DNA from: Muribaculaceae bacterium
GTDB taxonomy: Bacteria; Bacteroidota; Bacteroidia; Bacteroidales; Muribaculaceae
DNA: 64,000 nucleotides
Direction of reading: 5' to 3'
Assembly: GCA_017621225.1 (NCBI GenBank)
Contig: JAGATN010000005.1
Span: 1 to 64,000, forward strand
Below are positions 1 to 64,000 of this stretch, piece after piece. Both the position numbers and the translations under genes were made by a program. The notes under the pieces are model-generated. The model saw only the letters and a program-made list of their open reading frames with translations. It did not search any database and was not told where the DNA came from. Position 1 is the stretch's first letter, and every line of letters begins with the position of its first letter.

Positions 1-34
1 CAGTCCTTTGCTCTACCAACTGAGCTATGGCACC
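1..34 (-). tRNA. tRNA-Phe (5' part only, cut by window edge)
   Basis: Reading the minus strand, the 5' acceptor strand GGTGCCA is followed by a D arm (GCTC..GAGC) and an anticodon stem beginning AAGGA, then loop bases CTG, where the window ends. The last visible base is G34, so the anticodon begins with G. The identity Phe (GAA) rests on recall of the typical Bacteroides tRNA-Phe sequence and not on a visible anticodon. The 3' half lies outside the window. Confidence 0.85.
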
Positions 35-50
35 CTTTGTTTTTGCGTTG

Positions 51-82
51 CAAAGGTAGGCATTGTTTTTTTATTATGCAAA
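51..82 (-). promoter_or_regulatory. Bacteroides-type promoter of tRNA-Phe
   Basis: On the minus strand a TTTG box (82-79) is separated by 20 bp from TACCTTTG (58-51), matching the -33/-7 consensus TTTG / TAnnTTTG. The predicted start lies about 10 bp before the tRNA 5' end. Confidence 0.75.
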
Positions 83-187
83 TTTTTGGCGGTTAAATTG
101 AGTACAAATTTTAGCGTAAGTTCATTTTTGTCTCATTTTCAGCCCATTTCGCAAGCATACCCCACATACACCAAATTCCTCACAAAC

Positions 188-315
188 CTTCTCCCAAGCT
201 TCGACAAGCCCCCACCGACATTCCACCGCCCCTCACTAACTTTCCACAAACCATCTCCCAAGCTCATCCAAGCCCTTACAGACATTCCACGCCCCCTCAC
301 TAACTTCCCACAGAC
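188..315. repeat. C-rich degenerate tandem repeat, two 64-bp units
   Basis: Three landmarks recur at exactly 64 bp: CTCCCAAGC at 191 and 255, GACATTCCAC at 217 and 281, and CCTCACTAAC at 231 and 295. The sequence between is diverged. The whole stretch from about 140 to 515 is strongly C-rich and G-poor on the plus strand. It holds no convincing gene: the open frame through it translates to low-complexity proline/threonine-rich sequence. Confidence 0.7.
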
Positions 316-400
316 CCCTCACAAGCTCCCCCACAAGCCCACCTCAAACTTTTCCACAAGCATTTTCATCGCATTCACACACAATCTCCGAATCTTTTCG

Positions 401-408
401 TACTTTTG
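401..408 (+). promoter_or_regulatory. Promoter -7 box for the 514-2445 cluster
   Basis: TACTTTTG matches TAnnTTTG. No clear -33 TTTG was found at the expected spacing. It would give a leader of about 100 nt before the first gene. Confidence 0.45.
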
Positions 409-513
409 CAATTGGCCGCACGATATAAACGCCATACCCCAATAAAAACGCCCCTCAAACCCAAACCCACAAACACCCAAACCCCAAAATATCCCAACCC
501 CACCAACCCCAAA

Positions 514-1149
514 ATGGCATTTGACTACAAGAAAGAATATCGAAATCTATATAAGCCCAAGGCCACTCCCGCCATCGTGGAGGTGCCCGGCATGAACTTC
601 ATAGCCGTCAATGGCAGCGGCGACCCCAACGACCCCGACGGTGAATACCAGAAGGCCCTCGCCATGCTCTACCCCGTGGCCTACACGCTAAAGATGAGCC
701 ACAAGACCCCCTACCGCATCGACGGCTTCTTCGAATACGTCGTGCCACCTCTCGAAGGGCTGTGGTGGACCGACAACGCCACCCTCGACTTCACCAACAA
801 GTCGGCGTTCCGGTGGATTGCCATGATACGCGTGCCCGACTTCGTAAAAGCCGACGACGTAGAGTGGGCCAAACAAGAAGTGTCGCGCAAAAAATCACTT
901 GACTGCTCCGCACTCCGCCTCATGAACCTCGAAGAAGGGCTATGCGCACAAGCAATGCACATAGGGCCATACGACTCCGAGCCGCAGTCGCTCGACGCCA
1001 TCCACAAGTTCATCAAGTCAAACGGCTACACGACTGACTTCTCGGCCCGCCGACGCCACCACGAAATATACCTCTCCGACCCGCGAAAATGCAGTCCCGA
1101 CAAAATCAAGACTGTTCTCCGAATCCCGATCGCAAAGCCATCACACTAA
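514..1149 (+). CDS. GyrI-like small-molecule-binding domain protein
   Basis: A 211-residue cytoplasmic protein with no signal peptide. The layout (an early VPGMNFIAVNGSGDPND segment, a central YRIDGFFEYVVPPLEGLWW segment and a late GLCAQAMHIGPYDSEPQSLDAI segment) is that of the standalone GyrI-like/SOUL-fold ligand-binding proteins related to the C-terminal domain of AraC-type drug regulators. The ATG at 514 is preferred over an upstream in-frame start at 406, because the extra residues are low-complexity and fall in the C-rich leader. It heads a tight four-gene cluster with a zinc ribbon protein and two acetyltransferases. No HTH is present, so a direct DNA-binding role is unlikely. The ligand is unknown. 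Confidence 0.8.
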   Translation: MAFDYKKEYRNLYKPKATPAIVEVPGMNFIAVNGSGDPNDPDGEYQKALAMLYPVAYTLKMSHKTPYRIDGFFEYVVPPLEGLWWTDNATLDFTNKSAFRWIAMIRVPDFVKADDVEWAKQEVSRKKSLDCSALRLMNLEEGLCAQAMHIGPYDSEPQSLDAIHKFIKSNGYTTDFSARRRHHEIYLSDPRKCSPDKIKTVLRIPIAKPSH

Positions 1150-1184
1150 TCCAAACCCCATCACACCAACAAAAAAGATAAACT

Positions 1185-1457
1185 ATGGAACCAAAATTTT
1201 GTCAAAGCTGCGGAATGCCGCTTACCGACGACATCCTCGGCACCAATGCCGACGGCACGCCAAACGATGACTACTGCATCTACTGCTACAAAGATGGCAA
1301 GTTCACGCATGACATGACCATGGAGCAGATGATCGACCACTGCGCACAGTTCACCGACGAAATCAACAAGCAGTCAGGGCAAAACCTCACCAAAGAGCAA
1401 GCCAAAGAGATGATGCGCCGGTACTTTCCCCATCTCAAACGCTGGCGAGAGCAATGA
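1185..1457 (+). CDS. Small zinc ribbon protein
   Basis: A 90-residue protein. The N-terminus has CQSCGMPL and, after a short Asp-rich loop, CIYCYKDG: two CxxC knuckles that would hold one zinc ion. The rest is a charged helical tail (EQMIDH..KEQAKEMMRRYFPHLKRW). This matches the widespread 'putative zinc ribbon domain' family of about 85-95 residues, whose function is not established. Its stop overlaps the start of the next gene by 4 bp (ATGA), which implies translational coupling to the GNAT gene. Confidence 0.85.
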   Translation: MEPKFCQSCGMPLTDDILGTNADGTPNDDYCIYCYKDGKFTHDMTMEQMIDHCAQFTDEINKQSGQNLTKEQAKEMMRRYFPHLKRWREQ

Positions 1458-2005
1458 TCATCGAGACCCAACGACTCATCCTGCGGCCGTGGCGCGATGA
1501 CGATGCCGCGAAGCTATACCTCTACGCATCCCACCCCGACATCGGGCCCGTCGCCGGCTGGCCGCAGCACACATCCGTCGAAAACAGCCTCGAAGTCATA
1601 CGCACCATCTTTTCCGCACCCGAAACCTACGCCGTAGTGCCAACGTCCGTCGGCCACCCCGTAGGCTGTTGCGGGATAATGTTCCACAACGGCCTCCACA
1701 CAGCCTCCATGCAGCCGCGCGAAGCCGAGATCGGCTACTGGATAGGCAAGCCCTATTGGGGGCAAGGCCTAATACCCGAAGCGGTCAAGGCCCTGTTGGC
1801 GAGATGCTTCGACGAGTTGGGTCTTTCAGCCGTGTGGTGCGGATATTACGACGGCAACGCCAAATCGAAGCGCGTATGCGAAAAATGCGGCTTCACGTAC
1901 CATCACACCAACCGCAACATCCTCTCGCCCCTTGGCGACATACGCACCGAGCACTTCCATCTTATGACCGCCGAAGCCTACCACGCCCACAAAGCATCAT
2001 TATGA
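1454..2005 (+). CDS. GNAT acetyltransferase, RimJ/RimL type
   Basis: A 183-residue protein. The N-terminus METQRLILRPWRDDD-like (here MIIETQRLILRPWRDDDAAKL) is the hallmark of the RimJ/RimL branch. The acetyl-CoA-binding region EIGYWIGKPYWGQGLIPEAVKALLARCF carries the W-G-x-G-x-x-P/A-E-A motif, followed by NAKSKRVCEKCGF. Family knowledge: acetyl-CoA-dependent N-acetylation of a protein N-terminus or small amine. The substrate cannot be read from sequence. It is coupled to the neighbours at both ends by 4-bp ATGA overlaps (1454-1457 and 2002-2005). Confidence 0.88.
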   Translation: MIIETQRLILRPWRDDDAAKLYLYASHPDIGPVAGWPQHTSVENSLEVIRTIFSAPETYAVVPTSVGHPVGCCGIMFHNGLHTASMQPREAEIGYWIGKPYWGQGLIPEAVKALLARCFDELGLSAVWCGYYDGNAKSKRVCEKCGFTYHHTNRNILSPLGDIRTEHFHLMTAEAYHAHKASL

Positions 2006-2445
2006 TAGTGACCGTCACATCACACAAACGCTCATACATGCCGCTGCTGTTGATGGGCGACGAATCGGAGGCCATGATCAATCGATACCTCGACCGTGGC
2101 ACCCTTTATGTCAAAATGCTCGCCGGCAGCCCCGTTTCGGTATGCGTGGTCACCATCGAGAGCCCTGACGTCGTTGAGATCAAGAACCTCGCCGTGCTCC
2201 CCCAATGCCGGCGACAAGGCATCGGGAGCGAAATGCTCCGACACGTCGAGCTTATGCACAAAGGCATGACGTTGATGCTCGGAACAGGCGAAACGCCGTC
2301 GACGCTACGCTTTTACAAAGCGTTCGGATTTCGATATTCACACCTCATACCCGACTTTTTCACCACCAACTATCCTCATCCCATCATCGAAGAAGGCATA
2401 ACCCTTCGCCACATGATCTATCTCGTCAAGCGCCCCGGGCTGTAG
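2002..2445 (+). CDS. GNAT acetyltransferase
   Basis: A 147-residue protein. The core VVEIKNLAVLPQCRRQGIGSEMLRHVE holds the Q/R-x-x-G-x-G/A acetyl-CoA pyrophosphate loop, followed by LGTGETPSTLRFYKAFGFRYSH, which is beta-strand 5 and the helix of the GNAT fold. The start at 2002 is chosen because it overlaps the previous stop as ATGA; upstream in-frame starts lie inside the preceding acetyltransferase. Likely cytoplasmic N-acetyltransferase of unknown substrate, made together with the other three cluster genes. Confidence 0.88.
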   Translation: MIVTVTSHKRSYMPLLLMGDESEAMINRYLDRGTLYVKMLAGSPVSVCVVTIESPDVVEIKNLAVLPQCRRQGIGSEMLRHVELMHKGMTLMLGTGETPSTLRFYKAFGFRYSHLIPDFFTTNYPHPIIEEGITLRHMIYLVKRPGL

Positions 2446-2451
2446 CCTGTC

Positions 2452-2467
2452 AGAGTATGTTTACTCT
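2452..2467. repeat. Solo terminal repeat AGAGTATGTTTACTCT
   Basis: AGAGTATGTTTAC is identical to the first 13 bases of the inverted terminal repeat of the MITE-like element at 42711-42874. Here it extends into a perfect 6-bp palindrome (AGAGTA-TGTT-TACTCT). It fills the gap between two convergent genes, so it may also serve as a weak hairpin. Confidence 0.55.
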
Positions 2468-5430
2468 CATAGATTCGGATTTATAGTGTTAAGCTTGCGC
2501 GGCTGATGATTAAATCTAAACTGCGCATGAAGCATTACGTAGCGCGGTATCACGTTGACATACCGCTCCGAGCGGCCCTGCGCGCTCACCGAATACTCCA
2601 CACTTTCGAGCTGATGCAGTATGTCGAAGCCGTCAAGCATTATCACCAGTTTATCGTTGAGGAAGCCTTTGCCTATGCGGGCATTCCACATCAGGCGGTT
2701 TCGTTTCAAGCCGCTCAAGTTATAGCCGCTTTTGCTATAAAACGTCATGTCGGTCGATACAAACATTTTGACCAACGGTATCTGCGTAGAGCACGTAACG
2801 CCGCAATTCAAGTCAAGTATCGAAACATCGTCCAAATCCGACCTGTTACGAAATGTTTTTCGCCATGTACCGCCCGCCTTAAACGTCAGCGAAGTGTTCG
2901 AAAAATCCGTTCTGAGCGAAAACCGCTCCCTCACATAGTAGTTTTCCACCGCCACCTTTTGCATTTCATTGCCGCCACCCTCTATGCCGAGCATGTCTGC
3001 ATCACGCGCATATTCCAGCGACGTGTTGTTGTTCAACGAAAACGGAATGCGACCGCCAAAGTCCAACGACAAATCATACCCCGGCGCCAACGACCAATTG
3101 CCCGACATATTAAACGGTTTGTGATACCTTACGCCGGTTGATTTGTCGTATGAATATCCGTTTACTATCTTATCCAAAGATATTATACTTCGCACATCAA
3201 AACGATGCCAAGCACGGCCACACCGTGTTGAAATACCCAAACTTATATTATGCCTCGACGGGTCACGCAGATTGTCATTCGATTCATACACGTTCATAGG
3301 GTCGGATGTATCGTTTATGTTTATGCGCGACGATAACGGATACGACGACTTGCTATAACTGTAATCAAGCGAATATAACGTACTACGATTACTACGATAG
3401 TTTATATTCAAATTCGGATCATAGCGAAACATATCTCTTGACAAAATGGTGTCGAGCAACTCATGCCTGTAGTCAAGTCGGTTGTGATTAAGCGAAAACC
3501 TATTATCAAATCCAATGCTAACGTTACGAATACGATATTCCATATAAGCCGACAATGTGTGAGTATGCGATTCGCTCGTGGTCGACTTTGAGTTTTGACC
3601 GTCGAGCACCGATATCAGGTCGTCATCGGCCTCATACACCCCATATGTCATATTTGACTCCGCTTTCTTTTTAAGCAGATACACCTCCGTGGCATTCCTA
3701 TACCTACTTCCTGAAAAATTATATGCAGCATTCCAATTCAGATTCCCATAATCAAAGCTCGGCTGATATCCTATCCTCGAGCTAAAAGACAGTGCATCAT
3801 TGGGCTTATTGCGAGTATGTTGATTGCGGCGCGTTGGCGACTGACCGTTACCATATGTTATGTCATACAGATTATGCGAATCTGACGTCAACGATCTATA
3901 CCCCGCACCTGCATTAATACTGATTACGTCAGGCGTTTTGGGCACCACAATCATTAACTCGACATTGCCCCCGGCTGATAACGCCCTATTGCTCGATGCA
4001 TAGTCATTTACATTGCGGTTCACAAGTATTTCGCGCAGAGAGTCGGGGTTACCTGCCAACAGGTCGTTGATGGCTCCCATAGTCAGACCCTCTATTTCCC
4101 TGTTGAGCGTTGCGTTTGACCCCAAACTAACCGAACGCCCCCTACTGTAGCTGAATGATGGAGAGAACGATAACGACAAATTGTCGACCGATAGCGACAT
4201 CTTATGACTCATCTGTACATTCAGAGTCTTACGTTTGCTCGACGATTCCGATTGCGAATAAACGTCGCCACCCGGAAGAAAACTCGTCGACTTTCCACCC
4301 CCATCATAGCGCGAATCGTAATGGTTCACTTCAACCGATCCGTTAATCTTAAATTTTTTATTGTCCGGTTCAACCATATAATCGAAACCTCCCATCTTTT
4401 TCCGTGTAAGCCCCGACGACTCCCTCATACGAAATACATCCGACTCGCCCGGCTTCACGTCATCAACATTGCCCAACGAACCCACAAATGCAAATCGAGC
4501 CACATTGGTAAACGTCAGCGCAAACAGTCTGCCCATGTATCGGTCATTGGTACCCAATCCGGCGCCGGCATTAACTATCGTGCCGAACGAATATTCCTTC
4601 TTCAGGCGCACGTCGAGCGCATATTGTTTGTCATCGTCAAGTATCCGTTTGGCCAATCGGCTACGTTCGCCGGTCTTGTCGTAAAATTTCAACTTATCTA
4701 CCGTATAGCTGCCAAGATTTTCAAGCATTACCAACTTACGGTTGTCAAAAAAAGCTTTGCCGTTAAGCAACAGCTCCTCCACCCTGCGTCCTTGATGAAT
4801 TATCGTTCCGTCCGATTTAAGTTCGCACCCTATGGCTTTAACCAAATCATCAAGCATCGATCCTACCGGCAGATTGAATGCGTCGGCATTATATATCAAT
4901 GTGTCGCCTTTATAAAAAAATTTCACCTTCGTGGCCACCGTCACTTCTTCAAGGTTCAACGGCTTACGCTCCACATATATGGTGGGTACTTTTCTTGGCG
5001 GTTCACGCCGCCCAACATCCTTTATCGGCAAATCCACGTATGTGGTATCATATTTTTCGCCGTTCGACACCTTTAGTATATATTTTCGGTCCGCGCGTGG
5101 AATTTCGAATTTAAACGTAGCTTCAACTTTCACCAAATTCCCGCCAACGCCCCCCCTGGTTATGTTTTCACCCTTACGCGCCGACTCCCGCCGTTCTTTC
5201 AAATACCTCAAAGTACTTTCTCCGGCTACCTCGCTCTGCAAAACGTTACCCGCCGAATCACACAGCTCAACCACCGCACCCAAGGCCGGCTGATTGGTAC
5301 TTTTATCAACCACAAGCCCTGATATATGGAATGGCTCTACATACTGAGCCGCAACTACCGGCAAAAACGGAACAAGAAATATGGCCAACGTAATAATGCG
5401 TTTAAGCAACAATTTTGATGATGAATTCAT
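2467..5430 (-). CDS. Outer membrane beta-barrel protein with carboxypeptidase-regulatory-like domain
   Basis: A 987-residue exported protein with a signal peptide at 1-28 (TLAIFLVPFLPVVAAQ). Residues about 33-130 form a carboxypeptidase-regulatory-like Ig domain (ISGLVVDKSTNQPALGAVVELCD). About 160-290 is a plug-like region (NLPVGSMLDDLVKAIGC.., GRRVEELLLNGKAFFDN). The rest is a barrel rich in alternating aromatic and polar strands. This is the 'outer membrane beta-barrel family' layout common in Bacteroidota, related to TonB-dependent transporters. No TonB box is obvious, and no SusD partner is adjacent, so substrate and energy coupling are open. It is convergent with the GNAT cluster and divergent from the RND operon. 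Confidence 0.8.
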   Translation of the reverse strand: MNSSSKLLLKRIITLAIFLVPFLPVVAAQYVEPFHISGLVVDKSTNQPALGAVVELCDSAGNVLQSEVAGESTLRYLKERRESARKGENITRGGVGGNLVKVEATFKFEIPRADRKYILKVSNGEKYDTTYVDLPIKDVGRREPPRKVPTIYVERKPLNLEEVTVATKVKFFYKGDTLIYNADAFNLPVGSMLDDLVKAIGCELKSDGTIIHQGRRVEELLLNGKAFFDNRKLVMLENLGSYTVDKLKFYDKTGERSRLAKRILDDDKQYALDVRLKKEYSFGTIVNAGAGLGTNDRYMGRLFALTFTNVARFAFVGSLGNVDDVKPGESDVFRMRESSGLTRKKMGGFDYMVEPDNKKFKINGSVEVNHYDSRYDGGGKSTSFLPGGDVYSQSESSSKRKTLNVQMSHKMSLSVDNLSLSFSPSFSYSRGRSVSLGSNATLNREIEGLTMGAINDLLAGNPDSLREILVNRNVNDYASSNRALSAGGNVELMIVVPKTPDVISINAGAGYRSLTSDSHNLYDITYGNGQSPTRRNQHTRNKPNDALSFSSRIGYQPSFDYGNLNWNAAYNFSGSRYRNATEVYLLKKKAESNMTYGVYEADDDLISVLDGQNSKSTTSESHTHTLSAYMEYRIRNVSIGFDNRFSLNHNRLDYRHELLDTILSRDMFRYDPNLNINYRSNRSTLYSLDYSYSKSSYPLSSRININDTSDPMNVYESNDNLRDPSRHNISLGISTRCGRAWHRFDVRSIISLDKIVNGYSYDKSTGVRYHKPFNMSGNWSLAPGYDLSLDFGGRIPFSLNNNTSLEYARDADMLGIEGGGNEMQKVAVENYYVRERFSLRTDFSNTSLTFKAGGTWRKTFRNRSDLDDVSILDLNCGVTCSTQIPLVKMFVSTDMTFYSKSGYNLSGLKRNRLMWNARIGKGFLNDKLVIMLDGFDILHQLESVEYSVSAQGRSERYVNVIPRYVMLHAQFRFNHQPRKLNTINPNL

Positions 5431-5873
5431 AGCTTACTTTTTGTTAGATTTAGGAATAGATAGTATTAGATCAATGTAGCAATATTCAATGGTAATTCAA
5501 CTGATATCAGTGTAGTGTGTCGCCTACAACTGCCGTAGCTATCTTTGAATCCTTGAATAGTTACATACAATTTATCACTGTAAAAAACACTCGTTCGGGT
5601 TTGAAGCCATGGCTCCAATCAACACGAATAAATCATTTAGATGTTTCATGATAACTATTTTTTAATTAATGATGGCAATTATTTCTTAAAAATATACATA
5701 ATCATCCAAATTAAAAGCATTAGCGTATTCCTTTTTAACAATCATTAACACAATCCCCACGCAGATGTAACAGCGGCATAGTCTATTAAAAAACATTAAT
5801 TTAAAATCACATCCGAAAACAGATTATAGTCACGTCGGGTTATTTTATATATGGTTCATTATAATATGATAAT
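5431..5873. other. 443-bp AT-rich divergent intergenic region
   Basis: It holds no gene. TATCTTTG at 5540-5547 (plus strand) matches the -7 box. If used, it would give the RND operon a leader of about 320 nt. No regulator gene or clear operator palindrome is seen nearby. Confidence 0.4.
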
Positions 5874-7325
5874 ATGCACGTTTCAAAAGTTATACTATTC
5901 TCTATTCTCGCTTTAGCATCAAATGCCACGGCATCGGCCTCCGACCCAAAGCGGTCAATGGCCGATGAAATGCCCGAAAAATGGCAATACGTAAGCGAAT
6001 TCAATCAAAAGCTGCCACCCAACGACCAATGGTGGAAATCGTTCAACGATCCCATGCTCGATTCGCTCATAGCCGAAGGCGTTAACAACAATTTCAACGT
6101 ACTCATGGCAATACGCCGAATAGAGATAGCCCGACAAAACATACGTCAGGCTCGATCGGCCTTCTTCCCATCAATCAACGCATCGGCAGGATGGACTAAA
6201 AACCGTAATTCGGGCCTAACCACCCGAAACGAAATAGATGCCACGACCATCGACTATTTTTCGCTGGGGGTCGACATGAACTGGGAAATCGACATATTCG
6301 GAAAAGTGGCCGCCGGAGTAAAGGAACGCAAAGCCCAATGGCAGGCATCGAGAGCCGAATATGCAGCCACGATGGTAAGCCTGTGTAGCGAAATAGCCTC
6401 TACTTACATTCAGCTCAGGGCTTATCAGGCCGAACTGAAAGTAACCCGACATCACCTCGAACAGCAAAAAAAGGTGCTCGACATTGTTGAAGCCCGACAT
6501 GAAGCCACTCTCAACTCCGAGCTCGACGTGGCTCAGTCAAAATCGATATACTACTCCACCACGGCAGCCATAATACCCATCGAAACGTCGATATCATCGG
6601 CCATCAACGCTTTGGCCGTACTGACGGGCACTTATCCCGAACAGATGTCGCAACGTCTGGCCGATGCGGCTCCCCTGCCCGACTACAAAAAGATAATAAG
6701 CGTGGGCGTGCCGATGCAATTGCTCCGCCGGCGACCCGACATATTGCAGGCCGAATACGACCTCTCGGCCTATGCCGCCGCATTGGGCATTGCCAAGAAA
6801 GATTTTCTGCCCACGTTGTCGCTTACGGGGTCGATAGGCACTGCCGCACACGATGCCTCTGATCTGTTCAAAGACAAGTCGCTGACATATGCCATTGCGC
6901 CAAAGCTCACATGGACCATATTCGACGGCATGGCTCGAAAAGCTTCGGTGGCGGCGGCAAGACAGCAGATGGAAGCAGGCATCGACAATTACAACATGAC
7001 CCTGCTCACGGCCATTCAGGAGGTCGACAACGCCATGACGGCTTACGTAAACGCCTCACGCTACATCGACATACTCAAGCAAACGCTCCAACAGTCAGAG
7101 CGATTTTACGAGGTATCGCTAATTCAATACACCGAGGGGCTGACACAATACACGCCGGTGGCCGATGCGCAAATCGACATGCTTCAATACGCCAACCAGG
7201 CCGTAACGGCACATTGCCAGGCACTGACGGCCCTTATCGACATCTACAAATCGCTCGGCGGCGGATGGGAGATCGACGGAAACATCCCCTACGCACAAAC
7301 CGACAACAAAACGACACAACGGTAA
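5874..7325 (+). CDS. RND efflux outer membrane factor (TolC/OprM family)
   Basis: A 483-residue protein with a signal peptide at about 1-22. The two repeated outer-membrane efflux protein halves are visible: the first starts near QWWKSFNDPMLDSLIAEGVNNNFNV, the second near MQLLRRRPDILQAEYDLSAYAAALGIAKKDFLPTLSLTGSIG. Both have the long helical hairpins of the periplasmic tunnel. The protein would form a trimeric channel and dock to the fusion protein and pump encoded next. Related NodT-type subunits usually carry a lipobox cysteine after the signal peptide. None is present here (ASNATASASD), so it is probably not lipidated. First gene of a three-gene operon. Confidence 0.9.
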   Translation: MHVSKVILFSILALASNATASASDPKRSMADEMPEKWQYVSEFNQKLPPNDQWWKSFNDPMLDSLIAEGVNNNFNVLMAIRRIEIARQNIRQARSAFFPSINASAGWTKNRNSGLTTRNEIDATTIDYFSLGVDMNWEIDIFGKVAAGVKERKAQWQASRAEYAATMVSLCSEIASTYIQLRAYQAELKVTRHHLEQQKKVLDIVEARHEATLNSELDVAQSKSIYYSTTAAIIPIETSISSAINALAVLTGTYPEQMSQRLADAAPLPDYKKIISVGVPMQLLRRRPDILQAEYDLSAYAAALGIAKKDFLPTLSLTGSIGTAAHDASDLFKDKSLTYAIAPKLTWTIFDGMARKASVAAARQQMEAGIDNYNMTLLTAIQEVDNAMTAYVNASRYIDILKQTLQQSERFYEVSLIQYTEGLTQYTPVADAQIDMLQYANQAVTAHCQALTALIDIYKSLGGGWEIDGNIPYAQTDNKTTQR

Positions 7326-7349
7326 ATAACCTCCTAACTTTACAACACA

Positions 7350-8486
7350 ATGAACGCACAAAAATTTACGATATGCTCCATGATGTTGGCCGCATGCGCC
7401 GCCACGGCATTGACATCGTGCAACGAAAAAGCTACACAATCAGCCGACAGTCAGTTGCCACCGATCGACGTGGCATACGTTCAGGTCGATTCGGTCACGC
7501 TCTATAAATCATATCCCGGAACGCTGAAAGCCATAAGGGTGGTCGACCTCGTGGCAAGGGTTAACGGCTATCTGCGCAGCCAGAACTACAATGGCGGCGA
7601 CATCGTAAAACAGGGGCAAGTGCTGTTCACCATCGACAATCCGCAATATGCCGATGCCGTGGCTCAGGCACGAGCTTCGCTCGAATCGGCTAAGAGCGCA
7701 CGCGATTACGCTCAGTCGCACTATCTGGCCGTCGAAAAAGCATATCAAAAAGATGCGGCCTCGAAAATGGAAGCCATTCAAGCCAAGTCGAACTACGAGC
7801 AATGCGTGGCCAACGTGAAAAATGCCGAAGCCACGCTGCAAACGGCGCTATCAAACCTGGGCTACTGCACCATACGCGCTCCATTCACCGGACACGCATC
7901 AACTTCCGAACCGTCGGTAGGAGCCTACCTCAACGGCGAGGCATCGCCAACCACTCTCGCCACCATTTACGAGGACAACAAGCTATTTGCCGAATTTAAC
8001 ATCGAGGACGCTTCTTATCTGCGCATGCTGTCAAACTGCGACTCGATAAGCAGCAATCCCGTAAACTACGATTCGATACCCATTGCCTTCAACGAACCGC
8101 TGCCCCATAACTACAAGGGCAAGCTCACCTACATAGCGCCCGACGTGAACACCGGAACGGGCACGATACTCCTCAGAGCTGAAATAGAAAATCCATACAA
8201 CGAGCTGCGCGACGGCATGTATGCCACCATTTCCATGCCTGTAAAGGTCGACCCGAAGGCATGCCTCGTCAAAGACGCTTCGATAGCCACCGATCAGCTC
8301 GGCAAGTACATATACACCGTCACCGACTCGGGCATAGTGAAATACACGCCCATAAAAGTCGGATCGATAGTCCGCGACTCCATGCGAGTGGTTACCGAAG
8401 GCGTAGGACCTGATACACGCTACGTTACCAAAGCGTTGCTGAAAGTGCGCAACGACATGCACGTAAAACCGATACTAACAAAATGA
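7350..8486 (+). CDS. RND efflux periplasmic adaptor (AcrA/MexA family)
   Basis: A 378-residue lipoprotein with lipobox LTSC at 22-25. The barrel-sandwich/lipoyl half begins at [42 protein letters not shown] coiled-coil hairpin runs through the [20 protein letters not shown] and [24 protein letters not shown] segments. The second lipoyl half ([14 protein letters not shown]) and the beta-barrel ([26 protein letters not shown]) follow. It links the inner-membrane pump to the outer-membrane channel. Gene order OMF-MFP-RND is common in Bacteroidota; spacing is 24 bp upstream and 13 bp downstream, so co-transcription is expected. Confidence 0.93.
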
Positions 8487-8499
8487 TTTTTTTAGGCTT

Positions 8500-11400
8500 A
8501 TGTTCTCACGTTTCTTCATAGAGCGACCCATCTTCGCCATAGTGCTGGCGATAATGATGATATTGGTCGGCGTAATCACCGTAAAGACGCTTCCGGTGGC
8601 TCAGTTTCCCGACATAACGCCACCTACCGTACAAGTGTCGGCAGTATATCCCGGCGCCGACGCGCAGACAGTGGCCACCTCGATAGGCGTACCCATCGAG
8701 GAGCAAGTGAACGGCGTGGAAGGGATGATGTACATGAGTTCAAACTGCGGATCCGACGGGAGCTATAACCTCACCGTGACGTTCGACGTCGGCACCGACC
8801 TCGACATGGCCACCGTAAAGGTGCAAAACCGCATTGCGCTTGCCGAAGCGTCATTGCCGTCGGCCGTAAGGCAGCAGGGTGTCTCGGTGATGTCGAGCTC
8901 CACCAACATCATTCTGTTCGTGGCCATAGAGGGCGACTCCACGGGCCGATATGACGAGCTGTATCTTACCAACTACGCGAAGCTCAACATTGTCGACGAA
9001 TTGTCGCGTCTCGAAGGGGTCGGACAGGTCAACGCCTTCGGAGCCGGCGAATACAGCATGCGCATATGGATGGATCCGGAACTGATGCGCATACGTCAGC
9101 TCACGCCTGCCGACGTGATTTCGGCCATACAATCGCAAAACATGGAGGTGTCGGCCGGAAGCATCGGAGCGCCCCCATTGTCGTCGAACGAAGCCTTCCA
9201 GTTCACCCTCACCACTCGCGGACGACTGCAATCGACCGACGAGTTCGGCAACATAGTGATTAAGACCAACGACGACGGTTCGCTTCTGCGACTGCGCGAC
9301 ATTGCCCGAATTGACCTCGGAAGCGAAAACTATTCCGGCAACGCAAAGGTATCGGGAAAGCAGGCCGGCCTGCTCGGCATTTATCAGCTCCCGGGGGCCA
9401 ATGCACTCGAAGTAGCCTCGAAGGTGAAGGCCAAGCTCAACGAGCTGTCTGAATACTTTCCCGAAGGCATACATTACAGAGTGCTGATGAACACCACCGA
9501 CTTCGTAAGCGAGTCGATCGACGAAGTGCTCGTGACGTTCGTCGAAACCACCCTCATCGTCATGCTGGTAATACTGCTGTTCCTGCAAAACTGGCGCGCC
9601 GTAATCATTCCGATGATCACCATACCGGTGTCGTTGATTGCCACCTTTGCCGTAATGAAGCTGATGGGATTCACCATCAACACTCTGACGCTATTCGGAC
9701 TCGTACTGGCCATTGCCATCGTGGTCGACGATGCCATTGTGGTGGTGGAGGACTGTTCGCGACTCGTCGACGAAGGGAAGCTGACGGCTCGGCAGGCCGC
9801 CGAAAAAGCCATGACAGAACTTACCGGCCCGGTGGTGGGAGAAGTTCTGGTGCTGCTGTCGGTATTCATCCCCACGGCGTTCATAACCGGCATAACCGGC
9901 GAGCTTTACAAGCAGTTCGCACTGACAATCGCCGTATCGACCGCCTTTTCGGGCTTCAACGCGCTCACCTTCACTCCCGCAATGTGTGCGCTGTTCCTGA
10001 AGCCGAAAAAACAATCGTCGTTCGTCATATATCGCTGGTTCAACAAGGGCTTCAACGCCACGCTCTCGGTCTACATGCGCATAGTGGGCCAATTCCTGCG
10101 GCGCCCGGCAGTGGCCATAGGTGCATACGTGCTCATAACGGCACTCGCATTCTGGGGCTTCCTGAAAATGCCGACGTCGTACGTGCCGTCGGAGGACATG
10201 GGCTATTTCATGGGATCGGTGCAGCTGCCAACCGGCGCTTCGCTCGAACGAACCGAAAATATTTTGGCCAAGGTAAACGAACGGCTGCTGAAAATACCCG
10301 AAGTGGATAACGTGATAGCGATATCGGGCTTCTCGTTCATGGCCGGGGGCAACGGCAGCAACCTCGGGTCGCTATTCGTCACCCTGAAGCCCTGGAACGA
10401 ACGAAAAGGCAAGGGACAAGGCATAAACGACGTGATACGTAAATTTGAGGAATCATGCGCCGACATCCAGGAAGCCGTGATATTCGGCCTGAATCCGCCC
10501 GCCATCCCCGGCCTCGGACTGACATCGGGATTGCAGATGCAGCTGCTCGACATAAACAATCTCGGTGCCGAAGAAATGCAACAGGCCATAAATGCCATAC
10601 GCAAGGAGGCGGCATCCGACAAACGACTCGCATCGGTAACGTCGCTCTATCAAGGACTCGTGCCGCAATATCAGCTCGACATAAACCGCGACAAGGTGAA
10701 AACCCAGGGCATAACGCTGAGCAACATCTATTCGGCATTGTCTGCCTTCATGGGCGGCGCGTATGTCAACGACTTCACCGAATTCGGGCGAGTGTACCAA
10801 GTGAAGATTTCGGGCGACGCGCTTTCACGAGGCCACATCGACGAGGTGCTGAAGCTCAGCGTGCGCAACAACCGGGGCGAGATGGTTCCGTTCTCATCGT
10901 TCATGGAAGCGAAGCCGATACTCGGGCAGTCGAGCATCAGCCGCTACAACATGTACTCCACCGCCTCGGTCACGGCCACGCCGGCACACGGCGTAAGCTC
11001 GTCGGACGGCATAAAGGCCATGGAGCAGATAGTCAAGAAGGCCCTCGGCAAGGAATACTCGTATGCCTGGACGGGCGAAGCTTATCAGGAAACGCAAGGC
11101 GGCACCACCATTGCAATGGTGATGATATTTGCCATAGTGATAACCATACTCGTGCTGGCCGCGCAATACGAAAGCTGGACCGACCCGATAGCCGTAGTCA
11201 TATCGATGCCCACGGCCATACTCGGAGCCGTGATAGGGTGTCTCATCATGTCGCAGAGCATAAGCATCTACACCCAGATAGGCATAATACTTCTGCTCGG
11301 CCTTTCGGCCAAAAACGCAATATTGATAGTGGAATATGCCGTCGACTTCCGTAAGTCGGGACTCGACATACGCCGGTCGGCGCTCGATGCCGGACGCATC

Positions 11401-11691
11401 AGGTTCCGCCCGATAATGATGACGGCACTGGCTTTCGTGTTCGGCGTGATGCCCATGCTGTTCGCCACCGGAGCCGGCGCGGCAAGCAGAGTTTCGCTCG
11501 GCACGGCAGTAGTGTTCGGCATGTTTATCAATGCGGTCATAGGCACGCTGTTCGTTCCCAATTTCTGGGAATTGCTCGAACGCTTCCGCGAAAAGTACCT
11601 CGCCGGATTTTTCGCCACGAGCGCCACGGCGCTGCCGCCGGTAAAGAGCCGGTCGGACTCAAATCCGTCCGACCCGCCTGCATCCGTATGA
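8500..11691 (+). CDS. RND multidrug efflux pump, inner membrane (AcrB/MexB, HAE1 family)
   Basis: A 1063-residue protein, the usual length of HAE1 pumps. It opens with the canonical [20 protein letters not shown] first membrane helix. The proton-relay pair is present as D410-D411 in [17 protein letters not shown] (TM4). The internal duplication gives twelve membrane helices and two large periplasmic porter/docking loops; TM10-12 include [19 protein letters not shown] and [14 protein letters not shown]. Family knowledge: proton-driven export of hydrophobic drugs, bile salts or dyes. Bile-salt export is a reasonable guess for a gut bacterium but is not shown by sequence. A strong hairpin follows. 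Confidence 0.95.
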
Positions 11692-11716
11692 CTCGGAAAG
11701 GCCACGATACGATTAC

Positions 11717-11760
11717 GGCCGGCATGGAGAGCGCTCTCCCCATGCCGGCCGCATTATTTT
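11717..11760. terminator. Bidirectional terminator between RND operon and oxidoreductase
   Basis: A perfect 11-bp stem, GGCCGGCATGG (11717-11727) with CCATGCCGGCC (11740-11750), encloses a second palindrome AGAGCGCTCT. It is followed on the plus strand by GCATTATTTT. It lies between two convergent genes. Confidence 0.85.
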
Positions 11761-11770
11761 GCCGTCGGAA

Positions 11771-13111
11771 TCACACTAATTTGAACGGATTGCGATACTG
11801 ATAGTGATACAGACGATGTTCCTCGGCCTCCTTGTCGTCGATAAACGTGCGGGTTGCCGGATCCCACTTGACGGGGCGTTTCAGCTCGGTGGCTATGTTG
11901 GCAAGGCAGCAAAGCGTGTTGGTGCTGTTGCCCACCTCGACGGGAGCCACCGGATTTTTACGCGACCTCACGCAATCGATGAAATTCTGCATATGCGGAG
12001 CGCTGACCTCATACGAGCCCTTCTCGGTGCGGCTCTTGTCGTCCGACTTCTTAAGCAGGTCGGAGTCGTAGCACTCGATATATCCGCGCGCCACCTTAAG
12101 CCACCCCTTGGTGCCGATGAATTTGATGCCCTGGCTGTCATCATCGCGATAAGGCTGCTCGGTCATTACTATTCCGTTCTGATACTTCATGGTGAGATAT
12201 TCGGCACCGTCATATCCCTTGGGGATGTATTCGCAGGGGGCCGACCCGTCCATGCCTATGGCCGCCTGGGCTATGTCGAACATGTGCGCGCCCCAGTCGG
12301 CGGTAAATCCGTTGCCGAGCTCGCAATACCATCGCCACGCGCCCCACAACTGCTCGTTCTGCTCGGGGTCGAGCGAGATGGGAGGACAGAGGTTGGGATG
12401 ATAATGAATCTTCGGGTCGTTCAGCGGCCCCATCCACATATTGAAATTGAGCGTGCCCGGAATCGGCTCCTCGGGCAGGTCGAACGGCGAGGGCGGATTG
12501 CCCACGCGCGCATATATCTTTTCGATGTGGCCAAGTGCGCCCGCGCGCACCAACTCTATGGCTTTCTGAAATTCGGAGCTCGAGCGCTGCTGACTTCCTA
12601 CCTGGAGCACTCGATTGTTGTTGCGCACGGCCTTTACCATTTCTTCGCCCTCGCGAATTGTATAGGCCAGCGGTTTCTGCACATACACATCCTTTCCGGC
12701 CTGGCAGGCGTGTATGGTGGTGAGCGCGTGCCAATGGTCGGGCGTGGCTATCGACACGGCATCGATATCTTTTCGGTTAAGCAGATCTTCATAAAACTCA
12801 TATACGTCGCAGCGCGGAGCCATCCCCGCATCCTGCTGCCACTTCTCGACACGACGTTTAAAACGCTGCTGCTTGAGCTGATCGACATCACATCCGGCCA
12901 CCACCTGCACTCCCGGACACTGCGAGAAGCTTGCAAAGTCATACACACCCTGCTGTCCGAGGCCGATGAATCCCATTACCACGCGATCGCTTGGAGCGAT
13001 GCGCACTCCGTTTACTTTCCAGCTCGGAAGTATAGTCAATCCGGCCAGACCTAACGCTGACAAGCCCAAAAATTCGCGGCGTGTCATAGCCTTTTTCCCA
13101 TTGTTTTTCAT
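11771..13111 (-). CDS. Gfo/Idh/MocA family oxidoreductase with Tat signal
   Basis: A 446-residue protein. The N-terminus TRREFLGLSALGLAGLTILP is a twin-arginine export signal. It is followed by a Rossmann NAD(P)-binding motif (VVMGFIGLGQQGVYD) and the family signatures DAVSIATPDHWHALTTIHA and GKDVYVQKPLA (catalytic-type E/Q-K-P lysine). The C-terminal half is the GFO/IDH/MocA alpha/beta domain. Secreted members of this family in Bacteroidota act on sugars or glycosides with a tightly bound nicotinamide cofactor. The specific sugar cannot be told. It has a strong promoter of its own and is followed by a bidirectional terminator, so it appears monocistronic. Confidence 0.88.
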   Translation of the reverse strand: MKNNGKKAMTRREFLGLSALGLAGLTILPSWKVNGVRIAPSDRVVMGFIGLGQQGVYDFASFSQCPGVQVVAGCDVDQLKQQRFKRRVEKWQQDAGMAPRCDVYEFYEDLLNRKDIDAVSIATPDHWHALTTIHACQAGKDVYVQKPLAYTIREGEEMVKAVRNNNRVLQVGSQQRSSSEFQKAIELVRAGALGHIEKIYARVGNPPSPFDLPEEPIPGTLNFNMWMGPLNDPKIHYHPNLCPPISLDPEQNEQLWGAWRWYCELGNGFTADWGAHMFDIAQAAIGMDGSAPCEYIPKGYDGAEYLTMKYQNGIVMTEQPYRDDDSQGIKFIGTKGWLKVARGYIECYDSDLLKKSDDKSRTEKGSYEVSAPHMQNFIDCVRSRKNPVAPVEVGNSTNTLCCLANIATELKRPVKWDPATRTFIDDKEAEEHRLYHYQYRNPFKLV

Positions 13112-13133
13112 TGATGTTAAAGTTTGGTATAGG

Positions 13134-13163
13134 CAAAGATATGCATACTGCCCCTAAAGCCAA
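13134..13163 (-). promoter_or_regulatory. Promoter of the Gfo/Idh/MocA gene
   Basis: On the minus strand TTG (13163-13161) and TATCTTTG (13141-13134) are spaced by 19 bp, a good match to the Bacteroides consensus. The predicted leader is about 17 nt. Confidence 0.7.
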
Positions 13164-13235
13164 CGCACGCAGGGCGACGAAGCGCGGTGTTTTAATGTTT
13201 TTTAACCGTGCCATGCGTGTCCGCTGAATAGTTAC

Positions 13236-13248
13236 GTAAACATACTCT
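13236..13248. repeat. Solo terminal repeat GTAAACATACTCT
   Basis: The sequence is identical, in reverse complement, to the first 13 bases of the inverted repeat of the element at 42711-42874 and to 2452-2464. No second end is seen nearby. It lies in the 227-bp gap before the 102-residue gene, which otherwise shows only the oxidoreductase promoter. Confidence 0.5.
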
Positions 13249-13338
13249 AAGGGTTAATTAATCGTAACGCATCCGACTTTACGGGCGCGCGATTGTTGAT
13301 TTTTACAACATAAACCCAACTAAAAAACATATTTCGTT

Positions 13339-13647
13339 ATGACTGAATTTACCATCAATGGCCGAATGCACGTAAAGACGTTAAAGGCCAACTTCAAGGA
13401 AGCTTTCGGAGGTTCGCTCCGAGTATACAAGTCGACTCATTTTGCCGACGATGACGCAACGTTGGCTTCAGTACGAAACGACTCGGGCGTAAAGGCGGGC
13501 GAATTCATTTGCGACGGCAAAATGACCGTCCAGGACTTCGAAACAGAGATGCACAAGGCTTTTGGCATAAAAGTGCAGGTGGCCAATGCAACCAACTCGA
13601 AACTCATATCGAACGATATGACCCTTGCCGAATCGGGCAAGGCATAA
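13339..13647 (+). CDS. Small conserved hypothetical protein with internal duplication
   Basis: A 102-residue cytoplasmic protein; I recall similar hypothetical proteins in other Bacteroidales, with no known function. Two halves resemble each other: residues 3-31 (EFTINGRMHVKTLKANFKEAFG..) and 55-83 (EFICDGKMTVQDFETEMHKAFG..) share E-F-x-x-x-G-(R/K)-M-x-V-x-x-(L/F)-x-x-x-(F/M)-x-(E/K)-A-F-G. Each half ends in a short strand (SLRVY and KVQVA). This suggests a tandem repeat of a small alpha/beta unit. It is free-standing, with its own terminator. Confidence 0.75.
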   Translation: MTEFTINGRMHVKTLKANFKEAFGGSLRVYKSTHFADDDATLASVRNDSGVKAGEFICDGKMTVQDFETEMHKAFGIKVQVANATNSKLISNDMTLAESGKA

Positions 13648-13683
13648 GCGCGGCATGACTCCCGTGACATACAGTCATTAAAG

Positions 13684-13726
13684 CGTCGCGGCCATAGGCA
13701 TCGGAGCCTGTTGCCGCGACGTTTTT
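13684..13726 (+). terminator. Rho-independent terminator after the 102-residue gene
   Basis: CGTCGCGGC (13684-13692) pairs with GCCGCGACG (13713-13721), with an AGGC/GCCT inner pairing in the loop, followed by TTTTT. Confidence 0.85.
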
Positions 13727-13760
13727 CGCGCCGCACTATGCTCCATTCACGTTTTTTTAC

Positions 13761-13768
13761 TATTTTTG
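13761..13768 (+). promoter_or_regulatory. Promoter -7 box for the transporter/kinase pair
   Basis: TATTTTTG matches TAnnTTTG, about 32 bp before the start codon at 13800. No clear -33 box was found. Confidence 0.5.
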
Positions 13769-13799
13769 CCGCGCAGCAACCTTAAAAGCTAACGGCAAG

Positions 13800-15029
13800 A
13801 TGACTTCAAAGCATTATAAATTAGTGACTCGGCAATACCTGTTGCCATTCATACTGATAACTTCGCTATTTTTCGCCTGGGGATTCGCAAGGGCCATTCT
13901 CGACGTGCTCAACAAGCATTTCCAGGAGTCGATGGACATGACCATCGCGCGCTCCACCATGATTCAGGCGACAACCTATCTCGGCTACTTTTTGATGGCG
14001 CTGCCCGCCGGCATCTTCATCACGCGCTACGGCTATCGCAAAGGGGTGGTGATGGGGCTGCTGCTGTTTGGCGCCGGATCGCTCATGTTCATTCCCGGCG
14101 AAAGCATGTGCTCGTTCAACTTCTTTCTGATATCGCTGTTCGTGATAGGATGCGGACTCGCAATACTCGAAACGGCAGCCAATCCGTATGTCACCGAGCT
14201 CGGCGACCGCTCTACGGCAGCCAGCCGCCTCAACCTCGCGCAATCGTTCAACGGCCTGGGATGCATTCTCGCCCCGGTAACCGTCGGAGCATTTCTGTTT
14301 TCGTCGCCCGAAAGCAGCATCTCGGTTCCGTATGCCATAATGGGGTGCGCGGTATTGCTTGCCGCACTCATTTTTTGCAGGGTAAAGCTCCCGGAGATAA
14401 AGACCGACCACTCTATCGGTGGCGGCGACGGCGAGAAAAGCGCCTCGATAGCAAGCACCATACGCTTGCTATGGTCGAGCCGACGGTTCAAAATGGGATT
14501 GCTGGCGCTGTTTTGCTACGAAATAGCCGAAATATCGATCAACAGCCTGTTTATAAACTACGTTACCTCCGACGGATGGATGGATAAGATGACCGCCTCG
14601 GCAGTGCTGTCGTTTGGCGCGCTCGGACTGTTCATGCTTGCGCGCGTGGCCGGAAGTTGGATAATGAGCCGCATACCGGCCGAAAAAGTGCTCCTGACAT
14701 GCGGAATCATGACCGTGGTCGGAACCCTCTTGGTAACGCTCGACTTGGGCTTGCCCTCGAAATGCGGACTATTTGCCTGCTACGCGTTCGAAGCCATCAT
14801 GTTTCCCACCATATTTGCCATGACCATAAGCCACACCGACGGAAACTCGACGAAAATAGCATCGTCGTTCCTGATGATGACTCCGCTCGGCGGCGCGATA
14901 GGCACCATGTTGATGGGATTCGTGGCCGACGCGGCCGGAATGTCGACGGCATTCATAGTTCCGGCAACGGCCTATGCCTTCGTACTGATATACGCCGCTA
15001 TGTTTGCCACAAAACGGCTTAAATCATAA
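13800..15029 (+). CDS. Sugar MFS transporter, FHS (fucose/glucose/galactose) family
   Basis: A 409-residue protein with about 12 membrane helices. Family hallmarks are the N-terminal LLPFILITSLFFAWGFARAILDVLNKHFQ segment and the FVIGCGLAILETAANPYVTELGD motif with N-L-A-Q-S-F-N-G-L-G just after it. These are diagnostic of proton-coupled FucP/GluP-type sugar importers. The neighbouring PfkB kinase, 27 bp downstream, suggests uptake followed by phosphorylation of the same sugar, fructose being one possibility. The sugar itself is inference. Confidence 0.9.
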   Translation: MTSKHYKLVTRQYLLPFILITSLFFAWGFARAILDVLNKHFQESMDMTIARSTMIQATTYLGYFLMALPAGIFITRYGYRKGVVMGLLLFGAGSLMFIPGESMCSFNFFLISLFVIGCGLAILETAANPYVTELGDRSTAASRLNLAQSFNGLGCILAPVTVGAFLFSSPESSISVPYAIMGCAVLLAALIFCRVKLPEIKTDHSIGGGDGEKSASIASTIRLLWSSRRFKMGLLALFCYEIAEISINSLFINYVTSDGWMDKMTASAVLSFGALGLFMLARVAGSWIMSRIPAEKVLLTCGIMTVVGTLLVTLDLGLPSKCGLFACYAFEAIMFPTIFAMTISHTDGNSTKIASSFLMMTPLGGAIGTMLMGFVADAAGMSTAFIVPATAYAFVLIYAAMFATKRLKS

Positions 15030-15056
15030 ATATACTACCACAACCACTTATTGACT

Positions 15057-15959
15057 ATGACTGCTAAAACGACTGACATATGCTGCATCGGACACATAAC
15101 GCTCGACCGAATAGTAACGCCCAATCATAGCGTGAACATGCCCGGAGGCACCGCTTTTTATTTTGCGCACGGCATGAGTTGCCTTCAGCGCCAAGGGGTG
15201 AAGCTGGTGACTTCGCTGGCCGAATCGGAAATGAAAGCCGTCGACGACATTCGGGCAAAAGGGATTGACGTGAAAGTGATACCGAGCCCGCAATCGGTAT
15301 ATTTCGAAAACAAATACGGCGAGAATCAAAACAACCGCACGCAAAGAGTGCTCGCCAAGGCACGACCGTTTACCATCGACGCTCTCGCCGACGTCGAGGC
15401 CAAGACGTTTCATCTCGGCACCCTGCTGGCCGACGACTTCTCGACCGAGGTGCTCCGCTACCTGTCGCAAAAAGGAACGGTGTCGGTCGACGCGCAAGGT
15501 TATCTGCGCGAAGTGCGCGGAGAGAGCGTGCACCCCGTCGACTGGCACGACAAGGAGACGGCGCTGAGACACATCGACATCCTTAAAGCCAACGAGATAG
15601 AGATGCAGACCCTTACGGGCCACGACGATCCGATAACGGCGGCGCGGCAATTGGCCGACTATGGCGTGAAGGAGATATTGCTGACGCTTGGCGACAAGGG
15701 ATCGATAATATACGCCAACGGCCAATTTTACGAAATACCGGCATACGAGCCTGAAAAAGTGGTCGACGCGACCGGATGCGGCGACACATACATGACCGGC
15801 TACCTTTACATGCGCAACAAAGGTGCATCGTACTTCGAGGCAGGGCAATTCGCGGCGGCGATGTGCACCATAAAGCTGGAGCATTCAGGGCCGTTCTCGG
15901 GCACGGAAGCCGACGTAACCAACGTAATGCACCATTGCCGCACCTTTTCAGCGGTATAG
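15057..15959 (+). CDS. PfkB-family carbohydrate kinase
   Basis: A 300-residue cytoplasmic kinase. The C-terminal PfkB signature is VVDATGCGDTYMTGYLYM, containing the D-x-x-G-x-G-D anion hole and catalytic Asp. The N-terminal sugar-binding region has NMPGGTAFYFAHG, and LTLGDKGSIIY is the ATP-site strand. The ATG at 15057 is preferred over an upstream in-frame TTG. It would phosphorylate a sugar with ATP. The partner is probably the FHS transporter encoded just upstream, given the 27-bp gap and shared strand. Substrate unassigned. Confidence 0.87.
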   Translation: MTAKTTDICCIGHITLDRIVTPNHSVNMPGGTAFYFAHGMSCLQRQGVKLVTSLAESEMKAVDDIRAKGIDVKVIPSPQSVYFENKYGENQNNRTQRVLAKARPFTIDALADVEAKTFHLGTLLADDFSTEVLRYLSQKGTVSVDAQGYLREVRGESVHPVDWHDKETALRHIDILKANEIEMQTLTGHDDPITAARQLADYGVKEILLTLGDKGSIIYANGQFYEIPAYEPEKVVDATGCGDTYMTGYLYMRNKGASYFEAGQFAAAMCTIKLEHSGPFSGTEADVTNVMHHCRTFSAV

Positions 15960-16032
15960 CATCGCCTTCTTGCAACGTCTTCTTCAATCTTCCTTTTGCA
16001 ACGCCGAGTATAAAATTATTTTATCGAATTTT

Positions 16033-16060
16033 TTTGCTTTAGTTTTTTTACCTATATTTG
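16033..16060 (+). promoter_or_regulatory. Promoter of the AT-rich two-gene island
   Basis: TTTG (16033-16036) and TATATTTG (16053-16060) are spaced 16 bp, slightly short of the usual 19-20. The predicted transcription start near 16066 lies between the GTG at 16062 and the ATG at 16080, so it favours the ATG as translation start. Confidence 0.6.
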
Positions 16061-16079
16061 TGTGCGTTATTATAACTAC

Positions 16080-16940
16080 ATGGAATTAACGACAGAACAT
16101 AGGACGTATCTTACCAATAAGCATAGAGGTGGATTAAGCAACCAAAAAGGAAATACCTTTGAAGTTATTTACGCCACGAAGGAGATTATACACCTATACT
16201 CTTTGGGCGTTGATTTGGACAACACATATGTTGCAGCTCAATTAGAGGACACGTTTGTTGATGATTTTCAAATCATCTATGATGCCGGATTGAAAGTTTA
16301 TCATCAATGTAAAGATACCAAATCTCTTAGTTGGGAAAAGGATGAGAAAGGAGAACCTTTTTATGATTTTCGTTGGCAAAAAAAGTATTCTTCTGCCAAC
16401 GGAGAATCGTTTAAGCTCAAGATTGTGTACTCAAATACGAGCTGTAAAATTCATACCAGTCCGATTCCGTCAGTCATTGAAGATGTAACCATAAAGGAGC
16501 TATTTCCGGCATATCCCAATTTAAATGCAATATTAGTGGATTCTGAAGACCTCCAAAGTGATATTAAATCCATTTTATTTGCTGATAGAAATGGGCATAC
16601 CTTGGATAAGTTATCTGCATTTGCCGAGGTCATAAGGAGTGAATGGCTTGAATTAGCTGTTCCAAATAGGATTGTCTCATTATCTGAGATTAAAAATCAA
16701 ACTTTATCCAAATATGGCGCCATAATAAACTTTAAAGATTTGCCAAATGTTGAAATATCAGATGAATTAAAGATGATATTTGATAGATTCCCTGAGTTTT
16801 CATACTTAGTAAATGGCAAAAACATATTATGGTCATACAAAAAACTTTCAGGTCAGTTTTGTCTTTCAGACGAATTAAACTCTAATATTATTGAGGCTAA
16901 TCCATCTGAGATATTTCAACTAATAACACTATTTAATTGA
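16080..16940 (+). CDS. Putative PD-(D/E)xK nuclease-like protein of an accessory two-gene module
   Basis: A 286-residue protein that I do not recognise as a named family. The first 80 residues look like the catalytic core of a Cap4/Mrr-like restriction-type nuclease: GNTFE (E28), QLEDTFVDDFQI (E56, D61/D62), then a strand ending YHQCKD (Q76, K78), with the Q-x-K variant of the motif. The remaining 200 residues have no motif I can name. Base composition is clearly more AT-rich than the flanking genes, and there is a dedicated promoter. It is followed after 6 bp by a phosphoribosyltransferase-like gene. Family knowledge: such nuclease domains joined to sensor genes are common in anti-phage systems. 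That this module is one is inference. Confidence 0.6.
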   Translation: MELTTEHRTYLTNKHRGGLSNQKGNTFEVIYATKEIIHLYSLGVDLDNTYVAAQLEDTFVDDFQIIYDAGLKVYHQCKDTKSLSWEKDEKGEPFYDFRWQKKYSSANGESFKLKIVYSNTSCKIHTSPIPSVIEDVTIKELFPAYPNLNAILVDSEDLQSDIKSILFADRNGHTLDKLSAFAEVIRSEWLELAVPNRIVSLSEIKNQTLSKYGAIINFKDLPNVEISDELKMIFDRFPEFSYLVNGKNILWSYKKLSGQFCLSDELNSNIIEANPSEIFQLITLFN

Positions 16941-16946
16941 ACAGTT

Positions 16947-17630
16947 ATGAGGCATCTTCTAAGTAATAACTACGAGCATTCTGAATTGATAAATTCGCTG
17001 CTCAATACAATTGCAGATAAAGATACGTCTGTCGAAGAATACCGATCCTCTTTCTATTCAATTGGAAAAGAGTTAGGGATTATTATTAAGGACCTACTGC
17101 CGAATAAATATAACGAAACGACACTATTGGCATGTGCATCTGAGGATGCCGATTGGCTTGCAGATGGTTTTTTGCATGGCCTTGGCGACACAATGCTTCC
17201 ATTAGCAGTATTCTGGGGAATCAGAGAAAGATTATCAAATGGAATAGATGTCACATCCATAGTACGAACATACAAAGATGATTTAAAATCAGAGTGCAAA
17301 AACCTTATTATCATAAAATCAATAATAAGTTCATCTTGTGTTGTTAAAACACAATTATTGCGTTTAATTTCAGATATTACACCTAAAAACATATACATTA
17401 TTGCACCTGTAATGTATAAGGATGCGGCACATAATTTGAGTATGGATTTTCCGAAGGATATTTCATCTAAGTTTAAGTTTATAACATTTGCCGTAGATGA
17501 TGAAATAAATGAGAATAAAGAAATTATTCCCGGAATTGGTGGAATGGTATATCCTCGCTTAGGACTTGGAACTGAGGTTGAGAAAAATTCATATATACCT
17601 GAAATTGTAAAAAATAGAATGATACAATAG
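16947..17630 (+). CDS. Divergent uracil-phosphoribosyltransferase-like protein (PRPP loop degenerate)
   Basis: A 227-residue protein with no signal peptide. The C-terminal segment at 183-209 (DDEINENKEIIPGIGG.., R204, then LGLGT) matches the uracil phosphoribosyltransferase C-terminus (DE.LNE.GYIVPGLGD..R.FGT). Preceding it, NLIIIKSIISSSCVVKTQLL (119-138) aligns with the PRPP loop, normally (I/V)VVDPMLATGGS; the acidic residue and TGG are replaced by KS and SSS. A conserved IAPVMYKDA strand follows, as in UPRT. Catalysis therefore looks lost or changed; nucleotide or PRPP sensing is possible. It is the second gene of the AT-rich island and shares its promoter. I recall phosphoribosyltransferase-like domains being described in bacterial conflict systems. 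Confidence 0.65.
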   Translation: MRHLLSNNYEHSELINSLLNTIADKDTSVEEYRSSFYSIGKELGIIIKDLLPNKYNETTLLACASEDADWLADGFLHGLGDTMLPLAVFWGIRERLSNGIDVTSIVRTYKDDLKSECKNLIIIKSIISSSCVVKTQLLRLISDITPKNIYIIAPVMYKDAAHNLSMDFPKDISSKFKFITFAVDDEINENKEIIPGIGGMVYPRLGLGTEVEKNSYIPEIVKNRMIQ

Positions 17631-17670
17631 CGGGCGTTGCAGAACTCCCCCCAAAAAATCGAATAAGTGA

Positions 17671-17699
17671 AAAAGCCGTGTTTAATTGGCACGTTTTTT
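17671..17699 (+). terminator. Terminator after the two-gene island
   Basis: A-run and CGTG (17677-17680) pair with CACG (17690-17693) and TTTTTT, with a small GC bulge. Confidence 0.6.
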
Positions 17700-17787
17700 C
17701 GCTCCGCACATAATAATTCGCACATTGCATCGTTTTCTAAGTAACTCGCATAAATTAGGTGATGCCTAATTGTGAAGTATTAATGCA

Positions 17788-17967
17788 ATGAACGATAAGA
17801 AGCGACCATCACCCGACGGAAAGAAGAACGACGACCGACCCGGCATCAACGATCGCATGCCGGCAAATCCCTCCGCGCACACAGTGGCACTGCTGCGCCA
17901 ATATGCCCGATGCTGCCTGGTAGTTCCGAAGCTCAACCAACCGCTCTCGGTACTCACCCTAAACTGA
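17788..17967 (+). CDS. 59-residue Bacteroidales small protein
   Basis: The frame encodes MNDKKRPSPDGKKND.. through a middle HTVALLRQYARCCLVVP to the end LSVLTLN. The layout (polar N-terminus, a short 'T-x-A-x-L-R-Q-Y-A-R' helix and a hydrophobic tail ending in N) is like very short hypothetical proteins that I recall as frequent in Bacteroidales and often missed for length. Base composition returns to that of the flanking genome. No function is known. It sits alone between the AT-rich island and the convergent end of the fimbrial operon. Confidence 0.6.
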   Translation: MNDKKRPSPDGKKNDDRPGINDRMPANPSAHTVALLRQYARCCLVVPKLNQPLSVLTLN

Positions 17968-17988
17968 CCCTAAACATCCGAAGGGTTG

Positions 17989-19452
17989 TCAGGCGGTGAG
18001 GCCGAGCTCTTTCAGCTTCTTGTATAGCTTGGTTTTGCCAATGCCCAATAGTTTTGCCGCATCTCTTTTCTTGCCGCCGCACTGACTCAACGCTTTAAGT
18101 ATCAGCTCTTTTTCTTCGGCACTCTTTTTCAACGCCGGCCCATCCGACGGTTCATCTGCCTTATTCCGCTTCCACTCTTGCTCCCGCTGCTTGCGGCGCT
18201 CAACCATCTCAGGAAACTGGCGCCTGATAAATTGCCCCAACGAACATTCGTTCAATCCGAGACGGCGACAAATCGACTTCAGCGATTCGAGCGTAGCGTC
18301 ATAGGCGTGTATCGCCTCCCGATACTTCTCCATGCTTTTAGGCGACACCATTTTGCCGCCGTCGGTCTTCGTCATGCCCAGCGCGGCATGCAGCTCCGGC
18401 TCATGCTCCTTCAGGTATTGCCTGAAGCTCTCCGGGTGCAGCCCGAACTCGGCGGCCACCGTCGCCGTTGCAAGTCCGCTCTCCTTCAAGCGCGCTATGG
18501 CAGCGGCATACTTGGCTGCCGTAGCGGGATTATATCGCCGCGCCGTCGACCAGTCAACGGCCTCGTCCTCCTCGTAAGCCACAGCCCGCCGCTTGCAAAC
18601 CAAATCGACGTGCCACGTGTGCAAATACTCGTAAAACCCCTTCACCGATACGCCCGTCTGTTGGGCTATCTTCCTGGCCGACATCGGCGTAGTGCCGTAT
18701 AGATGAAGCGCTTCGGCATACTTCGCCACCGTGGCGGGCATGGGCGCGTGCAGCGTTCCCAGTCCGGTTATCTTGCCCTTGCGTCGCTGCTTCACAGCCT
18801 GCTTGCGTATCTTGATGCGATTTTCAACCAACTCCTTGTGGTAGAATATCAAATGCTGCTCCAATCCGGTGTATGACACATAGCAACGCTCGGCCACATC
18901 CTGCACCGTGACATAACGGTCGGCGCGCAAAATGTCGACGGCCTCGGCATACTGCTCTCCACACCAAGGGCGCATGCCTCTCGGCATGTTGTCGGCCACG
19001 CCCAAACGTTGCCGCGCCTGCTCACGAAACTCCAACACGCCGGGATAATGCCGGCGCAACTGATTGGCGAGATTCGTGCCGTCCAAGCCAAACTCACGGG
19101 CTATCTGCGACACGTTGCACTCGATGTAGTCCATGCTGTCGCACGCCGCGATGGCCTCGCGGTATCGGGCATGTATGTCGGGATGCTGTCCGCGACGCGG
19201 ATCAATCTTTATGCCGTCGGCCTCCTCGCGGCTACACTTTATGCCGTTGCGCTCCAGCATCAGATGCCGATGGTATGTGCTCACATATCGCGAAAAGCCA
19301 TTGAGCGAAACGCCGCACCGCCGGCATATCTCCACGCATGAAAGTCGGGAAGCGGCATACAGCTCCAGCGCCGGGCGATATCTCGCCTCCGTCTCCGGCC
19401 TGCATATTGGCTTGCGTTTTTTCAGGTTACTTTCATTACACGATGTATGCAT
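17989..19452 (-). CDS. Protein with six tandem HTH-like repeats and a C-terminal Fis-type HTH
   Basis: A 487-residue cytoplasmic protein. Six diverged units of about 45-50 residues lie at 21-66, 93-143, 165-212, 241-288, 311-358 and 382-429. Each fits K/R-Y-x-x-A-(I/L/V)-x-x-(Y/L/C).. then a helix-turn-helix core (for example RKIAQQTGVSVKGFYEYLHTWH and ATVAAEFGLHPESFRQYLKEHE). The C-terminus (446-487, LILKALSQCGGKKRDAAKLLGIGKTKLYKKLKELGL) is a Fis-family HTH. It follows the fimbrial tip gene by 12 bp on the same strand, so it is probably the last gene of the fimbrial operon. Inference: a multivalent DNA-binding regulator of the fimbriae or of a related locus. Confidence 0.75.
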   Translation of the reverse strand: MHTSCNESNLKKRKPICRPETEARYRPALELYAASRLSCVEICRRCGVSLNGFSRYVSTYHRHLMLERNGIKCSREEADGIKIDPRRGQHPDIHARYREAIAACDSMDYIECNVSQIAREFGLDGTNLANQLRRHYPGVLEFREQARQRLGVADNMPRGMRPWCGEQYAEAVDILRADRYVTVQDVAERCYVSYTGLEQHLIFYHKELVENRIKIRKQAVKQRRKGKITGLGTLHAPMPATVAKYAEALHLYGTTPMSARKIAQQTGVSVKGFYEYLHTWHVDLVCKRRAVAYEEDEAVDWSTARRYNPATAAKYAAAIARLKESGLATATVAAEFGLHPESFRQYLKEHEPELHAALGMTKTDGGKMVSPKSMEKYREAIHAYDATLESLKSICRRLGLNECSLGQFIRRQFPEMVERRKQREQEWKRNKADEPSDGPALKKSAEEKELILKALSQCGGKKRDAAKLLGIGKTKLYKKLKELGLTA

Positions 19453-19464
19453 CGATTGTCTGGA

Positions 19465-22400
19465 CTATTCTTTTACAGGACGGACTGAGCAGGCATCAGT
19501 GGCATAGAAATATTCCCCCGTATTCACCCCGATATATCCTGTATCTTTCAAATACGCCTTAAAGAAATTGGAGTAATTGTTTTCTTCATAATCTTTTTTA
19601 TCTTGTTCTTCACTGATACTCTGAAAGTTGTGCGCTTGCCATACATACAAGTCTTCTCCTACCCAATAAACCTGACCTGCATCGAAATCACGGTAGCCGG
19701 TCAATGGGAATGTAATTGATATCAATTTTCTTTTACCATTGACATAATATTCCATATTGCCGTTTCTGTATTCAGGCAGCATATTATCCTGAGATACGCT
19801 ATAACCATACTGATTGATACCAGTGGTAGGCCAATAGGTAGTAGTGAATGCCGTGAAAGCCAACACGGGGGCTACCTTGTATCCCGATGGGCAAGGGTCG
19901 TAGATTGTTTTCTTGTCGTCAAGCCAAAGATTCGAATAAATCTTATCGTCAATTTTTCCTCGTTCGTTATTAATCCATATTTCATTTCCATCTTTATCCG
20001 TCGATTTCTCACCAATGACAAAACCAGAGAAACGAGGATTGTTTAATTTTTGAGGATTCCTAATCATACGGCCTATGGCATCAATAGAGGTATCTCTTTT
20101 GTTAGGATTAATACCATCCGGATTGTCACTGATAACTTTCTTGCCATTTGCGTCATAGGAAGTTATAAATAGCGACGGGTTCAGAAAATCAGGATCATCA
20201 TTTCTTTCAACCAATGCTGTGCCGTCAATACACCACCAAGTTTTGTTGGTCCAACTTGCATCAGTACCTACCAACGGATCTTTCCTTCCCCATTGGAAAT
20301 ATGTGTTATTACCTCGGGGCAAAGATATATGTGGTTCCTGAATGATATCCACTATCTGCTCAGATCCGTAATTTGAAGTGCCGTCATCATTTCTCGACAA
20401 TATCTGTCGGAACCGTACTTGACACTTATGACGGTCATAATATCGAATATCATCATCAGGACGGGAACACCATCCTAAATTGACAGGCATAACTCCATAA
20501 TCTCCATATAAATAGTTTTTGACAGTCCATATCCTGTCGGTCAGTTCTTTGCTTTGCACCCATACGTGCCAACTCCATACAATAACGTTATCCTTCTTGA
20601 GGGCAATGACGGCGTTGCCTTGAGCTATATTGTCGCCGATAGTGAACGAAAGTCCACCTTTTCCCCCATAAGCGCCTGCTTCATAAGAGACATTGCTGAT
20701 GAGGTTCTCCGAATCCTGCCAGACAATACAAGCATCTATTGTCCCGGTCCTACCAATATCGTCTAAAATGTAGGCACTCGTTATGTCCTCATTATTGTAA
20801 TTTTTAAAGGTCTTCAACACCCTGTCGTCGCCTGTAAATCCTGAATAGGTTGTTGCGTCGATATTTCCACCTTTGCCGATAGCATTGCCGTATACAAGGG
20901 GTAAAGTGTAGGTTCCTTTAGCATCGACAATGTAGCAATTGGCCGTGCCGTTTGAGGCTAAATCAGTAACTTTGTCGTTTACCCTGGATTTTAGAAGTTT
21001 ATTGATATTTACCGGCTTAAACTCGTTTTTATAATTGATTTTATATACTTTCAGTCCCTGATTCTTGTGCGTAGGGAACTGATCGGTAACATCCTGTATC
21101 GCTCCGTTAAGCCATCCCGGAACCGTTCCGGAAAAATCCGATTTACGAAAATTTTGGTCAACAGAATCCCTGTATTCGATTGAAAAGTCAAGCAAATCTC
21201 GTTTGCCCCAGACTTCTTCTGTGTTGTAACGATAGCTGGAAACTGTAATCGTGTTTACGTCATAAAAATTATTACCCTGATTGTCAGTCAGATTATCAGG
21301 CAAAAAATATTTACCCTGGTAGTTGACATCATAGGGTTGCGAGACTCCAAACTTCGTAACGTAGTCGATACGCCAGTCAGGTTCGTCGGCAAATCCTCTG
21401 AAATGTAGTGTCAGTTTATAATGGCAGTTGCGCTTCGCGTTATAGTCAGTCGTGATATTCTGACCCAACATGAACCGATAGGTTATATTGCTGATACCCG
21501 GACGTTGGGGATTTTTCGATACATAATAGGCATCCACCTCAATGTAAGTGCCAAATTCCTTCCCTTTGGTATAGGGTGAGTCCTGAAGACCGTCCTTGTT
21601 TTCATCGGATATGACCGATTTATCAGGACCATCTCCCTGCATGTTCTCGTAAAAGAATAGCGAGTTCGGGTTATACTCGGAATGAGCGGATTCAGACATC
21701 TCCCATGTCACAGTCTTACCATCGTCACTCGTTATTTTTTTCCCTTCCGGATATAAGGGATTGTCATGTGCAATCTGCACCGGATAGTTCTCGTCGAAGT
21801 TTGTAGATTCGCTATAAGTCACCACTTCTCCTGTTTCAATAATATCACCGGCACTACCGGCTTTACTATCCGTGCCGAGCAGGCATGTTTTGGGTATCTG
21901 CTTTATTCGCAGCTCCTTGAAATAAATGGTAATGCCTTCGGCCAAACCTGTTCCGTCAAATGCCACGGTTACTTTTGAAGCGGCACGACGCAGCCATGCG
22001 TGGAGTCGCACGGTGTTTTCGTTCACTGCAAGAAGTTCTTCCTGAACCGGCATATTTACTACTCCCGACATCAAACAGCCTATCATCTGGCCATTGGCTG
22101 ACACATTTTGGGAATTCCATGCAAGGGGGATATTCCGCAGCCCCTCGACAGTTTTTATCGCATCAGAGTGCGTTGTCAGCAAATCGGGGATATTAGCCAC
22201 CGCATACATATAGTATCTGCCAAACTCTATTCTTTCCGGCAGGTCGAAAGTTGCCTGTTTAGTGCTTGATTCCGCACTGGCTCCATTTTCTGCATTATTA
22301 TCATTACGTTCCTCGTCAGACGTAGCATAATTATCTATTTTATAACTTTTTATTAAATTCTTTTCCTGGTCATATATCAGCACATAAAGGCTGTTGATTT

Positions 22401-22587
22401 CCTTGAGCGCGTCTCCGGCCGACCGTGAGCGTGCTATCGCCGACGACATTGGTTTGAAGTCGACCGTCGCCGATATGCTTGCCGAGCCGTTGCCGACAGC
22501 CACCTCCTTCATAAGCTCATCCTGACAGGCGGAGACTGCAATGATGACCAGAGAGACAATTATATGTAGTAGAAAATTCTTTTTCAT
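19465..22587 (-). CDS. Fimbrial tip-type large lipoprotein (DUF4906-like)
   Basis: A 1040-residue lipoprotein with lipobox VSAC at 18-21. The N-terminal half has fimbrillin-like beta segments (SLYVLIYDQEKNLIKSYKI.., RYYMYAVANIPDLL). The C-terminal half (RTGTIDACIVWQDSENLISN.., YDPCPSGYKVAPVLAFTAF, ACSVRPVKE) is typical of the large proteins at the end of Mfa/Fim operons. By analogy with FimE/Mfa-type tip components it is probably incorporated at the fimbrial tip after outer-membrane export and processing. Its start overlaps the previous gene's stop by 4 bp (22584-22587). Confidence 0.8.
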   Translation of the reverse strand: MKKNFLLHIIVSLVIIAVSACQDELMKEVAVGNGSASISATVDFKPMSSAIARSRSAGDALKEINSLYVLIYDQEKNLIKSYKIDNYATSDEERNDNNAENGASAESSTKQATFDLPERIEFGRYYMYAVANIPDLLTTHSDAIKTVEGLRNIPLAWNSQNVSANGQMIGCLMSGVVNMPVQEELLAVNENTVRLHAWLRRAASKVTVAFDGTGLAEGITIYFKELRIKQIPKTCLLGTDSKAGSAGDIIETGEVVTYSESTNFDENYPVQIAHDNPLYPEGKKITSDDGKTVTWEMSESAHSEYNPNSLFFYENMQGDGPDKSVISDENKDGLQDSPYTKGKEFGTYIEVDAYYVSKNPQRPGISNITYRFMLGQNITTDYNAKRNCHYKLTLHFRGFADEPDWRIDYVTKFGVSQPYDVNYQGKYFLPDNLTDNQGNNFYDVNTITVSSYRYNTEEVWGKRDLLDFSIEYRDSVDQNFRKSDFSGTVPGWLNGAIQDVTDQFPTHKNQGLKVYKINYKNEFKPVNINKLLKSRVNDKVTDLASNGTANCYIVDAKGTYTLPLVYGNAIGKGGNIDATTYSGFTGDDRVLKTFKNYNNEDITSAYILDDIGRTGTIDACIVWQDSENLISNVSYEAGAYGGKGGLSFTIGDNIAQGNAVIALKKDNVIVWSWHVWVQSKELTDRIWTVKNYLYGDYGVMPVNLGWCSRPDDDIRYYDRHKCQVRFRQILSRNDDGTSNYGSEQIVDIIQEPHISLPRGNNTYFQWGRKDPLVGTDASWTNKTWWCIDGTALVERNDDPDFLNPSLFITSYDANGKKVISDNPDGINPNKRDTSIDAIGRMIRNPQKLNNPRFSGFVIGEKSTDKDGNEIWINNERGKIDDKIYSNLWLDDKKTIYDPCPSGYKVAPVLAFTAFTTTYWPTTGINQYGYSVSQDNMLPEYRNGNMEYYVNGKRKLISITFPLTGYRDFDAGQVYWVGEDLYVWQAHNFQSISEEQDKKDYEENNYSNFFKAYLKDTGYIGVNTGEYFYATDACSVRPVKE

Positions 22588-23780
22588 TCTTTTCCTGTTT
22601 GTGTTTCTTCTTCAATCTCTACTCCGAATGCCGGATCAAGGACTACTTCGCTGTACGGTATCACATCGACTTCGATTTTGTGATTATGATACATCGTTAT
22701 GTTCACCACCACATGCGTATTGCGGAAAAGCGCCTTCAGGTTAGGCAGCTTGAATACGAACGGTTCATCCTTTCCGCCGATTTTTATTGTCATGGCGTAC
22801 TCTTGCTCCCCGTCAGTAGTTTCCGCCTTGCCATTTTTGCTCTCGGGCAGATAGAATACGGGGATCTCCTTCGCCACACCCGGTTTTGAAGCACCCGGAT
22901 TGTCAATGTTCACTGTCGGCCTTCCTACGACGACCGATCCGTGGGTGTAGGTGTTCGCCTGATTTGCCTGCGATGGCAATTCGTAGTCTTTCAGCCATTC
23001 CGACGTTTCAGTCGCAGTGCTGCCGCCATTTTCGTTCGAGGCATCAGACACCTCTTTCAGCCAGTCAATCCATGATTTGCCCTTGAACAGCGTGCTGTTC
23101 TGTTCGCTGTCGTTGACATGGGCCATCAGAAAATTCTTATCGGCATAGCTCGATATCGAGAATTTTTCAACGGTCACCTCCTCGCCACGCCAGTTCAAGA
23201 AGTTGATGGTGAATTTGGTGGCAACACGCACCACATAGAACGTTCCTTCAAAATTGTCGTTTTTCGGGAAATCAATCTCATACATGGACGACATCGGTAT
23301 CGGCTTTCCGCCTGAATAGTCAGGGGCGAAATAAAGTCCGTTGACCGCATTTTCGAAACCAGGCGCGTCGGCCGTGTAACCATCGAAAAAATCAGTCAGG
23401 GTCTTACTTCCACCGTCAATGCCCTCCACCGCCGACACATTATTCTCGTTGGCAAAAAGAAATATCCTTTTCTTTTCATCGGGCTTCACTTTGAGAATGA
23501 TGTATTTCTGTTCCTGCGGCGTATTAAGCGGATATAAGCGGTTATGCTCAATCGTTCCGTCGGAGTGCAACACTATGATGCGAACATTGTGCATCTTTTC
23601 ATTATCGGGTATGGACGAGGTTCCCGCTCTCGTATTTCCAATCTGCTCTATATTCATATACAGAGTAGCTTCCGAAATCGGTTCGGGCATAGGGGCTTCC
23701 TGACTGCTGCACGCCACCATAAAAGGCAATGCGAGTGCCGCCAGACAGACTGCAATGCTATGTATAATGTTCGTTTTCAT
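22584..23780 (-). CDS. Accessory fimbrillin-family lipoprotein
   Basis: A 398-residue lipoprotein with lipobox MVAC at 21-24. It shows the fimbrillin N-domain pattern (ATLYMNIEQIGNTRAGTSSIPDNEKMHNVRIIVLHSDGTI) and a FRNTHVVVNITMYHNHKIEVDVIPY C-terminal strand region like that of Mfa3/FimC-FimD accessory subunits. Expected at the tip or as an adaptor between shaft and tip. It lies 21 bp downstream of the FimB-like anchor gene and overlaps the DUF4906-like gene. Confidence 0.8.
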   Translation of the reverse strand: MKTNIIHSIAVCLAALALPFMVACSSQEAPMPEPISEATLYMNIEQIGNTRAGTSSIPDNEKMHNVRIIVLHSDGTIEHNRLYPLNTPQEQKYIILKVKPDEKKRIFLFANENNVSAVEGIDGGSKTLTDFFDGYTADAPGFENAVNGLYFAPDYSGGKPIPMSSMYEIDFPKNDNFEGTFYVVRVATKFTINFLNWRGEEVTVEKFSISSYADKNFLMAHVNDSEQNSTLFKGKSWIDWLKEVSDASNENGGSTATETSEWLKDYELPSQANQANTYTHGSVVVGRPTVNIDNPGASKPGVAKEIPVFYLPESKNGKAETTDGEQEYAMTIKIGGKDEPFVFKLPNLKALFRNTHVVVNITMYHNHKIEVDVIPYSEVVLDPAFGVEIEEETQTGKE

Positions 23781-23801
23781 CAGTCTGATACGTCTTCCCG
23801 G

Positions 23802-24866
23802 TTATTCAAGTTCAAAGTCATTCAACACCACGTGCCACGATAAAATCTGAATAACAGCGCTTACCCATCTGTGATTTTCGTCGAGAAAAAATGTCATGAC
23901 ACATTCGTCAAGTCGGTCGAGAAACTCCCGCTTGTCCATCGGATAATTATACTCTTTCTCATAATACTCCTTACCCAGCAAAGCGTAGTCGGTCACCGGA
24001 ATACGGGCCACCAGCCGACCCTCTTTGGTGGTAATGGTGAGTATCATCTTTTCGCGATGCGTTTCCAACATTCGGCCTACGGTGAAGTCGGCAGCGAGAG
24101 CTTTCACATTGGTGATGGCACGGTTATCATACGGTCCGATGCCGGCCTCGACATTCTGCACATCCCAGGGGCGATAGTTGATATTCTCGTCGGTCATCAA
24201 CTCATTGTCGTGTGCCATGAGGCCGTTTTCATCATCGATGCGAAGTATGAAGTCATCCTTATTTACATCTTCACCCGATAGATGTTGCAATATGATGCGG
24301 ATGTGGTTGGTGTTTTTGGTCAGAGGCATGACGTATTCGTAGCTCCCTCCATCATCGTCAGCAGGCAGCGACACATCCAATGTGCCGTGAAACAGACGAT
24401 AAAGCCGATCCTCGCTATACGCGCCCAAATCGTCACGCTTGCGGTTAAGCGCACACTGCAACTGCTCCATGCGAGTCTCACCTACTATGGCCTCGGGCAC
24501 GGAGAATGACTCATTGCGTTCGCCGTCGTTCCGAAGACCGCACCATGCCAACAGCTTGTAGTCGCCGGCAGGCAGGTCGAGCTCCATCGAGTAATTCGCC
24601 GCCGTTGACGGATCAACCCGTTCATCCATTTGCCATACCAATACGCCGGATCTGTTAAAGGCGTACAAGTGAACTGATGACACCTCGTTGGCGAAAGCGT
24701 CGGCCCATTTCAGATTCTTGTCGTATCGGAATTTAAGCCTATAATGCACCGAACAGTCACCCTCGTCCTGATAAAGCCAGCCGTCACAAGACGCAAGAGT
24801 CAATAGACAGACTGATGCCACGCAGACTTTGGCTGCCACAGTTCTTATAAATGTCCGTATACTCAT
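23802..24866 (-). CDS. FimB/Mfa2 family fimbrial anchor lipoprotein
   Basis: A 354-residue lipoprotein with lipobox LASC at 24-27. The sequence right after it, DGWLYQDEGDCSVHYRLKFRYDKN, is the diagnostic Mfa2/FimB start. Then come SSVHLYAFNRSGVLVWQ and a second beta domain (HIRIILQHLSGEDV..). Family knowledge: anchors the fimbrial shaft in the outer membrane and limits its length. Its C-terminus (IQILSWHVVLNDFELE) resembles that of the shaft protein (IKILSWRIVNGDYPLEW), consistent with a donor-strand type exchange. It is separated from the shaft gene by a 253-bp gap holding a large hairpin. Confidence 0.88.
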   Translation of the reverse strand: MSIRTFIRTVAAKVCVASVCLLTLASCDGWLYQDEGDCSVHYRLKFRYDKNLKWADAFANEVSSVHLYAFNRSGVLVWQMDERVDPSTAANYSMELDLPAGDYKLLAWCGLRNDGERNESFSVPEAIVGETRMEQLQCALNRKRDDLGAYSEDRLYRLFHGTLDVSLPADDDGGSYEYVMPLTKNTNHIRIILQHLSGEDVNKDDFILRIDDENGLMAHDNELMTDENINYRPWDVQNVEAGIGPYDNRAITNVKALAADFTVGRMLETHREKMILTITTKEGRLVARIPVTDYALLGKEYYEKEYNYPMDKREFLDRLDECVMTFFLDENHRWVSAVIQILSWHVVLNDFELE

Positions 24867-25043
24867 ATTCAGTTTTTATTTCTTAATCGTATGGTTTACT
24901 TATGTTTCAGTATATGCTGATGTGCGGAATTTCCGCATCCGTATATTCTTGTCAAGTGGGATACCTCCGTTATGTAAAGGTTTCCTGCGCCTCACCTCCC
25001 TTTTGTACCGGTGGGCGGGTACTACAATTGCTTGATGTTTAAT

Positions 25044-25087
25044 TTTATGATATTTTGTAGGCTGTTTAGCCTACAAAATATCATAAA
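25044..25087. terminator. Perfect 20-bp stem hairpin between shaft and anchor genes
   Basis: TTTATGATATTTTGTAGGCT pairs perfectly with its complement across a 4-base loop. It lies 32 bp after the shaft-gene stop, in a 253-bp gap inside the operon. On the minus strand it is not followed by a long U-run, so it may act as an mRNA 3' stabiliser or partial attenuator and not as a full terminator. Either role would keep shaft protein in excess over anchor. Confidence 0.7.
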
Positions 25088-25119
25088 TATCAGGAACGCC
25101 ATTGGCGTTAAGATTCATA

Positions 25120-26805
25120 TTACCATTCCAACGGATAGTCACCATTGACAATGCGCCAAGACAGAATTTTTATTTCAGCCGCAATGTAGTGGTCATTAGG
25201 ATCGGGCTTTTCGGGATAAATTTCCTCGTCGGGGTCATAAACAGGAGTGCCAAGACCGGCAATCTTTGTTACATTTGTCACATATACGTGATTACGTACT
25301 ACACCGTTCATATTACTTTCCGGCAGATGCTTGATTTCGTAGTAATAATAGGTCATGCCTGACTTCCATACCAAGGCTCGGTCAACCACTTTGGTGTTAG
25401 CAAGGTTATCGTTGATTCCGTTAACTTCATCCGTAGTAAGTGCACTTGCACTTTCATCCAAAGAATTGTACCAAGTTTTTGTTTTCGCAGCTTCGGTCAG
25501 TTGAGCATATACATAGCAGTTGTTCTGACTATCCTCTTGATCTTTCTGAGGGACGATGGAAATTTCAATTTCATTTGCACCAATTTGTGTTCGTTTGTTT
25601 CCATCTTCAAAGTAATAATTATACCCACTGGCTTCCAACTGGCGAAGGATGCTTCCCTTCAGAACGGTCAGATTCACGTCGTCAACAAAGTAAACTCCCA
25701 AATGTCTTACAATGGTCAATGCAGTGCCGTCAGCTTTCTGAAGATTACCCTTAATGATAACTTTGGTCTTTTTTTGAGCTTGCCCCTTTGTATCATCAAT
25801 ATCATTAAGTTGGGCATTTTCGTTGGTGTACAATGCATTATCAGCGCCAAAAGATGTTTTAATAGATTTATAGTCGTAATACAAGTTTTTGGCAGTCATA
25901 GAGTTGATGGCCCAGTAGCTACGATAAGAATCGTTCCACCAACTTCTCGGCCATGTGGGATCTATTCTTTTGACCAATCGACCTTCGGAGGTTTCTGCCG
26001 TCAGGCTCCAACCGTCGAGCTTCAGGTAAACCTGTTGCCCATCAATTGTGAGGTCCTCCCCTTTGGTATTTTTCAGCGCTAACTTACTTTCTGCAGCTGC
26101 TTTAACATCATCACCCAATGTAACCTTCACCTTTGCCACACTACGCTCTACATAGATGGTAACAGGCGACGCTTTAGCAGCGGTCTCATCCTTACAAAGG
26201 TTTTCAGCCTTTATGAAAGCGGTACTGATTTGTTCACCGCCACTTGCATACACTGAATTGAACATCACGAATCCGCCTTCTTTGGTCAAATCGGTAGTGG
26301 AGAAATTCGCAACTTTTTCCTTCAGAGTGTTTAGGCTAATTGATTGATCAGGCAAAAGAGGAGTTCCATTTATCGTGGGAGGATTCAACACAGCAGCCAT
26401 CCTTTGAGGAATTTTATCACCTTTTGCGGTGTTGATGACCACTATGGCCGTAAGGTTACTCTCTATGTCATCATCATCGTTCGTGTCCGGTGACTGGTCT
26501 CCGGCTTTTGGAGTCCAATCAAAGTAATTTACATAACTTCCGTTTTGAAGCTTAACGTTTACAGACGCACCTACTTCGTTGAAGAAGTAGAAACGGACAT
26601 TATTAACTTTGTTCTCGACTTTAGAACCGTCTTCGTAACCTTCTTTTACACGACTACCTGAAATATCAGAGGATATCAGATTCACGGCCATATAACTGGT
26701 GTTGGAACCGTCTCCAACATTCTCACCGCCGGGAACAACCTCGTCCTGTGAACATCCCACAAAAAACAAGGCTGACAGCAAGGGGAATAAATGAATTTTT
26801 TTCAT
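25120..26805 (-). CDS. Mfa1-type major fimbrillin
   Basis: A 561-residue lipoprotein with lipobox FVGC at 15-18. The Mfa1 N-domain pattern is clear (YMAVNLISSDISGSR.., NKVNNVRFYFFNEVGASV, SNLTAIVVINTAKGDKIPQRMAAVLNPP). The C-domain (VERSVAKVKVTLGD.., LDGWSLTAE.., MTYYYYEIKHLPE.., VVRNHVYVTNVTKIAGLGTPVYDPDEEI) matches the Mfa1 C-terminal family. It is the likely polymerised shaft subunit. Arg/Lys residues in the N-terminal segment could be the processing site, but that is not determinable here. It is the third gene of the operon and is followed by a stable hairpin. Confidence 0.9.
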   Translation of the reverse strand: MKKIHLFPLLSALFFVGCSQDEVVPGGENVGDGSNTSYMAVNLISSDISGSRVKEGYEDGSKVENKVNNVRFYFFNEVGASVNVKLQNGSYVNYFDWTPKAGDQSPDTNDDDDIESNLTAIVVINTAKGDKIPQRMAAVLNPPTINGTPLLPDQSISLNTLKEKVANFSTTDLTKEGGFVMFNSVYASGGEQISTAFIKAENLCKDETAAKASPVTIYVERSVAKVKVTLGDDVKAAAESKLALKNTKGEDLTIDGQQVYLKLDGWSLTAETSEGRLVKRIDPTWPRSWWNDSYRSYWAINSMTAKNLYYDYKSIKTSFGADNALYTNENAQLNDIDDTKGQAQKKTKVIIKGNLQKADGTALTIVRHLGVYFVDDVNLTVLKGSILRQLEASGYNYYFEDGNKRTQIGANEIEISIVPQKDQEDSQNNCYVYAQLTEAAKTKTWYNSLDESASALTTDEVNGINDNLANTKVVDRALVWKSGMTYYYYEIKHLPESNMNGVVRNHVYVTNVTKIAGLGTPVYDPDEEIYPEKPDPNDHYIAAEIKILSWRIVNGDYPLEW

Positions 26806-26864
26806 ATCGATGAATTAATTAAAAAATTGTTTATTATCTCTTAGTTTATATTATTGATTTAATG

Positions 26865-28292
26865 TTACTTGTGTCTTTCATTCAGTTCATCAAGCGTAAT
26901 GCCGGCCTGTTCAAGGCCAAGAGCTTTAGCCTCGCCGAGATAACGGCGTGCCGTTTCGTAATCGCCCTCACGCACGGCCAGTGCACCACGTGCATATATG
27001 GCTTCGGCAGATTTGCCGGCCTTGTCGAGGTATTTTCGCGCCGTGGCGAAGTCGTCGCGGCGTATGGCGGCGTTGGCGGCATTGAGGTTGGCGGTTTCGT
27101 CGCTCGGGAACATACGCACAGCCGTTTCGAACACGTCGGTAAATTCAGCCGATCCGGGCTCGTAGGCGCGTGACAATATGTAGAGTTCGTTGAGATTCAG
27201 GTTGCCGGGCTTTTCGGCCAGTATGCGCTTTATTTCGTCTACGTCGCTGTAACTGCGTATGTTGTAGTCGATGCGGTAATCGGTGTGGCGCAATGCAGGG
27301 TAGCAGTTTTGCAGCAGAAAGCGATATTCGTCCGGGTATGTTCGCTTGATTTTCCACTCTTTGGCATCGGGCTCCATGTCGCTGTCGATCAGAGCCAAAA
27401 TCTCCGCGCGATGGTCGATGTTTGATTGTTCGACGTAGCGGCGCAATCCGGCCCAGTCCTCAGGCTCGTAATCGGTTACGATTACTCCGTCGGCAAAATG
27501 GTAGAGCTGTCGGATATGATTTTTCAGCGAGGCGGTGCGGCCCATTGCCAATTCGCGGTTGTGGTCGTATGAGCTTTCGGGCGATGCGTAGCCTTTGAGC
27601 CATACCGACACGATGGATATGTCGTTGTCGCCACGCACGGAATCGATCGTTGCCTTTATCTTGCCGAGCTCGGCGGCGTTGCGACGATATTGGGGGTCGA
27701 TCTCCGTACGGTCGACGGGGAAGTCGATGAAGGCTGAGCCTGACAGGGAGCGGCTTTTCATCATCTCGGCCTCGGGGGTGATGAACACGAGCTGTGGGAA
27801 GAAGGCTTCGCTGTGTCGGCCAAGGCTCTCCTCGTACATGGCCAGCATTTCGTTGCAGCATCCCCAGTCGCTGCGATAGAGCATCAGCGTGGCGCCGTCC
27901 ATCCAGTCGGCCCAGTCGACATAGTTGAAGTAGTCGATGCTGTCGGGGGTCTCGGAAGCCTTGCAGATTCTCTCGCCGGGGCCCGATATGCTGCCCTCGC
28001 CGTTTCTTACATAGTAGTAATAGCGGCGGCGGCCGTATATGCCTATCGACGGAAGGTCGAGCGAATCGGGTCCGTTGACCAGACGCGGCGTGAGAAGCAC
28101 GGCACGGTTCGACTCGACACGGAGACGGGCCAAGTCGATATCCATATTTACGGCGAGATGGCTGCCCTCGTGCGCCATGGTGACGTTACGAACGGTAACG
28201 TCGGGCATAATATCGTTGGTGGTTTGCTCAGCCGTTACCGACATACAAGTCATGCCAAGCAGGGCTGCAAGTATGAGTGTCATCCTTTTCAT
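26865..28292 (-). CDS. DUF3868-type fimbrial operon protein with OmpA-like and TPR regions
   Basis: A 475-residue exported protein with a signal peptide at 1-21. Residues 30-155 form the DUF3868-like N-domain (VRNVTMAHEGSHLAVNMDIDL.., LTPRLVNGPDSLDLPSIGIYGRRRYYYYVRN). An OmpA-like peptidoglycan-associating segment follows (IDFPVDRTEIDPQYRRNAAELGKIKATID.., VWLKGYASPESSYDHNRELAMGRTASL). The C-terminus holds TPR-like helices (FATARKYLDKAGKSAEAIYARGALAVREGDYETARRYL). Such proteins are regularly the second gene in Mfa-type operons, with an assembly or cell-wall-linking role assumed. Confidence 0.85.
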   Translation of the reverse strand: MKRMTLILAALLGMTCMSVTAEQTTNDIMPDVTVRNVTMAHEGSHLAVNMDIDLARLRVESNRAVLLTPRLVNGPDSLDLPSIGIYGRRRYYYYVRNGEGSISGPGERICKASETPDSIDYFNYVDWADWMDGATLMLYRSDWGCCNEMLAMYEESLGRHSEAFFPQLVFITPEAEMMKSRSLSGSAFIDFPVDRTEIDPQYRRNAAELGKIKATIDSVRGDNDISIVSVWLKGYASPESSYDHNRELAMGRTASLKNHIRQLYHFADGVIVTDYEPEDWAGLRRYVEQSNIDHRAEILALIDSDMEPDAKEWKIKRTYPDEYRFLLQNCYPALRHTDYRIDYNIRSYSDVDEIKRILAEKPGNLNLNELYILSRAYEPGSAEFTDVFETAVRMFPSDETANLNAANAAIRRDDFATARKYLDKAGKSAEAIYARGALAVREGDYETARRYLGEAKALGLEQAGITLDELNERHK

Positions 28293-28304
28293 ATTCGTTG
28301 CAAA

Positions 28305-28892
28305 TTAGAATAGGTAAACCAGGTTTATAGCCGCTTTCGTGGGCCCCACGTAATGGTGCGGCTTGTTGGTCTCGATCTTCTTGCCGCAGCCGGCACAACG
28401 GAATCGGTCGTAGCGGGTGTACGAATAGCCGATGCCTATTTCAGCCTCGACATTCCAATGGCGGTTAAGAATCCAGGCGTAACCGTATGACACGCCCGCG
28501 CCGATAAACCAACCCTGATAGCGGGAGTCTTTGAGCTTGCGGGCATCGGTGCCGAGGAAATTGATGCGACCGTTGAAGCCGCCGATATTGTACTGGCCTC
28601 CATGCATATGCGCTCCGAAAAAGTGTCCGCCGAAACGGTCACACAGCCAGTAGCGGGCTTCGGGGTTAACGACCCAGTGCTTCCATCGCTTATCGCCTGA
28701 GAGCGTCCAGGCATTGATTTGAGTTGAGATGCCGATGGTCCAGCGTGGAGCCACACCCATTTCGGCGCCGACGCTTGGCGACAGGAGCACGTCGTCGAGA
28801 AGATTGGTCTTGACGGCCACATCCTGAGCCTTGACGCATGTGAACAGAGTCAACATGGCCATCAATACGATTGATTTGAATCTTATATTCAT
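28305..28892 (-). CDS. DUF3575-type outer membrane protein, first fimbrial operon gene
   Basis: A 195-residue protein. The ATG at 28892 is chosen because it gives a clean signal peptide (MNIRFKSIVLMAMLTLFTCVKAQ) directly before VAVKTNLLDDVLLSPSVGAEMGVAPRWTIGISTQINAW, the DUF3575 signature. A longer frame from 28955 adds residues with no role. The rest (RYWLCDRFGGHFFGAHMHGGQYNIGGF.., NRHWNVEAEIGIGYSYTRYDRFRCAGCGKK) looks like an 8-strand barrel. It is placed first in the operon, 12 bp before the DUF3868-type gene and downstream of the putative invertible promoter. Confidence 0.85.
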   Translation of the reverse strand: MNIRFKSIVLMAMLTLFTCVKAQDVAVKTNLLDDVLLSPSVGAEMGVAPRWTIGISTQINAWTLSGDKRWKHWVVNPEARYWLCDRFGGHFFGAHMHGGQYNIGGFNGRINFLGTDARKLKDSRYQGWFIGAGVSYGYAWILNRHWNVEAEIGIGYSYTRYDRFRCAGCGKKIETNKPHHYVGPTKAAINLVYLF

Positions 28893-29106
28893 ATATGTAT
28901 GTGATAATCCGGGTTCAACAAGACAAGCGATAAAGCGCATAATAACCTTAAGCACAATGAACTATCCACATATGGAGGGTGAACCGCGAAAGCACACCCG
29001 CTGCCCTTAACCATTTCGGGCTTTGACATTACGTAGCAGTGGACGCTGGCGTTAGACATAGTTTTGTCGTTCTGTTTTTATGTTTGCAATTAATCGATCG
29101 TTAGGT

Positions 29107-29330
29107 ATCTCTAAGTAAGAGATTTGGATAATTGGTAATTTACTTATTCCAAATGCGTTACGAGTGCGCACATCGCTGCGGCGCAAACAAATGCGGTCGA
29201 TTTTAGAAAATGCGGCCTCTGATTCACTAAAAAAATGCAATCCATACTGATTTTTTGAAGCTGATAGTGCTATCGTTTCAAAAAGAATTACTATTTTTGC
29301 ACGAAACTTAATTATCTCTTACTTAGAGAT
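29107..29330. promoter_or_regulatory. Putative invertible promoter segment of the fimbrial operon
   Basis: ATCTCTAAGTAAGAGAT (29107-29123) and ATCTCTTACTTAGAGAT (29314-29330) are exact reverse complements. Each arm is ATCTCT/AGAGAT around an asymmetric 5-bp core (AAGTA versus TACTT), like tyrosine-recombinase crossover sites. The 190 bp between carry a plus-strand -7 box (29292-29299) now reading away from the fimbrial genes. I found no comparable promoter box reading toward them. No recombinase gene is in the window. Confidence 0.6.
29292..29299 (+). promoter_or_regulatory. Promoter -7 box inside the invertible segment
   Basis: TATTTTTG fits TAnnTTTG. No clean -33 TTTG lies 19-20 bp upstream. 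It currently points to the DUF3990/DUF3791 remnant. After inversion it would read toward the fimbrial operon, with a leader of roughly 240 nt. Confidence 0.5.
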
Positions 29331-29423
29331 TTGTATTGCGATAAAACGAAAAAAGCCCCGGAATCGGCTGACTCTGAGGCACTACACATCAATCAGGGAT
29401 GGAAATAGCATGGCGCTGATCCT

Positions 29424-29708
29424 GTGAAACTTTATCACGGAAGCATCGAAATAGTGGAACGCACCGAAATCAGAGAACCAAACCGAATGACCGACCGCAA
29501 GATAACATCGGAAAATTTATATCTCATACTACCCGGCAAGGTTAGTAAGATGGCTATGATGTATGCCGCCGACTTCGGATTGCCCATCACCGAAGCATTG
29601 AGGCGCATATACCAGTCGGAGACTTACCGTCAGCTTGAAGACGAAAGCACAAAGCTGTGGCACTATGGCCCTGTGGCGCTTTATCAGATATTCTTGGAGC
29701 AAAACTAA
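29424..29708 (+). CDS. DUF3990-DUF3791 chimeric remnant
   Basis: A 94-residue protein with a GTG start. The first 20 residues (MKLYHGSIEIVERTEIREPN) are the start of DUF3990, an ADP-ribosyltransferase-like family that normally continues with a D-F-G-x-G-F-Y motif; here that body is missing. The sequence goes straight into a DUF3791-like module (SKMAMMYAADFGLPITEALRRIYQSETYRQLEDESTKLWHYGP). In other Bacteroidales these domains are separate neighbouring genes (DUF3791-DUF3990-DUF3791). An in-frame deletion that fused the two is the simplest reading. Whether the product is functional is unknown; it could be an orphan antitoxin-like protein. Confidence 0.6.
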   Translation: MKLYHGSIEIVERTEIREPNRMTDRKITSENLYLILPGKVSKMAMMYAADFGLPITEALRRIYQSETYRQLEDESTKLWHYGPVALYQIFLEQN

Positions 29709-29792
29709 CCCGCCATACACCTTATTATATATTTGGGAATCTGCAGCCCGAAATTCGGGTAGCATTACTTTCTTCCATTGTTTGTTTATAAC

Positions 29793-29899
29793 AAAAACCG
29801 CCCGAAATTGAGCGGTTGGGTCTTGGCCTTTCTCATCCAAGAGGGGCATTGTCTTTAATAGACAACGTAAAGTTAGTAATTTTCGGGCATTAAGCCAAA
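29793..29899 (-). ncRNA. Possible structured small RNA
   Basis: Read on the minus strand there are three successive hairpins: TTGTCT/AGACAA (29865-29849), CTTGG/CCAAG (29841-29822), and ACCGC/GCGGT (29816-29797), the last followed by a U-run like an intrinsic terminator. A near-consensus box TATTTTG (29912-29906, one base short) lies upstream. No frame of useful length is present. Ends are estimates, and the family is not recognised. Confidence 0.35.
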
Positions 29900-29960
29900 T
29901 TTCACCAAAATATTTCACTAATATTTTGCGCTGAAGTCGCCACGATAGCGTAGTCTCAAA

Positions 29961-30037
29961 ACTAAAGACTCAAGACTAACGACCAATGGCTAACGATGCC
30001 CCAACGACTAACGACGAAAATACTAACGACGAAAAAA
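29961..30037. repeat. Short degenerate repeat ACTAACGAC(GAAAA)
   Basis: Four to five imperfect copies of ACTAACGAC, the last two extended by GAAAA, lie directly before the tRNA-fMet terminator. No function is evident. Confidence 0.5.
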
Positions 30038-30062
30038 GTTCCGATGAATATCGGAACTTTTT
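30033..30062. terminator. Terminator of tRNA-fMet
   Basis: AAAAAGTTCCGAT (30033-30045) pairs with ATCGGAACTTTTT (30050-30062). The U-run is present on both strands; it lies 8 bp from the tRNA 3' end. Confidence 0.85.
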
Positions 30063-30069
30063 CTCTTAG

Positions 30070-30141
<72 letters not shown>

Positions 30142-30155
30142 ATGTTTTCTGGGTG

Positions 30156-30186
30156 CAAAATTACTGCTTTTGCCTCAATTCACAAA
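30156..30186 (-). promoter_or_regulatory. Promoter of tRNA-fMet
   Basis: On the minus strand TTTG (30186-30183) and TAATTTTG (30163-30156) are 19 bp apart, ending 15 bp before the tRNA 5' end. Confidence 0.75.
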
Positions 30187-30256
30187 GCATTTTGATGCAA
30201 ACGGCGTGTTAATTTATATTAATACATTATTTTTCAGCTTATTATTGCATTATTTC

Positions 30257-30419
30257 AGAAACTGTTTAAATTTATTTGTCGAAGGAATTGAGAGGATTTG
30301 TCAAGTAGATTTTTGATATTTATGAAGGAGTTATGGGGTCCATAATGACTGAATAAATATCAAAAAGATGCTGACAAAGACCTCAATGACAGGACAAAAT
30401 AAATTTCTAAACAGTTTCT
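30257..30419. mobile_element. MITE-like element A (163 bp)
   Basis: The terminal inverted repeats are AGAAACTGTTTA (30257-30268) and TAAACAGTTTCT (30408-30419), with imperfect extension (AATTTATTTGTC) inward. An internal core at 30324-30352 (GAAGGAGTTATGGGG..CATAA.GACTGA) is shared with the element at 42711-42874 at the same distance from the end. There is no coding capacity and it is AT-rich. It occupies most of the gap between tRNA-fMet and the prolyl oligopeptidase gene. Confidence 0.65.
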
Positions 30420-30465
30420 AAGATTTTTTCAAAACAATAATGCGCGCCGTTACACAGATAATAAT

Positions 30466-30473
30466 TATATTTG
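30466..30473 (+). promoter_or_regulatory. Promoter -7 box of the prolyl oligopeptidase operon
   Basis: TATATTTG fits TAnnTTTG, 60 bp before the start codon. No convincing -33 box. Confidence 0.5.
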
Positions 30474-30533
30474 CGAGTCAATAGAGTCAATAACGACTAA
30501 AAAAGCAATAAATACATCATCCCTTATATTTCC

Positions 30534-32672
30534 ATGACCATTCACAAGGCAATATTTATGACATTAGCCGCAAGTTCCATTCTTGCTTCTTGTTCCAAAA
30601 CGAGAACAACCTATCCCGAAGCTCCGGCCGACAACACGGCCGACAACTATTTCGGCATCGAAGTAAAAGACCCGTACCGACCGCTCGAAAACGATACGTC
30701 GGCAGCCACGACAGCCTGGGTTGAACAAGAAAACGAAGTGACGGAGGAGTACCTGAGTCGCATTCCCTTCCGCTCCAAGATACGCGAACGGCTCACCGAG
30801 CTCAACAACTACAAAAAGTCAGGGCTCCCCTCCAAATCAAAAAGCGGCAAATACTACTTCTACGAAAACGACGGCTTGCAGAACCAATCGGTGCTGTATC
30901 GCTGCGACACAATAGGCGGCGAAGCCGAATTGTTCCTCGACCCCAACGCGCTGAGCGATGACGGAACGGTGGCCCTTACCGGATTGTCGTTCTCAAACAA
31001 TGGCAAATACGCTGCCTACACCATTTCGCGCAGCGGATCGGACTGGACCGAAATATTCGTCATGGACGCCAAGACCAAAGAGTTGCTGCCCGACCACATA
31101 GAGTGGGCCAAGTTCACCGATGCAGCGTGGGCCGGCGACGGATTTTATTACAGTGCATACCCGCGCCCCGAGGAAGGAAAGGAATTTTCGAACGCAAACG
31201 AAAATCACCAGATATACTATCACAAGATAGGCACGCCGCAAAGCGACGACAAGCTCGTGTATGAAGATCCCGCGCACCCGCTGCACTTCCACTCGGCGTA
31301 TGTGCCCGAGAGCGAAGATCTGCTGTTCGTGATAGGCGCCGGCGAAGGCATCGGCTCGTCGCTCATGGTGAAGGACATAAAGAACAATGGCGAATGGGTA
31401 GTGATAGAGCCTTCGCAGGATTACGACATAGCCATTCAAGATGTAATCGACGGCAAGATATACATATCGACCACCGCCGACGCGCCGAAGGGCCGACTCA
31501 TGGTTGCCGACGTCAAGAATCCGCAACGTGCCAATTGGAAAGAGCTGATTCCCGAACAGGAAGGAGTGCTCAAAGGCATCAACTTCGCCGGAAACAACAT
31601 GCTGGTAAGCTACGAGAAAGATGCAAGCCACCACGTGTACATGTATGGCCGCGACGGCAAACTGATACGCGAGATCGAGCTGCCCACCTACGGTTCGGTA
31701 GCCATCAGCTCCGACAAGGACAGCGACGGAGTGTTCTACTCGTTCTCGTCGTTTACATATCCGTCGGCAGTGTACGCCTACGACATGGAGAGCGGCGAAA
31801 GCAAATTCATCAAAGCTCCCGAGATAAAAGATGTGAACATGGCCGATTACGTGACCGAACAGGTGTTTTATCCTTCGGCCGACGGCACCAAGATTCCGAT
31901 GTTCATAACCTACAAGAAAGGACTGGAGAAGAATGGCAAAAACCCGGTTTATCTATACGGATACGGCGGTTTCAACGTGTCGCTCACGCCGGGCTTCTCG
32001 GCCAACCGCATGCTGTGGCTTGAAAACGGAGGCATATATGCCCAGGCCAACTTGCGCGGCGGCTCGGAATATGGCGAGGAGTGGCATCAGGCAGGCATAA
32101 AGCAAAACAAGCTCAACGTGTTTAACGACTTCATCGCCGCCGCCGAATATCTCATCGACGAAGGATGGACGTCGCCCGAACACCTCACCATCGAAGGCGG
32201 CAGCAATGGCGGCCTGCTCGTAGGAGCCACCGTCAACCTGCGCCCCGACCTGTTTAAAGTAGCTATTCCGCGCGTAGGAGTGATGGACATGATGCGCTAC
32301 CATCTGTTCACCATAGGATGGAACTGGGCCTCAGATTACGGCACGAGCGCCGACTCGCCCGAGATGGCCAAATACCTGCTCGGATACTCGCCCATACACA
32401 ACATCAAGAACGACGGAACGAAATATCCCGCAATACTCGTCACCACCGCCGACCATGACGACCGCGTGGTGCCCGCCCACTCGTTCAAATACGCCGCAAC
32501 GCTGCAAGCTTCCGACACGGGCGATGCCCCGAAACTGATACGCATCGACAGCAACGCCGGTCACGGAGCCGGAAAACCGATGTCGAAGGTAATCGATGAA
32601 TACACCGACATTTATTCATTCATATTTCATAATCTCGGCATAGACCCGACCGAAACGAACCAAAATAAATAA
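30534..32672 (+). CDS. Prolyl oligopeptidase (S9A), lipoprotein
   Basis: A 712-residue protein, the usual length of S9A enzymes. Lipobox LASC at 17-20 predicts an envelope lipoprotein. The beta-propeller occupies about 80-430. The C-terminal alpha/beta-hydrolase domain carries the catalytic Ser557 (GGSNGGLL), the Asp in ADHDDRVVP (640-643) and His677 (NAGHGAGKP). It cleaves short proline-containing peptides after Pro, probably in the periplasm or at the cell surface. First gene of a run with a lipoprotein gene that starts on its last base and two MBL-fold hydrolases. Confidence 0.93.
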   Translation: MTIHKAIFMTLAASSILASCSKTRTTYPEAPADNTADNYFGIEVKDPYRPLENDTSAATTAWVEQENEVTEEYLSRIPFRSKIRERLTELNNYKKSGLPSKSKSGKYYFYENDGLQNQSVLYRCDTIGGEAELFLDPNALSDDGTVALTGLSFSNNGKYAAYTISRSGSDWTEIFVMDAKTKELLPDHIEWAKFTDAAWAGDGFYYSAYPRPEEGKEFSNANENHQIYYHKIGTPQSDDKLVYEDPAHPLHFHSAYVPESEDLLFVIGAGEGIGSSLMVKDIKNNGEWVVIEPSQDYDIAIQDVIDGKIYISTTADAPKGRLMVADVKNPQRANWKELIPEQEGVLKGINFAGNNMLVSYEKDASHHVYMYGRDGKLIREIELPTYGSVAISSDKDSDGVFYSFSSFTYPSAVYAYDMESGESKFIKAPEIKDVNMADYVTEQVFYPSADGTKIPMFITYKKGLEKNGKNPVYLYGYGGFNVSLTPGFSANRMLWLENGGIYAQANLRGGSEYGEEWHQAGIKQNKLNVFNDFIAAAEYLIDEGWTSPEHLTIEGGSNGGLLVGATVNLRPDLFKVAIPRVGVMDMMRYHLFTIGWNWASDYGTSADSPEMAKYLLGYSPIHNIKNDGTKYPAILVTTADHDDRVVPAHSFKYAATLQASDTGDAPKLIRIDSNAGHGAGKPMSKVIDEYTDIYSFIFHNLGIDPTETNQNK

Positions 32673-33589
32673 TGCGACTGATCCGACACACGATTGCATG
32701 CATAATATTATCAACTTTGACAACGGGGTGCTTCACCGGCATAGAAAGCACCCCGAAAATCACTGCCTCTGACGTAAAGAAAGAAAACATCGTAATAACG
32801 CCCGAACAAACCTTTCTGACCGACATAAAAGGCGAGCCATTCAGCAAGTGGACTTCAGGCAAACGTCTTTTCGTCACCGACAACCGCATATCGCAGCTGC
32901 TCGTCACCCCCATCGACGAGCCCCTGCAAGGCAAATACATATCATTTGTCGATGCCAATACGGTGCGCTCCATAACCGGAGCACCGATCATAGAGCTACG
33001 ATTCAACACGCCCCAAGGCACCACCGTGGCTTATCGCACCGACGCCACGATGGGCGACCTCGAAAAGCGACATGAAATCGACGTGCCGTTCACCATCGAA
33101 GAATCGGTAATAAAAGAGGTGTCGAGCCGACTGAAAGGAAAAACATACTACACCACCACGTCGATATGGTACGACTCGACCGGCAACAGCTTCAAGGGCC
33201 GCAAATTCGTACCCGTAACCGTTACCGACGTAAAGCCCGGAAACACCGTATACCCGATACTGCTCGAGATGTCCGACGAAAAAGGTGACCCGTTCAGGCT
33301 ATACATGTCGGTGGGCAGCGACCTCAAGGCACCAAGAGGATTCAACAATCTGTTTGCGTTCGCCGATCCGCGCCTCAAATACCCCACCATAACCGACGCC
33401 ACGTGGGCCAACATAATAAACGGAAAAGTTGCGCGCGACATGACCCGCGACGAGTGCAGGCTGTCGCTCGGATCGCCGGCGCAGGTCGACCGCCGTCCCG
33501 GCTACAGCTACCTCTACGAAATATGGACCTATGAAAACGGCATATACCTCGTGTTCGAGGACGGACTGCTGAAGGAATTCCGACGATAA
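32672..33589 (+). CDS. Hypothetical lipoprotein with SmpA/BamE-like C-terminus
   Basis: A 305-residue protein with lipobox TTGC at 17-20. The central part is all-beta with no known motif. The last 55 residues (MTRDECRLSLGSPAQVDRRPGYSYLYEIWTYENGIYLVFEDGLLKEF) resemble the small SmpA/BamE-like fold: a helix with 'S-x-G-x-P' then 'E-x-W-x-Y' strands. Its start overlaps the peptidase stop by one base (TAATG), so the two are translationally coupled. Function unknown; it could assist an envelope process together with the peptidase. Confidence 0.75.
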   Translation: MRLIRHTIACIILSTLTTGCFTGIESTPKITASDVKKENIVITPEQTFLTDIKGEPFSKWTSGKRLFVTDNRISQLLVTPIDEPLQGKYISFVDANTVRSITGAPIIELRFNTPQGTTVAYRTDATMGDLEKRHEIDVPFTIEESVIKEVSSRLKGKTYYTTTSIWYDSTGNSFKGRKFVPVTVTDVKPGNTVYPILLEMSDEKGDPFRLYMSVGSDLKAPRGFNNLFAFADPRLKYPTITDATWANIINGKVARDMTRDECRLSLGSPAQVDRRPGYSYLYEIWTYENGIYLVFEDGLLKEFRR

Positions 33590-33597
33590 CCGCAACG

Positions 33598-34377
33598 ATG
33601 AAGCTTGACATGACTCTGAAGTTTTTAGGCACGGGAACGTCGTGCGGCGTACCGCAACTGCGATGCGGATGCCGAGTGTGCCGCTCAACCGACAGGCGCG
33701 ACGCGCGCACGCGCGCATCGGCTCTGCTCTCGGTCGGCGGCGTGAACATACTCATCGACTGCAGCCCCGACTTCTACCATCAGATGCTTGCCGCCGGCCA
33801 GCCCGACGTCGACGCGCTCATAATCACGCACAGCCATTACGACCACGTGGGCGGCATCGACGACCTGCGTCCGTATTGCCACGCGCGCGGAGGCCTCGAC
33901 GTTTATTGTCAGGCCGACGTCGACTCCGATCTGCGCACGCGCATCCCCTACTCGTTCAAGGCCGATCCATACCCCGGAGTGCCCATCTTCAAGCTACACG
34001 ACATATCGGCCTACGAAGCGTTCAGCATACAGGGCATCGACATAATGCCATTCAGAGTGATGCACGGCTTGCTGCCGATACTCGGCTACCGCATAGGCAA
34101 CCTGGCATACATCACCGACTGCAAGACCCTGCCGGCCGAGTCGGTCGACGTAATAAAGGGCGTCGACACACTTGTGATTAACGCATTGCGCCCGCAAGAA
34201 CACGCCACACACATGAACCTCAACGAAGCTTTCGACGTTATAAATGATGTAAGACCCCGAAAAGCCTACCTCACCCACATGAGCCACAGCATGGGCCTGC
34301 ACGCCGAGCACGCGGCAATGCTCCCCGAGGGGGTGCAGCCGGCCTACGACGGTCTGTCAATTAACATCGTAGATTAA
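33598..34377 (+). CDS. MBL-fold metallohydrolase, PhnP-like
   Basis: A 259-residue cytoplasmic protein. LKFLGTGTSCGVPQLRCGCRVC is the N-terminus typical of PhnP-like phosphodiesterases and related Bacteroidota enzymes. HSHYDHVGG is the metal-binding H-x-H-x-D-H motif. Later ligands fit MHG, ITDC and the terminal THMSHSMG. Family knowledge: hydrolysis of cyclic phosphodiesters or similar; no phosphonate genes are nearby, so the substrate is uncertain. It is preceded by a paired-Cys cluster (C-G-C-x-x-C) that binds a structural zinc in PhnP. Confidence 0.88.
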   Translation: MKLDMTLKFLGTGTSCGVPQLRCGCRVCRSTDRRDARTRASALLSVGGVNILIDCSPDFYHQMLAAGQPDVDALIITHSHYDHVGGIDDLRPYCHARGGLDVYCQADVDSDLRTRIPYSFKADPYPGVPIFKLHDISAYEAFSIQGIDIMPFRVMHGLLPILGYRIGNLAYITDCKTLPAESVDVIKGVDTLVINALRPQEHATHMNLNEAFDVINDVRPRKAYLTHMSHSMGLHAEHAAMLPEGVQPAYDGLSINIVD

Positions 34378-34392
34378 CATCAAAGCATCATT

Positions 34393-35115
34393 ATGACCAA
34401 AATCACTTATCTTGAGCATAGCGGATTCGCAATCACGCTCCCCGAAGCCATACTCGTATTCGATTACTATCGCGATCCATCGCACGCATTGCACAAAATC
34501 TTAGACGCCAACCCCGATAAGCAGGTAGTGTTCTTCGTGAGCCACCAGCATGCCGATCATTACAACACCGGCATCTTCGAATTGGCCCAAAATCATCGCC
34601 GCACATACGTGGTGAGCAACGACGTGCCTGCACGCACCATACCTTCGCAACTCGCCGTTGCGGGAATGAGCGCGGGCGACACCATCGAAGGATTGCCCGG
34701 CGACATGACCGTAAAGGCTTATCCGTCGACCGACACCGGCGTAAGCTTCATGGTGACCACCAAAGATGGCAAGAAGATATTCCATGCAGGCGACCTCAAC
34801 GACTGGCATTGGCAGGATGAGTCGACCTTCAAGGAGGTAGAGCAGGCCAACGACCACTTCAAGTCGATACTCAACCGCATCGCATCCGAAAATCCATCGA
34901 TCGACATAGCCATGTTCCCAGTCGATGCCCGTCAAGGCTCCGACTACGCGCGCGGCGCCCGACTGTTCCTCGAAGCCATAAAAGTAAAAGACTTCTTCCC
35001 GATGCATTTCGGAGCCGACCGCGACGAAGCGTGCCGTTTCGACGAATACGCCCGACCCGACACCACCAAGTGCCACTGCCTGTGCCGCCCCGGCGAGTCT
35101 GTCGAGCTGAGCTGA
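34393..35115 (+). CDS. MBL-fold metallohydrolase, UlaG-like
   Basis: A 240-residue protein. It starts with KITYLEHSGFAITLPEAILVFDYY and has SHQHADHYN as the H-x-H-x-D-H metal site, IFHAGDLNDWHWQDE as the second Asp ligand region and FFPMHFGAD at the end. This order is that of the UlaG/YycJ-like branch of the metallo-beta-lactamase superfamily. The substrate is unassigned. It follows the PhnP-like gene by 15 bp, so both hydrolases are probably co-transcribed. Confidence 0.85.
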   Translation: MTKITYLEHSGFAITLPEAILVFDYYRDPSHALHKILDANPDKQVVFFVSHQHADHYNTGIFELAQNHRRTYVVSNDVPARTIPSQLAVAGMSAGDTIEGLPGDMTVKAYPSTDTGVSFMVTTKDGKKIFHAGDLNDWHWQDESTFKEVEQANDHFKSILNRIASENPSIDIAMFPVDARQGSDYARGARLFLEAIKVKDFFPMHFGADRDEACRFDEYARPDTTKCHCLCRPGESVELS

Positions 35116-35159
35116 CGAGGCGGATTCCATAGCCCCCGACCATCATAGACAAAAAAATA

Positions 35160-35202
35160 ACTGCGACGCATTCACCAATCAACAATTTGAATGCGTCGCA
35201 GT
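35160..35202. terminator. Bidirectional terminator between MBL gene and nagB
   Basis: ACTGCGACGCATTCA (35160-35174) pairs perfectly with TGAATGCGTCGCAGT (35188-35202). On the minus strand it is followed by a U-rich TATTTTTTTG-type run, which suits termination of nagB. Confidence 0.85.
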
Positions 35203-35237
35203 CATTATCTATCAGATTCCGTCAAGCGAAGCCCGTT

Positions 35238-35249
35238 AGAAACTGTTTT
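35238..35249. repeat. Solo terminal repeat AGAAACTGTTTT
   Basis: It matches the end of element A (30257-30419) at 11 of 12 bases and lies immediately after the nagB stop codon. No partner end was found. Confidence 0.4.
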
Positions 35250-35250
35250 C

Positions 35251-36060
35251 TTAGAGCTGCGAATCAGGATCGAGGTTCTTGCTTTCGATATCCTTGAAAT
35301 AGCGATAAGTGCCTACTTTAAGTTCTTCGCAAGCAGCATCATCGGCCACTATGAGTGCCTTTGGATGCATCTGGAGAGCCGAGATGGTCCACATCTGGCT
35401 TATGCCGCCTTCCACGCCGTGGCGCAATGCGCGTGCCTTGTTGTGGCCGTTTACTATCAGCAACACGCTCTTTGCCGCCATAATCGTGCCCACGCCCACG
35501 GTGAGAGCCGTCTTCGGAACGAGGTTCACGTCATTGTCAAAGAATCGCGAGTTGGCTATTATGGTGTCGCGGGTAAGAGTCTTCATTCTCGTGAGCGACG
35601 TGAGCGACGAGCCCGGCTCGTTGAACGCAATGTGTCCGTCGGGACCTACGCCGCCGAGAAACAAGTCGATGCCGCCATAACTCTTTATCTTGGCTTCGTA
35701 ACGCGCGCACTCCTCGATGGGATCTTCGGCGTTGCCATTGAGAATGTTCACGTTCTCGCGGGGAATGTCGATATGATTAAAGAAATTGGTCCACATAAAC
35801 GTGTAATAGCTCTGCTCATGTTCGCGAGGAAGATTGCAATACTCGTCCATGTTAAACGTAACCACATTCTTGAACGATACCTTTCCTTCCTTGCAAAGTT
35901 GTATCAACGCCTTGTACATGCCCAGCGGAGAGCTACCGGTAGGGCATCCGAGCACAAACGGATGTTCGGCCGTAGGCTTGGCTTCATTTATACGTGCAGC
36001 CACATAATTGGCAGCCCATTGCGACACTTGTGCATAGTCGGGTTCGATTATGAGTCTCAT
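35251..36060 (-). CDS. nagB: Glucosamine-6-phosphate deaminase
   Basis: A 269-residue protein, the standard NagB length. The ATG at 36060 ([19 protein letters not shown]) is used because it gives the canonical N-terminus; a longer frame from 36141 crosses the promoter. All catalytic residues are in their standard places: D72 in FNMDEY, D141 and H143 in GGVGPDGH, and E148 in FNEPG. It converts glucosamine-6-phosphate to fructose-6-phosphate and ammonia in amino-sugar catabolism. It is divergent from the NagB-like/PIG-L fusion, an arrangement seen in other Bacteroidales, and has its own promoter. Confidence 0.96.
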
Positions 36061-36097
36061 ACTAATACGATTTAATTTATATGTTTGGATAATAGCA

Positions 36098-36105
36098 CAA
36101 ATATA
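36098..36105 (-). promoter_or_regulatory. Promoter -7 box of nagB
   Basis: TATATTTG on the minus strand, with a predicted leader of about 31 nt. The 117 bp between it and the facing promoter at 36222 is the shared control region. Confidence 0.55.
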
Positions 36106-36221
36106 AGCAGAATACTTGAATTTCTCACAACAAATGAGCAATAAACGTCGTCAACCGTGCAAAAACATTTACAAAATCAAAAAAATTCACACCGCCATTA
36201 AAATTTTAAAAAAATAATCAG

Positions 36222-36229
36222 TAGCTTTG
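36222..36229 (+). promoter_or_regulatory. Promoter -7 box of the NagB-like/PIG-L gene
   Basis: TAGCTTTG fits TAnnTTTG, 30 bp before the start codon at 36259. Confidence 0.55.
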
Positions 36230-36258
36230 CGTTAAAATAACCAATATATTTATCTATC

Positions 36259-38241
36259 ATGAAGACAAACCTAAGTTCGCAAATAAAGTTGGAGCGCATA
36301 CCGCGCCGATACTATGACCCTCAGGGCGAAATTGAACTGGCCGCATTGACTCGCGAAGAACGAATCTATACGCGTATATTCGAAACGGTAGATGCCGGCA
36401 GCGTATATCTTGCCGAACAAATCGCAAAAGTGATTGACCGCAGCGTAAAGCGCAAAGGAAAATGCGTGATGGCTCTCGGTGCCGGATCGAGCACCCATGC
36501 GGTATATGCAACGCTAATCAAAATGCACAAGGCCGGTACGGTCGACTTTTCGAACGTAATCGTTTACAACCTTGCCGAATTTTATCCTTTGATCCCCAAC
36601 GGGCCTTGCACGCTCGACCGACTGAAGGACATATTGCTTGACCACATAAACATCAAGCCCGAAAACATACATTCGATGGACACCGAAGGCTCGAAAGAGG
36701 ACATGTTCCAATGCTGCAAGGCATACGAGCAGTCGATAGCCGACGAAGGCGGCCTCGACCTCACGGTGTGCGAAGTAGGACAATTGGGCACGCTCGGATT
36801 CAACGAACCCGGTAGCTCCAACACAAGCCTCTGCCGCCTCGTGCTTCTCGGAAGCGACACCCGTCACAACATCTCGAACGAATACAAGTGCGAAAACGTT
36901 CCCACCACCGCCGTTACTCTCGGCATTGCAAACATATTGAGCTCTGACAGAGTGCTCACTATGGCTTGGGGCGAAAATCGCGCCGCCATCATAAAGAAAA
37001 CCGTAGAAGATTCGGCCAACAGCAACGTTCCCGCATCGTTCCTGCAAAACCATGCACACGCCAAAGTGGTGGTCGACCTCCCTGCAGCCGAAGATCTTAC
37101 CCGCATAAGCCAGCCTTGGAAGGTGACTTCGTGCGAGTGGACCGACAAGCTCATCCGTCGCGCCATCGTATGGCTTTGCGGCATGACAGGCAAGCCCATC
37201 CTCAAGCTCACCGACAAGGACTATAACGACTGGGGTCTTGGCGAACTGCTGGCACTTTACGGATCGGCCTACAACGTAAACATCAAGATATTCAACGATC
37301 TTCAGCACACCATCACCGGATGGCCCGGCGGCAAGCCCAATGCCGACGACACCTATCGTCCGGAACGCGCCAATCCTTATCCCAAACGAGTGATAGTATT
37401 CAGCCCGCACCCCGACGACGACGTGATATCGATGGGCGGAACGCTGAAGCGCCTCGTCGACCAGAAGCATGACGTACACGTGGCTTACGAAACCTCGGGC
37501 AACATTGCCGTAGGCGACGAAGACATGATACGCTACGTGATGCTTATGGACGGCATTGCCAAGGATTTCGGATTCGACACTCCCGAATTCATCGAAAAGA
37601 GCAAAGGCATATACGACTTCCTGGCACAGAAAACGAGCGGCGGTACCGATTCTACCGACATTCGTTATCTGAAAACAAAGATTCGCCAGTGCGAGGCACG
37701 CATTGCCTGCAACTACATAGGCGTAAAACCCGAAAACGTTCACTTCCTGTGCCTGCCGTTCTACGAAACCGGCACAATAAAGAAAGGCGACCTCACCGAA
37801 GCCGACATAAAGATCGTGCGCGACCTGATACTCAGCGTCAAGCCCCACCAGATATTCGTGGCAGGCGACCTCGCCGACCCGCACGGCACGCACCGAGTAT
37901 GTACCGATGCCGTACTTGCCGTAATCGACGAGCAAAAAGACGAAGAATGGATGAAGGACTGCCGCATATGGATGTATCGCGGTGCTTGGGCCGAATGGGA
38001 AATTGACCACATAGAAATGGCAGTGCCCATCTCGCCCGAAGAACTTCGATTCAAACGCAACTCGATATTGAAGCACCAGTCGCAGATGGAGAACGCTCCA
38101 TTCCTTGGCGACGACGATCGTTTGTTCTGGCAGCGCGCCGAAGAGCGCAACCGTGGCACGGCTCAATTGTACGAAAGCCTCGGATTGGCATCATACGAAG
38201 CCATCGAAGCGTTTGTAGAGTATCACCCCATACGCGAATAA
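36259..38241 (+). CDS. NagB-like / PIG-L (LmbE) deacetylase fusion
   Basis: A 660-residue two-domain protein. Residues about 30-330 follow the NagB fold, but the catalytic positions have changed: NMDEY is NLAEF (D72 to A106), and GPDGH is GQLGT (D141 to L166, H143 to T168). Only the FNEPGSS loop with E173 is kept. Residues about 375-640 form a PIG-L/LmbE zinc deacetylase with PHPDDD (H384, D386-D388) and DPHGTHRVCTDAV. Databases commonly label such fusions as glucosamine-6-phosphate deaminase. From these residues, N-deacetylation with a ligand-binding NagB-like domain is more likely than deamination. Confidence 0.85.
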   Translation: MKTNLSSQIKLERIPRRYYDPQGEIELAALTREERIYTRIFETVDAGSVYLAEQIAKVIDRSVKRKGKCVMALGAGSSTHAVYATLIKMHKAGTVDFSNVIVYNLAEFYPLIPNGPCTLDRLKDILLDHINIKPENIHSMDTEGSKEDMFQCCKAYEQSIADEGGLDLTVCEVGQLGTLGFNEPGSSNTSLCRLVLLGSDTRHNISNEYKCENVPTTAVTLGIANILSSDRVLTMAWGENRAAIIKKTVEDSANSNVPASFLQNHAHAKVVVDLPAAEDLTRISQPWKVTSCEWTDKLIRRAIVWLCGMTGKPILKLTDKDYNDWGLGELLALYGSAYNVNIKIFNDLQHTITGWPGGKPNADDTYRPERANPYPKRVIVFSPHPDDDVISMGGTLKRLVDQKHDVHVAYETSGNIAVGDEDMIRYVMLMDGIAKDFGFDTPEFIEKSKGIYDFLAQKTSGGTDSTDIRYLKTKIRQCEARIACNYIGVKPENVHFLCLPFYETGTIKKGDLTEADIKIVRDLILSVKPHQIFVAGDLADPHGTHRVCTDAVLAVIDEQKDEEWMKDCRIWMYRGAWAEWEIDHIEMAVPISPEELRFKRNSILKHQSQMENAPFLGDDDRLFWQRAEERNRGTAQLYESLGLASYEAIEAFVEYHPIRE

Positions 38242-38263
38242 TGGGAATTTGATATAATCATAC

Positions 38264-38303
38264 AACTGCCCGCAACAAACCAACAAGGACATTGCGGGCA
38301 GTT
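38264..38303 (+). terminator. Terminator after the NagB-like/PIG-L gene
   Basis: AACTGCCCGCAA (38264-38275) pairs with TTGCGGGCAGTT (38292-38303), followed by TACTTATAAAT. Confidence 0.8.
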
Positions 38304-38334
38304 TACTTATAAATACCACCCCCCTCTATTGCAT

Positions 38335-39951
38335 ATGTCGTTAAGATATATCGTCATAACATTATCGGCATTCGTTCTGTCAATCGTCATAACGGGATGC
38401 GGCCAACAAAAGATTTCCGACTTCGACGATCTGAGCCGCATTTCGCAGCTAATCGACGAGGGCAAGCCGGACTCGGCCCTGACAATGCTTTCGGAGCTCG
38501 ACTTCCCCGACAATCCCGACATACGCAACACTTACATCACATTGCTGCGGTGCGGCGCATACGAGCGGCTCAACATACCCATTACCGACATAAACGCCAT
38601 ACTCGATGCCGCGTCCGTACTCAAAGACTCGGACAAACTGCCACTGACCAAATACTATCTGTCGAAAGCCTATCTGTACAACCTGATGTTTCCCGAGGCA
38701 ATATCCGAAGCGTCGGAAGCCGCCACGCACCACCGTGCCGACAGCTCGGTGATGTCGCGATCGTATCTCGTAATTGCACTATGCCACCGCGAAGCCATGA
38801 ACGCCACGTCGGAGTTGGCTTACGCCGAAATGGCTCTCGATGCCGATCCGCATAGCGCGGATGCCATGATAATGTATGCTTGCGCGCTCATCGACAACGA
38901 GCAATACGACAAGTGCATTGACTTCATATCCCGAAAGGCCGATGCGCCCGTCGACTTGAAGCGACTCATGATAACTCCGGCCATCGAGACCAAAAATTAC
39001 GACCTGGCCGCAGGCATCATCAATCGGCTCACCGCCGATTCGATAGCGCTAACCACCGACGAGACAATAAATCTTGCCATACTGCACGTAGCCTACGGTC
39101 GCCGAAACGAAGCGGCCCAAATAATCGACAGCCTGTATGCCGAGGCATCGCAGTCGCGACTCGTCATATCGCGCATAGCCGAGGTAGAAAAGCTTTTAAA
39201 CAACGAGCAAGCCGTCAACCAGCTGAACAACCGACTGATAGCCATACAAGATTCGATAATAGGCACACTTGCCGAATCGCGCATCTACGAAAGCCTGTAT
39301 GACATAGAGCATTCCCGAAGTCTTGAAAACGAGACAAAAGCCCAAAGATCGGCCACGAGGTTCATAATAGCCATAATAGCAGGCGTAACGCTGACGCTGT
39401 TTCTGATAATGCTCGTGGTGTATCGCAAATCGGTTGAAAAACGCCGACTCAGCGAATCGGAAAATCGCATTCTTGCTCTCAACGAGGAGCTTAAGCGGCA
39501 ACGCGACGAGCACCACAAACAAAACGACTCGCTCTCGAGTATGAAACGAAATGTCGACCGCCTGTTCAAGGAACATTACGAATCGGTGGAAATGGCGGCA
39601 AACCTGCTACTCGACACGTCAATGTCAAAAGACCCCGACAAGAAGATATCCGACTTGCTTTCACGGCAAGTGGCAGCCTGTCGCGAACCCAAATTTCTGT
39701 CTACGCTCGAAAACACCGTAAACGAATATCGCAACAACGCGATAGCACGAATGCGAAACGAAATAAGCACTTTGTCAGACGCCGAAATCATCATAGTGCT
39801 ATATTCGGCCGCAGGATTGTCGAGCCGAGTCATATGCCATCTGACCAATCAAACGGCAGCAGCCCTCTACAACAAAAAATATCGCATAAAAAAGAAGTTT
39901 GCCGCTTCAGAATCGCAATATAGAGATGAGTTCATAGACCTCATCAAATAA
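38335..39951 (+). CDS. Membrane-spanning TPR protein with cytoplasmic HTH-like domain
   Basis: A 538-residue protein; the ATG at 38335 is used, not an upstream TTG. The N-terminus has a signal/lipobox-like segment (ITGC). Periplasmic TPR-like helices occupy about 25-300. One membrane helix (FIIAIIAGVTLTLFLIMLVVY, 343-363) is followed by a coiled coil (SESENRILALNEELKRQRDEH). The C-terminal helical domain at about 480-525 (LSDAEIIIVLYSAAGLSSRVICHLTNQ..) has the spacing of a LuxR/winged-HTH, as in one-component TPR-TM-HTH regulators of Bacteroidota. Inference: it senses an envelope signal and regulates genes, possibly the two downstream. Confidence 0.75.
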   Translation: MSLRYIVITLSAFVLSIVITGCGQQKISDFDDLSRISQLIDEGKPDSALTMLSELDFPDNPDIRNTYITLLRCGAYERLNIPITDINAILDAASVLKDSDKLPLTKYYLSKAYLYNLMFPEAISEASEAATHHRADSSVMSRSYLVIALCHREAMNATSELAYAEMALDADPHSADAMIMYACALIDNEQYDKCIDFISRKADAPVDLKRLMITPAIETKNYDLAAGIINRLTADSIALTTDETINLAILHVAYGRRNEAAQIIDSLYAEASQSRLVISRIAEVEKLLNNEQAVNQLNNRLIAIQDSIIGTLAESRIYESLYDIEHSRSLENETKAQRSATRFIIAIIAGVTLTLFLIMLVVYRKSVEKRRLSESENRILALNEELKRQRDEHHKQNDSLSSMKRNVDRLFKEHYESVEMAANLLLDTSMSKDPDKKISDLLSRQVAACREPKFLSTLENTVNEYRNNAIARMRNEISTLSDAEIIIVLYSAAGLSSRVICHLTNQTAAALYNKKYRIKKKFAASESQYRDEFIDLIK

Positions 39952-40156
39952 CAGATTGCAAATCAATCAATTGCATCATAACAGCAAGAGAAAGGAAATA
40001 ACACATTCTGAATCAACACATTACAAATACGGCATAGATAAATGAGAGATTCAAAAATTTCTCATAACGCATACAACATTGATACTAAGCATCTTACAAG
40101 CGCCCTGTAAGAGACTTATTGAGCACCATTTTCATTCCGAATCTATCGATTTGAAT

Positions 40157-40164
40157 TAATTTTG
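40157..40164 (+). promoter_or_regulatory. Promoter -7 box of the head-GIN gene
   Basis: TAATTTTG, 37 bp before the start at 40201. A small hairpin CTTACA/TGTAAG lies upstream near 40095. The rest of the 249-bp gap holds nothing recognised. Confidence 0.5.
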
Positions 40165-40200
40165 CCATTGCGAAATCAAACAAATTAATTCAATATAATT

Positions 40201-40983
40201 ATGAACAAGCTACTTTTTTCAATCATCATTTCGATTCTGCCTTTGGCATCGATACAATGCAACACCGGTCACGCGGCCGAAAAAACTTCGGATTACACAT
40301 CCGACAACATGGCATCGAACGTCGTAAAAGTTTCGTTAAAAATCGACAAACTGAAAGAAAAGAATCCTTATTCTCGCATATCGGTACGACAGGGCATCAA
40401 AGTGCTATACACCGTAAGCAACGAGTCGGAAATAGTACTCGAAGGCCCGCAAGAGCTGGTAAATCGAGTATCGGCAAGCATCGAGCAAAACACCTTGAAA
40501 CTGGTAATGAAGCCGAGCCCGAACAACTTCGACAACATCACCAACCTTTACGCATACATCAAAGGGCCCGCAATCAACTATGCCGAAATGAGCGTGGGAG
40601 GGTGCATCGAAATGAAAACCGAATTAAACATCCACAAAAACGAATTGGCACTCCGACTGTCATCGGGCGGCATCTTCACATGCACAGAAGCATTGAAATG
40701 CAAAGATTTATCCGTTTCAAGCAATTCGGGGGGCATAGTGAAAATTTCACTGCTAAAAGCCACCGAATCGGTCAACTTAAATATGTCGTCAGGCAGCATA
40801 GTCTCATTGTCGGGCGAAGCGAACTTCCTGAAAGCAGGAGTTTCGTCAGGAGCCATACTTAACATCCCCGATCTTAAATGCAACGACGGATCAGTCAACG
40901 CAAGCTCGGGTGCCATAGTCAATTACGCAAAAAGCAACGTATCGGTTTCTTCGTCATCGGGAGCAATAATACGACAACAGTGA
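40201..40983 (+). CDS. Head-GIN / DUF2807 exported beta-helix protein
   Basis: A 260-residue exported protein with a signal peptide at about 1-25. After RISVRQGIKVLYTVSNESEIVLEGPQELV, the region 120-258 contains repeated turns SSGGI, NSGGI, SSGSI, SSGAI, SSGAI and SSGAI at regular spacing, the pattern of the DUF2807 'putative auto-transporter adhesin, head GIN' domain, a single-stranded right-handed beta-helix. The function of this family is not established; surface or periplasmic location is expected. Read together with the next gene, 41 bp downstream. Confidence 0.85.
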   Translation: MNKLLFSIIISILPLASIQCNTGHAAEKTSDYTSDNMASNVVKVSLKIDKLKEKNPYSRISVRQGIKVLYTVSNESEIVLEGPQELVNRVSASIEQNTLKLVMKPSPNNFDNITNLYAYIKGPAINYAEMSVGGCIEMKTELNIHKNELALRLSSGGIFTCTEALKCKDLSVSSNSGGIVKISLLKATESVNLNMSSGSIVSLSGEANFLKAGVSSGAILNIPDLKCNDGSVNASSGAIVNYAKSNVSVSSSSGAIIRQQ

Positions 40984-41024
40984 TTACAAAAATGACCATC
41001 CATCAAAATAGACGCACATCCATT

Positions 41025-42644
41025 ATGAAATCAATTGTTTCTTATGCCTTACTGTCGGTAATAATTGCATCATCGGCTCATATATGCGAGGCAAAACGAT
41101 TAAAGGTCGACATCAGTAAGGCAGGTACCCTGTCGGAACTTCTCGCCAACGAAACCGCCGACCAAATCACATCTTTGACCATAACCGGAACGATGGACGA
41201 TGCCGACATAAAGGCATTGCAGTCGCTACCCAATCTGCAAGAATTAGCGCTGCCGCCAATGGTCATGGCGCTCAACCCGTCGGATGCCGGATTGACACGA
41301 TTGAAACGTATAGCGTACGACAATGTCGACTACGTACCCGGCCACACCTTCGCCGACTTGCCCGAACTTGAAGAAGTAGTGTTCAACGGCCTCGTAGGAC
41401 ACACCGACGGATATATGTTTTTCGATTGCGAAAATTTGAAAAATGTAACGTTCAACGGCCCGGTGATAAGTACCGGCGGCTCCCTATACCTCCGGAACTG
41501 TCCGAAAATAAAGAACGTCACGTTCAATGACTTGGTGATATCCACCGGATTCGGAGAAAACGACAATTGCCCGGCTTTCGAGGGTTACAGCGTAAACGGT
41601 ATGGTACATACGAGCCAAAATCAAGACTTCATAGCTCAAACCGACCGAAAAAGCATAGCAAAAAACCGCAAAAGCTACCGGACGCAATTGGAAAGCATGA
41701 CCGACTGGTTCAACAAATGGTTGAGATATGAAGGAGGCGAACTGATCTTTCTGTATCGCATGGCGTCCAACAATGTGGAACGCATGAACGACCTCCTAAA
41801 ACTAACGGACAATGACGACTTGACGATAACCCCTCCCCAACCTACCGAAAAACAGATAGAATGGACGTGCTCGAAGCTCGACCTGCTGAAGCGGTCGGCC
41901 GCATATGCTCCCGACACACGCGCGTTGCCCGAAATGACATATGCCGACGCTTCCGACAGCCTGCTGTCGCTGACTCGCGAATATTTCAATCTCGACAGCA
42001 TAGCCGGACAAGGCGATGAGCTGTCACGCATCATGAACATGCTGCATTGGGTACATAACAACATTAGCCATGACGGTTCGTCGAAGTGGCCCGATTGCAA
42101 ATTGAACAGCCGCGAACTCTACGAAGTGTGCAAGCGGGAAAACAGAGGAATAAACTGCCGCCTTATGGCCATAATGCTAACCGAAATGCTGCTTGCCGAA
42201 GGCATTCCGGCCCGTTATCTCACCTGTCAGCCAAAGCTGCAACCCGATCCCGACTGTCACGTGATAGCCGTAGCCTGGAGTTCGCAACTAAACAAATGGA
42301 TATGGATCGATCCGACATTCGACGCCATAGTAACCGACGAAAACGACAATCTGCTGCATCCGGGTGAAGTAAGGGAGCGTATGATATCGGGAAAGCCGCT
42401 GAAAATAAATGAAGATGCAAACTGGAACAACACTTCCAAGCAAACCATCGACAATTACATATATTATTATATGGCAAAAAACCTCTATTACATTTCGTGT
42501 AATACGATGAATCAGAGCGAACCCGAAGGCCGTGGCAGCGGCCACGTTCAGGGCCACCAGATTATGCTGGCTCCGACGGGAACGGAAGGGGAAAACGTGA
42601 CGACCGACGACACCTATTTCTGGCAAGCGCCCAAAAAGCATTGA
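41025..42644 (+). CDS. Exported transglutaminase-like protein with LRR-like N-terminus
   Basis: A 539-residue protein. The start at 41025 gives a good signal peptide (MKSIVSYALLSVIIASSAHICEA); a further in-frame ATG lies at 40992. Residues about 45-190 are leucine-rich-repeat-like, of BspA type (LTSLTITGTMDDADIKALQSLPNLQELALPP.., LPELEEVVFNGLV, CENLKNVTFNGPV). The C-terminal half is a transglutaminase-like cysteine peptidase fold with C378 (GINCRLMA), H412 (DCHVIAVAW) and D429 (WIWIDPTFD), giving an intact Cys-His-Asp triad. Probably a periplasmic or surface peptidase or cross-linker; substrate unknown. Confidence 0.82.
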   Translation: MKSIVSYALLSVIIASSAHICEAKRLKVDISKAGTLSELLANETADQITSLTITGTMDDADIKALQSLPNLQELALPPMVMALNPSDAGLTRLKRIAYDNVDYVPGHTFADLPELEEVVFNGLVGHTDGYMFFDCENLKNVTFNGPVISTGGSLYLRNCPKIKNVTFNDLVISTGFGENDNCPAFEGYSVNGMVHTSQNQDFIAQTDRKSIAKNRKSYRTQLESMTDWFNKWLRYEGGELIFLYRMASNNVERMNDLLKLTDNDDLTITPPQPTEKQIEWTCSKLDLLKRSAAYAPDTRALPEMTYADASDSLLSLTREYFNLDSIAGQGDELSRIMNMLHWVHNNISHDGSSKWPDCKLNSRELYEVCKRENRGINCRLMAIMLTEMLLAEGIPARYLTCQPKLQPDPDCHVIAVAWSSQLNKWIWIDPTFDAIVTDENDNLLHPGEVRERMISGKPLKINEDANWNNTSKQTIDNYIYYYMAKNLYYISCNTMNQSEPEGRGSGHVQGHQIMLAPTGTEGENVTTDDTYFWQAPKKH

Positions 42645-42710
42645 CCCGGACTCTCCCCCGACTCATACGAAATCATATGTTATAAACGTGAATTTTCGGC
42701 CCGCGAAATA

Positions 42711-42874
42711 AGAGTATGTTTACTTTTAACTTTATGAAATCTTTAAAGGCCTATCAGTTCTGTTCGTAGATTTCCTTCAGTCGTTATGGCACCCCATAAC
42801 TCCTTCACTCAATCTCCAAACATAATCTGATATTCTCTCAAAATATTAACATAAGCCAAAAGTAAACATACTCT
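42711..42874. mobile_element. MITE-like element B (164 bp)
   Basis: Perfect 17-bp terminal inverted repeats, AGAGTATGTTTACTTTT (42711-42727) and its complement (42858-42874). The core at 42777-42806 is the reverse complement of the core of element A. There is no coding capacity. It fills much of the 339-bp gap between the transglutaminase-like gene and the 41-residue gene. Confidence 0.7.
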
Positions 42875-42983
42875 AAAAAAATCACTTTTTTTGAAAAAAC
42901 TTCATTTTTCACCGAACATTTACGAAACAGGGTTGTTTCAAAATTAAACAGCCAACAATATTAACCCCTCAAAATTCTTAACT

Positions 42984-43109
42984 ATGATTTCTAAAGCTAT
43001 GACCGCTATTGAACAAAGTATTTGTTGCCTGGCCGTCAATGCCGACCCGGTTCCAAATAATGAAGACACTATTCCCGTAGAACAGAGATCTGACTACTGG
43101 ATGAGCTAA
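42984..43109 (+). CDS. 41-residue peptide gene
   Basis: The frame starts MISKAMTAIEQSICCLAVNA and continues with DPVPNNEDTIPVEQ and a final RSDYWMS. There is no signal peptide; the N-terminal half is amphipathic with a Cys-Cys pair and the C-terminal half is acidic. Support for a real gene is a clean start in an AT-rich leader and a strong intrinsic terminator 26 bp after the stop. It does not match a family I know. A leader/core peptide, small regulator or membrane-associated microprotein are all possible. Its neighbours (transglutaminase-like protein upstream, DPP4 downstream) suggest no clear role. Confidence 0.5.
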   Translation: MISKAMTAIEQSICCLAVNADPVPNNEDTIPVEQRSDYWMS

Positions 43110-43134
43110 CTTTAGTTTATAATTTTTTATTTGT

Positions 43135-43176
43135 AACGAAGATGGAGCCTTTCTTGAGGGTTCCATCTTCGTTTTT
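43135..43176 (+). terminator. Terminator after the 41-residue gene
   Basis: AACGAAGATGGA (43135-43146) pairs with TCCATCTTCGTT (43162-43173), followed by TTT. Confidence 0.85.
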
Positions 43177-43315
43177 GGCATTTCGGCTCAATTTTCAAAG
43201 ACTCAACATTCATTGCCCGAAAAAGTTGGCAGGGTCAAATTTATTTCGTTTCTTTGCACTATATGCCGGCTCAAATAAGAGCTTCCAATCATTTTAGCAT
43301 CACATAATAAATATC

Positions 43316-45619
43316 ATGAACATAAGAAAACTGATTCTGCCGGTTGCGCTATTTGCCATAGCCAACGCAACTGCAACGGCTCAGATAATGCCGTGGGAAA
43401 ACAGAACCGAAACCGACGACGATCCGTTTGCAAAAGTCGACAAAGCAACGTCCGGAAAACTTTATCTTGAGGATGTAGTGGGCGGTCGATTGATTCAGAC
43501 TCGCGGCGCCGGAGCCATAAACTGGATGAAGGATGGAGAACGCTACTCGCGTCTCGAGCCAAACAAAGAAAAGGGTGGCATGGATGTGGTGGCCTACACG
43601 GCCAAGGACAATAAACGCGAGGTGATAATACCATCGTCCATGTTCATTGACAAAGCCACCGGAAAACATGTGCCCATAAGCAGCATATCGTGGAGCAACG
43701 ACAACAGCAAGGTGCTTGTATTCACAAACACCCGGCGCGTGTGGCGCTACCACACCCGTGGCGACTATTGGGTGCTCGACCTTAACGACGGAACATTCCG
43801 TCAGCTCGGCAAGGGGTTGCCGGAATCGACTCTGATGTTTGCCAAATTTTCGCCCGATGCCGACAAGGTGGCATATGTGTCGAAAAACAACATATACGTC
43901 GAAGACCTGCCCACCGGTAAAATAAACCGCATAACCAACGACGGCAGCGACGTGATAGTAAACGGCACGTTTGATTGGGTGTATGAGGAGGAATTCGGCA
44001 TTCGCGACGGATTTCGCTGGAGCCCTTCTGGAAAATACATTGCCTATTGGCAAAGCGACACCGACGGAACGGGATGGTTTGACATAATCAACAACGTCGA
44101 CTCCATATATCCAACCATACAGCATTTCCCCTACCCGAAAGCCGGCAGCAGCAACTCGGCCGTTAAAGTGGGGTACGTGCCTGCCGAAGGGGGCGAAACC
44201 ACCTGGATACAGATTCCGGGCGATCAGCGCGAAAACTATCTGCCGCGAATGGACTTCATACCCGGCTCCGACGAGCTGTTCATACAGCAGATGAATCGTC
44301 AGCAAAACACCAACCGCATATGGATTGCCGACATAGCCACCAAGGAGCTCAACAACATATTCACCGACACAGACGATGCATGGCTCGACACCAACGACAA
44401 CATTTTGTGGCTCGACGGCAACAAATGGTTCACGTGGGAGAGCGAGCGCAACGGCTGGCGACACCTGTATCGCATAAGCCGCGACGGAAAGCAGATTGTG
44501 CCCATAACGCAAGGCGACTTCGACTATGAGTCGTACGTAGGCTGCGACCTGAAGAAAGGTCTGGTATATTTCATAGCATCGCCCCAAAACTACACCCAGC
44601 GTTATCTGTACAGCGCTAAAATATTCGGCAACGGCAACGTTACGCGCCTAAGCCCCGACGATCAGCAAGGACAACACCGCTACAACATATCGCCTACCGG
44701 AAAATGGGCGGTGCACAATTACAGCAATGCCGCCACGCCAACCGTAATCGACATGGTGTCGCTGCCCAACCATAAATCGGTGCGCGTGATAGAGAACAAT
44801 GAAGGTGCGCGCGAACAATATGCCGCGCTCGGATTGCGCCCCAAAGAATTCGTAAAGACCCAATCGGGCGATCTTACCCTCGACGCGTGGATGATCAAGC
44901 CCATCGACTTCGACCCGACAAAGAAATATCCCGTGATAGTGGAAGTGTATGGCGAACCGGCCAGCTCGACGGTGCAGGACGTTTGGGGCGGAGGTGACCT
45001 ATGGAACCAGTACATGGCCAACCTCGGATACATAGTGGTGAGCATCGACAACCGAGGCGCCAACGTGCCCCGAGGACGCGAATGGCGCAAATGCATATAT
45101 GGCGAAGTAGGCACGTTTGCCAGCGAGGATCAGGCACGTGGCATACAGAACCTGGCACGCCAATATTCGTTCATCGACTCCACCCGCATAGGCATAACCG
45201 GATGGAGCGGAGGCGGCAGCCAGACGCTCAACTCAATGTTCCGCTATCCCGACGTATTCAGCACCGGCATAGCAATAGCATTCGTGGCCGACCAGCGCAC
45301 ATACGACACCATATATCAGGAGCGATATATGAACACGCCGCAAAACAATCCTCAGGGCTACAAGAAAGGCTCGCCCATCACATACGTTGAAGGGCTGAAA
45401 GGCAATCTGCTGCTGATACACGGCACGGGCGACGACAACGTGCACTATCAAAACTGCGAAATGCTGATAAATGAACTCGTGAAACATGGCAAGCTGTTCT
45501 CGCTGATGAGCTACCCGATGCGCACGCACGGCATCAGCGAACGTCAGGGCACCACATTGCACCTGCGCAAAACGATGGCCAAATACTGGCTCGACAACCT
45601 GCCCGCAGGAGGCCGATAA
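43316..45619 (+). CDS. Dipeptidyl peptidase IV (S9B)
   Basis: A 767-residue exported protein with a signal peptide at about 1-21. The beta-propeller includes FDWVYEEEFGIRDGF, whose paired glutamates bind the free N-terminus of the substrate and identify DPP4 among S9 enzymes. The catalytic triad is S631 (GWSGGGS), Asp at 706-707 (HGTGDDNVHYQN) and H738 (RTHGISE). It removes X-Pro or X-Ala dipeptides from peptide N-termini, complementing the prolyl oligopeptidase encoded at 30534. Probably periplasmic. The conserved GWSYGG motif is GWSGGG here, a conservative change. It stands alone with terminators on both sides. Confidence 0.93.
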   Translation: MNIRKLILPVALFAIANATATAQIMPWENRTETDDDPFAKVDKATSGKLYLEDVVGGRLIQTRGAGAINWMKDGERYSRLEPNKEKGGMDVVAYTAKDNKREVIIPSSMFIDKATGKHVPISSISWSNDNSKVLVFTNTRRVWRYHTRGDYWVLDLNDGTFRQLGKGLPESTLMFAKFSPDADKVAYVSKNNIYVEDLPTGKINRITNDGSDVIVNGTFDWVYEEEFGIRDGFRWSPSGKYIAYWQSDTDGTGWFDIINNVDSIYPTIQHFPYPKAGSSNSAVKVGYVPAEGGETTWIQIPGDQRENYLPRMDFIPGSDELFIQQMNRQQNTNRIWIADIATKELNNIFTDTDDAWLDTNDNILWLDGNKWFTWESERNGWRHLYRISRDGKQIVPITQGDFDYESYVGCDLKKGLVYFIASPQNYTQRYLYSAKIFGNGNVTRLSPDDQQGQHRYNISPTGKWAVHNYSNAATPTVIDMVSLPNHKSVRVIENNEGAREQYAALGLRPKEFVKTQSGDLTLDAWMIKPIDFDPTKKYPVIVEVYGEPASSTVQDVWGGGDLWNQYMANLGYIVVSIDNRGANVPRGREWRKCIYGEVGTFASEDQARGIQNLARQYSFIDSTRIGITGWSGGGSQTLNSMFRYPDVFSTGIAIAFVADQRTYDTIYQERYMNTPQNNPQGYKKGSPITYVEGLKGNLLLIHGTGDDNVHYQNCEMLINELVKHGKLFSLMSYPMRTHGISERQGTTLHLRKTMAKYWLDNLPAGGR

Positions 45620-45635
45620 CAATCGGAAACATAGA

Positions 45636-45684
45636 TACAAAGCAACAGGCATCATACACTGAGTATGATGCCTGTTGCTTTGTA
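45636..45684. terminator. Bidirectional terminator shared by DPP4 and tRNA-Leu
   Basis: A perfect 22-bp stem (45636-45657 with 45663-45684) and 5-base loop. Its right arm overlaps the last two bases of the tRNA-Leu gene. There is no long U-run on the plus strand. Confidence 0.75.
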
Positions 45685-45766
45685 CTCGAAGCGGGACTCG
45701 AACCCGCACAGCCGCAATGGCCAAAGGATTTTAAGTCCTTCGTGTCTACCATTCCACCATTCGAGC
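45683..45766 (-). tRNA. tRNA-Leu (TAA)
   Basis: An 84-nt class II tRNA. Acceptor GCTCGAA/TTCGAGT with a G-U first pair, anticodon arm AAGGA-CTTAAAA-TCCTT giving anticodon TAA, a long variable arm (GGCCATTGCGGC region), T arm and discriminator A. CCA is not encoded. Confidence 0.93.
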
Positions 45767-45783
45767 GACCTTTTTTGTCGGTG

Positions 45784-45815
45784 CAAAGATAGCACGTTGT
45801 TTCGTATTATGCAAA
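45784..45815 (-). promoter_or_regulatory. Promoter of tRNA-Leu
   Basis: On the minus strand TTTG (45815-45812) and TATCTTTG (45791-45784) are spaced 20 bp, just before the tRNA 5' end. Confidence 0.75.
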
Positions 45816-45913
45816 TGGCACGTCACAAATATCCGTTTTATCACACGCATAAAAGCGATTCAGGCGCTCCATTTCGCGAAATGCCGACCCGTACGGACTA
45901 ACCGAAAATAGAG

Positions 45914-46414
45914 TCAGCGGCTTATCACCATATATTCACCTGCCGGGCCGGGACCTACGTTGTAGCGGGTAAGGCCATATCCGTTCTCGGCGGCCACGCC
46001 CGAAAGCGGAGAGCCGAACCGATATATGTCGTACGTGCTGTGACACACCGGACACACGCCCACATGGGCATCGGCATCAACATTTATCCGCACATTATTT
46101 TTACGCTCAACGGGGCAAGCCAAGTCGTAAGCCTTGAACTCCCCTTCGTAGCCGCACACGAGCAATACGCCACCAAATCCGGTGGCCATCATGGCGGTAT
46201 ATGGAAATCCGGCCGGAATTCGCTCCGACTTTATGAATTTACGATAATCGAGAGCGCCGCCAACGCCATATGCGTTCCAACTGCCCACGTTAACGAAATC
46301 GACTTTCACGGGCGCAACGGGAATCCTCTCATCATCCACCGACTTACACCCCACCGCCACGGCCAACAACACGGTCAAGGCAATCGGGAGCGAAAATCCG
46401 CGCAATTTGAGCAT
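45914..46414 (-). CDS. Rieske-like lipoprotein with atypical ligand set
   Basis: A 166-residue lipoprotein with lipobox AVGC (C23). The shape is that of small Rieske-domain proteins, with C100 (LACPVE) in the first loop and C121-x-x-C124-H125 (CPVCHS) in the second. A canonical Rieske centre needs C-x-H and C-x-x-H. Here the first loop lacks the His and the second has one extra residue. The set Cys100, Cys121, Cys124 and His125 could still hold zinc or a modified Fe-S cluster. It is the last gene of the pyrE operon, after gaps of 24 and 27 bp. Confidence 0.65.
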   Translation of the reverse strand: MLKLRGFSLPIALTVLLAVAVGCKSVDDERIPVAPVKVDFVNVGSWNAYGVGGALDYRKFIKSERIPAGFPYTAMMATGFGGVLLVCGYEGEFKAYDLACPVERKNNVRINVDADAHVGVCPVCHSTYDIYRFGSPLSGVAAENGYGLTRYNVGPGPAGEYMVISR

Positions 46415-46441
46415 AATGGAATCGGGCAGCTTACTGCCGTA

Positions 46442-46882
46442 TCAGTGACTCTGATTAAAGAACGTAGCCAGCAATTCGCCGAACTTATCGGCAGCCTCCT
46501 GCATCTTGCCGCCGACAAGCGGACGCAACATTGCGGGTATGTCCACATCGATGTCGGCCGACACTTGCGTGGGCGTTTGCGCCTCGGGCGAGATGTTGAT
46601 GGATAGCGACAGAGGCACCGGCGACTGCTGCGCCGCCAGGACCACTGCACCTTTGCCAGCGCCGGGAGCCGTGCGCTCCACTACTTGAAACGTTATGTCG
46701 CCTACCGGCTGCGCGGTGATGGTAATGGTGTCGTCGGTAAACTTCACTTCGCCTACCTTGGCGCGCAAATCAGCAGGAAGCGAATCGAGTTTTTCTTGCA
46801 ACGAGCCAATGTGGCTTACCTTTTCAAACACTTCATTTGCCGAAACAGCTACGTCGACAGGCTTACTGGAATATTTAGCCAT
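46442..46882 (-). CDS. SRPBCC (START-like) domain protein
   Basis: A 146-residue cytoplasmic protein. It starts YSSKPVDVAVSANEVFEKVSHIGSLQEKL (strand and helix of the helix-grip fold) and continues with VKFTDDTITITAQPVGDITFQVVERTAP. It ends with the long helix GGKMQEAADKFGELLATFFN. Known members bind hydrophobic ligands; this subgroup has no assigned function. I recall it being repeatedly found next to pyrE in Bacteroidales, as here (24-bp gap). Confidence 0.8.
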   Translation of the reverse strand: MAKYSSKPVDVAVSANEVFEKVSHIGSLQEKLDSLPADLRAKVGEVKFTDDTITITAQPVGDITFQVVERTAPGAGKGAVVLAAQQSPVPLSLSINISPEAQTPTQVSADIDVDIPAMLRPLVGGKMQEAADKFGELLATFFNQSH

Positions 46883-46906
46883 AATTTATATGAAGCGGTT
46901 TGACAA

Positions 46907-47545
46907 TTAGCGGTTGGGAGTCCAGTTAGCCGGATCCTTACGCCATTCTCTAAGAGTTTCAACGTCGTCGGCGTGTATGTATTCCGTTTCGAGGGCGGCT
47001 TCGAGCATCGAGTTGTAGTTGCTCAGAGTGCAAAGCTCTACGCCTGCATCTTTGAAGCGCTTGATGGCGAGGGGGAATCCATAAGTAAATATGGCAGCCA
47101 TGCCAACCACTTCGCAACCGGCAGCACGAACCGCTTCAACGGCCTTAAGGCTGCTTCCGCCGGTCGATATGAGGTCTTCGATCACAACCACCTTCTGTCC
47201 GGGTATCAGGTTGCCTTCGATAAGGTTCTCCAAACCATGGTCTTTAGGAGTCGAGCGTACATAAACATAAGGCAGACCCATAGTGTCGGCAACGAGCGCA
47301 CCCATGGCGATGGCACCGGTAGCAACGCCGGCTATGGCATCGGGAGCCTCGAAATTCTCCATTATAAGACGGCACATTTCCACCTTTATGAAGCTTCTCA
47401 CTTCAGGATACGACAACGTTTTGCGGTTGTCGGTATATATCGGTGAGTTCCATCCCGAAGCCCAAGTGAAAGGGATTTCGGGCTGAAGTTTTATGGCACT
47501 GATTTTCAAAAGCTTTTCAGCCAAAATTCTATCTAACTGTTTCAT
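46907..47545 (-). CDS. pyrE: Orotate phosphoribosyltransferase
   Basis: A 212-residue cytoplasmic enzyme of pyrimidine synthesis that joins orotate and PRPP to give OMP. The start at 47545 (MKQLDRILAEKLLKISAIKLQ) fits the family; a longer frame from 47608 overlaps the promoter. The PRPP-binding motif is intact (VVVIEDLISTGGSSLKA), and the substrate loop KDHG is present (STPKDHGLENLIEG). It provides a useful contrast with the degenerate PRTase at 16947. It heads the operon pyrE-SRPBCC-Rieske-like protein. Confidence 0.95.
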   Translation of the reverse strand: MKQLDRILAEKLLKISAIKLQPEIPFTWASGWNSPIYTDNRKTLSYPEVRSFIKVEMCRLIMENFEAPDAIAGVATGAIAMGALVADTMGLPYVYVRSTPKDHGLENLIEGNLIPGQKVVVIEDLISTGGSSLKAVEAVRAAGCEVVGMAAIFTYGFPLAIKRFKDAGVELCTLSNYNSMLEAALETEYIHADDVETLREWRKDPANWTPNR

Positions 47546-47594
47546 ATAAAAACGTCTGTTAAAAAATCTACAATCTCTGACTCTTTCAATTGTG

Positions 47595-47626
47595 CAAAGA
47601 TAATTCATCCAAATTCCATATCCAAA
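47595..47626 (-). promoter_or_regulatory. Promoter of the pyrE operon
   Basis: On the minus strand TTTG (47626-47623) and TATCTTTG (47602-47595) are spaced exactly 20 bp. The predicted leader is about 43 nt. Confidence 0.75.
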
Positions 47627-47672
47627 TTATTTCCACACAATCCATATGCACAAAGTGCGTTTTTTAGCCGCA

Positions 47673-49940
47673 TTACATCAATTCGGTGCATCCGGCAGGC
47701 AGCTCTACCGTCCTGACGTCGTAGCCCGGAACGGCAACTTTGACGGTGCATTGTTTGGGCGATTCAAGCTTTACGCTCGTCACCTTGCCGTCGACCATGC
47801 GCGCCGACACCAAAATTCCGCCTTGCGCGCGCAGATTTTCGAACGACACGTCGCGCCAGTCCGACGGGATGGCCGGGAATATGTTTATGGCTCCGGCATG
47901 GCTCTGCAAAAGCATCTCCTGAATGCCCGACGCAAAGGCAAAATTACCTTCGAGCGTAAACGGACGATAGGTGAAATACGATTTTCCGGTGCCCGACTGG
48001 TCGCCGTTAAGATGGAACGTGTTGGGGCTGCAGAAACAGGTGGCAAACGTGCGCAGAGCATCGGCAGCGCCGTCGCCATCGAGCGCGCGGGCTTTCAGAT
48101 TGCCGAGCCAAGCGAACGAATAGCCGGTCCAGTAGCCGGAGCCGAACTCGTCGAGCTTGCGTATCGTGGCATCTATTATGCGCTTATCGTCCTCGCCGTT
48201 CGATACGTCGAGCAGTCCGAGGGGATATATGGCCATGGCATGCGAAAAGTGTCGGTGCGACGAGTCGTAAGGGAATCCTTTGGCGAACGTCAATGAGCCA
48301 TCGGCATCGACGTCAAAATCGGCCAACTGGCCATACAGCGTCTTCCAATGCTCCGCTTCGTCGGCGTGGCCTGCGCCCTCGGCTACTTCCGAGGCTATTG
48401 CAAACAACGAGTGCATAAGCGCCTGATCATAGTTGGTCATCTCGGTAAACCACGCTTTCACCGAATTGTCGAATATCTCGGGGCTTGAGCTATATTCCAA
48501 TCGTCTTACGCCGTTTTCGTCGACCATCGAATTCTGCTCCATATATATCGCTACGTCATTTATGAAAGGATATGCCATCTCTTTCAAAAACTTATCATCA
48601 TCTGAATATTTCCAATGCAGGTAGAAATGATATGCCAGCCAGGCTCCGGCCGTCTGCGACATGGCATATTGAATCCAGCCTCCCATCGGAGCGCCATTCA
48701 ACGCACACACGCCCGGCACGTTCATGCCGTCGGTTTCGAAATACGATTTCGTATATGCCTTATACGTGTCGCGCTGACTCCACAAGGTGTTCAGGTAGCC
48801 CAATCCTTCGTCAAGATGGTTGCCGGTATACGTTGGCCAGTAGCTAAGCTGAGTGTTCAGGTCATGATGGTAGTCGCCCTTCCACGGCGGCAACTTGCCG
48901 TTATCGGCAGTCCATACCGCTTGCAGCGAGATGGGATACGAATCGCTGCGCGTCACCGAGCCGAACTTATACATTTCATTGTCATATTGCTTCTGAAGCA
49001 CGCTGTCGGGCAACGATACCGACGACTTGCTCCAATAGTCTTTCCAGAAATCGGAATGGGTTGCGTAATCCTTCATCAACCCGCGCTCCATAGCTTCGTC
49101 GGTTATGATTTTCGCATCCGTCTTTTCGATGTCGCGCATATTCGACGACGTTATGCTCCATACGCCCACGAGATTGTTGCCCGCGCGCTCCCAAGCCACA
49201 TCGATGTCATAGTAGAAGTCGCCCCACCCGTGCTGACGGTAGTGCGCGCCTCCGTCGCGCTCAACCACGTCGCCTTGCTCGTAGCCGAGGCGCTCAAGAT
49301 CGGCGCCCGAATGGGCATTGTCGGTCGACTTTGAGGCCGATGCATACGAGGGCGCCACGATCACCGGCTTGAAGCCTTCGGGAGCATTCTCCACGTAGAA
49401 CCATCCCATGGGCTTGTCGGACTGAACGAACGTAAGCATCTTCACGCCCTCAGGCCACACTATCTCGCACACGGCATCGTTGATATACAATCGCACGCTT
49501 TCGGGATTGCCAAGCTCGCCGAGAGGAAACTCGATGGCACCGCCGGGTATTTTCGAAGGCGCCGCCTCGCGGTCGTAAGGCCAGTCATATTTAGCCTGCA
49601 CAGCCTGATAGGTGCCATTTTTTATCTGCTCCTTCACCCAGGCAAAACGGTTGTTGGGGCCCGAGATGCTGTCCATTGGCCGCAAATCCCAAAGGTCGGC
49701 GCGATCTAACGAAAAGCGCAACGCGTCGCCGTTTTTCCACACGAGGGCTCCCACGTGCGCATTTCCAAGCGGAATGGCCTCATCCCATCGCGTGGCAAGG
49801 CTATCAAACACAAGATCGGAAGTCGACGGCTCGGCAACAATGGCCGAACGGCAAGCCGTAACCACGGGCAGCGCGCCGAGAGCCACCGCCATCACCACGG
49901 GCAATGCAATAGATTTAATCGTTGACATTAGTTTAATCAT
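47673..49940 (-). CDS. Glycoside hydrolase family 95-like lipoprotein
   Basis: A 755-residue protein with lipobox VTAC near residue 30; the ATG at 49928 is an alternative start. The N-terminal beta domain (RWDEAIPLGNAHVGALVWKNGDALRFSLDRADLWDLR) and the (alpha/alpha)6 barrel are typical of GH95 alpha-L-fucosidases/L-galactosidases. The presumed acid Glu is kept (SSSPEIFDN, E488). The usual N-x-N pair before the NYW motif reads D360-L-N362. The N-to-D change may alter specificity or activity. Probably releases terminal fucose or galactose from host or plant glycans at the cell envelope. No SusC/D genes adjoin. Confidence 0.82.
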   Translation of the reverse strand: MIKLMSTIKSIALPVVMAVALGALPVVTACRSAIVAEPSTSDLVFDSLATRWDEAIPLGNAHVGALVWKNGDALRFSLDRADLWDLRPMDSISGPNNRFAWVKEQIKNGTYQAVQAKYDWPYDREAAPSKIPGGAIEFPLGELGNPESVRLYINDAVCEIVWPEGVKMLTFVQSDKPMGWFYVENAPEGFKPVIVAPSYASASKSTDNAHSGADLERLGYEQGDVVERDGGAHYRQHGWGDFYYDIDVAWERAGNNLVGVWSITSSNMRDIEKTDAKIITDEAMERGLMKDYATHSDFWKDYWSKSSVSLPDSVLQKQYDNEMYKFGSVTRSDSYPISLQAVWTADNGKLPPWKGDYHHDLNTQLSYWPTYTGNHLDEGLGYLNTLWSQRDTYKAYTKSYFETDGMNVPGVCALNGAPMGGWIQYAMSQTAGAWLAYHFYLHWKYSDDDKFLKEMAYPFINDVAIYMEQNSMVDENGVRRLEYSSSPEIFDNSVKAWFTEMTNYDQALMHSLFAIASEVAEGAGHADEAEHWKTLYGQLADFDVDADGSLTFAKGFPYDSSHRHFSHAMAIYPLGLLDVSNGEDDKRIIDATIRKLDEFGSGYWTGYSFAWLGNLKARALDGDGAADALRTFATCFCSPNTFHLNGDQSGTGKSYFTYRPFTLEGNFAFASGIQEMLLQSHAGAINIFPAIPSDWRDVSFENLRAQGGILVSARMVDGKVTSVKLESPKQCTVKVAVPGYDVRTVELPAGCTELM

Positions 49941-49978
49941 GACTATTAGATGATTGGTTTATACGTTAAACTCAGTGA

Positions 49979-49986
49979 CAAAAATA
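49979..49986 (-). promoter_or_regulatory. Promoter -7 box of the GH95-like gene
   Basis: TATTTTTG on the minus strand; no clear -33 box. Predicted start about 32 bp before the GH95 ATG. Confidence 0.5.
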
Positions 49987-50026
49987 ATAAAAATATCCGA
50001 ATCGGAGAAATCGCGAAAAAAACTTT

Positions 50027-50058
50027 TTTGGAAAATACGCCATTACTGACTATCTTTG
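50027..50058 (+). promoter_or_regulatory. Promoter of the C1-family peptidase gene
   Basis: TTTG (50027-50030) and TATCTTTG (50051-50058) are spaced 20 bp. Predicted leader about 37 nt. Confidence 0.75.
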
Positions 50059-50101
50059 CATTAATATCGCAAAAACATTAATAAATCAATCCAATCACAA
50101 T

Positions 50102-51292
50102 ATGAAGCATTTAATTTGCGGTGCCATAGCTTTAAGCGTGGCCATCGGTGCCTATGCCGACGAAAAGGCCGACTCGGCCGGATTCAAATTCACTGACGTG
50201 AAAGTAATAAAGACCACTCCGGTAAGAGACCAGAACAAATCGGGAACTTGCTGGTGCTTCTCGAGCACTACGTTCTTCGAAGACGAAATTTTACGTAAAA
50301 CAGGCAAGGAAATCGATCTTTCCGAAATGTTTACCGTATGGCACACATATCACGACAAGGGCGAAAAATTCGTGCGCATGAACGGCAAAATCAACTTCTC
50401 GCAAGGCGGTAGCGGTTTTGACGTACCTTACGTATGGGAACGCTACGGAGTAGTGCCCGAAAGCGTTTATCCCGGCCTCAACTACGGCGAGGACAACCAC
50501 GCCCACAGCGAACTCGAATCGGCATTGTCGGGCTACGTAAACGCCGTTGCCAAAAAGCCCAACAAACGCTTGTCGACCGCTTGGAAAAACGGTCTCGAAG
50601 GCATCCTCGACGCATATCTCGGCGAACAGCCCGCCACATTCGAATACGAAGGCAAGACATATACTCCCAAATCGTTTGCCGAATCACTCCCGATAAACAT
50701 AGACGACTACATTGCCGTTACGTCGTTCAACCACCATCCCTTCTACAAGCCGGTGGTTCTCGAAGTTGCCGACAACTGGCTTTTCGGACAGTTCCAGAAC
50801 CTTCCCATGGAAGAAATGAAGGCCATCGTCGACAATGCCGTTGAAAAAGGTTATCCCGTAGTATGGGCCGCTGACGTGAGCGAAGGCGGATTCAAATGGG
50901 GCAACGGTTTTGCCATTATGCCGAAGGGCAAATCGGAAGCCGACATGGATGGCACCGAGCTTTCGCGTTGGGTGAAACTGTCGGCAGCCGAACGCGAACG
51001 TTCGAAATACAACATCAACGGCCCCACTGAAGAAATAACCGTAACGCAGGAGATGCGTCAGGACATGTTTGACCGTCAGGAAACCACCGACGACCACGGA
51101 ATGGAAATAGTAGGATATGCCGTCGATCAAAAAGGCAACAAATACTACAAAGTGCGCAACTCTTGGACCGCCAACCAGATTTACGACGGTTACTTCTACG
51201 TGTCAGAACCCTACTTCCTCGCAAAGACGCTCAACATATACGTCAACAAGGAAGCCGTTCCGGCCAACATTATGAAGAAGATGAATAAATGA
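50102..51292 (+). CDS. C1B aminopeptidase (PepC / bleomycin hydrolase family), exported
   Basis: A 396-residue protein with a signal peptide at 1-19 (HLICGAIALSVAIGAYA), so it acts outside the cytoplasm, unlike most bleomycin hydrolases. The papain-type active site is complete: C50 (QNKSGTCWCFS), H332 (TTDDHGMEIVGYAVD) and N353 (VRNSW). It trims residues from peptide N-termini and would work with the S9 peptidases in peptide scavenging. Monocistronic, with its own promoter and terminator. Confidence 0.92.
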   Translation: MKHLICGAIALSVAIGAYADEKADSAGFKFTDVKVIKTTPVRDQNKSGTCWCFSSTTFFEDEILRKTGKEIDLSEMFTVWHTYHDKGEKFVRMNGKINFSQGGSGFDVPYVWERYGVVPESVYPGLNYGEDNHAHSELESALSGYVNAVAKKPNKRLSTAWKNGLEGILDAYLGEQPATFEYEGKTYTPKSFAESLPINIDDYIAVTSFNHHPFYKPVVLEVADNWLFGQFQNLPMEEMKAIVDNAVEKGYPVVWAADVSEGGFKWGNGFAIMPKGKSEADMDGTELSRWVKLSAAERERSKYNINGPTEEITVTQEMRQDMFDRQETTDDHGMEIVGYAVDQKGNKYYKVRNSWTANQIYDGYFYVSEPYFLAKTLNIYVNKEAVPANIMKKMNK

Positions 51293-51321
51293 TATAACAT
51301 TCAACCAGAGCATTAGCACGG

Positions 51322-51359
51322 GGGGCATCGAGGCAAAAAAGCCGGCGATGCCCCTCTTT
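51322..51359 (+). terminator. Terminator after the C1-family peptidase gene
   Basis: GGGGCATCG (51322-51330) pairs with CGATGCCCC (51346-51354), followed by TCTTTTT. Confidence 0.85.
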
Positions 51360-51426
51360 TTATACATTTCCGTCACCATTTGGCATTTTTTATCCGTTAT
51401 TGCGTGGCATGATTCAAACTAATCAT

Positions 51427-51434
51427 TAATTTTG
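51427..51434 (+). promoter_or_regulatory. Promoter -7 box of the acyl-CoA ligase gene
   Basis: TAATTTTG; the leader would be about 93 nt. No -33 box at normal spacing. Confidence 0.45.
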
Positions 51435-51533
51435 TGACTGCCTGAAAAGCTGAACTACATCAAACCCGATGGCACAGTTGATAGTTATATATTTATCAAA
51501 TCGTCCGTATGGACTCATTTACGCATAACAGCT

Positions 51534-53201
51534 ATGTTAAAAGAGAATCTACTTCAAATATATGCCGAAAATTTCAAGGATAGTTGGAATTTGCCGGCGC
51601 TAACCGACTACGTGGGAGGAAACACCCTTACATACGGCGACATGGCCAACAGGATAGCCCGTACTCATCTGCTTTTCAAAAACTGCGGCGTAAAGCAAGG
51701 CGACAAGATTGCGCTGCTTGGCAAAAACGCCATTTCATGGGTGGTGACATATATGTCGACGCTTACCTACGGAGCCGTGGTAGTTCCGATATTGCAGGAC
51801 TTCAATCCCCAGGATGCGCAGCACATCATAAATCATTCCGACTCCGTGATGCTGTTTGTAACCGAAAACATCTGGGAAAATCTCGAATTCGAAAAAATGC
51901 CCCGCATCAGAGTGGCATTGTCGCTCGATGAGCCGAAAGTTCTCGCCGAGCATCCGTCAAACTCCGGACGCGCATTAAAGGCCATAAGCAGGCTCAACGA
52001 ATCGTTCCGAAAATTATACCCCGAAGGCTTCACGGCCTCCGACATATCATATCCGCTGCTGCCGCCCGACAGCACCGCCGAAATCAACTACACCTCCGGC
52101 ACCACCGGATTTTCGAAAGGCGTCATGCTGTCGCTCAACAATCTGTGCGGCAACGTAGTGTTCGGCATAAATTCAAAGCTCCACTTCCAAGGGTCGCGAT
52201 GCCTGTCGTTCCTCCCGTTGGCCCATGCTTACGGATGCGCGTTCGACATGCTTGTGCCGCTTGCCGTAGGCACGCACGTAACGCTGTTCGGCAAGCTGCC
52301 GTCGCCCAAGCTGCTCCTGAAGGCCCTCGACGAGGTAAAGCCCAACCTCATAATCTGCGTGCCGCTGATTCTCGAAAAGATATATCGCAACAAGATACTG
52401 CCCGTCATACAAAAGCCCTCAATAAAGCGAATGATGGCTTTGCCAATACTTAAAAACAGGGTTTACGCAAAGATACGCAAGTCACTCATCGATGCCTTTG
52501 GCGGCAACTTCGAAGAAGTGATAGTGGGCGGAGCGGCGCTCAACCATGAAGTAGAGGAATTTCTACACCGAATAAAATTCCCGTTTACGGTAGGCTACGG
52601 AATGACCGAATGCGGGCCGCTGATAAGCTACACCCCGTGGCGCAACTTCATAGTAGGCTCGTCGGGGCGCACCCTGCCTGGCATAATGTTCTCAAAGATA
52701 TTGAGCGACAACGAAGCCACGATTCCGGGCGAAATATGCGTAAAGGGCGAAAACGTGATGAAAGGATATTACAAGAATCCCGAAGCAACCAACGCCGTAA
52801 TCGACCAGGACGGATGGCTGCACACCGGCGACATGGGCACCATAAGCGATCATGGAACGATATTCATCAAAGGCCGATACAAAACGATGATATTATCGTC
52901 AAACGGACAAAACATATATCCCGAAGAAATAGAGGCGAAGCTCAACAACATGCCCTTCGTGGCCGAAAGCCTCGTGGTTGAGCGCGGGCACAAGCTGGTG
53001 GCCCTCGTATATCCCGACTACGAAGCCATGGACCGCAGCAAAGTGACCATAAGCATGCTGCCAACCGTCATGGAGCAAGTGACCAAAGACCTCAACAAGC
53101 TCGTGGCGCCATACGAGCGCATCGACCACATACAGTTGCGCGCCAACGAGTTTGAAAAAACGCCCAAACGCTCAATAAAGCGTTACCTCTACAACGGCTA
53201 A
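51534..53201 (+). CDS. AMP-binding acyl-CoA/long-chain fatty acid ligase
   Basis: A 555-residue adenylate-forming enzyme. AMP-binding core motif INYTSGTTGFSKGVMLS, the GYGMTECGP motif, GWLHTGDMG and the hinge-region GRYKTMILSSNGQNIYPEEIE are all intact. The C-terminal catalytic lysine is in KTPKRSIKRYLYNG. It activates a fatty acid with ATP and CoA (or another acceptor) for lipid metabolism. The chain length is not predictable. Flanked by a terminator on each side, so transcribed alone. Confidence 0.92.
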   Translation: MLKENLLQIYAENFKDSWNLPALTDYVGGNTLTYGDMANRIARTHLLFKNCGVKQGDKIALLGKNAISWVVTYMSTLTYGAVVVPILQDFNPQDAQHIINHSDSVMLFVTENIWENLEFEKMPRIRVALSLDEPKVLAEHPSNSGRALKAISRLNESFRKLYPEGFTASDISYPLLPPDSTAEINYTSGTTGFSKGVMLSLNNLCGNVVFGINSKLHFQGSRCLSFLPLAHAYGCAFDMLVPLAVGTHVTLFGKLPSPKLLLKALDEVKPNLIICVPLILEKIYRNKILPVIQKPSIKRMMALPILKNRVYAKIRKSLIDAFGGNFEEVIVGGAALNHEVEEFLHRIKFPFTVGYGMTECGPLISYTPWRNFIVGSSGRTLPGIMFSKILSDNEATIPGEICVKGENVMKGYYKNPEATNAVIDQDGWLHTGDMGTISDHGTIFIKGRYKTMILSSNGQNIYPEEIEAKLNNMPFVAESLVVERGHKLVALVYPDYEAMDRSKVTISMLPTVMEQVTKDLNKLVAPYERIDHIQLRANEFEKTPKRSIKRYLYNG

Positions 53202-53221
53202 GTCCTGACTAAGGAATAAGA

Positions 53222-53260
53222 CACGGGCCTTATGAAACAAACAATTTCATAAGGCCCGTG
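53222..53260. terminator. Bidirectional terminator between acyl-CoA ligase and tpx
   Basis: A perfect 16-bp stem, CACGGGCCTTATGAAA (53222-53237) with its complement (53245-53260), in the gap between convergent genes. Confidence 0.85.
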
Positions 53261-53311
53261 CTAATGAAAAAAATTCTAACAAAGAGAAGTCCTAATTATA
53301 AACAAAAAAAT

Positions 53312-53821
53312 TTAAATGCGTTTTTCGAGAACCCTGAGTGCCGCTTCATAATCGGGTTCGTTGGTTATCTCCTCAACGAGTTCGCGATATGCCACCTTGC
53401 GATCCTTATCGATTATTATGACCGCGCGGGCCAATAATCCGGCAAGAATGCCGTCGCATATCTGCACTCCGAATTTCTGCGCAAACAAAGGCGATCTGAA
53501 TGCCGACGCAAACACCACGTCGTTTATACCCTCAAGCGTACAGAAACGGTTCATGGCAAACGGCAAGTCCATCGACACGCATATCACCACCGTATCTTCG
53601 AGCTTCGAAGCTTCCTCGTTGAAACGACGCACGCTTCTGGCACATATCTCAGTGTCGAGGCTCGGAAATATGTTCAATACCACCGTCTTGTTTCTGAAAT
53701 CGTTACATTGCACCTGAGCCAAGTCCTTGCCTGCAAGATGAAAGCATGGAGCCGAATCGCCTACCGATGGCATCGTGCCATATACATGACACGGCTTACC
53801 TTTGAAATAAATAGTTTCCAT
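53312..53821 (-). CDS. tpx: Thiol peroxidase
   Basis: A 169-residue atypical 2-Cys peroxiredoxin. The start at 53821 (METIYFKGKPCHVYGTMP) fits the usual Tpx N-terminus. Peroxidatic C60 is in IFPSLDTEICARSVRRFNEEA and resolving C94 in NRFCTLEGI, both at the standard positions. It reduces lipid or hydrogen peroxides with thioredoxin. It lies 28 bp downstream of the thioredoxin-fold exported protein, so it is probably in the same transcript. Confidence 0.93.
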   Translation of the reverse strand: METIYFKGKPCHVYGTMPSVGDSAPCFHLAGKDLAQVQCNDFRNKTVVLNIFPSLDTEICARSVRRFNEEASKLEDTVVICVSMDLPFAMNRFCTLEGINDVVFASAFRSPLFAQKFGVQICDGILAGLLARAVIIIDKDRKVAYRELVEEITNEPDYEAALRVLEKRI

Positions 53822-53849
53822 ATGCTGATACTTTATTTTACAATTCACA

Positions 53850-55058
53850 TTACGGCTTTATGAGAGCCATTTTCTGTATAACAACTGATTGCAGATTATT
53901 GTTGTATCCAAGCTCAACATCGCGCACCATTCCTTTCGTATCGGCCAATATTACCACCGGAAGCGCAGTAGCTCCGCAATCGCGCGCCAATCCTCGGGCA
54001 TTCATAAGCATATGCTCCCCTTTTCGCGGCGACGGCATAAGCTCCTCTATCTGGTCGGCATTGGTGGTAGCAAAGGCCCATATCACATCAGCCTCAAACG
54101 GAAGGCTGTCGACAGCCCCGCGCAATGCCTTTATCAGCTCGGCATTGAAACCCACGCCCGGCTCTATGATGGCTATCAGCGTAGGCACGGCAAACGCATC
54201 GCCGGTGCGACGCGAGTAGCGTTCGCCAATAACCGTTGGCATCGAGAATCCCGGCAGCTTGGTGCCCGACAGATTTTCAATGCGGAAATTATTTTCTCTG
54301 AAATTTTCAAACACTTGGGGATATAACGAAATCAAAGCTTCTTCCGACAATGGAGCGCAATCTTTCGAAAACCGCGTGCCGTCATACGACACCGATACCG
54401 ACTGTTCGCTAACCGATCCGGGATTGTTTTCAAACTGAATGCGCAGAGGCATCATGGTGGTCGGATCAAACACATATTCGCTCTCCATCGTGATCTCGCC
54501 GTTTATCGCCATGTCAACGTCGAGCACCATTCGGCGCTCGCCCGAAATCAACGTGTCGGGGTGGAACGTTACGCTATAACGGTCGTCGTTTATCATTCGC
54601 TCCAGATCCTCGCCTATCACTTGCGGAAGCAGATTGGCAAACTGAGCGTTTCGCTGCACGCCGTCGCCCTTCAGGCCGCTAAGACGTTTGGGCATGAACG
54701 GTATTGAATCCCATTCCATATGGTACTCCTGAAGTCGTTCGCCGCTATAACGGTAGTGATGTCCGTCGTAATAAGCCGAAAATCCGGTAACGGGCTCCTC
54801 CCTGCCGGTCAGATCCCAACGTATCAGATAGTCACATCCGAGCAGCCGATCGTTATCAACGGCCGTCGACCATAACTTCACGTCATATACCACGTCTTCC
54901 GACAACTGAGGCATCGAAACCGTAAACTTGACGTCCGATTCATAACATTTGGCATTTTTAAGGACCGATAATATATCAGCCGTCCCATGAGCTTGAGAGC
55001 CCATGGGACATATGGCCGCTAACACCATTAACAATATTAATTTCCCTTTCATAAACAA
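53850..55058 (-). CDS. Exported protein with LolA-like N-domain and thioredoxin-like C-domain lacking CxxC
   Basis: A 402-residue protein with a signal peptide at about 1-24; ATG at 55052 is an alternative start. The N-terminal half (ILSVLKNAKCYESDVKFTVSMPQL.., YDGHHYRYSGERLQEYHMEWD.., TMESEYVFDPTTMMPLRIQFE) has a LolA/DUF-type beta layout. The C-terminal half after LPGFSMPTVIG resembles TlpA-like thioredoxin folds (VPTLIAIIEPGVGFNAELIKAL.., ATALPVVILADTKGMVRDVELGYN). The redox CxxC is absent, replaced by EPGVGF, so it cannot be a classic disulfide reductase. It has a strong promoter and is followed by tpx. Confidence 0.65.
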   Translation of the reverse strand: MFMKGKLILLMVLAAICPMGSQAHGTADILSVLKNAKCYESDVKFTVSMPQLSEDVVYDVKLWSTAVDNDRLLGCDYLIRWDLTGREEPVTGFSAYYDGHHYRYSGERLQEYHMEWDSIPFMPKRLSGLKGDGVQRNAQFANLLPQVIGEDLERMINDDRYSVTFHPDTLISGERRMVLDVDMAINGEITMESEYVFDPTTMMPLRIQFENNPGSVSEQSVSVSYDGTRFSKDCAPLSEEALISLYPQVFENFRENNFRIENLSGTKLPGFSMPTVIGERYSRRTGDAFAVPTLIAIIEPGVGFNAELIKALRGAVDSLPFEADVIWAFATTNADQIEELMPSPRKGEHMLMNARGLARDCGATALPVVILADTKGMVRDVELGYNNNLQSVVIQKMALIKP

Positions 55059-55088
55059 TAGTTGACGTTTTGTATTATTATAACATTA

Positions 55089-55119
55089 CAAATGTAAAAA
55101 GTGTTTGCACACGTTCAAA
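55089..55119 (-). promoter_or_regulatory. Promoter of the thioredoxin-fold protein/tpx operon
   Basis: On the minus strand TTTG (55119-55116) and TACATTTG (55096-55089) are spaced 19 bp. Predicted leader about 25-30 nt. Confidence 0.75.
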
Positions 55120-55178
55120 AAAAATTGTAGCATAATCACGATTACTTTCCAACCCTATTTGCAGATTATTAAAAACAA

Positions 55179-55219
55179 TTCACCCGTGCGAATCATATTG
55201 CTGAATCCACACGGGTGAA
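55179..55219 (-). terminator. Terminator of the OmpA-family gene
   Basis: TTCACCCGTG (55179-55188) pairs with CACGGGTGAA (55210-55219). On the minus strand it is followed by TTGTTTTT. Confidence 0.75.
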
Positions 55220-55249
55220 AAAGTATATATCATCTACGCAACTCGTGCG

Positions 55250-56386
55250 TCAGTCGTCGATGGTGCATATCGAAACTCTGTTCCAAGATTCTTCCTTGAA
55301 CATATGGCCTATGCCTTCGCCTTGCGCCTTGATGCGCGATGCCTTGATGCCATATTTCTTTACGAGTGCATTCTTAACCGATTCGGCTCTCGACTGCGCA
55401 AGCTTGATGTTGAATTCTTCGTTTCCGTCCTGTGAAGCATATCCCTTCACCATCACCGTAGATTCCGGATGGTTTTTCAGATAATCGGCAATCATCTCCA
55501 CGTTAGGCATCTGATCGGCAGTAATCACCGACGAGCCTATGCGGAAAAATACATATCGCACGCTCGTAAGGGTATTGGTTTCTTCCTTAACTACCTGTAC
55601 GGGCACCGGACGGTTCTGGCAGGCAAGCAACTGCTCGGCAAGGGCTGCCGACTGAGCCTCTGAAGCGGCAAGGGCGGCAGCACTCGCATCGACGGCTCCA
55701 CGCAATTCGTTCACCTGAGCATTGAGGGCATTCACCTCGGCTTGGTCGTACGGACGAACGCATTCAAAACCGTCGCCGAAGTTATAAGTCACGCCCACCA
55801 TCATATTGACGGTAGCCTTGTTGGCATTGTATCCTGCCGACGTCTGTTCGATTCCGGCATCGCTCATGTTCCATACGATGGCCGGCTTGAACGACAGGGT
55901 GATGGCTTCGGACGGATGGAAATTGAAATTCAGGCCCGCTTTCGATGCAAAGTAATTCCAATCTTTTCCGTTGGCCGAGTTTACATACGTATGCCCCCAT
56001 CCGGCACCGGCTTCGGCCTCGATGTCGAAGCATCGCTGGCCACAGTCGTATCCGCCAAACAGATTGAACAGATTGACTGCTCCATATGCGCCGAGATAGC
56101 CATTGTCGATGGCCGTAGAGCTGTGAACGTCGCCCCATGACGAGGTGTTTATGCCCCACGCTCCCTCAACGCCAAGTGCAAAAACCGGCGATATCTGTTT
56201 CTGCAAATGCAGCCCCACCATCGGACGCATCGAGCCAAAAAACGAATGATGCTTCAATGGCGTTGCCACGCCTCCGTCCACGCCTATCGACCAGTTAGAT
56301 CCAAAATTAGTAGACTTCAAAGCCTCTTGTGCCTGTGCCGAAATAATTGATCCGGCAACTGCTACCAATACTAAAAATTTTTTCAT
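55250..56386 (-). CDS. OmpA-family major outer membrane protein
   Basis: A 378-residue protein with a signal peptide at 1-19. An 8-strand-type barrel spans about 30-205 (WSIGVDGGVATPLKHHSFFGSMRPMVGLHL.. to MMVGVTYNFGDGFECVRPYDQ). An Ala-rich coiled linker (NALNAQVNELRGAVDASAAALAASEAQSAALAEQL) follows. The C-terminal OmpA domain has VRYVFFRIGSSVITADQMPNVEMIADYLKNHPESTVMVKGYAS and NIKLAQSRAESVKNALV. It anchors the outer membrane to peptidoglycan and is typically very abundant. Similar proteins are prominent surface antigens of Bacteroidales. Confidence 0.9.
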   Translation of the reverse strand: MKKFLVLVAVAGSIISAQAQEALKSTNFGSNWSIGVDGGVATPLKHHSFFGSMRPMVGLHLQKQISPVFALGVEGAWGINTSSWGDVHSSTAIDNGYLGAYGAVNLFNLFGGYDCGQRCFDIEAEAGAGWGHTYVNSANGKDWNYFASKAGLNFNFHPSEAITLSFKPAIVWNMSDAGIEQTSAGYNANKATVNMMVGVTYNFGDGFECVRPYDQAEVNALNAQVNELRGAVDASAAALAASEAQSAALAEQLLACQNRPVPVQVVKEETNTLTSVRYVFFRIGSSVITADQMPNVEMIADYLKNHPESTVMVKGYASQDGNEEFNIKLAQSRAESVKNALVKKYGIKASRIKAQGEGIGHMFKEESWNRVSICTIDD

Positions 56387-56588
56387 TTTTCAATTATTTT
56401 GTTGAAACATTCAAGCTTGCGCATATCGGTTATTGACGCATAGCCCTTAATTTTTCTCTTGACCGCAACGTGTACGTATCTTGTTCCGGTCACACTCTCT
56501 AACGCCCCTTCCGTCATGTTGGTTGACGCTGCCGCTCCATTATTACATTTTTTTCAGAATACTCCCTATCCATTTATCGGCTATTTAC

Positions 56589-56596
56589 TAATTTTG
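56589..56596 (+). promoter_or_regulatory. Promoter -7 box of the TonB-receptor gene
   Basis: TAATTTTG, 15 bp before the ATG at 56611, so the leader would be very short. Confidence 0.5.
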
Positions 56597-56610
56597 CATT
56601 TCATTAGCAT

Positions 56611-58647
56611 ATGAAACATTTAATACGAAACATACTGATTTGTGCATTTTGTGGCTGCAATGCCCACATATCGGCACAAAACGTCGACCCCGACTCAACC
56701 ATAACCGATTCAGTAACGCTCGACGGCGTTGAAGTAGTTTCCCGACCGTCAGGAACAAAAAAACTTCGTGGAATAGCCGGCAATGCCGAAATAATAACTT
56801 CGGGCGAACTGTTACGCGCCGCATGCTGCAACCTTGGCGAAAGCTTCACCACCAACCCGTCGGTAGATGTGAGCTACAACGACGCGGCAACCGGAGCAAG
56901 GCAGATAAAGCTGCTCGGACTGTCGGGCACCTACGTGCAGATGCTTACGGAAAACATCCCTAATTTCAGAGGCTCGGCAATGCCCTATGGATTGGGGTAT
57001 CTGGCCGGCCCGTGGATTCAATCGATACAGGTGTCGAAAGGTGCAAGCTCGGTCAAAAACGGCTACGAATCGATCACCGGACAGATCAACGTGGAGATGA
57101 AGAAGCCGCAGGCCGATCAAGAGGTGGCGGCAAACGCGTATGCCGACTTTAAAGGCAAGGTGGAACTTAATGCCAACGCCAACGTGCTCATCAACAAACG
57201 GCTGTCGACGGTCCTGCTGCTACATGGCGAAAATGCGTTCAAAGCGCATGACGAAAATGGCGACTCGTTTCTCGACATGCCGCGCGTCAGGCAAGTGGCG
57301 GCAATGAATCGCTGGGCCTGGATGGGCAATAATTATGTGTTTCAGGCCGGCATAAAATACATTGACGAGAACCGCCGGAGCGGCCAGTCGGAACACCATA
57401 TGCAAAATGCCGGGATGGAGCCTTACAAAATAACTATCGACACAAAGCGATGGGAAGCATTTACCAAAAACGCCTTCATATTCGACAAGGAGAACGACGG
57501 CAACATTGCGCTGATATTGTCGGGATCGCACAATAAGCAGAATGCCGCTTACGGCCACAAGCTGTATGCGGTTGACCAGGCCAACATATATTCGTCGCTC
57601 ATGTTCGAGCGCAAATGGAATTCGACGCACGGATTGTCGACGGGTCTCAGCTTCAATTACGATCATTACGACCAGTCGCTGCGGCTGACGCACGACGTGG
57701 ACGCAACGCCCGACAAATCGAAAGAGATAGAAAGCGTAGGCGGAGCTTATGCACAATACACGTTCGACTACGACCGCAAGCTGCTTGCCATGTGCGGCAT
57801 ACGCTACGATTACAGCTCACTGTTCGGATCGATGGTTACGCCACGCGTACACATAAGGTGGAACGTGGTCAACGCTCTTTCGCTGCACGCATCGTCGGGC
57901 CGAGGCTACCGCACGCCGCACGTCATGGCCGAGAACAATTATCTGCTGGCCTCATCGCGCAAAATAATAATAGACGACAACATACGTCAAGAGGATGCAT
58001 GGAACACAGGCATCGGAGCCTCGTCGACTTTCTATCCGGCCAACAGACCGCTGACCTTGAGCGCCGAATATTATTACACCGATTTCAGGCATCAGATGCT
58101 CACTGACATCGACTCCGATCCGCATGCCGTACATTTCAAGAATCTCGACGGAAAATCTTTCTCGCACTCGGTGCAGTTTGAACTGAACTACGAATGCTTC
58201 GACGATTTCAACTTCACCGGCGCATGCCGATACACCGACGTGAAAGCCGACTACGGAAAGGGCCTCGTAGCGAAACCGCTCACCGGCCACTGGAAAGGGC
58301 TGGCATCGGTATCATATGCCCCGATGATGGGCATATGGCAATTTGACATAACCTGCTCCATTACCGGCGGCGGACGAATGCCGGAGCCCTACACACTGCC
58401 CGACGGACAGCTGTCATGGGAAAGACGTTACAGTACGTTTGCCGGACTAAACGCTCAGATAACGCGCAACTTCCGCCACTGGAGCATATACGTAGGTGGC
58501 GAAAACTTTACGGGATATCATCAAAAACGCCCCATAATATGCGCCGACAATCCATGGACCGACAATTTTGACGCCACGATGGTATATGCGCCCATACACG
58601 GTGCAATAGTCTATGCCGGCATCAGATACACGTGGAACAGATATTAA
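56611..58647 (+). CDS. TonB-dependent outer membrane receptor
   Basis: A 678-residue protein with a signal peptide at about 1-22. After a short N-terminal region (SVTLDGVEVVSRPSGTKKL), the plug is well conserved: ITSGELLRAACCNLGESFTTNPSVDVSYNDAATGARQIKLLGLSGTYVQMLTENIPNFRG.., GPWIQSIQVSKGASSVKNGYESITGQINVEMKKP. The 22-strand barrel follows to the terminal AGIRYTWNRY with C-terminal aromatic. No carboxypeptidase-regulatory-like domain and no SusD partner, so more like the small-ligand (metal or cofactor) receptors than the glycan SusC type. A heavy-metal-binding protein is encoded 1.5 kb downstream. Metal uptake is plausible inference only. Confidence 0.9.
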   Translation: MKHLIRNILICAFCGCNAHISAQNVDPDSTITDSVTLDGVEVVSRPSGTKKLRGIAGNAEIITSGELLRAACCNLGESFTTNPSVDVSYNDAATGARQIKLLGLSGTYVQMLTENIPNFRGSAMPYGLGYLAGPWIQSIQVSKGASSVKNGYESITGQINVEMKKPQADQEVAANAYADFKGKVELNANANVLINKRLSTVLLLHGENAFKAHDENGDSFLDMPRVRQVAAMNRWAWMGNNYVFQAGIKYIDENRRSGQSEHHMQNAGMEPYKITIDTKRWEAFTKNAFIFDKENDGNIALILSGSHNKQNAAYGHKLYAVDQANIYSSLMFERKWNSTHGLSTGLSFNYDHYDQSLRLTHDVDATPDKSKEIESVGGAYAQYTFDYDRKLLAMCGIRYDYSSLFGSMVTPRVHIRWNVVNALSLHASSGRGYRTPHVMAENNYLLASSRKIIIDDNIRQEDAWNTGIGASSTFYPANRPLTLSAEYYYTDFRHQMLTDIDSDPHAVHFKNLDGKSFSHSVQFELNYECFDDFNFTGACRYTDVKADYGKGLVAKPLTGHWKGLASVSYAPMMGIWQFDITCSITGGGRMPEPYTLPDGQLSWERRYSTFAGLNAQITRNFRHWSIYVGGENFTGYHQKRPIICADNPWTDNFDATMVYAPIHGAIVYAGIRYTWNRY

Positions 58648-58686
58648 CCGCATCATCATAGTTTAACACAAAAACGCTTCAACATA

Positions 58687-60054
58687 ATGACACTACATAA
58701 AAACATAATAAGAGCCATCATAATGGCGTCGGCTTTATCGGTTTCGGTATTCACGGCAAAAAGCGAAGAAGGCATAAAAGAAGAAGGCATAAAAGCGGTG
58801 CCGGCCTACGACTTTTTGCACTCGATAGGCGCGTGCGTGCACATACAGCACGGACAGGATGCATCGCGCATAGCACCGCTGCTTCGATACGTGGGCATAC
58901 GAAACGTTCGCGATGCCGCCGATCGAAATTACGACATGTCGGGCTTGCTGCTGCTCAACAAGGAGGCCGGCGTAAAAGTAGTGATAGGCCCGGGGAGCGG
59001 AGCACGGCACGATGACCTTGAAGCTACCATAAAAATGGCGCGTGAACTGCACGATGCCGGTGCGTTGCTTGCCATCGAAGGGCCAAACGAGCCGAACAAT
59101 TTCGGCGGCCTGACATACGAGGGAGTGGCCGGCGGACGTGAATTGTCATGGATTCCGGTGGCCAAGTTTCAACGCGACCTTTATGCCCGAGTCAAGAATG
59201 ACGCGGAGCTGAAACATTATGCCGTTTACGGAGTGAGCGAAACGGGGGCACAAACCGACAACTGCGGATTGCAGTTTCTTGAGATACCCGACGGAGCCGG
59301 AACTTTGATGCCCGACGGAACAAAATATGCCGATTTTGCCAACGTTCACAACTACATGTATCACCCAAGCTGGACAGGCGCCCCGCACGACAATCAGGTG
59401 TGGAACGCGGCCGACCCCGGACAAGCCTGCCGTGCCGACGGCCTACATGGCAACTGCGGCAAAACGTGGCTCAAAAAATTTGACGGTTACTCGGAGGCCG
59501 AATTGGCCACGCTGCCAAGAGTCACCACCGAAACAGGCTCGATAGTAGGGTCATGGGAAGGGGCGATAACCGAACACGTGCAAGGATGCAACTATCTGAA
59601 TCTGTTTCTTTCGCAATACAAGCGCGGATGGGATAAGACATTCATCTACGAATTTATCGACGACCCCGACGGAGCTTTTGGATTTTATGAGTCGGATTAT
59701 GAAACGAAGCGCAAATCGGCCGACTACATGCATAACTTCACCGCCATACTCAACGATGCGAAACCGCGAAAAAACACCGCAAAACTCAAATACTCGTATC
59801 TCGAGCCTCTGCCCGAAACGGTACACGACCTTCTGCTGCAAAAAAGCGACGGCTCTCTATGGCTTGTGATATGGGGCGAAAAAGTGAACGGAAGCGAGAC
59901 GGTAACGCTCTCGGTGCCTAAAGGCATCAAGAAAGTTTCGGTCTACGATCCGACCGTCGACACCGACCCGACTTCAACGGCAAAGCTTACCGGCGACCGC
60001 ACCGTCAAGCTTTCGATAAGCGACCATCCGATACTCATAAATTTACTAAAATAA
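58687..60054 (+). CDS. Exported clan GH-A-like glycosidase-type protein
   Basis: A 455-residue exported protein with a signal peptide at about 1-25. A TIM-barrel glycosidase pattern is visible: VRDAADRNYDMSGLLLLNKEAGVKVVIGPGS.., EGPNEPNNFGG (N-E-P motif of the acid/base in clan GH-A), FANVHNYMYHPSW, RVTTETGSIVGSW (candidate nucleophile Glu) and TFIYEFIDDPDGAFGFYESDY. A small beta domain forms the end (LWLVIWGEKVNGSETVTLSVPKGIKKVSVYDP). The family number is uncertain. A 15-bp direct duplication encodes EEGIKEEGIK right after the signal peptide. It follows the TonB receptor by 39 bp and is probably co-transcribed. Confidence 0.72.
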   Translation: MTLHKNIIRAIIMASALSVSVFTAKSEEGIKEEGIKAVPAYDFLHSIGACVHIQHGQDASRIAPLLRYVGIRNVRDAADRNYDMSGLLLLNKEAGVKVVIGPGSGARHDDLEATIKMARELHDAGALLAIEGPNEPNNFGGLTYEGVAGGRELSWIPVAKFQRDLYARVKNDAELKHYAVYGVSETGAQTDNCGLQFLEIPDGAGTLMPDGTKYADFANVHNYMYHPSWTGAPHDNQVWNAADPGQACRADGLHGNCGKTWLKKFDGYSEAELATLPRVTTETGSIVGSWEGAITEHVQGCNYLNLFLSQYKRGWDKTFIYEFIDDPDGAFGFYESDYETKRKSADYMHNFTAILNDAKPRKNTAKLKYSYLEPLPETVHDLLLQKSDGSLWLVIWGEKVNGSETVTLSVPKGIKKVSVYDPTVDTDPTSTAKLTGDRTVKLSISDHPILINLLK

Positions 60055-60079
60055 CACGCCGGCGTGTCCATATTTTATG

Positions 60080-60087
60080 TAATTTTG
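60080..60087 (+). promoter_or_regulatory. Promoter -7 box of the heavy-metal-binding protein gene
   Basis: TAATTTTG, 17 bp before the ATG at 60104. No -33 box was recognised. Confidence 0.5.
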
Positions 60088-60103
60088 TCGTTAAACCATA
60101 TTT

Positions 60104-60475
60104 ATGTATGAAAATATGAGAAGATTAGTTTCAATGGCGGCTTTTGCCGTAATAGCTCTGGGCGCATTGGCGGGAAAACCCGTAAAGGCATTCTTTACCG
60201 TAACGCCAAAAATGTCATGTGCCAATTGCGAAGCCAAGATAAAGAAAAATCTACGTTACGAAAAGGGCATAAAGTCAATCGTTACGTCGCTCGACGATCA
60301 GATTGTGACCATAACGTACGATGACGAAAAGACCAATCCGCAAAACATAATCAAAGGGTTCAAAAAGATTGGCTATACTGCCGTAATTGCCGACGAAAAA
60401 GCTGCCGCCGATTGTAAAAAATCGAAAAAATCAGACTGCAAGGGCAAGCAATGTCCCGACACGAAGAAAAAGTGA
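60104..60475 (+). CDS. Exported heavy-metal-associated (HMA) domain protein
   Basis: A 123-residue protein; a second ATG at 60116 gives an equally good start because the -7 box leaves very little leader. Signal peptide to about residue 24 (VSMAAFAVIALGALAG), then one HMA domain (FFTVTPKMSCANCEAKIKKNLRYEKGIKSIVTSLDDQIVTITYDDEK) with metal ligands C39 and C42. The C-terminus is Lys-rich with further cysteines (ADCKKSKKSDCKGKQC), which could be additional ligands. A periplasmic copper-type chaperone or sequestration protein is likely. It overlaps the next gene by 25 bp in another frame. Confidence 0.85.
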   Translation: MYENMRRLVSMAAFAVIALGALAGKPVKAFFTVTPKMSCANCEAKIKKNLRYEKGIKSIVTSLDDQIVTITYDDEKTNPQNIIKGFKKIGYTAVIADEKAAADCKKSKKSDCKGKQCPDTKKK

Positions 60476-61284
60476 ACGGATCGTTGCAAGCACATCCTCG
60501 TTTGGTAAATCTGCCGGTTATAGCCGATCCGCGTGGGAATCTGACTTTCATTCAAAACGACTCGCTGAGTGGATTTGACATAAAGGCCGTCGGGTGGCAT
60601 GACCGCGCCGGCGTTGAAAGGCATTCGGACTACGGCGCCGCAAGGATGATAATAGCTCTTAACGGGAGTGCCGACATCGACGTACATTCGGCAGACGGAG
60701 CAGGACAGCATTTTCATCTCGAAACGCCCGCGACGGGATTGTTCATCCCCGAACGATTCACGCACGGCATCGAAAATTCAAGCAGAGACGCATCATTTGC
60801 AGTGATAAAGTGGACCGACAGACGTACCGAAAAAGCACCGGTAGTCAAAACTCACGTCGAAGCCCATCGAAGCGCATCGGTCAATGATTGCCGCATAATA
60901 GACATGTCGGAAACGGCCATCGACAATGAGTCGCCTTCCATTCCGTTCGAAATAGCCCGCATTTATTACATCTATCATATGCCGGAATATGCAGAACGTG
61001 GCGGACATTCGCATTTCGAAGAACAACGCATCATGACGGCCGCTGCCGGGAGCTTTGACGTAAAGGTTTTTGACGGTATGGAATGGCGAACGTTTCATCT
61101 GTCGTCGCCCGACAAAGCGCTTTTCGTTCCGCCCGGAATATGGCGGGTGGTCGATAATTTCGCGCGGGGTAGCATTTGCCTGGCCATGTGCAACAACATT
61201 TTCAGCGAATCGGATTACGTGCGAAGCTTCAAGCAATTTGAGCATTTATCGGCTCATAAAGAGAATAACTTAACAACGTTGTAG
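60451..61284 (+). CDS. Double-cupin WxcM/FdtA-like sugar 3,4-ketoisomerase-type protein
   Basis: A 277-residue protein made of two WxcM-like cupin halves. The first begins LPVIADPRGNLTFIQNDSL, the typical start of FdtA/QdtA, and reaches IPERFTHGIENSSRDASFAVIKW. The second (IPFEIARIYYIYHMPEYAERGGHSHFEEQRIMTAAAGSFDVKVFDG..) carries the cupin HxH (GGHSHFEEQ). FdtA-type enzymes act on dTDP-4-keto-6-deoxyglucose. The DegT aminotransferase 12 bp downstream would then add the 3-amino group, as in Fuc3N/Qui3N pathways. No dTDP-sugar synthesis or glycosyltransferase genes are in view. Its start lies inside the preceding HMA gene. Confidence 0.78.
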   Translation: MSRHEEKVNGSLQAHPRLVNLPVIADPRGNLTFIQNDSLSGFDIKAVGWHDRAGVERHSDYGAARMIIALNGSADIDVHSADGAGQHFHLETPATGLFIPERFTHGIENSSRDASFAVIKWTDRRTEKAPVVKTHVEAHRSASVNDCRIIDMSETAIDNESPSIPFEIARIYYIYHMPEYAERGGHSHFEEQRIMTAAAGSFDVKVFDGMEWRTFHLSSPDKALFVPPGIWRVVDNFARGSICLAMCNNIFSESDYVRSFKQFEHLSAHKENNLTTL

Positions 61285-61296
61285 TCAACAAATGAT

Positions 61297-62427
61297 ATGA
61301 AACACTATACGTTTCTTGACCTGGGCATAGTCAACGAGCCTTACTTTGCCGAGCTGTCCGAGGCGGCAAGCAGAGTAATTGAAAGCGGCCGATACATTGG
61401 CGGCCGCGAGGTCGATTGCTTTGAGGAAAACATTGCTTCGGCATGCGATGCTCCGATGGCGATAGGCACGAGCAACGGCCTCGATGCGTTGAGGCTGATA
61501 CTGCTCGGCTATAAGGAGCTGCGGATGCTCAAGGACGGAGACGAGGTGATAGTGCCGGCAAATTCATTCATAGCATCGGCGCTTGCCGTAGCGCACTGCG
61601 GACTTAAGCCGGTATTTGCCGAGCCGGACTACGACCTGATGGTGATGACGGGGCGCTCTATGGAACCATTTGTCAGCGACCGCACACGCGCCATAATGCC
61701 CGTCGACCTGTATGGGCGCGTGGCATGGGATGACGATATGGCAAAGATTGTATCACGCCATAACTTGCTGGTGATTGAAGATGCCGCACAGGCAATAGGC
61801 GCGAGGTCGCCCGTCAAGGGTCTTTTCGGCAGTCACAAGGCCGGAGCGCTCGGACATGCCGGAGCGTTCAGTTTTTACCCCACAAAAAATATCGGCGCGC
61901 TCGGCGACGCAGGCGCCGTGATAACGCACGATGCCCGATTGGCCGAAACCATAAGAGCGCTCGCAAACTATGGACGTTCGCCCAAAAGCGACAGCTACGA
62001 CTATCGGGGATTCAATTGTCGGCTCGACCCCATTCAGGCCGCTTTATTGAACGTGAAGTTGAAATACTTGCAACGCGAGAATGCCGACAGATTCGCGCGC
62101 GCCACGGCTTACAACAACACCATACATCACCCAATGGTGAAAACGCCTTTGATCACGGCTTACGTAAACGACTGCGTATGGCATCAGTACGTGATACGGT
62201 GTGAGCGTCGCGACGACTTGCGAAAATGGTTGTCCGACAATGGCGTGGAATCGGCCATTCACTATTCGTCGCCCCTACACCGCTCGCCGTGCATGGCTGA
62301 ATATGCCACACATCCGCTCCCCGTTTCTGAACGTCTTGCCAACGAGGTGATAAGCCTGCCGATAGCTTCAGGCACGTCGGTAAAGGATGCTTCTGACATA
62401 GGGCGCATAATAAATGAGTTTAAATAA
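61297..62427 (+). CDS. DegT/DnrJ/EryC1/StrS family sugar aminotransferase
   Basis: A 376-residue PLP enzyme. It begins FLDLGIVNEPYFAELSEAASRVIESGRYIGG; the cofactor region is AIGTSNGLDALRLIL, DLYGRVAWDD and VIEDAAQAIGA. The Schiff-base lysine is K197 in FSFYPTKNIGALGDAGA. It transfers an amino group from glutamate to a nucleotide-linked 3- or 4-ketosugar. The adjacent double cupin points to a 3-keto sugar (FdtB-like reaction), which is inference. Its product would feed O-antigen, capsule or protein glycans. Confidence 0.9.
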   Translation: MKHYTFLDLGIVNEPYFAELSEAASRVIESGRYIGGREVDCFEENIASACDAPMAIGTSNGLDALRLILLGYKELRMLKDGDEVIVPANSFIASALAVAHCGLKPVFAEPDYDLMVMTGRSMEPFVSDRTRAIMPVDLYGRVAWDDDMAKIVSRHNLLVIEDAAQAIGARSPVKGLFGSHKAGALGHAGAFSFYPTKNIGALGDAGAVITHDARLAETIRALANYGRSPKSDSYDYRGFNCRLDPIQAALLNVKLKYLQRENADRFARATAYNNTIHHPMVKTPLITAYVNDCVWHQYVIRCERRDDLRKWLSDNGVESAIHYSSPLHRSPCMAEYATHPLPVSERLANEVISLPIASGTSVKDASDIGRIINEFK

Positions 62428-62451
62428 TCTTCAATTCCCGGATACAACGCA

Positions 62452-63267
62452 ATGGCACGCAAACGCAAATCATCAAAGCCGCTGTCGCTGATCGTGTTGC
62501 TGATAATAGTGGCCGTGGTCAGCTTCATCGAAAGGAAAAACGACGATGGCAAAAATCATTACATACAAAGCTCGGTCGACGAACTGATGACCGTGGCAAT
62601 GCCCTCGGACATAAATCATACGCCGCTCAACTACAAGGGGATGAACATATCGTTCAACCAACGGCTGCACATACCGAACTGGGCGGCATGGGAATTGACC
62701 CGCAACGAAACGTCGGGCGAAGTTCCACGATGGAACAAGTTCATGGCCGACGAATCGGTGGCGGGAAGCGCCGATCCTTACGATTACAACTACACAGGTT
62801 ACGATCGAGGCCATATGGCTCCGGCGGGAGACATGAAATGGGATTCGACGGCCATGAAGCAAACTTTTTATATGACCAACATCTGTCCGCAAGCTAAATC
62901 GCTGAACACCGGAGCGTGGAAACGCCTCGAAGAAAAGTGCCGCGTTTGGGCCGACGCCGACAGTGCCATTATAGTGATATGTGGGCCGGTGCCGACCGAC
63001 AGCCTGACCGAATTTTTGGGCGATTCGAGAGTTGCCGTGCCAAAGCGCTTCTTCAAAGTCATATTGTCGCCGTTTGCAAATCCGCCAAGAGCCATCGGGT
63101 TCGTGATGCCAAATGCAAAAGTGCGCGGCGGACTCCAAGAGGCCGCAATGAGCGTGGATGAAGTGGAAAGGATTACCGGTTACGACTTTTTCAGCGCACT
63201 GCCCGACGACATAGAAAACGAAGTAGAATCAAAAAACGATTTTCATTTATGGAGCACTCTACGATGA
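62452..63267 (+). CDS. DNA/RNA non-specific endonuclease (NUC family)
   Basis: A 271-residue protein. One N-terminal membrane helix (PLSLIVLLIIVAVVSFI) anchors it to the membrane with the enzyme outside the cytoplasm. The beta-beta-alpha-metal active site is intact: GYDRGHMAPAGDMKWD, with H121 as general base, and the metal-binding Asn is in TFYMTNICPQAKSLN. It degrades nucleic acid without sequence specificity, probably for nutrient recovery. It overlaps mnmE by 4 bp (63264-63267). Confidence 0.92.
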   Translation: MARKRKSSKPLSLIVLLIIVAVVSFIERKNDDGKNHYIQSSVDELMTVAMPSDINHTPLNYKGMNISFNQRLHIPNWAAWELTRNETSGEVPRWNKFMADESVAGSADPYDYNYTGYDRGHMAPAGDMKWDSTAMKQTFYMTNICPQAKSLNTGAWKRLEEKCRVWADADSAIIVICGPVPTDSLTEFLGDSRVAVPKRFFKVILSPFANPPRAIGFVMPNAKVRGGLQEAAMSVDEVERITGYDFFSALPDDIENEVESKNDFHLWSTLR

Positions 63268-64000
63268 CAAACGACGATACCATTTGTGCCATTTCGACGC
63301 CTCCCGGCACGGGGGGAATTGCGGTGATACGCGTAAGCGGACCGAAAGCCATAACGATATGCGACACCATATGGCACGGGAAAAGGCTGTCGGAAACGCC
63401 TTCGCACAACGCCCGATACGGCATCATCGTCGACCCCGTCAATGGCGAACTCGACAGGGGCCTCGCGACGGTATTTCGCGCGCCCAACTCGTTTACGGGC
63501 GAAGATGTGGTGGAGCTCTCCGTGCATGGATCGAAATGGATTCAGAATGAACTGGTGCAACTGCTCATAAAGCAGGGATGCCGTATGGCCACCGAAGGCG
63601 AGTTTACGCGACGTGCCTTCTCGTCCGGACGCATCGACCTCGTAGAAGCCGAGGCAATAGCCGACATGATAGCATCGTCGTCGAGAGCTTCGCACCACAT
63701 AGCCGTAAGCCAAATGCGTGGCGACCTTTCAAACCGCCTGGTAGATATGCGCGAAAAATTGATAGAACTCGCTTCGCTACTCGAGCTTGAGCTCGATTTT
63801 TCGGAGGAAGATGTGGAATTCGCCTCTCGCGACAAGCTACTCGCACTCGCCCGGCAAACCATGGACATGATGACAAAACTGACGTCAACCTTCTCAACGG
63901 GCTCGGCGCTGAAAGATGGCGTTCCGGTCGCCATAGTGGGCGAAACGAATGCTGGAAAGTCGACGCTGCTCAACAAGCTACTCCACGAGGAACGCGCAAT
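63264..64000 (+). CDS. mnmE: tRNA uridine-5-carboxymethylaminomethyl modification GTPase (3' end beyond window)
   Basis: 245 complete codons are visible. The N-terminal folate-binding domain starts TICAISTPPGTGGIAVIRVSGPKA, with FRAPNSFTGEDVVELSVHGS and GEFTRRAFSSGRIDLVEAEAIADMI. The central helices run on, then the G1 P-loop is GETNAGKSTLLNKLL near residues 228-242, where the window ends. With MnmG it modifies wobble uridine in tRNA. The start ATG overlaps the endonuclease stop (ATGA). Confidence 0.96.
   Translation, partial: MTNDDTICAISTPPGTGGIAVIRVSGPKAITICDTIWHGKRLSETPSHNARYGIIVDPVNGELDRGLATVFRAPNSFTGEDVVELSVHGSKWIQNELVQLLIKQGCRMATEGEFTRRAFSSGRIDLVEAEAIADMIASSSRASHHIAVSQMRGDLSNRLVDMREKLIELASLLELELDFSEEDVEFASRDKLLALARQTMDMMTKLTSTFSTGSALKDGVPVAIVGETNAGKSTLLNKLLHEERA

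Follow-up and report, generated by a model that had tools for sequence, protein, structure and literature searches.

Activation of the Lamassu system is described in PMC12409362 as the liberation of its nuclease LmuA, which forms a homotetramer and thereby activates its Cap4 nuclease domain. In CBASS, the nuclease Cap4 carries a larger receptor half, and the system combines a CD-NTase with a SAVED or other cyclic-nucleotide receptor, whereas in HerA-DUF4297 and in Hachiman (HamA) the partner of the nuclease is an ATPase or a helicase. Phosphoribosyltransferases (PRTases) are also found in defence: in ShosTA, a two-gene toxin–antitoxin-like defence system, the PRTase is the toxin. A PRTase-fold protein is likewise reported in the presumed defence operon of retron type III, alongside a winged helix and a reverse transcriptase (PMC12548924), and in the two-gene toxin–antitoxin-like defence system DprA-PRTase (PMC9122126), and in both accounts the PRTases are presumed effectors. 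For DefensePredictor, a PRTase is named in a figure legend on validated E. coli systems (PMC13092281).

The locus analysed here looks like an apparently undescribed module, in which a predicted Cap4-type nuclease is joined to an unusual regulator with the fold of uracil phosphoribosyltransferase (UPRT). It lies in the window, by which we mean the whole stretch of 64,000 nucleotides of a Muribaculaceae contig that was analysed. Gene 1, the nuclease, occupies 16080..16940 on the forward strand (286 residues from an ATG, with a GTG at 16062 as a possible earlier start adding six residues), and gene 2, the UPRT-fold partner, follows on the same strand at 16947..17630 (227 residues). The first-pass annotation had observed two tightly linked genes richer in A+T than both flanks, which our coordinates and composition data confirmed: the two reading frames are 6 bp apart, and the GC content of 0.33 across 16001–17500 is the lowest in the 64 kb, against 0.54–0.56 at 14001–16000 and 0.57–0.58 at 18001–19500 (1-kb windows). 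The pair is flanked by a PfkB kinase (15051–15959) on one side and by a 487-residue multi-HTH protein on the other (17989–19452, minus strand). In the latter, several homeodomain-like HTH matches are spread along the chain, which ends in a Fis-type HTH; long homologues (43–45% identity) occur in only 2 of 33 congeners, the others giving tail-only matches, and a frame-interrupted paralogue is present elsewhere in the same genome.

Five neighbours of the pair in the window were scanned (the multi-HTH protein, PfkB, an MFS transporter, a DUF4906 protein and one without a match), and there was no defence gene among them. In particular, these five include neither the SMC-like LmuB nor the LmuC of Lamassu, no CD-NTase or other cyclase and no cyclic-nucleotide receptor as in CBASS, no reverse transcriptase as in retron type III, and no methylase, so that restriction-modification was rejected. 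The description of the module as a candidate undescribed system fits PADLOC 2.0, NCBIfam and Pfam, and the open-licence PMC literature searched yielded no paper on a pair of nuclease and UPRT-fold protein.

The DNA that the window has in common with a 20.7-kb locus of a Muribaculaceae MAG (L005) is confined to 16005..17621 (forward strand, 85% nucleotide identity), with nothing beyond it detected by blastn (1e-5) or tblastx (1e-8); the nucleases are 86% and the partners 83% identical in protein sequence. Since the shared DNA is limited to this segment, the two genes move together as one cassette, which brings along a −7 element. This element, TATATTTG at 16053..16060 (forward strand), which we take to match the Bacteroidota-type −7 consensus, is kept in the L005 alignment and favours the promoter proposed in the first-pass annotation, but the weak −33 candidate TTTG at 16033–16036 (forward strand) is not conserved in L005 and lies 16 nt from the −7 element, and a −33/−7 pattern search with 18–22 nt spacing gave no match at the 16033–16060 site. 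The terminator proposed with it did not hold, because the stem-loop with a T-run at 17677..17693 (forward strand) is no commoner than by chance (one found, against a mean of 1.2 in shuffled sequence) and falls outside the DNA shared with L005.

The predicted structure of the gene 1 product was found by structure comparison to be close to Cap4/LmuA nucleases, its nearest folds being the nucleases of CBASS, Lamassu, HerA-DUF4297 and Hachiman. The match extends over approximately residues 17–222, and only about 65 C-terminal residues lie beyond it, where Cap4 of CBASS has its larger receptor half. The predicted fold is also like that of LmuA and of ABC-3C (DdmA), but the window has a UPRT-fold partner in place of the partners found there, and this partner, unlike those of HerA-DUF4297 and Hachiman, is not an ATPase or helicase. 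The PD-(D/E)xK-like pattern noted at first pass (E28, E56, D61, D62, Q76 and K78, all present in the window protein) stands except for E56: in the family alignment, E28, D61, D62 and K78 are invariant in 32/32 full-length relatives and Q76 is present in 31 of them, whereas E56 is a Lys in L005. These 32 rows include the L049 nuclease from a viral contig and leave out both plasmid copies (L003 and L004) and the nucleases of L017, L025, L028, L030, L040, L044 and L045, which are broken or cut. By sequence, the window nuclease has no family match in PADLOC 2.0, NCBIfam or Pfam; PF14130 (Cap4/DUF4297) is matched by 3 of the 32 relatives (best 7.3e-5), and one relative matches LmuA in PADLOC at an E-value of 0.022, while single members match other models better, in a chance-like manner. 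A sequence profile of the family reached no solved nuclease among solved structures (best match E 0.86, unrelated), and a search of viral protein structures gave no match to the nuclease at E ≤ 0.001. Gene 1 probably encodes a PD-(D/E)xK nuclease of the predicted Cap4/LmuA fold.

The assignment of a UPRT C-terminus to gene 2 was borne out by a match to PF14681 at 27.5 bits (cut-off 27), and the partner is predicted to have the UPRT fold, in common with Upp. However, the PRPP loop DPMLATG and the RAG-motif Arg of UPRTs are missing from it. In 37/37 partners the RAG-motif Arg, the PRPP-loop Asp and the uracil-loop Asp are all replaced, with Glu66 and Lys124-Ser125 where 30/30 UPRTs have Arg and Asp-Pro, and the residues E66, K124, S125, C131 and G199 are invariant in the partner family. 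The UPRTs compared come from 30 of 34 matching genomes and were picked without a filter on the residue in question, whereas the 37-row partner alignment leaves out the cut partners of L042, L044 and L045 as well as L003, L004, L032 and L041, the last four of which carry the same invariant residues in a 41-row alignment; partner copies on viral contigs are in neither this nor the nuclease alignment. Because the patterns used to scan the genome contigs included E66-D67 and K124-S125, the residues were rechecked in 19 partners recruited via the nuclease, 11 of them absent from the 37-row alignment, and the RAG-motif Arg and PRPP-loop Asp are altered in 19/19. As judged from these alignments, gene 2 encodes a pseudoenzyme: at the positions that contact PRPP and uracil it carries new residues, which do not vary in the family. 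Binding of PRPP in the UPRT manner is unlikely, since both its loop Asp and the RAG-motif Arg are replaced, and the part of the first-pass annotation that had the partner sensing a PRPP-related signal is accordingly not favoured, while nucleotide sensing is possible. A UPRT with canonical motifs is encoded elsewhere in the same genome (G000:C35:120967-121587). At 167 bits it falls short of the TIGR01091 cut-off of 208, and among the 34 genomes with a match only 2 have a UPRT that reaches it, which points to a divergent Bacteroidales UPRT branch. Membership of retron type III was rejected: the PADLOC model PRTase_III-A weakly matches 25/37 partners (best E 2e-4), but their PRPP loop is unlike the acidic DDxxxxG loop of four PRTases adjacent to reverse transcriptases (L118–L121).

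Scanning the genome contigs for the partner yielded 41 loci. They belong to Bacteroidota, Cyanobacteria, Beta- and Gammaproteobacteria and, doubtfully, to a single MAG each of Alphaproteobacteria and Paceibacterota. Of the three outcomes that the first-pass annotation had named as refuting it, none was observed: the predicted fold is close to known nucleases, both genes co-occur in several phyla, and the pair travels as a unit among varying neighbours rather than with housekeeping genes only. It is rare, patchy and mobile. In nuclease-first surveys, whose genome sets overlap one another, matches, with fragments counted throughout, were found in 2 of 148 relatives (the genome of the window itself and one from a different genus), 2 of 274 genomes in the class of a Marinobacter (one a chance match), 8 of 386 cyanobacteria, 2 of 393 Bacteroidales and 21 of 378 genomes in the order of a Dolichospermum. 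The pair is carried by a 10-kb Geminocystis plasmid and by a conjugative Chroococcidiopsis plasmid. The pairs of L028 (the Paceibacterota MAG) and L033 (Paraburkholderia) are nearly identical (partner dS 0.06), reflecting either recent transfer or MAG contamination. Five IMG/VR contigs have the partner; a nuclease search of IMG/VR returned no match although L049 holds the nuclease, so that this search was not exhaustive. The partner gene is nearly identical in L030 (a Beijerinckiaceae MAG) and the "viral" contigs L046–L050, with or without the nuclease, and these are perhaps one plasmid family mislabelled as viral. A prophage gene was rejected, because a search of 50,697 phage records at E 0.1 gave no match to P0002. 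The congeners examined offered no clean empty site: other genes lie downstream of the PfkB orthologue in G014, and the PfkB–transporter order is reversed in G032.

The two genes are lost in a one-sided manner. A full-length nuclease stands directly upstream at 30 of the 41 partner loci, the genes overlapping by 4 nt in 16 of these 30 intact pairs, and L030 and L040 are cut by contig ends. Nine loci are without a full-length nuclease: four have none at all (L012, L018, L024 and L042), nor is one present elsewhere in those genomes, and five have an incomplete one, with an internal deletion (L017), a missing C-terminal end (L025), two overlapping frames (L028), or one part missing and a contig that stops inside the partner (L044 and L045). 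For L025 and L028, a single frameshift or an assembly error may account for the break. The partner is complete at six of the nine (L012, L017, L018, L024, L025 and L028), and that of L042 is itself cut late. Conversely, the partner lies immediately downstream in 18/18 genomes in which the nuclease-first surveys found a full-length nuclease; this count includes four survey centres chosen for holding the pair (G000, G159, G1168 and G1166), six repeats of partner-first loci with identical partners and eight new loci, and distant partnerless nucleases would escape it because partner-linked nucleases were the basis of the profile. In five further genomes a full-length partner frame adjoins a broken nuclease (G390, G207, G1342, G1213 and G150, of which G1342 and G150 duplicate partner-first loci), and the short nuclease remnants L065, L066 and L158 have no partner within 1.5 kb.

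This is the pattern of a type II toxin–antitoxin system, with the presumed toxin never without its antitoxin (0/18) and the presumed antitoxin found alone. In the absence of a full-length nuclease the partner dN/dS is 0.18 (L017/L018) and 0.14 (L024/L042), close to the 0.12–0.19 of four intact pairs, and some of this divergence may predate the loss of the nuclease. A stretch of 3,475 bases that includes the partner is 100% identical in the IMG/VR contigs L047 and L049, yet the partner is preceded by the nuclease in L049 only. The distance matrices of nuclease and partner agree (Mantel r 0.92 over 29 loci, with none of 2000 permutations as high, host phylogeny being ignored). The 18 partnered nucleases together with the nuclease-less partners suggest a toxin–antitoxin-like module in which the partner restrains the nuclease, and the one-sided dependence is best explained by a gene 1 product that is toxic and kept in check by the gene 2 product. 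The control of the nuclease by its partner, as proposed at first pass, is thus supported indirectly. The presumed antitoxin here is the PRTase-fold protein, in contrast to ShosTA, where it is the toxin, and to DprA-PRTase, where it is the presumed effector.

In two cyanobacterial loci (L004:1-14766 and L035:2214-16215) the pair is preceded by a DpdE/DrmD-like helicase and a DrmMI/type IIG-like methylase and directly followed by a DruE-like helicase, and a DruE-like helicase also adjoins the pair in L020 (L020:1858-7179; only the downstream helicase was scanned); these names are best PADLOC matches of large helicases and methylases and not proof of those systems. The helicase–methylase–pair–helicase cluster might be one composite defence system of larger size. 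Of 139 neighbour genes, at most four share any one Pfam family. These 139 of 150 near genes, scanned with PADLOC, omit four each from the near-duplicate loci L015 and L032, as well as L029:2296-5136, L035:2214-5066 and L035:10852-16215, and the far control set comprises 85 of 93 genes, omitting four from L015, two from L032 and two from L030. Defence families, DrmB and DrmC for example, are also among the matches listed for the far set; the output was by family and not by protein (193 near and 43 far, first 25 of each), and the comparison of the two sets for defence-island enrichment is therefore descriptive. Three orphan partners (L018:1609-2345, L024:9287-9887 and L042:6757-7342) lie directly downstream of VapBC-like or PIN-domain toxin–antitoxin genes, named by eye from their translations.

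Taken as a whole, we read the pair as a mobile two-gene toxin–antitoxin-like defence module, in which a UPRT-fold pseudoenzyme restrains a Cap4/LmuA-type nuclease, and assign this reading a probability of about 0.45. The earlier interpretation is retained in its nuclease fold and gene co-occurrence and departed from in its PRPP sensing. The nuclease would cut DNA, as expected from its predicted fold and conserved catalytic pattern, and the pseudoenzyme would bind it and keep it inactive. Infection would alter the partner, either because a ligand occupies the rewritten pocket or because a shorter-lived partner is lost once host expression stops. The freed nuclease may then assemble like LmuA and, by the same analogy, destroy DNA, so that phage spread is stopped and the cell sacrificed, while orphan copies of gene 2 may confer immunity against incoming copies of the pair. 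It is conceivable, though doubtful, that the charge-swapped pseudoenzyme (Arg to Glu, Asp to Lys, with an invariant Cys) represents a new kind of sensor for nucleotides or metabolites, which restrains the Cap4-type nuclease and lets it go when phage infection changes the nucleotide pool; just as tentatively, the pair would then constitute a minimal two-gene immune system, with a class of sensor not known to us from CBASS, Thoeris or retrons.

The constant presence of the partner with full-length nucleases (18/18), like the tight spacing with a 4-nt overlap in 16/30 intact pairs, would also be expected of a two-subunit nuclease, in which DNA is cut by the complex alone and the UPRT-fold protein serves as its obligatory activating or targeting subunit. 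An activating subunit accounts for the 18 partnered nucleases but not for orphan partners that persist complete: a pure subunit should decay after loss of the nuclease, whereas complete partners remain at 6/9 nuclease-deficient loci and partner dN/dS is low in both nuclease-deficient pairs tested, which makes this explanation unlikely. The orphan antitoxin-like copies, the carriage on Geminocystis and Chroococcidiopsis plasmids and the rare, patchy occurrence (8/386 cyanobacteria and 2/393 Bacteroidales, fragments counted) agree with a plain addiction cassette, which would stabilise plasmids or islands without an anti-phage role. We favour defence over plain addiction, which we consider improbable to a similar degree, because of the fold family of the nuclease, whose nearest members serve CBASS, Lamassu, HerA-DUF4297 and Hachiman, and because two cyanobacterial copies are within helicase–methylase clusters and a third adjoins a DruE-like helicase.

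The roles might also be reversed, with the PRTase-like protein as the toxic effector and the nuclease-like protein as its regulator, in the manner presumed for retron type III and DprA-PRTase and in line with the weak PRTase_III-A matches. Partners that persist without a nuclease, a PRPP loop unlike the acidic one of L118–L121 and a nuclease that retains all its catalytic residues make such a reversal very unlikely. A metabolic or DNA-repair pair with no role in conflict would suit the UPRT fold and the lack of defence genes among the window neighbours scanned, but the pair is mobile and its occurrence patchy, with matches in 2 of 148 relatives (one of them the genome of the window itself, the other from a different genus), the genome encodes a canonical-motif UPRT at another place, and many copies of the nuclease are broken, so that we regard it as the least probable of these explanations.

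Cap4-type nucleases are a weapon common to several bacterial immune systems, each of which has its own lock. If the toxin–antitoxin-like defence reading is true, the UPRT-fold protein, its active site rebuilt, would represent a new and very small lock, and since the pair is compact, with two proteins in 1.6 kb, it is directly testable. Stray UPRT-like genes, which are readily annotated as salvage enzymes, would then be antitoxins or immunity genes.
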